DNA from: Deltaproteobacteria bacterium
Lineage (GTDB): Bacteria > Myxococcota_A > UBA9042 > CAIXZC01
Assembly: GCA_016875215.1 (NCBI GenBank)
Contig: VGRX01000010.1
Span: 1 to 38,061, forward strand
Direction of reading: 5' to 3'
DNA: 38,061 nt
Part shown: in pieces, positions 1 through 38,061 of the stretch
How the letters are laid out: the number at the start of each line of letters is the position of its first letter
Position numbering within the stretch: the stretch's first letter is position 1
Position numbers and translations under genes: made by a program
Notes under the pieces: generated by a model
Databases searched by the model: none
Seen by the model: only the letters and a program-made list of their open reading frames with translations
Told to the model about the DNA's origin: nothing

Positions 1-178
1 CCCCCAGGACGATCGCGGAGAAGAGGACCACCGGGACGCAGCCGGCCATTGCGAGCCAGCGCACCCACTTCTGGCGGAAGAAGCGCCGGAACTCGAGCCC
101 TGCGATCACGAGGAACCGGGTCTCGGGCGACAGCATCGGCCCGTCGTATGTCCGGTATCCCCCTCGGTAGATGCCCAT
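1..178 (-). CDS. ABC transporter permease, N-terminal part (runs off the window edge)
   Basis: Reverse-strand frame MGIYRGGYRTYDGPMLSPETRFLVIAGLEFRRFFRQKWVRWLAMAGCVPVVLFSAIVLG starts immediately after the stop of the ABC ATPase gene; positively charged N-terminus followed by a hydrophobic segment. Confidence 0.6.
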   Translation of the reverse strand, partial: MGIYRGGYRTYDGPMLSPETRFLVIAGLEFRRFFRQKWVRWLAMAGCVPVVLFSAIVLG

Positions 179-179
179 C

Positions 180-1127
180 CTACTGCTCCTTCCCCAGCAG
201 CCTGAGGAACGCCTCCTCCAGCGTGTCGCGGGCCGGCAGGAGCTCACGGACCTGGCAGCCGGACTGCCTGGCTGCCTCGAAGACCAGGGCGGTACCCCGG
301 CTTTCGGGCAGCGTGAGGTCCAACAGGTGCCCTTTGCGCCCTACCCGGCCGCCCCCTTGCTCGACGAGACGGGAAAACGCCCCCTCGTCCCCGCGGACAC
401 GGGCACGGAAGCGCCCCTTGTCGTTGCGTCCCAGCCGGTCGATGGGACCACTGTACAGCAGTCGCCCGCAATCGAGCACCAGCACCTCGGAGCACAGGCT
501 CTCGATGTCGTGCAGCACGTGGGACGAGATCACCAGCGCCACGCCCGACCGCGAGATCCCGGCCAGCAGCCCCATCATCTCGTCCCGCGAGTTCGGGTCG
601 AGACCATTGAGCGGCTCGTCCAGGAAGACCAGCTTCGGCCCATGGACCAGGGCCTGGGCCAGCTTGACCTTCTGTTTGAGCCCGACCGAGTAGCCCGCCT
701 GAGGGCGATGTCGCACCTCGTCCATGCCGAGGTAGTCGAGGACTTCATAGGACCGCGAGAACGCTGCCTCGCGGGGCATGCCGGAGAGACGGGCAGCAAA
801 CACGACGGCATCGAACCCGCTCATTCCGGGGAAGGCAGCGTCGTTCTCGGGCATGTAGCCGATGAGCTGGCGCGCACGCAGCGGCGCCATGCTCACGTCC
901 TCTCCGAAGAGGGAGACCCTACCCGACGTGAAGGTCAGGAAGCCGAGCATGGTCTTGAGCAGCGTGGTCTTGCCCGCCCCGTTGGGGCCCAGGAGCCCGG
1001 TGGCGCTGCCGGGTTGCAGAGCGAACGTGATGCCGTCCAATGCGCGGAACTGGCCGAAATGCTTGACCAGTTCGCTGACCCAGACCACCCAGGTCTGCGG
1101 CGAGGAGGGAGCAGTACCGGTCTCCAT
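180..1127 (-). CDS. ABC transporter ATP-binding protein
   Basis: Walker A GLLGPNGAGKTTLLK, signature region YSVGLKQKVKLAQAL, Walker B KLVFLDEPLNGLD, H-loop SSHVL. Confidence 0.95.
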   Translation of the reverse strand: METGTAPSSPQTWVVWVSELVKHFGQFRALDGITFALQPGSATGLLGPNGAGKTTLLKTMLGFLTFTSGRVSLFGEDVSMAPLRARQLIGYMPENDAAFPGMSGFDAVVFAARLSGMPREAAFSRSYEVLDYLGMDEVRHRPQAGYSVGLKQKVKLAQALVHGPKLVFLDEPLNGLDPNSRDEMMGLLAGISRSGVALVISSHVLHDIESLCSEVLVLDCGRLLYSGPIDRLGRNDKGRFRARVRGDEGAFSRLVEQGGGRVGRKGHLLDLTLPESRGTALVFEAARQSGCQVRELLPARDTLEEAFLRLLGKEQ

Positions 1128-1134
1128 GGCGGGT

Positions 1135-1902
1135 CTACACCACCACCTTCATGAGCTGGCGGCCAAGGAACAGGTAGTCCCCTTCGTTCAGGACGCGCTC
1201 TTCGCCGTCGCGAAGTCGCATGAAGGTCCCGTTCCGGCTGCCTGCATCGGAGAGCCAGAGGGCACCGTCGCGGTGCTCGACCTGGGAGTGCTTGTGCGAC
1301 ATGAACTTGTCGTCCGGGAAGGAGAAGTCGGCCTTCTCCCGCCCGATGAGCACCTTGGGCTTGCGTGCGCAGTGCACGGCCCCCGGCTTGCCTCCCTTGA
1401 GCACCTGGGTGAGACGGAAGAACCAGTTGGAGAGCGGGGTCCCTGCAAAGTAGGTCCCATCCTGATCCGCCACCGGCTCGACGGTCATGCCCTCTTCCAC
1501 GATGAAGAGCTGCTCGCCGCAGATGAAGCGGTCGCCGTTGCGCATCTCGACGGGGTCGGTGAGACGGAAGAAGGTCCCGTTGGTGGAGCCGAGGTCCTTC
1601 ACCAGGAGACGGCCGTCTCCATAGAAGAACGATGCGTGGGAGGGGGACACGGTATCATCGTCCGGGAAGAGGATGATCCCGTCCTCCCGGCCGGCCGTGT
1701 GCTCCTGGCCGCCGAGGGAGTAGGATGCGGTCTGGCCGCCGTCTCCACGAATGAGTACCAGCTTGAACTTCTTTGCCTGGTCCGAGGTCGCGATCTTGGC
1801 GGTCCCGCTGTCCGGCTCCTCGATGGGAGACCCGCAGTTCATGCAGAAGCTGAATTCCACGTGCACGGGCTCACCGCAACGGCTGCACTTCCTATTGCTC
1901 AT
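1135..1902 (-). CDS. Zinc-ribbon plus double FHA domain protein
   Basis: N-terminal CSRCGEPVHVEFSFCMNCG zinc ribbon; two FHA signatures (AGRED..SPSHA..GSTNGTF and IGREK..MSHKHSQ..GSRNGTF). Internal ATG at 1902 chosen over the longer ORF in the track. Confidence 0.88.
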   Translation of the reverse strand: MSNRKCSRCGEPVHVEFSFCMNCGSPIEEPDSGTAKIATSDQAKKFKLVLIRGDGGQTASYSLGGQEHTAGREDGIILFPDDDTVSPSHASFFYGDGRLLVKDLGSTNGTFFRLTDPVEMRNGDRFICGEQLFIVEEGMTVEPVADQDGTYFAGTPLSNWFFRLTQVLKGGKPGAVHCARKPKVLIGREKADFSFPDDKFMSHKHSQVEHRDGALWLSDAGSRNGTFMRLRDGEERVLNEGDYLFLGRQLMKVVV

Positions 1903-1970
1903 TCCGCCCCCCTTGAGAGATGGCACTGTCCGCTCAACAGCCTTATTAATCGATGACCTTGGAAGAAAAA

Positions 1971-3914
1971 TCAAGCGTTGGGTTTTGCCGGCTCCCCGGG
2001 GGGCAGCTGGCGGGTGGGGGAGATGTCGCCGGCCAGCTCGCCTACTTTGAACCTGCCGACGAGGAGGGCGAGCTCCTGGGCCTTGTCGCGGATGCGGGAG
2101 CCTTCGTCCACGGTCTGCTGGGAGGCTTCGAGCGCTTCGTGGGCGATGCGCTGGACCTCGACCATGAGCTGGGCGATGTCGTCGGAGGCGGCTGCCTGCT
2201 CCTTCACCGATTCGGCGGTCTCCTGCATGATCGACGAGAGCTCGGACAGGTGGTGCAGCGTGATGTTGACGAGCTGGCTGCCCCGCTCGACGTCGGACTT
2301 GGAGCCGTCCATGCTGCTGACCAGCTCCTGGGTCACGGCCTGGATGGAGCGGATGTTGTCGATGATTTCGCGGCTGGATTTCTCGACGCGGCGGGCCTGC
2401 TCGCGCATCTGCTGGGCGACGACGGCGAAGCCCTGCCCCGCGCTGCCGGCCCGGGCAGCCTCGATGGATGCGTTGAGTGCGAGCATCGAGTTCTCTTCGG
2501 TGATCTTGGAGATGAGCTCCGCGATGGCGCCGATCTTCTCGACGTTGCCCTTGAGGTTGCGGACCTTGTCCCATGAGCCGTGGACGGTTTCGCGGATGCG
2601 GGCCATTCCGGAGTCGGTCTTCTCGACCGATTCCCTCCCCTGCCCTGCGATCTGAGCGCCCTGGTTGGCGCGGGCCGCTATTTCCTGGATGGTGCGGGAC
2701 AGCTCGTTGGAGAGGCTGGTGGAGTTCTCGACGCGGCCGACCTGGCCGCGGGCCCCCTCCAGGGTGCGCATCGAGACGTGGGAGATCTCCTGGGCCGACT
2801 GCCCCAGCCGCAGGCTCGAGTCGCGGATTCGCCAGACGAGGGAGCTGACCTTCTCGGCCAGCTCATTGATGGCGGTGGCAAGCTCGGCCAGCTCGTCATG
2901 CCCCTTGACCTCGAGGCGGTGGGTCAGGTCGGCCTCGCCCGAAACGATCTGGCGGATCGAAGCGGTGAACGACCGGATGGGGCGGGTGATGGTCCCGGAC
3001 AGGAGAAACGCCAGGATGATCGCGGCAAGAACCCCTCCGACTCCGACGTAGACGACGGGCAGGAGGTTGTCGGTGACACGCGACTCGTAGCTTTCGCGGA
3101 CCCGTGACAGCACCATCTCGCCGTCGAGCGGCTTGCCCTCGGAGCTCGTGAAGGGGAACTCCCGTGCGCTCATGTCGAAGTTGGTGCCTCCAAGCGTCAC
3201 GACCGTGACGGCGAGAGAGCCCTCCCGGACCTTGAACCGGGCTGCCAGCGCTGCGGCGAGCTCCTTCCAGTCCCCCTCCGGTGCGGTGGAGGAGACGACC
3301 TGTCCGTCGACGAGGAGGGAGAGCTGGTGCCGCTTCTCCTTCTTCTCGTCCGAGTGGGCGCTGTAGGCCTCGAACGTGCGGAAGAGCGGTCGGCCCAGCA
3401 CGAGCAATCCGACCTGCCGCTCGTCCAGGCGGACCGGTGCGGCAGCCACGAGCCATGCCCGCTGGTCGCCCAGGAGGGCCACCTCGGAAACGACCTTCCC
3501 GTCCGCTGCGGCGGCGAGCAGCCTCCTGCCCCCCTCGAGCGGCCCCGGTACCACGAAGCCGGGGGCCGGGGACGCATAGCGATCATACAGAGCGATGAAA
3601 TCGACGGCATGCGTCGCATCGACCTCCCGGAGCAGGCGGCGCCGGGCACTCTCGATCTTTGCGGGATCGGCTGCATCGAGCGCCTCGGCGAGGCCACGGT
3701 CCGCGGCCAGGATCCGGGCATCGAGCGTGAGAACTCCGAGGTGCACCTCCTGGTACTTGAGGTAGCGCTCGAAGTGCTTGGCCAGGTAGTCCCCCCGCGC
3801 AGCAGCATCCTGGAGCTTCCCGTACAGGACCCACAGCGTAGACCCGACGGTCAGCAGGAGAAGCGCTACGATGGAGGCCAGGATGCGACGTCTCAGGGTC
3901 CAGAAGCCGGACAT
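1971..3914 (-). CDS. Methyl-accepting chemotaxis-like protein with an extracytoplasmic sensor domain
   Basis: TM1, about 250 aa extracellular region, TM2, HAMP (SGTITRPIRSFTASIRQIVSGEADLTHR) and MCP signalling region (LALNASIEAARAGSAGQGFAVVA). Confidence 0.88.
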   Translation of the reverse strand: MSGFWTLRRRILASIVALLLLTVGSTLWVLYGKLQDAAARGDYLAKHFERYLKYQEVHLGVLTLDARILAADRGLAEALDAADPAKIESARRRLLREVDATHAVDFIALYDRYASPAPGFVVPGPLEGGRRLLAAAADGKVVSEVALLGDQRAWLVAAAPVRLDERQVGLLVLGRPLFRTFEAYSAHSDEKKEKRHQLSLLVDGQVVSSTAPEGDWKELAAALAARFKVREGSLAVTVVTLGGTNFDMSAREFPFTSSEGKPLDGEMVLSRVRESYESRVTDNLLPVVYVGVGGVLAAIILAFLLSGTITRPIRSFTASIRQIVSGEADLTHRLEVKGHDELAELATAINELAEKVSSLVWRIRDSSLRLGQSAQEISHVSMRTLEGARGQVGRVENSTSLSNELSRTIQEIAARANQGAQIAGQGRESVEKTDSGMARIRETVHGSWDKVRNLKGNVEKIGAIAELISKITEENSMLALNASIEAARAGSAGQGFAVVAQQMREQARRVEKSSREIIDNIRSIQAVTQELVSSMDGSKSDVERGSQLVNITLHHLSELSSIMQETAESVKEQAAASDDIAQLMVEVQRIAHEALEASQQTVDEGSRIRDKAQELALLVGRFKVGELAGDISPTRQLPPGEPAKPNA

Positions 3915-3979
3915 TTCCTCCCCCTCACGGCTCGTTCGCTCCACCTTACCACACCCGAATCACGTTCCAAAGATTTTGG

Positions 3980-4007
3980 TTTACCTTTCGCACGCGTTTT
4001 CTATAAT
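3980..4007 (+). promoter_or_regulatory. Putative sigma70-type promoter: TTTACC-N16-TATAAT
   Basis: Perfect TATAAT at 4002-4007 in an AT-richer island, followed by a GGAGGGGGG ribosome-binding sequence and ATG at 4033. Confidence 0.5.
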
Positions 4008-4032
4008 GGCGCCTGCGTACGGAGGGGGGGCA

Positions 4033-5517
4033 ATGGCGAAACGTGCGGTATGGGTACTGGCTTTCCTGGCGGCTGTCGGGATGGGCTCCGGGGCATTCGC
4101 GACGGACCTGAGGTTCGACTCCGGCAAGAGCGCGAACCTGTTCTGGATGGTGGACCAGATCTCTCAGTGGGACAGCCGCTACACGTCGCCGTCCTACCGG
4201 GACTACTGGAAGGGGAAGCTGGAGTTCACGGACGAGGACTACGCCGTGCTGGACCAGTACGCCCGCCTGCGGCGGAAGCTGGCCCGACTGGACCAGAGCG
4301 AGGTGAAGCGCGAGACATCGCCCTGGGTCTCGCTGTTCGGCGGAGGCAAGCTGCTGCCGCACGAGAAGTTCGCACTGGCGTTCCTGGAAACCACGACGGT
4401 CAATGATGCGGCCGCGCTGCTCAAGCTGTCGAAGCAGGAGCAGGACATCGTGATCGGGACGCTGCTCCACTTTGCCCGCAAGATGAAGGACGAGTATGCG
4501 GTGGAGACCGGGCACCTGGTGGCGTTCGCACAGAAGGCCAACATCCTGATCACGCTGGCGGATGCGGGCGGGTTCATCGGGCAGCTCCGGAGCTTCTACG
4601 GGATCAAGGGGGCCATTCCCGAGACGATCCCGGTGGACGTGCTCTGGGCGCCGCCGGGCTTCAACCGTCCGGCCCACATGGACTATCACGTCATCCTGCC
4701 GGTCTCGGTGGACCATGCCCAGACCGACGAGGCGGTGCTGCAGCACCTGTCGCTCGCGATGCAGGAGGTGAGCCAGTACCTGCTCACGAAGCTGCCTGCG
4801 GAGACGCTGTCCAGGGCCGGTGCGCTGCTCCTCCAGGAATGCGGCATGGTGAACCCGGGCAATCCGTTCATGATCCGCCAGGCGCTCCAGGTGGCGGTAG
4901 GCGAAGTCCTGTTTCTCCGAGAGCGCTTCCCGGACCTTCCGGCGTCTCCGGTGCTGTCCCCCTGGGATCCGCAGCTCGACTACCCGTTTGCGGTCGACGA
5001 GTTGGCGCGAGGATACGCTGCGGTCCTGAAGGATACCTTCTCGCAGCCGGGGGGCTTCTATCCGGCGTTCGTGACCCGGGCCGTCGACGTCCAGAAGGGG
5101 CTGCTTCCTCCCCGCCCCCGCTTCTTCACGTCCACCGCGATCCTGTTCGGCGACAAGGAGAGCCGGGCTCTCTTCAACGGGATGTTCGCCGCAGTCGACC
5201 GGGTGGAGGTTGACATCGACAGCGTTCGGGACTTCGAGTCCGCGGTCGACACCACCCCCGGACGGGCCGTGTTCATCGTGGTGACGGCCAAGCTGGAGGG
5301 CAACATGTACAACGCCCTCAAGAAGTTCAAGCAGTGGGGCAAGATCTCCGGGACCTTCCGGGCGCTGCGCAACACCTCGTTCCTCACGACCTTCCGCGAG
5401 CCGGGTGCGGGCATGGTCTACGTCATCCGGGGTACCGACCTGGATGCCATTCGACAACTGCTGCTCCGGTTGTATAGAATGGAGGAGATTCCGGCGGTTC
5501 CGGTGACCTTGAACTGA
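4033..5517 (+). CDS. Secreted protein of unknown function (494 aa)
   Basis: ATG after a strong purine-rich RBS; signal peptide MAKRAVWVLAFLAAVGMGSGAFA; no family recognised. Confidence 0.8.
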   Translation: MAKRAVWVLAFLAAVGMGSGAFATDLRFDSGKSANLFWMVDQISQWDSRYTSPSYRDYWKGKLEFTDEDYAVLDQYARLRRKLARLDQSEVKRETSPWVSLFGGGKLLPHEKFALAFLETTTVNDAAALLKLSKQEQDIVIGTLLHFARKMKDEYAVETGHLVAFAQKANILITLADAGGFIGQLRSFYGIKGAIPETIPVDVLWAPPGFNRPAHMDYHVILPVSVDHAQTDEAVLQHLSLAMQEVSQYLLTKLPAETLSRAGALLLQECGMVNPGNPFMIRQALQVAVGEVLFLRERFPDLPASPVLSPWDPQLDYPFAVDELARGYAAVLKDTFSQPGGFYPAFVTRAVDVQKGLLPPRPRFFTSTAILFGDKESRALFNGMFAAVDRVEVDIDSVRDFESAVDTTPGRAVFIVVTAKLEGNMYNALKKFKQWGKISGTFRALRNTSFLTTFREPGAGMVYVIRGTDLDAIRQLLLRLYRMEEIPAVPVTLN

Positions 5518-5529
5518 AGTGGGCGAGCG

Positions 5530-6636
5530 ATGGTGGAAGACCCTACCCTGATCCTGGTCGTCGAGGACAATCCGGCCAACCGGGAGCTGCTGGTCGAGTA
5601 CCTGGAAGCCGAGCGGTTCGACGTCGTGGAGGCTGGTGACGCCCGCACGGGGTTCGAGCTGTTCAAGGCGAGACGTCCGGACCTGGTCCTGCTCGACGTC
5701 ATGCTGCCGGATGACAGCGGGTTCAACCTGTGCCGGCGGATGAAGAGCGTCAGCCGGAGGTTCGTGCCGGTGGTTCTCGTGACTGCGCTCCACGAGACAG
5801 CAGACAAGGTGGAGGGGCTGGGGGCCGGAGCGGACGACTTCCTGAGCAAGCCGATCATCCGCGAGGAGCTGGTGGCGCGGACCCGGTCGCACCTGCGGGT
5901 CAAACGCCTTTGCGACAAGGTCGAGATGTACCAGGCCGAGCTGGCCCGGTTCAACCAGCGGCTCCAGGAGGAAGTGGATCTTCGGACGCAGCAGCTCCGG
6001 GCTGCGCTGGCGGACCTGAAGCGGGCCATGGACCTGACCGAGAAGACGCAACAGGAGATCGTGGAGCGGCTGGGAGTTGCCTCGGAATACCGGGACCAGG
6101 AAACGGGCAACCACGTGCGCCGGATGAGCCTGCTGGTCCACGAGCTGGCGCTGGCCTGCGGGTTGTCGCCCGAGAGCGCAGAGGTCTACCGGCAGGCAGC
6201 GGCGCTTCACGACATCGGCAAGATGGGCGTGCGGGATCACGTGCTCCTGAAGCCGGAGCAGCTCGACGAGGGGGAGGTGGAGTTGATCCGGGAGCACACG
6301 ATCATCGGGGCCAGCATCCTGGCGAACCCCCGAACGGAGCTTCTGCACGTGGCCTGCCAGATGGCTCGAAGCCACCACGAGCGGTGGGACGGGCTCGGCT
6401 ACCCCGACGGGCTCAAAGGGGAGGAGATCCCGCTTCCGGCCCGCATCTGCACCGTGGCCGACGTGTTCGACGCCCTGACCACCCGGCGGATCTATCGCCG
6501 GGATCCGCTGACCCCGGAAGAGGCCAGGAACGACATCCTCCAGGGGTCGGGCACGCGCTTCGACCCCGGGGTGGTGCAGGCGTTCGACCAGTGCTTCGCC
6601 AAGATGGCCGAGGCCTGGGAGGCGGCAGAGAAATGA
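5530..6636 (+). CDS. Response regulator with HD-GYP output domain (putative c-di-GMP phosphodiesterase)
   Basis: REC domain (VVEDN..LVLLDVMLPDDSG..LSKPI) plus HD-GYP motifs (LHDIGKMGV, SHHERWDGLGYPDGLKGEEIP, ADVFDALTT). Confidence 0.95.
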   Translation: MVEDPTLILVVEDNPANRELLVEYLEAERFDVVEAGDARTGFELFKARRPDLVLLDVMLPDDSGFNLCRRMKSVSRRFVPVVLVTALHETADKVEGLGAGADDFLSKPIIREELVARTRSHLRVKRLCDKVEMYQAELARFNQRLQEEVDLRTQQLRAALADLKRAMDLTEKTQQEIVERLGVASEYRDQETGNHVRRMSLLVHELALACGLSPESAEVYRQAAALHDIGKMGVRDHVLLKPEQLDEGEVELIREHTIIGASILANPRTELLHVACQMARSHHERWDGLGYPDGLKGEEIPLPARICTVADVFDALTTRRIYRRDPLTPEEARNDILQGSGTRFDPGVVQAFDQCFAKMAEAWEAAEK

Positions 6637-8156
6637 GAACGGCCCTCGCCACAGCCGGTCTGCTCCTGCTGGCTCTGATGCTGCTTGCCGGCGGCTGCCG
6701 GGAGAAGCGGGTCATCGTCTGCAAGTCCAACGAGGGCTTCGACCCGAACCTGGGGATATGCTACCAGTGTCCTGAGGGGATGAAGGCCAACCCGAAGACG
6801 GCCAAGTGCGTGCCGGTTTCCAAGACGGACGTGGTCCAACAGGACGGGACCGAGCCCGCGGACTGGATTTCGGCAGGCGATGCGGATGCCGGGGACTTCG
6901 GGTCCGGCGAACCGGAGGACTCGGACGTTCCCGGAGACGAGGACGTGGCGCCGGCGGTCGACGTCGTCCCGGCCGGCTTCATCGGCGCTCCGTGCAACAC
7001 GGACAACGACTGCGATCCCGGATTCACGTGCTTCGACTGGCCCAAGGGGTATTGCGTGAAGACCGACTGTGCGTCGGGCACGGACTGTCCGGCAGGGACA
7101 TCATGCCTTCCGCTGATGGAGAACGGGCAGGCCTGCTTCGACAACTGCGCGGTGGACAGCGAGTGCAGGCCGGGATACGGCTGCAAGGCGATTCCGACGA
7201 TCCAGGGGAATCCGATGCCGGTGTGCCATCCCGTGGGTGACGGGAACAAAGGGGCCGGCCAGGCCTGCGAGGACCACGCCGAGTGTTCGGGGTCGCTGGC
7301 CTGCGTGCCGCTCGGTCCCGCCAAGATGTGTCTTTCGTCCGGGTGCAGCACGTTCGCCCCGTGCGAGTCGGGGCAGACGTGCGTGAGCTGGGGCATGATG
7401 ACCTTGTGCCTGAAGGGGTGCTCGGGTACGCCGGAATGCCAGGACCTCGGAAACGCGATCTTCGTCTGCCAGGGAGTCAAGGACATCGTGGACGAGAAAG
7501 CGGATGTCTGCCTGCCGGCCAAGCAGGGGCTGGCGGTGGGGGACCTCTGCTACTTCCCGTCGGAGTGCCAGACCGGCTTCTGCCAGCTCGTGGTGTCGGG
7601 CAAGTGCTCCGGCATTTCCGGCAACGAATGTGCGACCGACAAGGACTGCACGCAGGCGGTGTGCATCCCCGACCCGTCGGTGCAGAAAGGGGTCTGCTCG
7701 CAGCCGTGCGGCCCCGGCTCGCTCTGCCCGAACGGCTCGCTGTGCGGGCAGGCAACCGGCTCCGCCGTGTGCCTCGACGTATGCGAGAACTATGCGATGG
7801 CGTGCGGGCCGGCGGGCTTCGGGATGACCTGTACTTACGGCAGCGTGGTCTACCCGAGTGCCAACTCGGGCAAGTACGCCTGCTGCAAGATTGCGGGCGG
7901 CGAGGCCGGCGCCCCGTGCCTGACCGAAGGGGATTGCGCCGGCGGCGTGTGCTACGGAGTCCAGGCGGGGCAGGGCTACTGTGCGACCAAGTGTGCGTCC
8001 GATGTCCAGTGCCCGTTCGGGTCACAGTGCCTGGCCGGCGCCCTGGTATCCGGGTCGAGCCTGTGTGCGAAGATCTGCTTCTCGGATCTGGACTGCCCGC
8101 AGGGATTTGCGTGCAAGAACACCATCTACACGGAGAAGGCCTGTCAGCTCAAGTAG
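6633..8156 (+). CDS. Cys-rich lipoprotein with repeated C-x(5-7)-C-x(4-6)-C modules
   Basis: Lipobox LLAGGC; many modules such as APCNTDNDCDPGFTCFDWPKGYC; ATGA overlap with the upstream HD-GYP stop. Confidence 0.85.
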   Translation: MRTALATAGLLLLALMLLAGGCREKRVIVCKSNEGFDPNLGICYQCPEGMKANPKTAKCVPVSKTDVVQQDGTEPADWISAGDADAGDFGSGEPEDSDVPGDEDVAPAVDVVPAGFIGAPCNTDNDCDPGFTCFDWPKGYCVKTDCASGTDCPAGTSCLPLMENGQACFDNCAVDSECRPGYGCKAIPTIQGNPMPVCHPVGDGNKGAGQACEDHAECSGSLACVPLGPAKMCLSSGCSTFAPCESGQTCVSWGMMTLCLKGCSGTPECQDLGNAIFVCQGVKDIVDEKADVCLPAKQGLAVGDLCYFPSECQTGFCQLVVSGKCSGISGNECATDKDCTQAVCIPDPSVQKGVCSQPCGPGSLCPNGSLCGQATGSAVCLDVCENYAMACGPAGFGMTCTYGSVVYPSANSGKYACCKIAGGEAGAPCLTEGDCAGGVCYGVQAGQGYCATKCASDVQCPFGSQCLAGALVSGSSLCAKICFSDLDCPQGFACKNTIYTEKACQLK

Positions 8157-8179
8157 GCCTGACAGCATCGGGAGGAGAG

Positions 8180-8728
8180 ATGTCGGCACCATTCACCATT
8201 CTGATCGTGGACGACGAGGAGCCGATCCGCAAGGCGATCCGTCGTGTTCTGAAGTTCGAGCCGTACCGGCTGCTCGACTGCGGCGACCCGGTCGAGGCAC
8301 TGCGCCTGGTCGAGGCGGAAACGGTCCACGTCGTCATCTCGGACTACACGATGCCGGGCATGCTGGGTGTGGATCTGCTGCGGAAGATCCGGATGATCCG
8401 TCCGGACACGATCCGCATCATCCTGACCGGGAATGCCAACCTGGACATGGCCATGCAGGCGATCAACGAGGGGGCCATCTACCGCTTCCTCACCAAGCCG
8501 TGGGACAACGCCGACCTCCAGCTGGCGTTGAGGCTGGCGCAGCGGCAGTGGGAGCTGGAGGACCGCAACCGGCGCCTCCTGGCGCTGGTGAGCAAGTATC
8601 GCGACGTGATCGACGAGCTCGAGCGCAAGCAGCCTGGGGCGACGGGCATCGAGCGCGACGACCACGGCCGGATCGTCATCGACGACGAGGATCTCGGACT
8701 GGCGCTCGACGAGTGGAACAAGGAGTAG
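8180..8728 (+). CDS. Response regulator receiver protein without an evident output domain
   Basis: ILIVDDEEPIRKAIRRVL..VVISDYTMPGMLGVDLLRKI..YRFLTKPWDNADL; acidic C-terminus. Confidence 0.92.
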   Translation: MSAPFTILIVDDEEPIRKAIRRVLKFEPYRLLDCGDPVEALRLVEAETVHVVISDYTMPGMLGVDLLRKIRMIRPDTIRIILTGNANLDMAMQAINEGAIYRFLTKPWDNADLQLALRLAQRQWELEDRNRRLLALVSKYRDVIDELERKQPGATGIERDDHGRIVIDDEDLGLALDEWNKE

Positions 8729-8761
8729 CCTCCCACATCCAATCCCAGGCAGGAGTCCAAC

Positions 8762-10318
8762 GTGGCCTATCGCATTCTCTGTGTGACCGGCGAGCCGGAG
8801 CGGGCGGAAAAGTACGGGCGGATGCTGGCCGATCCGGCCTACGAAGTGATCGTGGCAGGGCCCGCTGACTGGCAATCGCGGCTCGACGGAGACCCGCCGG
8901 TTGTGGTGGTGGCCGACCTCGAGCTTCCGGGAACGGACGGTCTGCAGGTGCTGGAGGAGGCGAGCCGCCTGCTCCCTGCGGCGCCGCGGGTCCTGGCAGC
9001 GGAGCACGCCGACATGGAGCTCGTCGAAGGCCCCCTGGCAGTGGGGACGGTACACTTCGTGGCTCGGGTTCCCGGGCCGCCCGACGCTGTTCTCACCGTG
9101 ATCGAGGCCGCCTTGGAGCGGCGGCTGCGCCAGGACAAGCAGGAGGCCATGGGGGAGCTGCTCAAACGGCAGAACCAGGAGCTGGAATCCATGGCCCGGC
9201 AGTTCGAGTCGATGGTGGACCGTCGCACGCGGCAGATCGAGCGGGCCAAGAAGGAGTGGGAGCGCACCTTCGATGCCATCGTGGATCCGCTCATCCAGGT
9301 AGGCGGCGACTTCCGTCTGCGGCGGGTGAACGTGGCTGCGGCGCGGCACTCGGCGCAGGACGTGCGCAGACTGCCGGGGCAGGTCTGCCACGATGCGCTG
9401 TTCGGCAGGGAGGCCCCGTGTCCCGGCTGTCCGGTTGCGGGTGGCGTGGCCGCGTGGCCGGGCCCGGGGGCAGCGGAGGCGGAGGTGTCCGATTCCCGGC
9501 GGGGGAAGACCTTCCAGCTTGCGGCTTTCCTGTTCGACCCGGAGCCGGCGGACCCGCGGTTCGTCTGCCACTACCGCGACGTGACGCAGGAGCGACGGCT
9601 GCAGCAGCAGATCCGCCAGTCGGAGAAGCTGGCTGCGGTAGGAACGCTGTCGGGAGGGATCGCCCATGAGCTGAACAACCCGATCGGCGTGATCCTGTCG
9701 TTCGTGCAGCTCAGCCGGCGGGATCCGGTGGTGGGCGGGAACGAGGAGCTGTCGGACAACCTGGCCGAGATCGAGAACGCGGCCCACCGGTGCAAGCGAA
9801 TCGTGGAGGAGCTGCTCCAGTTCTCCCGCCCCTCGCTGGACAGGCAGATGGCGCCGGTGCGGCTGAGTGAGCCGCTGGAGAGCGCTCTCTTCCTTGTGTC
9901 GACGCAGAAGAAGATTCGCGAGGTGGAGGTCCGCAAGTCGCTGGCCGATGGTCTTCCGATGGTCATGGGAAACACGAACCAGCTTGCACAGGTGTTCATC
10001 AACCTGATCCAGAACGCGGTGCAGGCGATGGGCCAGGGGGGGGTCCTTTCGCTCGAGACCGGGATGCGGGACGGCCAGGTCTTCGCCTCGGTCGGCGATA
10101 CCGGCGCCGGGATCTCGGCGGAGAACATGAAGCGTCTGTTCGAGCCGTTCTTCACGACCAAGGCTCCGGGGCAGGGTACAGGGCTGGGCCTGTCGGTCTC
10201 GTACGGCATCGTGGAGCGACACGGGGGGCGGGTGGAGGTCGCGAGCCGGGAGGGGGCGGGGTCCACCTTCACGGTGCTGCTGCCGCCCGCTTCCGTGGAC
10301 GAAGAGGCGAGCGTATGA
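8762..10318 (+). CDS. Sensor histidine kinase with N-terminal degenerate REC and Cys-containing PAS-like domain
   Basis: H-box AAVGTLSGGIAHELNNPIGVI, N-box QVFINLIQNAVQAM, G-boxes GDTGAGIS and GTGLGLSVSYGI; PAS region CHDALFGREAPCPGCPV. Confidence 0.93.
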   Translation: MAYRILCVTGEPERAEKYGRMLADPAYEVIVAGPADWQSRLDGDPPVVVVADLELPGTDGLQVLEEASRLLPAAPRVLAAEHADMELVEGPLAVGTVHFVARVPGPPDAVLTVIEAALERRLRQDKQEAMGELLKRQNQELESMARQFESMVDRRTRQIERAKKEWERTFDAIVDPLIQVGGDFRLRRVNVAAARHSAQDVRRLPGQVCHDALFGREAPCPGCPVAGGVAAWPGPGAAEAEVSDSRRGKTFQLAAFLFDPEPADPRFVCHYRDVTQERRLQQQIRQSEKLAAVGTLSGGIAHELNNPIGVILSFVQLSRRDPVVGGNEELSDNLAEIENAAHRCKRIVEELLQFSRPSLDRQMAPVRLSEPLESALFLVSTQKKIREVEVRKSLADGLPMVMGNTNQLAQVFINLIQNAVQAMGQGGVLSLETGMRDGQVFASVGDTGAGISAENMKRLFEPFFTTKAPGQGTGLGLSVSYGIVERHGGRVEVASREGAGSTFTVLLPPASVDEEASV

Positions 10319-10615
10319 AGCACGGGCCGAAGGAAGGGGATGGGGAGGAGGAGCAGGTGTTTGCCATCCGCATCCAGCCTGGTGCGTCCCGCACCGGCCC
10401 TGCCGGCCGGTGGGGCGACCTGCCGAAGCTGCGGGTTGCGGCCCCCCCGGTCGATGGTGCGGCAAACGAGGCCGGGGTCGCTCCGCATTGCGAAGTCGGC
10501 GGTGGAGATCGTGTCGGGACACGCGTCACGCACCAAGCGGATCCGGGTGCGCGGCGTGTCGAAGAGCGCCTTGGCAGAGGTGCTCGGGGATGGCTCCCGG
10601 CCTACTTCTTCTTGA
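10315..10615 (+). pseudogene. Frame-disrupted DUF167 (YggU-like) gene
   Basis: Frame 1 encodes AIRIQPGASRTGPAGRWGDLPKLRVAAPPVDGAANEA; the rest (SLRIAKSAVEIVSGHASRTKRIRVRGVS) lies in the +1 frame from about 10476, with several expected residues missing at the junction. Confidence 0.72.
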
Positions 10616-10717
10616 CTTCGGGGGGCATTGGCCATAGAAGCCGGAATTCGGACCGGGATTCCGGGTTGAGGACTTGCAGGCTGTCGGGTTGGCGGCCGGG
10701 TCGAGTGGAGGAAGAAC

Positions 10718-13501
10718 GTGGACTACAAGGATACGCTGGGCTTGCCGAGGACGGCCTTCCCGATGAAGGCCAACCTCTCACAGAGGGAGCCGGCCCGAGT
10801 CGAGAAGTGGGACCGGTCGGGTACCTACCGCCGCATGGTGGAGCGGAACGGCGACCAGCCCCGCTACATCCTTCACGACGGCCCTCCGTACGCCAACGGT
10901 CACATCCACTCCGGCACGGTGCTGAACAAGATCCTCAAGGACTTCGTGGTCAAGTACAAGAACATGAGCGGGTTCCTCTGCGAGTACCAGCCGGGATGGG
11001 ATTGCCACGGGCTGCCCATCGAGAACAACGTCGAGCGGGAGGTCGGCAAGGCGAAGGATGCCTTCTCCGTGGCCGAATTCCGGAAGATGTGCCGCGAGTA
11101 CGCACTGCGGTTCGTCGACATCCAGCGGGACGAGTTCAAGCGGCTCGGCGCACTGGGCGAATGGGAGAACCCCTACCTGACGCTGCATCATTCCTACGAG
11201 GCCACGATCGCCCGCGAGTTCGGCAAGGTGGTGGGGCGGAATGCGCTGTACAAGAAGAAGAGGCCGGTGCTCTGGTGCGCTCACCATGCGACCGCGCTGG
11301 CCGAGGCCGAGGTGGAGTACGAGGAGCTCTCTTCTCCCTCCATTTGGGTCCGCTTCCGGATGAACGATGATGCCAGGGCACGGCTTCCGATGCTCCCGGC
11401 GGGCAAGCCGGCCTATGTCGTGATCTGGACGACCACGCCGTGGACGCTTCCGGCGAACCTGGCCATCACGCTGCACCCGAAGCTGGAGTACTCCGTGCTC
11501 GACTTCTCTGACGCGGCGTACTTCGTGGCCACCGAGCTCGAGCGGCAGTTTGTGGCGGACTGTGAGCTGTCCCAGCCGACCCGCCTCGGAATCGTGTGCG
11601 GAGAGGCCATGGAGAAGGCGACCTGCCGCCACCCGTTCATCGAGCGGGACTCGCTCATCATCCTGGGGGACTTCGTCAGCATCGAGACCGGCACGGGTTG
11701 CGTCCACACCGCACCGGGACACGGGTCCGACGACTACGAAGCAGGGCTCCGGTACGGTCTCGACGCTTACGCACCGGTGGACGACCGGGGCTGCTTCACC
11801 GCAGAAGTCCCGTCCTACCAGGGGCGCTTCGTGTTCGAGACCGATGCCGACATCGTCGCGATGCTGCGGGAGAAGGGGGCGCTGCTCAAGGCCCGCTCGT
11901 GCACCCACTCCTACCCCACCTGCCAGCGGTGCAAGAAGCCCATCGTCTTTCGCGCAACCAGCCAGTGGTTCATCTCGATGGACGGGACCGGCCTGCGCGA
12001 GCGTGCCTTGCAGGTGATCCCCAAGGTGGAGTGGATTCCCGCCCGCGGGCAGCAGCGCATCTCGTCCATGGTCGAGCTGCGCCCGGACTGGTGCCTTTCC
12101 CGCCAGCGGCTCTGGGGGGTCCCGATCATCGCGTTCTACTGCACCCGCTGCCGTGCGCTCAAGCTGAGCCAGGACCTCGTGGACCACGTTGCCGACATCT
12201 TCGAGCAGGAAGGCGCTGACGCCTGGTACGTGCGCGAGGCCAGGGACCTGCTTCCGGCCGGAACGAAGTGCGATGCGTGCGGCCACGACGACTTCGAGCG
12301 GGAAACCGACATCGTGGACGTCTGGTTCGAGAGCGGCGTGAGCTATGCAGCGGTCATCGAGCGCAGGTACGGGGAACGGACGCTCTGCGACCTCTACCTC
12401 GAGGGAAGCGACCAGCATCGCGGGTGGTTCCAGTCCACGCTGCTCGAATCGGTGCTGACCCGCAACCGCCCGCCGTTCGTGACCGTGCTGACGCACGGGT
12501 TCGTGGTGGACGGCGAAGGGCGCAAGATCTCCAAGACGCTGGGCAACTACGTGCCCCCCAAGGAGATCATCGACAAGCACGGGGCCGAGATCTATCGGCT
12601 CTGGGTGGCCGCGGAGAACTACCAGGAGGACGTGCGCATCTCGGACACGATCCTCAAGACGCTGGTGGACGCGTACATGAAGGTGCGCAACACGTTCCGG
12701 TTCCTGCTGGGAAGCCTGGACGGATTCGACCCGTCGACGGACGTCGTGGCCCCTCGTGACATGATGCCCATCGACCGGTACATCCTTCATCGGACTGCGA
12801 AGCTGACGGAGCGGGTCCGGAACGCGTACGATGTCTTCCGCTTCCATGACATCTACCAGCAGGTGGTGCAGTTCTGCGCGGTGGACCTGTCGGCGTTCTA
12901 CCTGGATGCGCTCAAGGACCGCCTGTACGTGCTGCCTCGCTTCTCCGGAGAGCGCCGGAGCGCACGGGCAGCGCTCCACGCCATCCTCTCGGCCCTGGTC
13001 CGGATGCTGGCCCCGATCCTCTCGTTCACCTGCGAGGAGGTCTGGGAGCACATGCCGCACGGCATCGATGCGGGAGAGAGCGTGTTCCTCGCCCGTTTCC
13101 CGAGCGACTTTCCGGGCCGGTATGCGGACGATGCGCTTGCTGCCCGGTTCGACCAGCTCGTCGAGCTCAGGGACCTGGTGAAGAAGAAGCTGGAGGAAAA
13201 GCGGGTCCAGAAGATCATCGGGCATGGCCTCGATGCCCGGGTCGTCGTGAGCATCGGCAAGGGCCACCCGTGGTACGGGGCGGTGGATGCGCACAGGGCC
13301 GCGCTGCGTGAGCTGCTCATCGTCAGCCAGGTCGAAGTAGTGGACGGGGACGGCGATGGGCTCGAGATTGCGGCCGACCACGCTACCGGACAGAAGTGCA
13401 CCCGCTGCTGGAACTGGTCCGAGACGACCGGGCAGAACGAGGAGTACACCGGGACGTGCTCCCGCTGCGCCCGGATTCTTTCGCAGTTGAAGCCGTCATG
13501 A
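10718..13501 (+). CDS. ileS: Isoleucyl-tRNA synthetase
   Basis: HIGH-type motif GPPYANGHIHSG, KMSKS-type motif GRKISKTLGNYV, C-terminal zinc motif CTRCWNW..CSRC; GTG start after GGAGGAAG. Confidence 0.98.
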   Translation: MDYKDTLGLPRTAFPMKANLSQREPARVEKWDRSGTYRRMVERNGDQPRYILHDGPPYANGHIHSGTVLNKILKDFVVKYKNMSGFLCEYQPGWDCHGLPIENNVEREVGKAKDAFSVAEFRKMCREYALRFVDIQRDEFKRLGALGEWENPYLTLHHSYEATIAREFGKVVGRNALYKKKRPVLWCAHHATALAEAEVEYEELSSPSIWVRFRMNDDARARLPMLPAGKPAYVVIWTTTPWTLPANLAITLHPKLEYSVLDFSDAAYFVATELERQFVADCELSQPTRLGIVCGEAMEKATCRHPFIERDSLIILGDFVSIETGTGCVHTAPGHGSDDYEAGLRYGLDAYAPVDDRGCFTAEVPSYQGRFVFETDADIVAMLREKGALLKARSCTHSYPTCQRCKKPIVFRATSQWFISMDGTGLRERALQVIPKVEWIPARGQQRISSMVELRPDWCLSRQRLWGVPIIAFYCTRCRALKLSQDLVDHVADIFEQEGADAWYVREARDLLPAGTKCDACGHDDFERETDIVDVWFESGVSYAAVIERRYGERTLCDLYLEGSDQHRGWFQSTLLESVLTRNRPPFVTVLTHGFVVDGEGRKISKTLGNYVPPKEIIDKHGAEIYRLWVAAENYQEDVRISDTILKTLVDAYMKVRNTFRFLLGSLDGFDPSTDVVAPRDMMPIDRYILHRTAKLTERVRNAYDVFRFHDIYQQVVQFCAVDLSAFYLDALKDRLYVLPRFSGERRSARAALHAILSALVRMLAPILSFTCEEVWEHMPHGIDAGESVFLARFPSDFPGRYADDALAARFDQLVELRDLVKKKLEEKRVQKIIGHGLDARVVVSIGKGHPWYGAVDAHRAALRELLIVSQVEVVDGDGDGLEIAADHATGQKCTRCWNWSETTGQNEEYTGTCSRCARILSQLKPS

Positions 13502-14592
13502 AGGGACTGCGGGCAAGATTCCCGAGGCTGGCGCTCTTTCTTGCCGTGGCCATGGCCGTTGCCGCGCTCGACCTGGCCACGAAGTGGTGGGCCGCATCCG
13601 TCCTGGCCACGTTCGAGCACCCGCAGCCGATCCTGGTGGGGGATTCCATGCAGGGGAAGACGATGCGGCAGCTCCTGGATGCGAGCCGCTTCCCCATGGG
13701 AGACGTCAAGGATGTGTTTCCGCTCTTTCCGGCTCTGGCGGAGGTCAAGGGCTCCGATTCGGTGCCGGTCGACCGATACCTGAGGGACTTCGGCTACTAC
13801 GTGTGGCTGGCGCCGGGGCGAAGCTCGCCGCCGATCTTCATCGACAACCCGGCCCGCCGGGCGTTCGAGCGCCAGTTCGAGGCGGGGTTGCTGGTCCGGA
13901 CCCTGGACCGCGTCCTGACCCTGGTGAAGCTCCCGAAGGTGCATGACATCCTGGTGAAGATCGGGATCTCGGACGAGTGGAGAAAGTGGCGCGACATCGT
14001 GCTGCAATGGAAGGACACGAAGCTCACCTATGCCCAGCTTCTCGAGGGGCAGCTCCCGTTCCTGGACGACGGGGAGGCGGAGGAGATGCTGAGGCAGGGG
14101 CTGGTCCACCCCATCCCCATGGAGTCGGGGAATCTGAGGCCCAACGTGCCGCGCTTCTCGGACTCGACGCCGGTCTCTGCCGGGGAAGTCTACCTGCTCG
14201 GCTACCGCGAGATCCCGCTCATCCCGTCGCTTCTGCGCTTCATCTATGCGGAGAACCCCGGGGCTGCGTGGGGGGTGCTGAGCGATGCGTCGGTCACTGT
14301 CCGGGTGATCTTTCTCCAGGTCATGACCGGCCTTGCCATGCTGCTCATCGTGTTCGTGGCGGTGCGGCTCGGGCACGAGAAGGACTACCTGACCGCGGTG
14401 GCCCTGGCCGGAATCATGGGTGGCGCCATCGGCAACTTCGTCGAGCGGATCAGCCGGTTTGCGGTGGTGGACTTCATCGACATGTACATCGGGACGTCGC
14501 ACTGGCCCACGTACAACGTGGCTGACATCGGCATCACGCTCGGGGTCGGCATCATCGCCCTCCAGGTGATCCGCAAGAAGAACCCGTTCTAG
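13498..14592 (+). CDS. lspA: Signal peptidase II (LspA) with a large extracytoplasmic insertion
   Basis: YAENPGAAWGVLSD, GGAIGNFVER, VVDFIDMYIG and TYNVADIGITLGV are LspA motifs; TM1 ALDLATKWWA. 364 aa rather than about 165. Confidence 0.9.
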   Translation: MKGLRARFPRLALFLAVAMAVAALDLATKWWAASVLATFEHPQPILVGDSMQGKTMRQLLDASRFPMGDVKDVFPLFPALAEVKGSDSVPVDRYLRDFGYYVWLAPGRSSPPIFIDNPARRAFERQFEAGLLVRTLDRVLTLVKLPKVHDILVKIGISDEWRKWRDIVLQWKDTKLTYAQLLEGQLPFLDDGEAEEMLRQGLVHPIPMESGNLRPNVPRFSDSTPVSAGEVYLLGYREIPLIPSLLRFIYAENPGAAWGVLSDASVTVRVIFLQVMTGLAMLLIVFVAVRLGHEKDYLTAVALAGIMGGAIGNFVERISRFAVVDFIDMYIGTSHWPTYNVADIGITLGVGIIALQVIRKKNPF

Positions 14593-14607
14593 CGGAGAGG
14601 AGATGTC

Positions 14608-15675
14608 ATGCACCCGACCTTCCACCTCGGACCGCTCGAGTTTCCGGCGTACTTCACGTTCCTGACCATCGGCTACCTTGCTGCCGTCATGCTGGCCTGG
14701 CGCGAGACGTTCAGGACGAAGGGAGTCGATCCGAACAAGATGCTCGATCTCGCCATCGTGCTGCTGATCACGGGCCTTCTCGGCTCTCGCATCCTGCACG
14801 TCATCGCGGACGGGCACTTCGACGACTACGTGAACCTCTGTCTCGATCCGTTCAAGGTCGAGGGGCGGACGCTTCCCAAAGGGGTGCCGTGCATCACGGA
14901 TGCGGAGTGCCTCAAGGGGGAGGTCGGCGAGCTGTGCAACGTGGCCACGGGGCAATGCCATCCCGGCCGCGACTGTCTGCGCACGTTGAAGATCTGGTAC
15001 GGCGGTCTGGCGTTCTACGGGGGGCTGCTGCTGTGCATCCCGGTTGGAATCGGGTACATCCTGAGGCACAAGGACAAGCTCGACCTGTGGAAGATGGCGG
15101 ATCTGGCCGGCTTCGGCATCCCGTTGGGGCTGATTCTCGGCCGCGTCGGGTGCTGGTTCGCGGGCTGCTGCTTCGGTGAGGTGGACCACTCGGGCTGCGG
15201 CGTGGTGTTTCCGAAGTTCTCTCCGGCGTGGGACCGGCACATCGAGCGGGGGCTCATCGAGAAGACCGCTGCGGCGCCGCTGCCGGTGATTCCGTCGCAG
15301 CTCATCCAGATCGGGCTCAACGCGGCCATCTTCCTGTACTGCTACTGGCTGTTCAAGAAGCGCAAGCGGTTCGATGGGCAGGTGTTCTGGATGTTCATGC
15401 TGCTGTATGCCGTCGCCCGGTTCGGTATCGAGTTCTACCGGGATGACCATCGCGGCATCTGGCTTGGGGACACGCTGTCCACGTCGCAGCTCCTCGGCAT
15501 TCCGGTGGTGATCGGTGCGGCGGTGATGCTGCGGATCCTGTCCCGCAGGCAGGCGCGCAATCCGGAGCCGCTGCTCGATGCCCCGGGGGATCCGCTGCTG
15601 GAGCAGGGCCGCTCCACGCAGCCGTCGCCGCCCGGTTCGGGGGACGACGGCGGCGATTCCGGAGGAGCCGCGTGA
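14608..15675 (+). CDS. lgt: Prolipoprotein diacylglyceryl transferase, paralog 1, with Cys-rich loop
   Basis: KIWYGGLAFYGG, GRVGCWFAGCCFGE, PSQLIQIGLNA and RFGIEFYRDD correspond to Lgt motifs; multiple TM segments. Confidence 0.9.
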   Translation: MHPTFHLGPLEFPAYFTFLTIGYLAAVMLAWRETFRTKGVDPNKMLDLAIVLLITGLLGSRILHVIADGHFDDYVNLCLDPFKVEGRTLPKGVPCITDAECLKGEVGELCNVATGQCHPGRDCLRTLKIWYGGLAFYGGLLLCIPVGIGYILRHKDKLDLWKMADLAGFGIPLGLILGRVGCWFAGCCFGEVDHSGCGVVFPKFSPAWDRHIERGLIEKTAAAPLPVIPSQLIQIGLNAAIFLYCYWLFKKRKRFDGQVFWMFMLLYAVARFGIEFYRDDHRGIWLGDTLSTSQLLGIPVVIGAAVMLRILSRRQARNPEPLLDAPGDPLLEQGRSTQPSPPGSGDDGGDSGGAA

Positions 15676-16583
15676 TCACGGGGTACGGGTTCTGGCTCGC
15701 CCTGGGAATGACAGCGGGGGCCATCGTCGCCATCCGGCTCTCCCCTCGTGCGGGCGTCACGCGGGAGGCCATGGCCGAGACCACCTTCTGGGCCTTGCTT
15801 GCGGGCTTCATCGGGGCCAGGCTGCTGCACGTGGCGGTGGAATGGCGTTTCTACCTCGATCTCTGCGTTGCCCCCGACCTGGCGCTCCCCAACGGAGTGT
15901 CGTGCCTCCTCGGTTGTGTGCCGGGGCAGGAGTGCGACGGGCACATCTGCCGCAACGTGGGCGACTGCCTGAACGCGTTCAAGTTCTGGCAGGGCGGGCT
16001 GACCTTCCTGGGCGGCGTGGTTGCCGGGATCCCGGCAGCGCTCGTCGCGGCCCGGAGGCAGAAGGCATCCCCGGAGGCGGCGTTCACCCTGCTGATGCTG
16101 GCACTGCCCCTGGGGCACATGTTCGGTCGGATCGGCTGCTGGTTCGAGGGGTGCTGCCACGGCCGGCACAGCCAGCTCTGGCTTGCTGTGGATGGCAAGG
16201 TTCCGACCCAGCTCATCGAGGCCGGCTTCAACGGGCTCGTCTTCCTCGTCCTGCTGGCCCGCTTCCTGGAACTGACCCGGAAGGGCATGCCGGCCCCTTC
16301 CCGCCTGCTGGGTGTTCCTGCGCTCTACATGATGCTGTACGGCCCGTTTCGCTTCCTGATCGAGCCGCTGCGGGGGGATCCGCAGCGGGGGTTTCTGTTC
16401 GAGCTGCCGTGGCCGTGGCTTGCCCGCACCGTCGGGTTCTCCACGCTGGAGCCGGCCTTCCTCTCGACCTCGCAGATCCTGGGAATCGTGCTCTTGATCC
16501 TGGGCTTCTTCCTGTGGCGCCTGGGTCTTACTTCTCCCCGAACACCTCGAGCTGCTCCAGGTGAAACTCGGGACGCTCGGTGA
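15672..16583 (+). CDS. Prolipoprotein diacylglyceryl transferase family protein, paralog 2, with Cys-rich loop
   Basis: KFWQGGLTFLGG, GRIGCWFEGCCHGR, PTQLIEAGFNG and RFLIEPLRGD; GTGA overlap with paralog 1. Confidence 0.85.
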   Translation: MITGYGFWLALGMTAGAIVAIRLSPRAGVTREAMAETTFWALLAGFIGARLLHVAVEWRFYLDLCVAPDLALPNGVSCLLGCVPGQECDGHICRNVGDCLNAFKFWQGGLTFLGGVVAGIPAALVAARRQKASPEAAFTLLMLALPLGHMFGRIGCWFEGCCHGRHSQLWLAVDGKVPTQLIEAGFNGLVFLVLLARFLELTRKGMPAPSRLLGVPALYMMLYGPFRFLIEPLRGDPQRGFLFELPWPWLARTVGFSTLEPAFLSTSQILGIVLLILGFFLWRLGLTSPRTPRAAPGETRDAR

Positions 16584-18030
16584 GCACGACGGCCTTCTTC
16601 TGTCGCTTCTCCATGCGCTCCAGGACCGTACCGCAGGTTTCCATCAGGAGCTGGCAGATCCGGGGGTTGGCATGGGCATGGAGGGTCTTTGCACGAGATG
16701 ATGAAAGCTCCTTGCGGAGCTTGTCCATCAGGGTGTGCACGATCATGTCGGGGCTCTTGAGATACCCCTTGCCTTCGCAGTAGAAGCAGGGTTCGGTCAG
16801 CCGCGTCATGACGCTGTCGGCCACCCGCTTCCGCGTCATTTCGACGAGACCGAGCTCGCTCATGGGGAGCACCCTCGAACGTGCGTAGTCCTTGCGCAGC
16901 TCCTCCACGAGCGTCGAGTGGACCTGGTGGCGGTTCTCCTTCTCCTTCATGTCGATGAAGTCGATGACGATGATCCCGCCGATGTTGCGGAGGCGGAGCT
17001 GGTAGGCAATCTCCACCGCGGCTTCCAGGTTGGTCTTGAGGATCGTCTCCTCCGGGTCGTTCTTCCCGGTGAACTTGCCCGAGTTGACGTCGACGGCGGT
17101 GAAGGCCTCGGCGCGGTCGATGACGATGTAGCCGCCCGACTTGAGCCAGACCTTGCGCTCCACTGCACGGGAGATCTCGTATTCGATCCCGTAGTGCTCG
17201 AACAGCGATTCCCGGCCCAGGAAGAGCTCGACCCGCGGTGCGAACGAAGGAAGGAAGCGGGCCACGAAGTTCTTGACCTGTCGATGACCGTCCTCGGAAT
17301 CGACGATGAGCTGGTCGAAGCGACGGCAGATGAGGTCGCGGGCCGTGCGCAGGAGCAGGTGCATGTCCTCGTGGAGGAGTGCCGGGGAATCGACGGCATC
17401 CGCTCCCTTGCGGACCTGCTGCCAGATCTGGTGGAGGAACTCGACCTCGGAGCGAAGCTCGTCCGCACTGCGCCCCTCGGCCACGGTTCTGAGGATGAGC
17501 CCGATTCCTGGCGGCCGGACCGCTTCACCGATGTCTCTCAGGCGCTGCCGCTCATCGGGGTCCTCGATGCGGCGGGACACTCCGACGTGGTCCACCGTCG
17601 GCATGAGGACCCCCAGCACGCCGGGCAGCGTGAACTGGCAGGTGAGGCGGGCCCCCTTGGAGCCGATGGGTTCCTTGGCCACCTGCACCACGATGTCCTG
17701 CCCCTCGCGGACCAGCGTCTCGATGCGAACGTCCGAGCGCTCCGTCCTCTCGTGGTTCTGCTCCTCCTCGTCCGCGGGGGCCTCGTCGGGATTGCGGCGG
17801 CCGACGACATCGGTGGCATAGAGGAATCCGGTGCGCTCGAGACCGGCGTCCACGAATGCGGCATTCATCCCGGGCAGGACCCGCATCACGCGGCCCTTGT
17901 AGATGTTGCCGACGATCCGTCGCTCCCGCACGGTCTCGATGTGGATCTCCGACAGGCCCCCCGCCTCGACGACTGCGACGCGGGTCAGCTCATCGGTATG
18001 ATTGACCAGGATGCGATTCTCCACCCGCAC
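16528..18030 (-). CDS. rng: Ribonuclease G/E family protein
   Basis: MRVENRILVNHTDELTRVAVVEAG..GNIYKGRVMRVLPGMNAAFVDAGLERTGFL (S1-like), DVNSGKF, IGGIIVIDFIDM, CYCEGKG-type motif PCFYCEGKGYL. Confidence 0.95.
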   Translation of the reverse strand: MRVENRILVNHTDELTRVAVVEAGGLSEIHIETVRERRIVGNIYKGRVMRVLPGMNAAFVDAGLERTGFLYATDVVGRRNPDEAPADEEEQNHERTERSDVRIETLVREGQDIVVQVAKEPIGSKGARLTCQFTLPGVLGVLMPTVDHVGVSRRIEDPDERQRLRDIGEAVRPPGIGLILRTVAEGRSADELRSEVEFLHQIWQQVRKGADAVDSPALLHEDMHLLLRTARDLICRRFDQLIVDSEDGHRQVKNFVARFLPSFAPRVELFLGRESLFEHYGIEYEISRAVERKVWLKSGGYIVIDRAEAFTAVDVNSGKFTGKNDPEETILKTNLEAAVEIAYQLRLRNIGGIIVIDFIDMKEKENRHQVHSTLVEELRKDYARSRVLPMSELGLVEMTRKRVADSVMTRLTEPCFYCEGKGYLKSPDMIVHTLMDKLRKELSSSRAKTLHAHANPRICQLLMETCGTVLERMEKRQKKAVVLTERPEFHLEQLEVFGEK

Positions 18031-18057
18031 ACTCCGCAGCCCGAGATACGGGCCCGT

Positions 18058-19284
18058 CTATTCCTTCCGCGGTACGTCGAAGAAGCCGTCGGTCAGCTCC
18101 AGCGCGGGACCTCCCGTACCATCCTGGAGAGTGGCGGCGAACGTGCCAATCGCCCTTCCTCCGGGCGGGTCGAACTGGTCGAGCACCGCGCTGTACGCGG
18201 TGGATGTGTACTTCCACTGGATCTGCGTCTGGTCGGTGGTCCCGTCGTTGAACAGGATCATCACAGCAACCGAGCCGGGCTCGTCGGAGCTGAAGCTGCC
18301 GACCACCCCCTCCTCGATTCCCTGGAAGTGCACCTCGAGGAGGTGTTGCCCCTTGGCCATTGAGATCTGGAGGTCCTTGTCCTTGAACACGTAGTTGGCG
18401 TTCTTGCCCGCGGTGAAGGTCATCTTCTGGCCGTCGAAATTGCCGCCGGTGATGGTGACCCAGCACTTGGCAGGCTTCTCGAGCGGCGGGATGTCCTTGG
18501 GGGGCAGGTCGATGAGCACGGTCTCCTCGGTCTCGAAACCGAACACGTCGAGGATGTCGTCACCCGGCGTGCGGCCGTCGTCCTCGACCACGTCCGAGCC
18601 GGGACCGCCTGAGTAGGTGACTCCGCAGGCCTTGGGCTGGCAGAAACCGTCGACGCAGACCTCCTTCTTGGGGCATTCGGCCGGGGTCAATCGGCCGGAG
18701 GCCTCGCACTGGAGCTTCACCGCGAGGTCCTGGCATCTGGCACCGAGCGGGCTGTCCATGCAGAACGGGTCGATGTCCACGCAGGCCTTGGCGATGGGGT
18801 CGCAGAGCTGGTCCGCTCCGCACTCCTGGACCCCCCATCCCTTGCCGTCATCCTTGCACGTGAGCACGGTCTGCCAGCCGCACTCCTTGCTGCCGGCCTT
18901 GCACTCGGAGGCCACGCAGCCCCCAACGATGCACATGGAACCTGCGGCGCACTCCTTGGAGGCCATCTGGGTCATGGAAACGAGGCACTGGTCATACGTA
19001 GTGGGGCCCGTGCAGGTGGTCTTTCCCGGCTCGGTACACGCGGCGGGCTGGCAAAGGCCGTTCTTGCACGTCTGGCCATAGCAGAGGTTGTAGACATAGT
19101 GCAATCCGTCCTCGGTGCAGGAGCGGACGTAGTTGCCGATGCACACCGGCGCTTCGCAGCCGGCGAGCTTCTCCACGCAGTCGCCGTTGCCCCCGTTCCC
19201 ATTGCCGTTCTCTTCCTCGTTGCCCCCGCCGGAGCAGGCCAGGAGCAGACACCCGGCGATTCCAAGCAATGCCATTCTGGACAT
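18058..19284 (-). CDS. Cys-rich lipoprotein
   Basis: Lipobox IAGCLLLACS, Asn/Gly linker, repeated Cys modules, C-terminal beta-rich domain. Confidence 0.82.
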   Translation of the reverse strand: MSRMALLGIAGCLLLACSGGGNEEENGNGNGGNGDCVEKLAGCEAPVCIGNYVRSCTEDGLHYVYNLCYGQTCKNGLCQPAACTEPGKTTCTGPTTYDQCLVSMTQMASKECAAGSMCIVGGCVASECKAGSKECGWQTVLTCKDDGKGWGVQECGADQLCDPIAKACVDIDPFCMDSPLGARCQDLAVKLQCEASGRLTPAECPKKEVCVDGFCQPKACGVTYSGGPGSDVVEDDGRTPGDDILDVFGFETEETVLIDLPPKDIPPLEKPAKCWVTITGGNFDGQKMTFTAGKNANYVFKDKDLQISMAKGQHLLEVHFQGIEEGVVGSFSSDEPGSVAVMILFNDGTTDQTQIQWKYTSTAYSAVLDQFDPPGGRAIGTFAATLQDGTGGPALELTDGFFDVPRKE

Positions 19285-19407
19285 GGTTCCTCCCGAAACT
19301 CCAAACTGCATGGTAGGTTACCATTGCGGGCACGGTTTTACAATCGCGGAATCGGGCCCGAATCCACCGTCAACCCAATCCATGATCGACGTTTCTCGGA
19401 AGGCGTA

Positions 19408-20643
19408 CTACTTCGCGGTTCCGTACACAACCAGCTCGCCGAGGCAGGCCAGGGAGGCCTTGGCCCCGATGTCCGTAAGCTCGACCTTGAGCCAGCGGGC
19501 GGTCTCTCCATTGCCCGGAATGCGGAGATTGAAGTGGGCGAAGCGGTTGTCCTTGCCCTCCCACTGGTCGATCTGCGCCCAGTCCGCGTCCTGCGGGGCA
19601 TCCTTGTCGCTCACGAAGAACTCGATTCGGGCATCCTTGTGGAACCAGAGAGAGCCGTTCTGGAGGAAGATGTCGTCCAGGACGTACGGCTTGCCCAGGT
19701 CGAATTGGAAGCAGCGCATCTCCTCGGCCGTGGTGGGCGCGTCCTTCTGGTACACGGCGTTGGCCCCGGAGAACTTCCCATCGTTGAGGTCAAAGACGAC
19801 CTTGCCGGAGCAGGTGCGGCCCGACGTATTGTCATCGGCCCGGTACCAGATGCCCATTCCCTTGGGGTTGGTGGCGTCGAAGGTGTGCCACGCCGTGCGA
19901 TAGCGGAGCCCGTCGGCAAGGGAAACCACCTCGACCATGTGCTTGGTCTTGACCGTGCACGTCTCGGGGGAATCCACGACCGGGGCCTCGCAGGGCTCGA
20001 GCGCGATCAGCGGCAGGGAGAAGGTGTTTCCCTTGACCTCTTCGAGCCACTGCGTTCCTTCGAAGTGGACAAGGTAGCGGCCGTCCTCGGGCTCGAGATC
20101 CGTGTTCTCCCAGGTCACGGTGACCTTGTCCGCATCGACGGTCACCGCGTCCGGGGCCAGGTCCCAGAAGCGCATGTCCGGGATGACCTTGTTCAGGTTC
20201 TGGTTCGAGAAGCTGAACGAGTCGGTGGCCACTGCGAGCCGCTTGTCGTTTTCCGCATCGTGTTCGGGATGCACGGCGTAGGCGACGAAGTACGCTGCCC
20301 AGGCCTGGTTCTTCGCATTGGCGTCGGCGCCCTGGAGCTCGAACAGGAAGCTGCCGTCTTCTGCGGTCTTCACGTCCCGGAACGGCTTGGTATCCGTGTT
20401 GACGATGTGGCCGACGACCCAGTCCGCGTCAAGGACATCCAGGTCGGACTTGACCAGCCGGACGTAGATGCCGGATGCGGGCGTACCGTCCTGGTTGAGC
20501 ACGCGGCCCTCGATGGTGACGACGGCCTCGTCTGAGACCGGGGGCTGGCACCCGGTAAGCGGACCGCGGGCAACGAAGAGCAGCGCGGCCACGGCAGTCA
20601 CAGCAACGGCGGTGATGGTTGCAAGAACGGGCTTGAGTTTCAT
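19408..20643 (-). CDS. Lipoprotein with carboxypeptidase-regulatory-like and discoidin-like beta domains
   Basis: Signal peptide with GPLTGC; VVTIEGRVLNQDGTPASGIYVRLVK resembles CarboxypepD_reg; C-terminal WLKVELTDIGAKASLACLGELVVYG resembles F5/8-type domains. Confidence 0.72.
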   Translation of the reverse strand: MKLKPVLATITAVAVTAVAALLFVARGPLTGCQPPVSDEAVVTIEGRVLNQDGTPASGIYVRLVKSDLDVLDADWVVGHIVNTDTKPFRDVKTAEDGSFLFELQGADANAKNQAWAAYFVAYAVHPEHDAENDKRLAVATDSFSFSNQNLNKVIPDMRFWDLAPDAVTVDADKVTVTWENTDLEPEDGRYLVHFEGTQWLEEVKGNTFSLPLIALEPCEAPVVDSPETCTVKTKHMVEVVSLADGLRYRTAWHTFDATNPKGMGIWYRADDNTSGRTCSGKVVFDLNDGKFSGANAVYQKDAPTTAEEMRCFQFDLGKPYVLDDIFLQNGSLWFHKDARIEFFVSDKDAPQDADWAQIDQWEGKDNRFAHFNLRIPGNGETARWLKVELTDIGAKASLACLGELVVYGTAK

Positions 20644-20688
20644 CCTTCTGCCTCCTGTTTGCGTTGGCGATTTCAAGCGTCAGCCGGG

Positions 20689-20717
20689 ATTGTAGACAGG
20701 TTGCCGGCTGAATGCAA
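20689..20717 (-). promoter_or_regulatory. Putative promoter for the 20643 lipoprotein: TTGCAT-N17-TACAAT
   Basis: Reverse complement of 20712-20717 (ATGCAA) and 20689-20694 (ATTGTA), 17 bp spacer. Confidence 0.5.
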
Positions 20718-20782
20718 ATCTGGCCTACCTGGGCGGGTTGCGTTATGATACGGTGTGTTTTGAGCGCGCAGGGAGGAAGGTG

Positions 20783-21424
20783 ATGTCCTGGCTCAAACCT
20801 TTGACTGTGTTGGCGGTCGCTGTCCAGCTTTCGTTCCTTGTGCACGGGTGTATCGTCCAGACCGACCTTTCGCCGCTTACGTTCCTGCCTCCGCAGGAAG
20901 AGGACGCCACTCCCGAGGACGCCGGGGGCACGGAGCCGGAAGACGACTTCGACTCCTGTCCCGGCTTCTATCGGTGCATCGTCTCGCGTTCGGTTCAAGG
21001 GGAGGCGTTTTCGGAATGCAAGGATCTCGTTCCCCCCGACGAGAAGACCTCCTGGACCGCTGTCGAGGGATGCCGCACCAAGATGTGCGCTGCCGCTGAT
21101 CTGATGCCCGGAAGCGATGATTTCGACGGGGATGCGCTCATCGACTGCCTGTTCCAGAAGTGCCACCAGGAGCTGGTCGCGTGCGCTGCGGGTGGCGGTG
21201 ACGAGCCGTGCAGCGAGTTCGCCGGCCTGTGGGAGGAGAACCACGCGGACGAGGACGACTGCGGGTATGACTTCGCCCAGCGGCTGTGCCTCCTGGACTA
21301 CCTGGAAGGAACGGCCGGGGACCAGGTGGATACTGTCGGGAAGTTCCTCTCCTGCACCGCCACCAAGGCCGTGACTCCGGGGTTCGAGGAGGATTGCTCG
21401 CTTCACTGCAAGGCCGGGGAGTGA
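20783..21424 (+). CDS. Small Cys-containing lipoprotein
   Basis: Signal peptide with FLVHGC; Asp/Glu-rich linker; about 13 Cys in the mature region. Confidence 0.75.
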   Translation: MSWLKPLTVLAVAVQLSFLVHGCIVQTDLSPLTFLPPQEEDATPEDAGGTEPEDDFDSCPGFYRCIVSRSVQGEAFSECKDLVPPDEKTSWTAVEGCRTKMCAAADLMPGSDDFDGDALIDCLFQKCHQELVACAAGGGDEPCSEFAGLWEENHADEDDCGYDFAQRLCLLDYLEGTAGDQVDTVGKFLSCTATKAVTPGFEEDCSLHCKAGE

Positions 21425-21426
21425 CC

Positions 21427-21927
21427 ATGTCCCGAGGGGGCGATGTGGCCTACTTCGCGGGCGGCTGCTTCTGGGGAGTGGAGCACCTGCTGCAGCAGCA
21501 GGCGGGGGTGCTGTCCGCCGTGTCGGGATACATGGGCGGCAGCACCGGGTCTCCCACCTATCCCGAGGTTTGCACCGGACTGACCGGACATGCGGAGACC
21601 GTGCGGGTGGAGTTCGATCCCGCCCGGGTCAGCTATGAGCGGCTGGCCAGGCTCTTCTTCGAGATCCACGATCCGACCCAGGAGGGCGGGCAGGGGCCGG
21701 ACATCGGCGACCAGTATCGTTCCGTGGTGTTCGTCACGGGGGACGAGCAGCGCCGTGTGGTCGAGAGGCTCATTGCCGCGCTCGAGGCCCGTGGGCTGGA
21801 CGTGGTCACCCAGGTCCTCGATGCGGGGGAGTTCTTCCCGGCCGAGGACTACCACCAGGACTACTACGTGAAGACGGGCAAGCAGCCTTACTGCCACGTG
21901 CGGATCCAACGGTTCGGGGAGGAGTAG
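21427..21927 (+). CDS. msrA: Peptide methionine sulfoxide reductase A
   Basis: AYFAGGCFWGVEHLLQQQAGVLSAVSGYMGG, TGHAETVRVEFDP, FEIHDPTQ, GDQYRSVVF, AEDYHQDYY. Confidence 0.97.
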   Translation: MSRGGDVAYFAGGCFWGVEHLLQQQAGVLSAVSGYMGGSTGSPTYPEVCTGLTGHAETVRVEFDPARVSYERLARLFFEIHDPTQEGGQGPDIGDQYRSVVFVTGDEQRRVVERLIAALEARGLDVVTQVLDAGEFFPAEDYHQDYYVKTGKQPYCHVRIQRFGEE

Positions 21928-21999
21928 CGGCGGGGGACGGGACCGGAACGGCCCGGCACGGCTCTTCCGATGGAATCGGGCGGCTGGTCGGACCCGCTC

Positions 22000-22659
22000 C
22001 TACTCGAGCGAGACGATCGCGATGTCCTCGAAGCTGACCGACGTACCGGCCCCCGCCACCGCCAGCGAGAGCTCCCCTGCCTCGTATCGTTCATCGTCGA
22101 ACACGACGACATCCTGATCGTTGACCCGGACCTCGACCCTCTGCCCGACGACCCGAACGGTCAGGACGTTCGTGGAGGTGCCGGCCTCCACCTCGGGCTG
22201 TCTCGGGATGCAGTGGATGAACTCCGGGTAGAGGTCGAAGAGCCGGTCCAGGCAGAACCGGCCCGACGCATAGACCAGCGCACGGTATGCGAACTTGCGG
22301 TCCCTCGCGCCGAACTCGATTCCCCAACCGCCGTCGAGCCCTTCCTTGCGGATGCGGGCCCGCACGCGGATCTCGAAGTCCGACGGGATCTCGCCCGAAA
22401 ACCAGATCGGAGACACGCCCGTGCCGAGCGGCGTGTTGGTCACCGCCAGCCCCTTTCCAGTCGCCCGGGCCTCCCAGAATCGTGTGCTTCCAAGGGTCCA
22501 GGCATCCCCCGCATCCTCGAAACCGTCCACGAGGACGATGCCGATGGCCCGCTTCGACAGGCGGTCCGCAGAGTCGAAGCTGCAACCCGAAAGCACCGTG
22601 ACGGCACATGCAACGGCCAGGAGAGGGAAAGGAGGGAAACGGAGCATGATGCTCCTCAA
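22000..22659 (-). CDS. Lipoprotein with a LamG/DUF1080-like beta-sandwich domain
   Basis: Lipobox TVLSGCS; pattern VLVDGFEDAGDAWT..RVRARIRKEGLDGGWGIEFG..VRVVGQRVEVRVNDQDV. Confidence 0.75.
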   Translation of the reverse strand: MRSIMLRFPPFPLLAVACAVTVLSGCSFDSADRLSKRAIGIVLVDGFEDAGDAWTLGSTRFWEARATGKGLAVTNTPLGTGVSPIWFSGEIPSDFEIRVRARIRKEGLDGGWGIEFGARDRKFAYRALVYASGRFCLDRLFDLYPEFIHCIPRQPEVEAGTSTNVLTVRVVGQRVEVRVNDQDVVVFDDERYEAGELSLAVAGAGTSVSFEDIAIVSLE

Positions 22660-23306
22660 TACGGGAGGATGTCGTGCGCCCCCATCTCCTCCAGCATCTC
22701 CATGAGCTGGCAGAGCGGGAGCCCCACGACGTTGGAGTAGGATCCGGAGATCGAGTCGATGAGATAGGACCCCACTCCCTGGACCGCGTAGGCGCCGGCC
22801 TTGTCCAGCGATTCCCCGACGGCCAGGTACTTCTCGATCTCCGGCCGCGTCATCCGCTTCATCTTGACCCTGGAGACCACGGCCTGGATGCCTTCCTTGT
22901 TCTTGAGCAGGTCGAACACGCAGAAACCGGTTACCACGGTGTGCTCACGGGCGCTGAGCCGCTGGAGCATGTCAAAGGCCTGGTCCAGGTCCTTGGGCTT
23001 GCCCAACACCTCGCCGTCGAGCACCACGACGGTATCGGCACCGACCACCCAACGGGCCGGTCCCTCCCGGTTGCCGCGAGAAGAGGCGGGGAGAGGCTGC
23101 TCCGACGCGGCCATGGTTCCCTTGACACGCTGAACCACGGTCAGCACCTTGGTGCGGGCCATCCGCTTGACGAACTCGGTCGGCTCCTCCTCGGGGGCCA
23201 TCTTCTCCTCGATTTCACCGGGAATCGTCTTCACGGTGAAGCCGATGTGCTCGAGCAGGTCCTTGCGTCGCGGGGACGCTGATGCCAGGATCAATTGGTA
23301 TGCCAT
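22656..23306 (-). CDS. maf: Maf-family nucleotide pyrophosphatase
   Basis: LILASASPRRKDLLEHIG, VVGADTVVVLDGEVLGKP, DKAGAYAVQGVGSYLIDSISGSYSNVVGLPL. Confidence 0.96.
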   Translation of the reverse strand: MAYQLILASASPRRKDLLEHIGFTVKTIPGEIEEKMAPEEEPTEFVKRMARTKVLTVVQRVKGTMAASEQPLPASSRGNREGPARWVVGADTVVVLDGEVLGKPKDLDQAFDMLQRLSAREHTVVTGFCVFDLLKNKEGIQAVVSRVKMKRMTRPEIEKYLAVGESLDKAGAYAVQGVGSYLIDSISGSYSNVVGLPLCQLMEMLEEMGAHDILPY

Positions 23307-23335
23307 TGGCCCTCTCCCGTTGCCAGACGTCCGGT

Positions 23336-23365
23336 ACTATATGCGCGACGGGTTGCACGAGTCAA
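23336..23365 (-). promoter_or_regulatory. Putative maf promoter: TTGACT-N18-TATAGT
   Basis: Reverse complement of 23360-23365 (AGTCAA) and 23336-23341 (ACTATA), upstream of the maf start at 23306. Confidence 0.6.
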
Positions 23366-23487
23366 CGCTTAGGAACGTCCCGAACTGAGCCATACCGCCA
23401 CGGACGACCAGGAGAGCGGACGATGCAGGCTGGGGGGCTTGCCACGAGCCTCGGCCGCGGATACCATACCGGCAACGGAGGTGGACC

Positions 23488-25212
23488 ATGTACCGGGCTG
23501 GATTGGGGCGGTTCCTGGCCGTGACGCTGTGGCTGTGCGCTGCCTGCTCGAACGGCGGGGGAGGGACGAACAGTGCTCCGACGAGGCCCGACCCTGACGG
23601 AAGAGGGAACGACTCCGGCGTGATCGAAGTGCTCGGCGAGGGAATGCCGGTCTGTCAGCCGGGACAAGCGCAATGCTCCTCGGACGGGACCGCGGTGGAA
23701 ACCTGTCTCGAAGACGGCAGCGGATTCGGCAACCCGGTTGCGTGCCAGGATGCCAACCCCTGCTCCGACGAACGGTGCGAAGACGGAGCCTGCATCTTCC
23801 CCCTGACGAAATGCAACGACAACGACCCGTGCACGCAGGACATCTGCATGCCGTTCACCGGGGAGTGCCTCCACGCTCCGGCAGCGGGCCGGGCCCAGTG
23901 CTGCCAGAAGGACGAGGACTGCGACGACGGCTTCGACGAAACGACCGACCTGTGCGACGTCGCCAACGGGGCCTGTGTCTTCCAGGCCGAAGTGCCCGGC
24001 ATCGAGTTCCTGTACAAACTGGGGGGCAAGGGAACCGGTGACGGGCAGCTATCGAGCCCGAAGGGACTCGCCGTGCTGGCGGACGGACGCCTGGTGGTTG
24101 CTGACTCGGGCAACAACCGGGTGCTGCTGCTGTCACCCGCAGGGGACCAGCTCGCGGCGGTCACCGAGGCCTTTGGAAAGCCTGTGAAGGCCCCCGGATG
24201 CGCCTATGCCGCGGCGGATGGACGCATCTTCGTGTGCGATACCGGGAACGACCGGGTGCTGCTGCTGGACGACACGGGGTCTGCAACCGATGTCTGGCCC
24301 CCGGCCGACTACACGGGCGAGCTCTTCCTGAGCCCGACCGACGTCACGACGGATGCCGAGGGATTCGCCTACGTCGCGGACGGACCTGGCGAGGAGTTCG
24401 ACACCGGGAACCGGATCATGAAGCTCAAGCCCACCGGGCAGGTCGTGGGCATGCAAGGCAAGACGGGGGATGCGGAAGGCAACTTCGGGGGCCCCTCGGG
24501 CCTCGCACTTCACCCGGCGGGCACGCTCTTCATCACGGACCAGGGGAACGACCGCGTGCAGGTGCTCGACGCAGCGCTGGCCTACGTGTCCCAGTTCGGG
24601 ACCGAGGGGAGCGAGCCGGGCCAGCTCAAGGGGCCGTCCGACATCGCCATGGCCGCCAGCGGTGTGTTCTTCATCGCGGATGCCGGCAACCAGCGCGTGC
24701 AGCTCTTCGCCAGTTGCCAGCCCGATTGCACCGGCAAGGTGTGCGGCGACGACGGGTGCGGGGGGTCGTGCGGCAACTGCCCCTCGTTCGGCACATGCAA
24801 CGGGCAGGGGCTGTGTGACGGCTGGGTCGGAGAGGCCGGGGAAGGATGCAACGTGCAGGAGGGGGCCGGCTGCGGCGGCTGCCCCGCCGAGAACTGCGTC
24901 TGCACCGGAGAAGGGGCGCTCGATCCCTCTCTGTTCTACGAAGGGGCGGACAAGGACGAGTATTGCTGCTCCACGCAATGGGACGACGTGTGCATCTTCG
25001 AGGCCCAGCTCGTCTGCGGCTACTCGTGCCCCCTGCCGACCGAGTGGCCGGCGCTCGAGCCCACCTTCTCCGCCATCGCCGAATTCAATACTGCGGGCGA
25101 AACCAAGCTGGCTTCCCCCCTCAAGGTCGCGCTGGATGCCAACGGCCTCCTCTACGTGCTGGATGCAGTGAAGAGCGAGATCTATGTGCTGAGGACGGTG
25201 GGGACGGACTGA
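23488..25212 (+). CDS. Cys-rich lipoprotein with NHL-type beta-propeller repeats
   Basis: Lipobox LCAACS; NHL-like repeats (GDGQLSSPKGLAVLADGRLVVADSGNNRVLLL, PSGLALHPAGTLFITDQGNDRVQVLD, PSDIAMAASGVFFIADAGNQRVQLF); CGDDGCGGSCGNC module. Confidence 0.88.
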   Translation: MYRAGLGRFLAVTLWLCAACSNGGGGTNSAPTRPDPDGRGNDSGVIEVLGEGMPVCQPGQAQCSSDGTAVETCLEDGSGFGNPVACQDANPCSDERCEDGACIFPLTKCNDNDPCTQDICMPFTGECLHAPAAGRAQCCQKDEDCDDGFDETTDLCDVANGACVFQAEVPGIEFLYKLGGKGTGDGQLSSPKGLAVLADGRLVVADSGNNRVLLLSPAGDQLAAVTEAFGKPVKAPGCAYAAADGRIFVCDTGNDRVLLLDDTGSATDVWPPADYTGELFLSPTDVTTDAEGFAYVADGPGEEFDTGNRIMKLKPTGQVVGMQGKTGDAEGNFGGPSGLALHPAGTLFITDQGNDRVQVLDAALAYVSQFGTEGSEPGQLKGPSDIAMAASGVFFIADAGNQRVQLFASCQPDCTGKVCGDDGCGGSCGNCPSFGTCNGQGLCDGWVGEAGEGCNVQEGAGCGGCPAENCVCTGEGALDPSLFYEGADKDEYCCSTQWDDVCIFEAQLVCGYSCPLPTEWPALEPTFSAIAEFNTAGETKLASPLKVALDANGLLYVLDAVKSEIYVLRTVGTD

Positions 25213-25220
25213 ACATGTTC

Positions 25221-25251
25221 GCCATGTTTGATCGTCGCTCAACACGACGAT
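25221..25251 (+). repeat. Left copy of an exact 31-bp inverted repeat
   Basis: gccatgtttgatcgtcgctcaacacgacgat is the exact reverse complement of 26245-26275; contains the hairpin ATCGTCG-ctcaaca-CGACGAT. Confidence 0.95.
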
Positions 25252-25379
25252 CCCCGACCGCGCGGGAGGGGCCCTCGGGGCGCCGGCAGATGCCGTAGGG
25301 TCAGGGGTCACACAGCCCCGACCACGCGGGAGGGGCCCTCGGGGCGCCGGCAGATGCAGTAGAGTCAGGGGTTGTTTTC
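25252..25379 (+). repeat. Two tandem copies of a 64-bp direct repeat
   Basis: ccccgacc[g/a]cgcgggaggggccctcggggcgccggcagatgc[c/a]gtag[g/a]gtcagggg at 25252 and again at 25316. Confidence 0.93.
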
Positions 25380-25388
25380 GAGGGGAAC

Positions 25389-26000
25389 ATGGACGCACAA
25401 GGCCGTGAGGTGGAGATCAAGCTGGAGCTGCTGGCGGAGGATCCTCTGGCGGCTCTGGCCCGCCGGCTGGGGGACCCGGCGAGGACGGTGGAGCAGCTCA
25501 ACCGCTACTTCATTCCGGCAGCTCCGGCCGGATGGATGGTCCGATTCCGCGAGGAGGACGGGGGCCTGGTGCTGACCGTGAAGGGGCCGAGGGAGACGCC
25601 GTCGCAGACAGCCCCGGGGGAGGGTTCTGACCGAGAGGCCGGAGTGTTCGTCCGCACCGAACGGGAGGTGCCCGTCGCTCCGGAGGCGCTTCTGCACCTG
25701 CTGCCCGGCGAGGACCAGTCTTGGCTGTTCGCTCTGGCACCGCTGGCGGGGCTGACGGGCCCGCTGCGCCCGGCGGGGAGCTGCCGGAATACACGCCGGT
25801 TCTTCCACCACGCCGGCTTCACCCTCGAGCTTGACCGCACCGAGTACCCCGATGGCAGCATCGACTGGGAGCTGGAGGTGGAGACCGACCGGCCCGACGA
25901 GGCCTTCCCGGAGGTCTCCGCCCTGCTCTCCGCTCTCGGCATTCCATTCCGCCCCGCCACAAAGGGCAAGTTCGCACGCACCCTCGAAAGGATGAAGTAG
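25389..26000 (+). CDS. CYTH-domain protein (triphosphate tunnel metalloenzyme-like)
   Basis: N-terminal REVEIKLEL, then VRFREEDGGLVLTVKGP, LELDRTEYPDGSIDWELEVET and C-terminal TKGKFARTL match the ExExK/CYTH pattern. Confidence 0.82.
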   Translation: MDAQGREVEIKLELLAEDPLAALARRLGDPARTVEQLNRYFIPAAPAGWMVRFREEDGGLVLTVKGPRETPSQTAPGEGSDREAGVFVRTEREVPVAPEALLHLLPGEDQSWLFALAPLAGLTGPLRPAGSCRNTRRFFHHAGFTLELDRTEYPDGSIDWELEVETDRPDEAFPEVSALLSALGIPFRPATKGKFARTLERMK

Positions 26001-26009
26001 GAGACCGCA

Positions 26010-26239
26010 GGATCGGAGCGAAGCTCACCGACCGGGTTGTCCTGGCCATTCCGCAGGTGCGGTGCGCCCGCGGCATAATGGGTCCAGGCTCAGCCTGGCG
26101 GAAGCATAGTGCCCCGGATCGGAGCGAAGCTCACCGACCCGGTTGTCTTGGCCATTCCGTAGGTGCGGTGCGCCCGCGGCGTGATGGGTCCAGGCCCTGC
26201 CTGGCGCCCGCGGCGTGATGGGTCCAGGCTCAGCCTGGC
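26010..26239 (+). repeat. Tandem direct repeats (106-bp unit plus a 34-bp partial unit), each with a small palindrome
   Basis: ggatcggagcgaagctcaccgacc..ggttgtc.tggccattccg.aggtgcggtgcgcccgcggc starts at 26010 and 26116; the terminal 34 bp repeats at 26205-26238. Hairpins at 26084-26098, 26190-26204 and 26224-26238. Confidence 0.93.
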
Positions 26240-26414
26240 TAAACATCGTCGTGTTGAGCGACGATCAAACATGGCCGATTTGGCCGGCAAGCACCGGCCG
26301 GACAAGGAAGCCGTCGAAACCGGCAGCGCAGGCGTACTTGAGGTACGTCGAGCATGCCGGTCGGCGGCTGACGCAGTCCCGCCGGATGATTGACGGTCAA
26401 GGCGACCATGTTTA
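26240..26414. repeat. Structured ~175-bp element with several stem-loops and 7-bp terminal inverted repeats (TAAACAT/ATGTTTA)
   Basis: Stem-loops at 26245-26265, 26282-26299, 26319-26361, 26362-26384 and 26390-26400; termini taaacat (26240) and atgttta (26408). Contains the right copy of the 31-bp inverted repeat (26245-26275). Confidence 0.65.
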
Positions 26415-27278
26415 GTGGGGGGTGAGGAGCATGGGCAGCGGCTCGAGGCCGGAGGCCACGGGCGGACGTTCGACGTCCACCACTTCGTCCGTGACGTGGG
26501 TGTGGGTTTCAGACAGGTAGCGCTGCACCGACAGGTCGAGGTACTGGGGTTGCAGCTCGATACCGATGTAGCGGCGGCCGTGTCTTGCGGCGGCGATTCC
26601 GGTGGTACCGCTGCCGGAGAACGGGTCGAGGACCACGTCGCCGGGCTGTGTGGATGCGAGCACGATGCGTTCGAGCAGCTCGATCGGCTTCTGCGTGGGA
26701 TGCCTGCCGAAGAGCTTCTCGGAGTTGCGGGGGGGCAGGATGGTCCACAGGCTCTGCATCTGCTTGCCGAGGTTTGCCTTCTTCATGAGCGCGTAGTTGA
26801 AGAAATGACGGGACTTCTCGGAGCGTGCGGCCCAGAGGATGGTCTCGGTGGCGTGCGTGAAGTAGCGGCAGCACAGGTTGGGCGGCGGGTTCTTCTTGTA
26901 CCAGGTGATGTCGTTGAGCAGCTTGTATCCGAGCCGCTGCATCGCGAACCCGACGGAGAAGATGTTGTGTCGGGTGCCGCTGACCCAGATGGTCCCGTTC
27001 GGCTTCAACACACGGCGGCACTGCGCCAGCCAGGCGGCCTGGAAGCGGAAATCAGCCTCCACTCCTTCCGAGCGGTCCCAGCCCCCCTTGTCAACCTGGA
27101 CCCGACGCCCGGACCGGCAGGTGATGCCGCCGTTGGACAGGAAGTAGGGCGGGTCGGCAAAGACCATGTCGACCGACCCGTCCGGGAAGTCGGCCAGGAG
27201 CTTCAGGGCGTCTCCCATGTACAGAGAGAAGTCGTCGCTCGGACTACGAAAAACCGGCTTCCCAACGCTCTTGACCAT
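26412..27278 (-). CDS. Site-specific DNA methyltransferase, beta class (N6-adenine or N4-cytosine)
   Basis: Motif IV DPPYFLSNGG precedes motif I VLDPFSGSGTTGIAAARHGRRYIGIE; HPTQKPIELLERIV. Start at 27278 (MVKSVGKPVFRSPSDDFSLYMGDAL). Confidence 0.93.
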   Translation of the reverse strand: MVKSVGKPVFRSPSDDFSLYMGDALKLLADFPDGSVDMVFADPPYFLSNGGITCRSGRRVQVDKGGWDRSEGVEADFRFQAAWLAQCRRVLKPNGTIWVSGTRHNIFSVGFAMQRLGYKLLNDITWYKKNPPPNLCCRYFTHATETILWAARSEKSRHFFNYALMKKANLGKQMQSLWTILPPRNSEKLFGRHPTQKPIELLERIVLASTQPGDVVLDPFSGSGTTGIAAARHGRRYIGIELQPQYLDLSVQRYLSETHTHVTDEVVDVERPPVASGLEPLPMLLTPH

Positions 27279-27300
27279 TTCCCGGCACCTCCGGGAATCG

Positions 27301-27328
27301 AGTGTATCGGCACCCGGGATCGCTGCAA
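27301..27328 (-). promoter_or_regulatory. Putative methyltransferase promoter: TTGCAG-N16-TACACT
   Basis: Reverse complement of 27323-27328 (CTGCAA) and 27301-27306 (AGTGTA), upstream of the start at 27278. Confidence 0.4.
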
Positions 27329-27400
27329 ATTTCCGGGCAGGTGATCTCGGGAGGCTGTGGGTCGGGGGTCGGAGAGGGCGCTGCCAGGCGGGAACGGCCT

Positions 27401-28594
27401 TCAGAAATCCACGCGTTTGAAGGTTCCTGCGCCCGGACTTCCGGCTGGGGGAGACTCGATTGCTGCGACTTCGGCCCCGCCATCGGTACCGAACCCGAGC
27501 AGCGGCAGGAGCGGCGGGACCTGGGGCAAGGCAGCGAGGGGCTCCCAGCCGGGCCCCGCACCTTGAGGTCCCAGGAGCACGAGCTGGCCGGCGTCCGCGT
27601 TGCGGAACGCCAGCCGCAACTGGCCGTTGGCCGAGGTTGCGAGGGAGACGCTGCACGCCGAGGCGGAATCTGTTGACGCACCGGCCGCGGTCGTCACCTC
27701 GATCCCGCCGGTTCCCCCCCGGGCCACGCGCAGCTCTCCGGTGCTCCCGTCGATCCAGGCCGCGGCCAGGCCCGTGTCGGCCGGCGCGACCGAGAGGGCC
27801 ACGGGGACGGTCTGCGAATCGAGTACCGAGAACTGCCAGCCGAGGTCCTGGTCGCGCCACATGCTGACGAGTCCGGCCGGTCGGAGAGCGGCAATCAGCA
27901 GGACCTGACCGCCGGCATGTGCGACCGCGCAGGGAGCGGACGGGGACCCGTCCATCCCGTCTGCCCGGACCTCCTTCCACTCGACGGTTCCCCCCTTGCC
28001 CGAGGCGAACCACAGGGTCCGATTGACGTCCCCCGCACAGGCCTGGAAGGACTGGCCCGAGTCGCGCACCGCGGACAGGGCCGACAGGGGACCGGGCAGC
28101 TCGCCGGCCGGTGCCGACGTCCAGCCCTCGGCCCCACGGTCGAGGAGCGAGATCTCACCCGGGGCGGTCTCAGCCAGGAACGAAGGCTGCGGAGTCAGGG
28201 AGACGAAGCCGATCTGAGGACCGCCGGGGGGGGAAACCGCCTCGTCCGCCATGACCGCGGTCTCCCACGCCATCTGGGTCCCCTGGACCGAGCCGTGGAG
28301 GAAGCGCTGTCCGATGCGGTCGTAGACCAGCACGACGGGGGTACCGTTCTGCCACGTTCCGGCCAGTCTCGGCGCGAGGTCGGTGCCGTCGAGCGAGGCG
28401 GGGCCGGTTTCGACGCAGACTCCGGACACGGGGTCGCACTGCCTGGTCCCCGGGCAGGGCTCTCCGCAGGGATCGAGCTCGCTGCCGTCACCGCCGCAGG
28501 CTGTCGCCAGGAGGGTCCATGCGATGACCATGGGCACGGCAATGGGCCAGAGACCGGCCCGGAAGGGCGGGGTTGCGGGACGGTCCGGCCGCAT
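27401..28594 (-). CDS. Lipoprotein, probable beta-propeller-like secreted protein
   Basis: Lipobox LLATACG; short Cys-rich segment (CGEPCPGTRQCDPVSGVC) followed by a repetitive beta-strand-rich region. Confidence 0.72.
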   Translation of the reverse strand: MRPDRPATPPFRAGLWPIAVPMVIAWTLLATACGGDGSELDPCGEPCPGTRQCDPVSGVCVETGPASLDGTDLAPRLAGTWQNGTPVVLVYDRIGQRFLHGSVQGTQMAWETAVMADEAVSPPGGPQIGFVSLTPQPSFLAETAPGEISLLDRGAEGWTSAPAGELPGPLSALSAVRDSGQSFQACAGDVNRTLWFASGKGGTVEWKEVRADGMDGSPSAPCAVAHAGGQVLLIAALRPAGLVSMWRDQDLGWQFSVLDSQTVPVALSVAPADTGLAAAWIDGSTGELRVARGGTGGIEVTTAAGASTDSASACSVSLATSANGQLRLAFRNADAGQLVLLGPQGAGPGWEPLAALPQVPPLLPLLGFGTDGGAEVAAIESPPAGSPGAGTFKRVDF

Positions 28595-28608
28595 GGGGCA
28601 CACGACTC

Positions 28609-30204
28609 TCAACTGCCGGGAAGCAGGTTGTCGAGGCAGAGCTGCAAGCCGGTGCAGCAGACGCACAGGAAGCAATTGGGGCAGTTGCAGTTCGGCTTGG
28701 GCACGCACCCGTTGGACCCGCAGGTCCCTGCCAGCTTGCAGATGCCCAGATCGAACACATCGTAGGTGCACGGTGTTCCGTTGAGCACGTCGTGCACGCA
28801 CCCCTGTTCCTTGGTGCAGCTGTCCTTGGTGCACTCCTCCTTGTCGTCGCAGTTCTTGGGGGCTCCGGAGACGCACATGCCGCTGTTGCACATGTCGGGC
28901 TCGGTGCACGGATTGCCGTCGTCGCACGGGAGTGCGGAGGCCAGCTTGTGCTGGCAGGTGCCGTTCTCGCAGACGTCGATGGTGCAGGGGTTGCCGTCGT
29001 CGTCGCACTTGTTGGAGTTGTTGACGAACTTGCACCCCTTCTCGCTGACCGGGTCGCAGAGGTTGTCGGTGCACGGGTTGTTGTCCTCGCAGACCTTGGG
29101 CCCGCCCTCGCACTTGCCTTCGTAGCAGTGGTCGTTGTCGGTGCAGGAGTTGCCGTCGTCGCACAGCTTCGCATTGTTGGGGTGCGAGCAGCCCTCAATC
29201 GGGTCGCACAGGTCGTCCGTGCAGGGATTGCCGTCCTCGCAGAGGCCCTCGTCCTTGGTTCCGTCGCAGTTGTTGTCCTTCTTGTCGCACAGTTCGGTCG
29301 CGCCGGGATAGACGGTCCCGTCGGTGTCGTCGCAGTCGCCGCCGCCGCTGCCGCAGATCACCGGCTTTCCAGGTGTGGTCATGGTGGCGTCGCAGAATCC
29401 GTCGCCGTCGTCATTGCACCCTTCATCGACGGCCAGGTCGCAGTCGTTGTCCACGTCGTCGCACTTTTCGGCGGACGGGATCAGCGCGCTGCATTCGGAC
29501 AGGCCCGAGGCCTCGCACATGCGCTCACCGGTGCACTTGCCCGACTCGTTGGCGTTGAAGCAATCGGTGGACTTCTGCGCCTGGACTGCCGGGAAGGAGC
29601 AGGTGCACTCGCCCGCGGTCGGCATGCACTGCTGGAACGTGCCTCCCGGGGTGGTCACGGTTTCGCACTGGTAGCCGGCGGGGCACGCGGCGGCATCCGT
29701 GGAGCAGTCGGCCCCGCAGAAGCTGCCGAGCCCGTTGGGAAACTCCAGACAGAGGTCGAGTGACGTGGTCGTCACCCCCTGCGTCTTGCAGTCGTCGTTG
29801 ATCCGGCAGGGGTCGCAGAGCGTCAGGAACTTCGGCATGCAGACATAGATGATGTCGGGCTTGGTGTCCGCCTCGACGCAGGCCCAGCCCTTGGGGCAGT
29901 CCTCGACGCACTGGGTGGTGCAGCGTCCTCCGTCCTTGGTGGTGACGCAGAAGCCGCTGTCGCACTCGGAGTTGTCGGTGCAGGGCCAGAGGAACTCGCC
30001 GGGTTGCGGAATGTACTCCACCTCCGCGGTGACGAAGTCGAGAAGCTCGAACCTGTCCTCGACGAGGGGAATGTCCGCTACGCCGTCGCTGCCCGACGAG
30101 TCGACGGCATCCTCGTACTTGACCGTCGTACCATTGGAGCAGCCGAGCGCTGCCAGACAAACCACGGCAAAGGTCACTGTCCATCGTTGCGGCCGGGAAA
30201 ACAT
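28609..30204 (-). CDS. Cys-rich lipoprotein with MopE-type motifs and CxDGNPCTxxxC repeats
   Basis: Lipobox LAALGCS; EKCDDVDNDCDLAVDEGC and DCDDTDGTVYPGATELCDKKDNNCDGTKDEG; repeated CDDGNPCT-type modules. Confidence 0.9.
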   Translation of the reverse strand: MFSRPQRWTVTFAVVCLAALGCSNGTTVKYEDAVDSSGSDGVADIPLVEDRFELLDFVTAEVEYIPQPGEFLWPCTDNSECDSGFCVTTKDGGRCTTQCVEDCPKGWACVEADTKPDIIYVCMPKFLTLCDPCRINDDCKTQGVTTTSLDLCLEFPNGLGSFCGADCSTDAAACPAGYQCETVTTPGGTFQQCMPTAGECTCSFPAVQAQKSTDCFNANESGKCTGERMCEASGLSECSALIPSAEKCDDVDNDCDLAVDEGCNDDGDGFCDATMTTPGKPVICGSGGGDCDDTDGTVYPGATELCDKKDNNCDGTKDEGLCEDGNPCTDDLCDPIEGCSHPNNAKLCDDGNSCTDNDHCYEGKCEGGPKVCEDNNPCTDNLCDPVSEKGCKFVNNSNKCDDDGNPCTIDVCENGTCQHKLASALPCDDGNPCTEPDMCNSGMCVSGAPKNCDDKEECTKDSCTKEQGCVHDVLNGTPCTYDVFDLGICKLAGTCGSNGCVPKPNCNCPNCFLCVCCTGLQLCLDNLLPGS

Positions 30205-30232
30205 GCGTCCCCCCCCATGAGAGTCAGAGGCT

Positions 30233-30261
30233 ACTATACCCTGGGGGCCCGCGCGATTCAA
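30233..30261 (-). promoter_or_regulatory. Putative promoter for the MopE-like lipoprotein: TTGAAT-N17-TATAGT
   Basis: Reverse complement of 30256-30261 (ATTCAA) and 30233-30238 (ACTATA). Confidence 0.6.
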
Positions 30262-30285
30262 GAAATGGTGCGGCAGCAGAACGGC

Positions 30286-30313
30286 TTGACATCGTCATGG
30301 CCGGCCCTATCTT
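30286..30313 (+). promoter_or_regulatory. Putative ferredoxin promoter: TTGACA-N16-TATCTT
   Basis: Consensus -35 at 30286-30291, -10-like at 30308-30313, upstream of the ATG at 30341. Confidence 0.5.
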
Positions 30314-30340
30314 CTGCGACGTGGTGTGTGAGGTGGAGTC

Positions 30341-30571
30341 ATGGCGGACAAGGACAGGAAGGTGGACCGGAACGTGCCGGGGCGCTGGTACGTGGATGCG
30401 AACTGCATAGCGTGCGGGCTGTGCGTCGAGGTCGCACCGGAGAACCTGGAGCTCGATTGGGATGCCGGATTCGCTTTCCTGAAGAGCCAGCCCCGGGAGG
30501 AGAAGCAGGAAGCGGCCATGCGCGACGCTGCCTCGCAGTGCCCGGTGGAGGCCATCGGAAGCGACGGCTGA
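30341..30571 (+). CDS. Small ferredoxin, single [Fe-S] cluster type
   Basis: 76 aa; YVDANCIACGLCVEVAPENLEL..ASQCPVEAI. Confidence 0.92.
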   Translation: MADKDRKVDRNVPGRWYVDANCIACGLCVEVAPENLELDWDAGFAFLKSQPREEKQEAAMRDAASQCPVEAIGSDG

Positions 30572-30597
30572 GCCGTTCGTGCGCGCGATCTATTCAC

Positions 30598-30626
30598 TTG
30601 CCCTCATCGCGAATCGGGCCGATAAT
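30598..30626 (+). promoter_or_regulatory. Putative kinase promoter: TTGCCC-N17-GATAAT
   Basis: Located 28 bp upstream of the ATG at 30654. Confidence 0.45.
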
Positions 30627-30653
30627 CTGTGCGTTTCGTGAGGACCGGCCCGG

Positions 30654-33600
30654 ATGGATGAACTGTTCGAACAGCGGCAACCGATATTCCAGCGGTTCGA
30701 TGTCATCCGCATGATCGGCAAGGGGGGGATGGGGACCGTCTTCGAGGTCTTCGACCGCCTCCGGAACGCCCGGGTCGCGCTCAAGCTGCTGTCCCATTTC
30801 GGGCCGACGCAGCTCTACCTGTTCAAGCAGGAGTTCCGGTCCCTGGCGAACATCGTCCACGCCAACCTGGTCGGCCTGCACGAGCTGCTGTGCGAGGGGG
30901 ATACCTGGTTCTTCACCATGGACCTGGTCGACGGCAGGAGCTTCCTCGACTACGTTCGGGGGGAATCGCTGCGGGTGCTCGAAACCACCGTCTTTGCCGA
31001 TTCCGTCGGCGGGCTGGACAGCACGTTCCCCCCCCAGGGGGCGCCGGACGGGGCCGAGCTGACGTCCGAGCGGCTCGGGCCTGCCCTTCCGGAGCTCCCT
31101 GCCGGTGCGGAGCTGCGGTTGCGCCGTGCGTTGGGGGGGCTTGCCTCCGGCGTGAGCGCGCTGCATGCGGCCGGCAAGGTCCACCGGGATCTGAAGCCGT
31201 CCAACGTGATGGTGCGCGGGGACGACCGGGTGGTCATCCTCGACTTCGGGCTGGTCATGGACGTGGCGCCCGGTGCGGACGATCCTGCGCTGCAGAACCA
31301 CGTGGCGGGAACGGTTCCCTACATGTCTCCGGAGCAGGCGGGCGGGAGGACGTTGACCGCTGCCGGCGACTGGTACGCGGTCGGCGTCATGCTCTACGAG
31401 GCGTTGACCGGCCGCCTGCCGTTCGGCGGGGACATCCTGCGGGTGCTGCAGGCCAAGCAGCAGGTGCAGCCTTGTGCTCCTGCAATGGTCGCTCCGGGCG
31501 TGCCCCCCGACCTGGACGCGTTGTGCAGGCGGCTGCTCGCGACGGTTCCGGAGGCGAGACCTTCGGATGACGAGGTGCTCGAGGCGCTGGGCGTGCGCAG
31601 CGACTCGACGACCGAGCTCAGCGCCACGATCCATTCGGGCACGGCCGGCACAGCGCTCGTGGGGCGGGACGGCGAGACCACTGCCCTCGACAGGGCCTAC
31701 GACACTTGCCTTTCCGGCCGCCCGGTACTGGTGCGAGTGCACGGTCCGTCGGGCATGGGGAAGTCGGCCCTGGTGCACTCGTTCCTCGAGGAACTGGCGG
31801 AGGAAGGGGCCGTGGTGCTGTCGGGCCGATGCTACGAGAGGGAATCGGTTCCGTACAAGGCCCTGGATCCGCTGGTGGACCGACTGACCCGCTACCTGCT
31901 TTCGTTGCCGGCCGACCGTGTCGAGGCGCTGATGCCCCGGCACGTGCGGGCACTGGCGCAGGTGTTTCCGGTGCTGGACCGGGTACCTGCCGCCCGGGAC
32001 GCGGTGCGACGGTCTGAGACCACTCTGGACCCTCGCGAGCTTCGCCGCAGGGCCTTTGGTGCGCTTCGGGAGCTGCTGGCCCGACTGGCTGAGCGGGTCC
32101 CGCTGGTCTTGGCCATCGACGACCTGCAGTGGGGGGACGTGGACAGCTCCCTGATGCTCCAGGAGCTGCTGCGCCCGCCCGATCCGCCGCCTCTCCTGCT
32201 CCTGGCTTCGTTCCGATCCGATGCGATGGAAGGGAGCCCGGTCCTTCTTCCCCTGCTCGAGCACGGCGCCTCCGGGCAGGAGACGGCCATCGACATCCCG
32301 GTGGGCCCGCTGCCCGTGGACGAAGCGGAGCGACTGGCGCTCATGCACCTCGCGCAGACGGTGGCCCAACGCACCCGCCTGGCCGCTCACATCGCCCGGG
32401 AATCCGGGGGAGTGCCCTTCTTCGTGGAGGAGCTTTCCCGCTTTGCGGCCCTGTCCGCGGCCGAGGGCACTGCGTTCGAGGGGAACGAGCTGGTCTCACT
32501 GGACGAGTACACGCGGCTGCGCGTCAGGCGCCTGCCGGTCGAAGCGAGAGCCCTGGTGGAGGTCGTGGCCGTGGCCGGGCATCCCCTTCCGCTCGAGGCA
32601 GCGGCCCGGGCCTCGGGTCAGGAATCGATCCCCTGGGAATCGGTCCGGCTGCTTCAGGGAGCGCACATGGTGGACACCCGCGGCCTGCACAATCGCCAGC
32701 GGGTGGAGTGCTATCACGACCGCATCCGGGAGGCGGTGGCCGCCTCCCTCGAGGCCGAGGCGAGAAGGAACCTCCATCGCAGGCTCGCAACCACGCTCGA
32801 GCAGATGCCTGACATCGAGCCCGAGTTGCTGGCCGTCCATTTCCGGGAGTCGGGTGAGCCGGTGCGGGCCGCATCGTTCGCCCGGCGGGCGGCGGACCAG
32901 GCCGTGGACATGCTGGCATTCGACCGCGCCGCAGTGCTGTATCGATCCGCCCTGACCATGGGCTCGTGGGCTCCCGCCGAGCTGGCGGCCATTCGGCGCT
33001 CGCTGGCGGACACGCTGGCCAATGCCGGACGCGGGGTCGAGGCAGCCGACGAGTTCCTCCGGCTTGCTGCCGCAGCGGATCCGAATCAGAGCTGGAGGCT
33101 CCAGCTCGGGGCCGCGGACCAGCTCCTGCGGGTCGGTCACGTCGACCGAGGCAAGACCATCCTGGACGAGGTCCTGGCGCGTTTCGGGATGAAGATCCCG
33201 GCCGGTACGCTCGCGGCGCTGGCGGCGTACTCGTGGTTCCGGACGCTGCTGAAGCTGCGGCCTCGGTCCTTCAGGAAGCGCAGCGAGGACCAGATTCCGG
33301 GGTACCTGCTCGACCGTATCGATGCCTGCTGGGCCGTGTCGCTGGGGTTGGGTCTCGTGGATCCGGTGCGGGCATCGGGGTTCCAGTTCCGCTGCCTGCT
33401 CTACTCGCTGCAGGCGGGAGAGCCGTACCGCATCGCCCGGTCCCTGGCGTCGGAGGGGGCCTACTCCGCTGCGTTCGGGGGGAAGGGGTTTGCGCGGGCC
33501 GAGGACGTGCTGGAGCGGGCCGAGCACCTGGCCCGAGAGGCAAACAGCACGCACGCGCTGGCCATCGTCCGCGTCTGCAGCGCAATCGCTGCCTTCCAGC

Positions 33601-34463
33601 AGGGGAGGTGGACGGCCACGCTTCAGCGAGCGCAGGAGGCCGAGCAGATCCTCCTGGAGAAGCTCACGAACGTGGCCTGGGAGCTGCGCACGGCCCGAAT
33701 CTACCAGCTCGCCGCCCTGGGATGGATGGGACGGTTCGGCGAGTATCGACGACGGACACAGGACATGGTGGCGGACGCGTTGGGCCGCAACGACCTGCAC
33801 ACGGTCAACCACATGCGGGCCGGCTCCATGCTCCATCTCGGCCTCATGCAGGACGATCCGGCCGGGGCACGCAAGGACATCGCCGAGTGCGTGGGAGACA
33901 TGTCGCACAGTGCGTTTACCCTGCTGCACTTCTACGCGCTGAGAAGCCACATCTGCACCGAGCTGTACCTGGCCAACGGGGAAGAGGCGGTTCGCCTGGC
34001 CGACGAGCTGCGGCAGAAGACACGGCGCTCTACCGTCGGCAGGATAGCGCTCACGCGGACGTACGCCCTGGAGATGCTGGCCAACAGCCGTCTGTGCGCT
34101 GCCGGGGGGTGCGTGCCCGAGCGGGCGGCGGCGAGGACGGCTCGCGAATGTGCGGACAAGGCCGAGGCGATCGGGCTGGACTGGACCGGCGGTCTGGCCG
34201 AGCTCTGGCGCGGAGGAGCCGACGTCATCGCCGGGCTCGACGGAGATGCCCGCCGGCATTTCGAGGATGCTGCAGAGCGCTTTGCCCGGCTGGACATGCG
34301 CCTGTATGCCGCAGCGGCGCGATGTCGGCTCGGCGAGCTGGTGGGCGGGGATGCGGGCGCCTCCATGGTGGAGGAATCGCTGGCGACACTCAGGAGCGAG
34401 TCCATTGCGAGGCCCGAGAAGGTCATCGCAATGGTCGCTCCGAGCTTCAGGAGAAATGCTTGA
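30654..34463 (+). CDS. Serine/threonine protein kinase fused to AAA-type ATPase and TPR-like region
   Basis: IGKGGMGTVFEVFD, VALKLL, VHRDLKPSNVMV, ILDFGLVMD; then LVGRDGETTALDRAYD..GPSGMGKSALVHSFLEEL; long helical C-terminus. Confidence 0.93.
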   Translation: MDELFEQRQPIFQRFDVIRMIGKGGMGTVFEVFDRLRNARVALKLLSHFGPTQLYLFKQEFRSLANIVHANLVGLHELLCEGDTWFFTMDLVDGRSFLDYVRGESLRVLETTVFADSVGGLDSTFPPQGAPDGAELTSERLGPALPELPAGAELRLRRALGGLASGVSALHAAGKVHRDLKPSNVMVRGDDRVVILDFGLVMDVAPGADDPALQNHVAGTVPYMSPEQAGGRTLTAAGDWYAVGVMLYEALTGRLPFGGDILRVLQAKQQVQPCAPAMVAPGVPPDLDALCRRLLATVPEARPSDDEVLEALGVRSDSTTELSATIHSGTAGTALVGRDGETTALDRAYDTCLSGRPVLVRVHGPSGMGKSALVHSFLEELAEEGAVVLSGRCYERESVPYKALDPLVDRLTRYLLSLPADRVEALMPRHVRALAQVFPVLDRVPAARDAVRRSETTLDPRELRRRAFGALRELLARLAERVPLVLAIDDLQWGDVDSSLMLQELLRPPDPPPLLLLASFRSDAMEGSPVLLPLLEHGASGQETAIDIPVGPLPVDEAERLALMHLAQTVAQRTRLAAHIARESGGVPFFVEELSRFAALSAAEGTAFEGNELVSLDEYTRLRVRRLPVEARALVEVVAVAGHPLPLEAAARASGQESIPWESVRLLQGAHMVDTRGLHNRQRVECYHDRIREAVAASLEAEARRNLHRRLATTLEQMPDIEPELLAVHFRESGEPVRAASFARRAADQAVDMLAFDRAAVLYRSALTMGSWAPAELAAIRRSLADTLANAGRGVEAADEFLRLAAAADPNQSWRLQLGAADQLLRVGHVDRGKTILDEVLARFGMKIPAGTLAALAAYSWFRTLLKLRPRSFRKRSEDQIPGYLLDRIDACWAVSLGLGLVDPVRASGFQFRCLLYSLQAGEPYRIARSLASEGAYSAAFGGKGFARAEDVLERAEHLAREANSTHALAIVRVCSAIAAFQQGRWTATLQRAQEAEQILLEKLTNVAWELRTARIYQLAALGWMGRFGEYRRRTQDMVADALGRNDLHTVNHMRAGSMLHLGLMQDDPAGARKDIAECVGDMSHSAFTLLHFYALRSHICTELYLANGEEAVRLADELRQKTRRSTVGRIALTRTYALEMLANSRLCAAGGCVPERAAARTARECADKAEAIGLDWTGGLAELWRGGADVIAGLDGDARRHFEDAAERFARLDMRLYAAAARCRLGELVGGDAGASMVEESLATLRSESIARPEKVIAMVAPSFRRNA

Positions 34464-35749
34464 GGCACGTCACCTGCGTTCTGACACTCGCGACACTCGC
34501 TGCGGCAGGCGTATCGTCGTCTGCTACGGCCGGCGGCTTCCACAACGCGGACGTGGGGACCCGCCGCATGGGGATGTTCGCCACGGTGGCCAGGCCTGAC
34601 GATCCGACCGCCATCTTCCACAACCCGGCGGGGCTCGTGCTGACCACGGGGACGCAGTTCTACACGTCCCTCTCGCTGTTCTTCCTGGACATCGGTTTGC
34701 GGATGTACGACAGCGAGGGGGTCCTGCGACCCGAAGACCACGAGATCCGACCGGACTGGAACATCGGGGCTCTGCCCTTCATCGGCATCAGCTCCGACCT
34801 GGGTACGGAGCGGCTTCGCCTCGGCTTTGCTGCGTATGCGCCCAACGCCTACGGGGCGGCACTGCCGGATGACGAACCGACCCGCTATCATGCCACGCGC
34901 GTTCTGTTCCTGGGCAGCCGGGCAACGGCGTCGCTGGCATACGAGGTCTCCCCCAAGCTCTCCGTGGCAGCCAGCGCCAGCCTGGTCCACCTGTACCTCA
35001 CTGCGCAGCGGTTCATGAACCCGCTGGTGCTCCAGGATCCGGACCACCGGTTCGACGACCCGGCGGTGACGAAGGAGTACGACTCGACGCTCGCCCTCGA
35101 CGGCCAGGGGTTCTCGTGGGCTGTCGACGTCGGCGTCCTGCTGCGGCCGCTCGAGACGCTCAGTATCGGAGTCGCGTTCTTCGGCGGCTCGTCGGTCCGC
35201 CTGCGCGGGGATGTGGAGCTCACCTCTCCGGACGGCACGGTGGACAGCACGACCCATCGGACCGACATGGTCATCCCCTTCACCCTGCAGGGGGGAATCA
35301 ACTGGGAGTTCGCTCCGGATTTCGAGATCGGCTTCGACTACCGCTACTACCACTACCAGGTGTTCCAGGAGCAATACACCGTCCTGGAGGAGCCGCTCAT
35401 GGGGATGAGCGAAATGAGAGATGCGAAGAACTACGGCAACTCGGGGAACTGGTGCATCGGGTTGCTCTACCGCCCGCTCGAGTCGGTCGAGCTGATGGCG
35501 GGATACCAGCAGGACTACACCCCGATCCCGGACCAGACCTACAGCCTGGACAACCCCAGCCGGGACCAGCGTGGAATCGGCTTCGGGGCCCGCTGGCAGG
35601 CGACCGGGAGACACCGGGTTGGACTCTCCTTCGTCCGCAACTGGTTCGACCTCGTGGACGTCCAGGAATCGACGGCGAATCCGCCGGCCAATGCCAAGGG
35701 GCACGGTGCGAACTTCGAGGTCGGCCTCGACTGGATGTGGAGATTGTAG
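34460..35749 (+). CDS. FadL/OmpP1-like outer membrane beta-barrel protein
   Basis: Signal sequence then GGFHNADVGTRRMGMFATVARPDDPTAIFHNPAGLVLTTGTQFYTSLSL; alternating beta strands; C-terminal aromatic-containing end GLDWMWRL. TTG start overlaps the kinase stop codon. Confidence 0.8.
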   Translation: MRHVTCVLTLATLAAAGVSSSATAGGFHNADVGTRRMGMFATVARPDDPTAIFHNPAGLVLTTGTQFYTSLSLFFLDIGLRMYDSEGVLRPEDHEIRPDWNIGALPFIGISSDLGTERLRLGFAAYAPNAYGAALPDDEPTRYHATRVLFLGSRATASLAYEVSPKLSVAASASLVHLYLTAQRFMNPLVLQDPDHRFDDPAVTKEYDSTLALDGQGFSWAVDVGVLLRPLETLSIGVAFFGGSSVRLRGDVELTSPDGTVDSTTHRTDMVIPFTLQGGINWEFAPDFEIGFDYRYYHYQVFQEQYTVLEEPLMGMSEMRDAKNYGNSGNWCIGLLYRPLESVELMAGYQQDYTPIPDQTYSLDNPSRDQRGIGFGARWQATGRHRVGLSFVRNWFDLVDVQESTANPPANAKGHGANFEVGLDWMWRL

Positions 35750-37603
35750 CTACTTGTAGGCTTCGAGGAAGAACACGAGCGCTTCGAGTCTCTGGTTCCA
35801 TACCTTGACGGGGTCGATTCCCTTCTTCTCTTCCGCTGCCATGAGATCCTTGAGGACGGACAGCGCCGCGGCCGTGTCGGCCATGCCCTGACGCTCGAAG
35901 CCGAGAAGGATGACCTGCCGGAGGTCGCCGTACAGCTCGTCGTCATAGTCGAGCGCGGCATACACCTTGGCAAACAACTTGAGCAGCTCGGCCCGCTCCT
36001 CCTTCTTGAGCTTCAGCCGGCCGAGGGTAAGCGCTGCCTTGGCACGGGCCATGCCCTTCACGTACTCGGTTTCCCGGTCGTCCACCCCCTTGACCGTGTC
36101 GGGGTCGTACACGACTTCGCTCCCCTCCAGCTTGCCCTGTCCGCCCTGGAGGACGGTCTGCAGGCAGGTCAGATCCTCCTTGCAGGCGTTGGACACGGCC
36201 AGCAGGACCTTCACGTCGATCTGGTCGAGCCGCTCCTGGATGTCCTCCGACTTCTCGACGTCGCCGAAGTTCTCGTCAAAGCCCTCGACGAAGATGTCGT
36301 TGAACTGGACGAGGTGGCCGACGTCCAGGCCGAAAGCGAGCGGCTGGAGGAAACGGATCACGAAGTCGGCCTCCTTGGCCGGCTCGCCTGCGTCCGCGGC
36401 CTTGACCTTGGCAGCGTCGGGTTCCTCGTCCTCGACATCGGAGACGGCCTCGTAGCAGACCCGGAGCAGGACGTCCATGGCCTCGGGGGTGAAGTTGAAT
36501 GCCAGTCCCAGCGCAAGCTGGAGGCGGGCACTGCCCTCCACGTTCCGATCCCGGATGATCTTCAGTGCGCCGAGCATCTCGTCCGCGGTCATGATGGACA
36601 TGATGCCCCAGGAGTCGAACTTGATCCGGTTGGTCATCTCGATCGTCCAGTCGAGCTTGAGACTGTCGGGGAGGTTGGCCGGCTCGATGACGGGACGCGC
36701 GATGTCGCGGACCAGGGCGCCGGCAGCCCGCGGGTCTCTGAGCTGGGCGAGCAGCATCGGAACCCTCATGCCCTTTCTCCACTTCCACTCGGAGATCGCG
36801 TTCTTCACGGCGAACTCCTCCATGTAGCGGACCTTCTCGTCACCGGGGCGGGATTCCATCACGTCCACGAGGAACGGGGCCGACGCGGACCCGATCTGGA
36901 GCAGCGACTTGAGCGACTCCTTGAAGGTGGTGCCGCCATCCTTGGACACGAGGAACAGGCCGCGCACCAGGGCCTTGATGCCTTCCGGGTTCTTGGTCTT
37001 GAGTTTCCCGAGTCCCTCGCTGGCCCGCTTGTTGACCTCGATTCCCTGGACATCGGGAGAGTTGTTGGCCAGAGCGATGAGGACCTCCTCGAGGTCATCG
37101 TTGAGGCCGCCCATCTCATCCGATGCCAGCACGCGCAGCGCCGGGGCGTATGCCAGTGCGAACTGCGGCTGAGCGCTCTTCACGTCATCGGTCAGCATCT
37201 TGACCAGGTCGGGCTTGAGGTCGATCAGCTTCCACTCCTCGATGCTGGTCGCGGCCAGCATGGCCGTCTCCGGCGACTGGAGCGCAAGCCGGAGGATCTC
37301 GAAGTAGAGCGGCTTCTTCTTCGGGAACTTCTCTGCCTCGGTCTTGAAGTTCACCACGCTCGGCTCCCAGGTCTGGGAGATGATGCGCATGATGTCCTTG
37401 TTGTACTTGCCCTGGCGGGGGTCGAACATGTCCTTCAGGATGGGAATGGCATCCTGACACTTCTTCTCGGCAATGTCCTTGAACACGGCTTTCGGATCGG
37501 TCCCCCCGAGCAGCGAGACGTACTTGCTGCACTCGCTCTCCTCTCCGTGGGAACAGCCGAAACCGAGCCCGAGCACGAGCAAAACCAGGAATCGCTTCAT
37601 CAT
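35750..37603 (-). CDS. Lipoprotein with helical HEAT-like repeat architecture
   Basis: MMKRFLVLLVLGLGFGCSHGEE lipobox; about 600 aa of helical repeats. The next in-frame ATG at 37600 is equally possible. Confidence 0.78.
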   Translation of the reverse strand: MMKRFLVLLVLGLGFGCSHGEESECSKYVSLLGGTDPKAVFKDIAEKKCQDAIPILKDMFDPRQGKYNKDIMRIISQTWEPSVVNFKTEAEKFPKKKPLYFEILRLALQSPETAMLAATSIEEWKLIDLKPDLVKMLTDDVKSAQPQFALAYAPALRVLASDEMGGLNDDLEEVLIALANNSPDVQGIEVNKRASEGLGKLKTKNPEGIKALVRGLFLVSKDGGTTFKESLKSLLQIGSASAPFLVDVMESRPGDEKVRYMEEFAVKNAISEWKWRKGMRVPMLLAQLRDPRAAGALVRDIARPVIEPANLPDSLKLDWTIEMTNRIKFDSWGIMSIMTADEMLGALKIIRDRNVEGSARLQLALGLAFNFTPEAMDVLLRVCYEAVSDVEDEEPDAAKVKAADAGEPAKEADFVIRFLQPLAFGLDVGHLVQFNDIFVEGFDENFGDVEKSEDIQERLDQIDVKVLLAVSNACKEDLTCLQTVLQGGQGKLEGSEVVYDPDTVKGVDDRETEYVKGMARAKAALTLGRLKLKKEERAELLKLFAKVYAALDYDDELYGDLRQVILLGFERQGMADTAAALSVLKDLMAAEEKKGIDPVKVWNQRLEALVFFLEAYK

Positions 37604-37656
37604 CAGCCCCCCTTGCATGGCAGCGACCTGACGGTCCCTTCCTCCAAAGTACAGCA

Positions 37657-37686
37657 ACTATAGCCGTGCGTCGCGAAGCAAGTCAA
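37657..37686 (-). promoter_or_regulatory. Putative promoter for the HEAT-like lipoprotein: TTGACT-N18-TATAGT
   Basis: Reverse complement of 37681-37686 (AGTCAA) and 37657-37662 (ACTATA). Confidence 0.6.
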
Positions 37687-37728
37687 GCGGAATGACGGGC
37701 CGTTCTCCAGGAGGAAATCAGGGGGAGG

Positions 37729-38061
37729 TCACTCCGGGATCGTGCACTGTCCGTCGGTGCAGTTCTGCCCCTCCGGGCAAGTCCCGCACGCGCCTCCGCA
37801 CCCGTCTTCACCGCAGGCCTTCCCCTCACAGGCCGGCTGGCAGACGCAGGCACCCTCGACGCACGCGTCCTGCGCCCCCGGGCACTCGCCGCACGTCGTT
37901 CCGCATCCGTCTTCGCCGCATGCCTTTCCTTCACAGGCCGGCTGGCAGACGCAGGCACCCTCGACGCACGCTTCCTGCGCCCCCTCGCACGTCCCGCACG
38001 TCCCCCCGCAACCGTCCTCTCCACAGGTCTTTCCTTCGCAGTCGGGCTGGCACTCCGCATA
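37729..38061 (-). CDS. C-terminal part of a Cys-rich secreted protein with 35-aa tandem repeats (runs off the window edge)
   Basis: Reverse frame reads repeated CVCQPACEGKACGEDGCG..CG.C.GAQ.ACVEGA and ends CTDGQCTIPE-stop; 105-bp DNA periodicity (caggccggctgg at 37829 and 37934). Confidence 0.8.
   Translation of the reverse strand, partial: YAECQPDCEGKTCGEDGCGGTCGTCEGAQEACVEGACVCQPACEGKACGEDGCGTTCGECPGAQDACVEGACVCQPACEGKACGEDGCGGACGTCPEGQNCTDGQCTIPE

Follow-up and report, generated by a model that had tools for sequence, protein, structure and literature searches.

The lspA locus and the enzyme core

The stretch of DNA analysed here (38,061 nt, referred to as the window) carries lspA at 13498..14592 on the forward strand. 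The gene encodes a lipoprotein signal peptidase of 364 aa with an insert. LspA (signal peptidase II) trims lipoproteins by cleaving diacylglyceryl-prolipoprotein and is inhibited by globomycin; it is essential in most Gram-negative bacteria and is an antibiotic target. With about 160-170 residues, it is usually a minimal enzyme. An earlier note on this DNA had described an LspA of over twice the normal size, and this was confirmed by an open reading frame starting with ATG at 13498-14592 (+) and by matches to PF01252 and TIGR00077. Directly upstream lies ileS (10718..13501, +), whose stop codon is overlapped by the lspA start codon as ATGA; lspA is translationally coupled to ileS. Two tandem genes follow lspA: a first copy of lgt, encoding a prolipoprotein diacylglyceryl transferase (14608..15675, +; PF01790, 1.7e-47; TIGR00544 above cut-off), and a second Lgt-like gene (15672..16583, +; PF01790, 3e-39; TIGR00544 at 86.6 bits, below the cut-off of 118.9). 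Most loci of the window's class that reached far enough also had ileS upstream and/or lgt downstream of lspA. In five relatives, open frames 1000-1400 aa long had prompted the idea of an IleS-LspA fusion; they proved to be out-of-frame readings over ileS, and the fusion was rejected because each of the two genes has its own reading frame.

A single LspA was detected in the window's genome (94% complete, 857 contigs), with no second match to PF01252. Since an additional ordinary-size LspA is absent from the genome, the long LspA should be the housekeeping enzyme. A search of a plasmid collection returned no full-length relative, and no match spanned more than about half of the protein.

PF01252 matched residues 237-358 of the window LspA (7.1e-30; 104.5 bits, cut-off 25). 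The match begins only at model position 24 because the insert parts TM1 from the remainder of the enzyme. The NCBIfam model TIGR00077 scored 82.8, above its cut-off of 73.95. The matched core (14206..14574, +) consists of the beta-cradle strands, the extracellular loop and TM2-TM4. TM1 (about residues 8-36; 13519..13605, +; helix 2-35 in the AF2 model) contains D25 and K29, both of which are invariant in 43/43 class sequences. The full AF2 model of the window LspA (pLDDT 85.9, pTM 0.83) has the four-TM fold with a beta-cradle, and Foldseek matched it to the LspA crystal structures 5dir, 6ryo and 6ryp (E 1e-9 to 1e-8, TMt 0.64-0.74).

The conserved motifs YAENPG, GNFVER, VVDF and NVAD start at residues 250, 312, 323 and 340, respectively. 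The earlier note had placed YAENPG correctly, but the tyrosine equivalence that it drew was off by two residues: Tyr53 of P. aeruginosa LspA aligns with E252 and not with Y250, and Asn54 aligns with N253. The catalytic Asp positions that it had listed as kept, D325 in VVDF (14470..14472, +) and D343 in NVAD (14524..14526, +), were invariant in the 43 sequences; they correspond to Asp118 and Asp136 of S. aureus LspA (PMC6952399). Of the 14 residues that PMC6952399 gives as highly conserved in LspA, 12 were identical in the window LspA, the exceptions being Asp109, replaced by E316, and Phe132, replaced by Y339. The position equivalent to Phe132 is Y in most class members too. The Asp-to-Glu change in GNFVER (E316; 14443..14445, +), also pointed out earlier, is present but private, being common to two relatives only: the Asp position of GNxxDR was D in 39 of the 43 class sequences, E in three (the window's included) and N in one. 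Because nearly all insert-bearing relatives retain D, the change is unrelated to the insert. These results indicated that the enzyme core and the catalytic dyad are intact, in agreement with the active site anticipated from the first reading. The window LspA should be the housekeeping signal peptidase II and is very likely active.

Layout and distribution of the insert

The insert occupies residues 37-236 (13606..14205, +), separating TM1 from the first strand of the beta-cradle by about 190 extra residues, and it joins directly onto that strand in the AF2 model and in the class alignment. The distance from the D..TK motif of TM1 to the point where the core match begins is 202 residues here and 136-220 in nearly all class members, versus 11-16 in ordinary LspA; the roughly 200 extra residues previously reported after TM1 are thus real. 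LspA topology is established, and the loop after TM1 is extracytoplasmic. The N-terminus of the window LspA has a net charge of +4, and this positively charged end is the cytoplasmic side. On the basis of the topology and the charge distribution, the insert is extracytoplasmic, which supports the location proposed for it before.

Two units joined by a linker make up most of the insert. Unit A (about residues 42-118; 13621..13851, +) is, by hhalign, a relative of the single unit in Bradymonadia-type LspA and represents a diverged copy. The helical linker (residues 119-171; 13852..14010, +) has AF2 helices at 118-142, 148-154 and 157-172 with a pLDDT of about 70, and is far longer than in relatives, where the same columns hold a class median of 9 residues. 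Unit B (residues 172-236; 14011..14205, +), S4-like by hhalign and AF2, is arranged as helix, helix, strand, long loop and strand (H178-185, H193-199, E203-206 and E231-234); the loop at 210-218 is long and of low confidence in the model.

Relatives were found by search in 48/52 genomes of the window's class, nearly all with the long form of LspA. In 43 aligned sequences from 42 class genomes, the insert measured 128-215 aa, with a median of 152 and 197 in the window's protein. One class genome (G007) yielded a normal-size LspA only, and several carried an extra ordinary-size LspA on long tree branches. We extended the survey to about 50 further families of the phylum (Myxococcota), with one or two genomes per family. 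In nearly all of these families, the PF01252 match began within model positions 1-5; a start at 24-26, with TM1 detached, was confined to families f19, f28, f41, f42 and f48. LspA of f19, f41, f42 and f48 carries one unit of ~70 aa at the site of the window insert, and the f28 insert is longer and less clear. Family f19 is Bradymonadales, including Bradymonas sediminis FA350 (L097) and a Persicimonas caeni-like genome (L098). Most other Myxococcota classes have ordinary LspA without the insert. A tree built from the core only showed two clades, one of the window's class (99/82) and one of the single-unit families (88/82). A joint clade of double-unit and single-unit LspA was not rejected against this tree (p-AU 0.085), and therefore one or two gains of the insert are indicated.

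The window's genome is fragmented (857 contigs), and an assembly fusion or a frameshift could in principle have produced such a gene. There are no stops in the gene, the same architecture occurs in 42 genomes that form a clade on the tree, and the single-unit form is present in a finished chromosome of a Bradymonadia isolate. Conservation across independent assemblies refutes an artefact, to which we assign a negligible probability. The insert is a genuine domain found across the class, and its single-unit form occurs in other families.

Relation of the insert units to S4 domains

The insert gave no match against Pfam, NCBIfam, PHROGs or PDB sequences. The S4 domain is a cytoplasmic RNA-binding module. 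As an S4 reference, we used 23 S4 domains from class genomes that had been gathered via PF01479, independently of the insert. In hhalign comparisons with these domains, unit B (a set including the window protein) scored 85-89% over 47-48 columns, and the single units scored 90-92% over 47-50 columns; both alignments spanned almost all of the S4 domain. Of 41 control windows from other protein families, only those containing S4 or LspA sequence scored, and the others gave no more than about 5% with S4 and about 3% with unit B. Reversed profiles stayed below 1%. As judged by these comparisons, unit B and the single units are S4-like.

Comparisons among the units gave about 95% (94.7-94.8%) for unit A against the single-unit set, 98.7% for unit B against the same set and 67.5% for unit A against unit B; unit A compared directly with S4 produced no match (0.25-15%). 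The profile similarity makes unit A a homologue of the single unit, and this likeness suggests a tandem duplication. The simplest reading that the profiles suggest is that one S4-like unit was duplicated and the first copy diverged faster.

Searches of the phylum led to RluD. A profile of 15 inserts, which retrieved no PDB sequence, also matched the S4 domains of RluD-like proteins in the phylum, and a combined unit profile (A5) run over 361 phylum genomes recovered the inserts together with RluD S4 domains, the latter over profile positions 1-57 (best E 5.8e-11). All 18 non-LspA matches that were fetched had the RluD active-site pattern, and all 10 that were scanned were PF00849 pseudouridine synthases. 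One RluD comparison set was picked by the unit profile itself, a selection that counts against the S4 reading. Pfam S4 (PF01479) matched none of the units, and for this reason we call them S4-like and not S4 members; 7 of the 10 phylum RluD proteins scanned were also without a Pfam S4 match at E 0.01. A possible origin of the units from a neighbouring rluD was considered: the rluD gene adjoins lspA in the two Bacillus-type loci and was not found beside lspA in the Myxococcota loci examined.

An AF2 model of one single unit, from family f42 (mean pLDDT 77.6; 84-90 over residues 11-70), showed a strand-helix-helix-strand order. Its top PDB match was E. coli RluD 2ist (E 4.7e-3, probability 1.00), with 62 columns superposed at 2.2 A, and Foldseek ranked RluD first, followed by other S4-bearing ribosome factors and then RCK_C (E 0.18). 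The full model of the window protein itself gave no S4 match at E<=10, maybe because of the long linker and the low-confidence loop; the structural support is drawn from a relative with one unit and is indirect for the window protein.

The RCK_C matches to the single-unit model raise a different origin, in which the units come from TrkA_C (RCK_C) and bind a small ligand. The motif pattern GKTL...GD.L.V is similar, hhalign gave 37-38% with the single units, and one class member had a Pfam TrkA_C match (E 0.024). S4 scored far higher for the single units, however, and unit B reached only 7% with TrkA_C. TrkA_C lacks a second helix before the strand, whereas the predicted fold of the units has two helices ahead of the strand, as in S4. 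Pfam TrkA_C (PF02080) had no match in the window protein, and the genome-wide hits of the unit profile that were fetched were RluD, with no TrkA_C among them. The loose motif and the partial fold resemblance that TrkA_C shares with the units are set against a profile score weaker than that of S4, and we consider this origin improbable. The identification of the insert as S4-like is plausible from the profiles and was tested with controls.

Resemblance to a family of RNA-binding domains could imply that the units still bind RNA. The median net charge was -10 for the single units, -3 for unit B and -2 for unit A; it was +3 for cytosolic S4 domains and +7 for the RluD type. As judged by net charge, the basic RNA-binding surface of S4 has not been retained in the units. 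Since the units lie on the periplasmic side, as the topology and the charge distribution indicate, and have lost the basic charge, RNA binding is highly unlikely.

Possible roles of the insert and comparison with known systems

The reading that we favour, by a modest preference, is a housekeeping LspA that has gained two tandem S4-derived units in its loop from TM1 to the first strand of the beta-cradle; these units would now serve as a protein-contact platform, a predicted function. Both units would descend from a single S4-like domain of the RluD type, and a former RNA-binding domain would have been converted into a platform at the mouth of the beta-cradle that contacts protein rather than RNA. 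As diacylglyceryl-prolipoprotein comes in, the platform may steady its mature part. Alternatively, it may dock a partner of the pathway, such as Lgt, whose gene lies alongside, the Sec exit site or LolCDE. The earlier note had put forward substrate gating or partner binding, both of them putative roles. According to one proposal, the beta-cradle holds the residues that follow the cleavage site on its C-terminal side (PMC6952399), and therefore an insert rooted in a cradle strand is well placed to meet the mature substrate or a partner.

The same junction with the first cradle strand, the proposed holder of the post-cleavage residues, would also suit a substrate lid. The units would then cover the beta-cradle, restrict or order the entry of prolipoproteins, and might hinder inhibitors such as myxovirescin. 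This LspA inhibitor is a product of Myxococcus xanthus (PMC6952399), a member of the same phylum. Most other Myxococcota, however, have ordinary LspA, and the insert is therefore dispensable for the phylum in general. We regard a lid as possible but rather unlikely. A little less probable still is a constructive neutral or structural expansion, in which the units merely stabilise the enzyme or the fold of the loop and take part in no interactions. The wide range of lengths (128-215 aa) and the low sequence conservation of the insert within the class fit such an expansion. Its retention in nearly all sampled class genomes does not; nor do H41, near the insert start, which is invariant in 43/43 class sequences, and an Arg within the insert that is present in 39/43, the window protein being an exception. 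Sequence data do not separate a lid, a docking platform and plain stabilisation.

Returning to the protein-contact platform, its wider form is that an S4 domain was relocated to the periplasmic side of an essential membrane protease, was stripped of its RNA-binding charge, was duplicated in one class and became a platform for lipoproteins or partners; we hold this to be evenly balanced. The presence of an accessory domain beside the LspA active site throughout a lineage shows that this position of the core can accommodate additions, perhaps for regulation or the docking of partners. The occurrence of zero-, one- and two-unit LspA within one phylum offers a natural comparison. If true, an S4 fold outside the cytoplasm and inside an essential protease would surprise specialists; a literature search for an S4 fold active in such a place found no case, a result that gives weak evidence of novelty. 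The proposal gives a very conserved enzyme a new, testable architecture, with outer-face domains apparently derived from a cytoplasmic RNA-binding fold.

Compared with canonical LspA, the window protein has the same four TM helices, beta-cradle and Asp dyad, 12/14 of the conserved residues, and ileS and lgt as neighbours. Canonical LspA lacks the insert of ~190 residues after TM1 and retains D in GNxxDR, where the window protein has E. The single-unit LspA of Bradymonadia shares the insertion site, and its unit is homologous to those of the window's class; it differs in having one unit instead of two and in being strongly acidic. The RluD-type S4 domain (2ist), which precedes PF00849, aligns over its full length with unit B and the single units; the single units further share with it the strand that comes before the domain, as well as the AG.(R/T)L motif. 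It possesses RLD and SR motifs and a basic surface, both of which the units have lost. The RluD-type domain is cytoplasmic, whereas the insert units lie outside the cytoplasm within a membrane protease and have apparently been duplicated in the window's class.

Tandem Lgt genes and their cysteine-bearing insertions

Immediately 3' of lspA lies a tandem pair of Lgt-family genes (14608-16583, forward strand), and the TIGR00544 score of the second gene (15672-16583) fell under the cut-off. Among near relatives, at least L002 shares this tandem arrangement. Both Lgt proteins of the window contain an insertion with six cysteine residues, encoded at 14839-14976 (forward strand; CLDPF...CLRTL) in the first copy and in the corresponding stretch of the second, on the same strand. 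The insertion is possibly a small disulfide-bonded domain. Thus, besides LspA, another lipoprotein enzyme looks enlarged at this locus.

Other genes of the window

Pfam analysis assigned the gene at 16528-18030 (reverse strand), convergent with the lipoprotein genes, to the RNase E/G family. For the predicted proteins at 28609-30261 (reverse strand) and 23488-25209 (forward strand), the Pfam matches were to a metal-binding motif of the MopE type and to Dicty_CTDC and NHL repeats.

Additional LspA copies and differently built inserts

Several genomes of the class encode second LspA copies of ordinary size (L151-L158 and L060), which had very long branches in the tree and are possibly specialised paralogues. 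One Bradymonadales-family genome contains an adjoining LspA gene pair, L092 and L190 (G125:C2, about 339716-340668), both with the S4-like unit. In family f28, the inserts of the LspA proteins L134 and L189 occupy the same site as the S4-like units; they are longer and built differently, and the S4-like profile matched them only in part.

Follow-up and report, generated by a model that had tools for sequence, protein, structure and literature searches.

The first of two tandem Lgt paralogs encoded in the window (the whole 38,061-nt stretch of DNA analysed here) carries a six-cysteine insertion in the segment corresponding to arm-2 of the E. coli enzyme. Our favoured reading is that of a disulfide-held arm-2 domain of Myxococcota origin that acts as a rigid clamp or lip, a statement to which, taken as a whole, we give an even chance. 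The architecture, a periplasmic arm-2 domain inserted in Lgt, is very probable. The role of a rigid clamp or lip is a tentative assignment from sequence comparison, held at somewhat below even. Lgt, the enzyme of the first step in attaching bacterial lipoproteins to lipid, has been described as a highly conserved protein in which only the arms and head diverge, and our search of the literature found no description of an Lgt arm-2 built on disulfides.

Both paralogs are encoded on the forward strand directly downstream of ileS and lspA. The lspA gene for signal peptidase II (13498..14592, forward strand), a single copy in our search of the genome, has its likely ATG at 13498, overlapping the ileS stop, within a reading frame open from 13396. 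The lgt1 gene (14608..15675) encodes 355 residues and lgt2 (15672..16583) encodes 303, with the GTG start of lgt2 overlapping the lgt1 stop codon. Lgt1 scores above the cut-offs of both PF01790 (E-value 1.7e-47, 162.2 bits against 24.9) and TIGR00544 (121.6 bits against 118.9); Lgt2 passes the cut-off of PF01790 (E-value 3e-39, 135 bits) and falls below that of TIGR00544 (86.6 bits against 118.9). The genome contains six Lgt-like genes, one of which, on contig C141, is canonical and insert-free. A further Lgt-like domain (L006, G000:C31:6370-7086) belongs to an open frame of 647 residues, which continues in a long C-terminal extension. At its 3' end (16528-16583), lgt2 overlaps tail-to-tail with a reverse-strand gene at 16528-18030, the product of which resembles ribonuclease E/G, as judged by reading its translation.

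The translations of 14839..14976 in lgt1 and 15864..15968 in lgt2 (both on the forward strand) match exactly those quoted in the earlier note, with six cysteines in each segment. In Lgt1 these are C78, C95, C101, C110, C117 and C123, spaced C-x16-C-x5-C-x8-C-x6-C-x5-C within an insert of about 46 residues. The internal spacing is not common to the two paralogs, that of Lgt2 being C-x13-C-x3-C-x5-C-x4-C-x5-C. The GxDCLxxxKxW ending, which had been described as shared, is present in Lgt1 (GRDCLRTLKIW), but in the corresponding Lgt2 sequence (VGDCLNAFKFW) G stands one residue closer to DC. The Lgt1 segment is an insertion, as had been proposed, because the alignments of Lgt1 with PF01790 and with the structure of E. 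coli Lgt (5azb) break around it, resuming at the conserved motif before TM3. No Pfam family matches the insert. Its location between TM2 and TM3 agrees with the proposed periplasmic placement: in E. coli Lgt, the stretch between these helices forms arm-2, which lies on the periplasmic side and flanks the cleft by which substrates are proposed to enter (PMC4728403). A cytoplasmic placement is unsupported, with the insert lying between TM2 and TM3 and being net negative in most orthologs.

All six insert cysteines are invariant in 18 of 18 Lgt1 orthologs from relatives (43-63% identical to the window Lgt1), as are P81, G115 and D122; the six-cysteine segment is therefore not a product of chance. 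The non-cysteine positions of the insert are variable (mean identity 0.39), except for Gly and Pro residues and both ends, and residues 124-139, beside the active-site motif, show the highest conservation in the protein (mean identity 0.77). A variable interior combined with conserved ends and cysteines is the pattern expected of a scaffold. Much longer versions of the Lgt1 insert, built around the same cysteine pattern, are found in L180 and L186 (genomes G193 and G254), in open frames of about 530 residues.

The number of cysteines per insert and their joint absences bear out the earlier proposal of a disulfide-type module. Across 97 insert sequences the number is even in 96: six cysteines in 54, four in 30 and two in 12, with five in the one remaining sequence; an apparent count of seven includes a cysteine of TM2. 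In the four-cysteine form, carried by Sorangium cellulosum, Polyangium and Labilithrix among others, Cys2 and Cys4 are absent together, usually with Trp replacing Cys4 and the Cys3-x15-Cys5 distance intact. The two-cysteine inserts, mostly of Lgt2, keep only Cys1 and Cys6. Judging by these patterns, the insert is almost certainly held by disulfide bonds. Since Cys2 and Cys4 are missing jointly and Cys1 and Cys6 occur alone, the pairing is probably 1-6, 2-4 and 3-5, corresponding to 78-123, 95-110 and 101-117 in Lgt1; the absence of both Cys2 and Cys4 represents essentially one event in the tree, the related sequences not being independent. The genome also encodes a VKOR-type thiol oxidase, which is consistent with an oxidising envelope. 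The same order of disulfides, together with a CxSDxxC-like start, is found in the head domain of the P2X4 receptor (PMC8303255), but P2X4 is an animal ion channel with no significant sequence match to the insert, and the likeness is an analogy only. A P2X-like fold was rejected, with a phmmer E-value of only 0.55 and no Foldseek match.

An AlphaFold2 model of Lgt1, built with 18 sequences, has a mean pLDDT of 82, with values of 88-94 for residues 71-120. The insert is predicted to form a helix at residues 98-103 and strands at 109-111 and 116-118. The sole significant match of the model in the PDB is E. coli Lgt (5azb; Foldseek E-value 1.2e-8, TM-scores 0.57/0.69), and the predicted structure is an Lgt fold with seven TM helices. 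The insert modelled alone gives a weak prediction (pLDDT 67), with secondary structure much as in the full model.

Lgt1 shares with E. coli-type Lgt (5azb/5azc; PF01790; TIGR00544) the seven-TM body, the GGxxFxGG motif and the equivalents of R143, R239, E243 and R246. In Lgt1 the first three of these, R179, R271 and E275, and the last, R278, are invariant in the 18 orthologs. The differences from the E. coli type, beyond the arm-2 insert, lie at H103, replaced in Lgt1 by the nearly invariant Tyr137 and in Lgt2 by Leu, and at N146 and E151, both of which are Cys in Lgt1. Trp and Tyr are listed among the residues occurring at the H103 site (PMC13251419); the H103Y substitution fails in E. coli (PMC4728403). 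Lgt of Leptospira interrogans likewise has Cys at the N146 position and a second Cys nearby, for which a disulfide has been proposed, but this possible bond would fall within the signature motif, where TM4 ends, and not in arm-2 (PMC13251419). Lgt1 itself is probably an ordinary diacylglyceryl transferase. In Lgt2, the equivalents of Arg143, Arg239 and Glu243 (R153, R227 and E231) are invariant in four sequences; with the Arg and Glu residues kept and Leu at H103, Lgt2 may follow a different mechanism or be a weak catalyst.

The Lgt1 insert is conserved and old across a large part of Myxococcota. A profile of the insert found positives in 121 of 284 Myxococcota genomes, comprising 43 of the 52 in the class of the window and 78 of the 232 elsewhere in the phylum. 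The Lgts of eleven profile-negative Myxococcota genomes are without the six-cysteine insert, one of them having a two-cysteine version. The insert is absent from the same-type Lgts of Nitrospinota, Nitrospirota, Thermodesulfobacteriota and Acidobacteriota; in at least 27 of the 43 loci from other phyla, these insert-free Lgts adjoin lspA. In an Lgt tree computed without the columns of the insert, the Lgt1 copies group in a single clade (support 77/97), which at 77% bootstrap is not strongly supported. Because they form one clade, the tree suggests a single origin of the Lgt1 insert within Myxococcota, which would date its emergence to the ancestral form of Lgt1, the lspA-linked Lgt. The window Lgt2 groups with other tandem Lgt2 sequences (support 98/82), and by this tree the inserts of the two paralogs do not come from one shared recent duplication. 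The idea that Lgt2 arose by recent duplication of Lgt1 was rejected, the placement of the Lgt2 of the window's family together with Lgt1 being disfavoured (AU p 0.025). Among the Lgt2 sequences, only those of the window's family (G000, G001 and G002) were seen to have six cysteines, the others having two or none. The LPxGxxC start common to both inserts could be due to convergence, to gene conversion or to common ancestry. One tandem Lgt2 (L209, G009:C81) lacks a cysteine insert; a long insertion follows its GGxxFYGG motif instead.

The earlier note had also likened the inserts to cysteine modules of neighbouring lipoproteins. The two genes used for this comparison, 6633..8156 on the forward strand and 28609..30204 on the reverse strand, do encode putative lipoproteins with lipobox-like starts (LLAGGC, LAALGC) and repeated cysteine modules. 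The former has repeated four-cysteine modules, such as GAPCNTDNDCDPGFTCFDWPKGYC; the product of the latter consists of 12% Cys and contains MopE metal-binding and Dicty_CTDC repeats. In the 284 genomes, the insert profile found two non-Lgt proteins with nearly the same spacing (L202 and L204), one a lipoprotein and the other a MYXO-CTERM protein. We built a cysteine-anchored profile of the modules from the window's own lipoproteins, excluding L202 and L204 to avoid circularity. None of 500 shuffles with fixed cysteines reached the score of the window Lgt1 insert against this profile (p<1/500). The likeness thus goes beyond cysteine spacing for the window Lgt1 but is slight across orthologs (mean z 1.4 for 21 inserts), and profile-profile comparison with hhalign gives probabilities of 4-21%. 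The four-cysteine modules of lipoproteins and MYXO-CTERM proteins resemble the insert in a GxxCxxxxxCx(5-8)Cx(6-11)C-like pattern; unlike the insert, they are repeated and soluble and have no counterparts of Cys1 and Cys6, and the profile similarity is weak. A Foldseek search of the isolated insert against the PDB finds no match, so that the fold which inserts and modules were suggested to share, or a common descent, is no more than possible.

In the favoured reading, a small periplasmic domain with three disulfides would have been grafted into arm-2 of Lgt. The Cys1-Cys6 bond would close the base of the domain and fasten the C-terminal end of TM2 to the N-terminal end of TM3, immediately ahead of the GGxxFYGG active-site motif, while Cys2-Cys4 and Cys3-Cys5 would interlock the short helix and the hairpin. 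Such a clamp would fix arm-2 and narrow or shape the front cleft, the entry for the phospholipid and the preprolipoprotein. The main rival is a substrate selector, in which the module recognises a class of acceptors, either lipoproteins rich in Cys or MYXO-CTERM proteins, and guides it to the active site. The reported influence of arm-2 on protein-substrate specificity (PMC13251419), the resemblance to neighbouring lipoprotein modules and the presence of several Lgts per genome, among which labour could be divided, are in keeping with such a role, and an Lgt-like enzyme acting on the MYXO-CTERM cysteine is being sought (PMC11980579). However, MYXO-CTERM proteins are processed in E. coli (PMC11980579), whose Lgt is insert-free, and insert residues other than cysteine show little conservation. 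Nor do substrate numbers follow the insert in the small sample of same-class genomes compared, six without an insert-bearing Lgt and 29 with one. The median number of MYXO-CTERM proteins is 10 without the insert (7, 16, 1, 15, 7 and 13 in the six genomes) against 5 with it (p 0.15), and that of Cys-module proteins is 4.5 (5, 1, 6, 6, 4 and 4) against 6 (p 0.23). The recognition of Cys-rich substrates put forward in the earlier note is therefore unsupported, since insert-free genomes of the class have as many such proteins, and we regard a selector as fairly unlikely. A MYXO-CTERM transferase was rejected as the main reading, the counts being no higher where the insert is present. It is very unlikely that Lgt1 (or Lgt2) has specialised in a class of substrates that canonical Lgt of the same cell handles poorly, recognising it by the disulfide module; its substrates would in that case be, for example, MYXO-CTERM cysteines or fast-folding Cys-rich lipoproteins.

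The insert might instead dock an envelope protein, such as LspA, Sec or a lipoprotein chaperone, for hand-over of the product. The placement of lspA directly upstream, with an extracytoplasmic insertion of 130-200 residues of its own in the window's class, lends some weight to this. In the window LspA, 229 residues separate the first catalytic-Asp motif from NPGAAWG, against 33-57 in Polyangia. The insertion itself is Cys-free (approximately 13606..14193, forward strand) and about 190 residues long, and similar, nearly Cys-free insertions of 130-200 residues occur throughout the class. Yet in L086, L089, L093 and the four-cysteine Polyangia an insert-bearing Lgt is accompanied by an LspA of ordinary form, which means that the insertion in LspA cannot have been the original partner; it was rejected in this role, as the distributions of the two insertions do not coincide. 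Docking to a partner is unlikely in our estimate; the present evidence fits a clamp and a docking surface alike. The insert could also be neutral, a loop rich in disulfides that is tolerated where the structure permits it and serves only its own folding, with abundant secreted modules perhaps as its source. Its interior residues and length do vary, up to the very long versions of L180 and L186, but the six cysteines are invariant over many families, the differences in cysteine number between groups are even, and the base is strongly conserved, which together indicate selection for the fold and make neutrality distinctly unlikely. We favour the structural clamp because neither the substrate counts nor the distribution of the LspA insertion gives support to the alternatives. 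A lineage with a disulfide-built arm-2, the cells of which also keep insert-free Lgts, would constitute a natural experiment on the function of arm-2.
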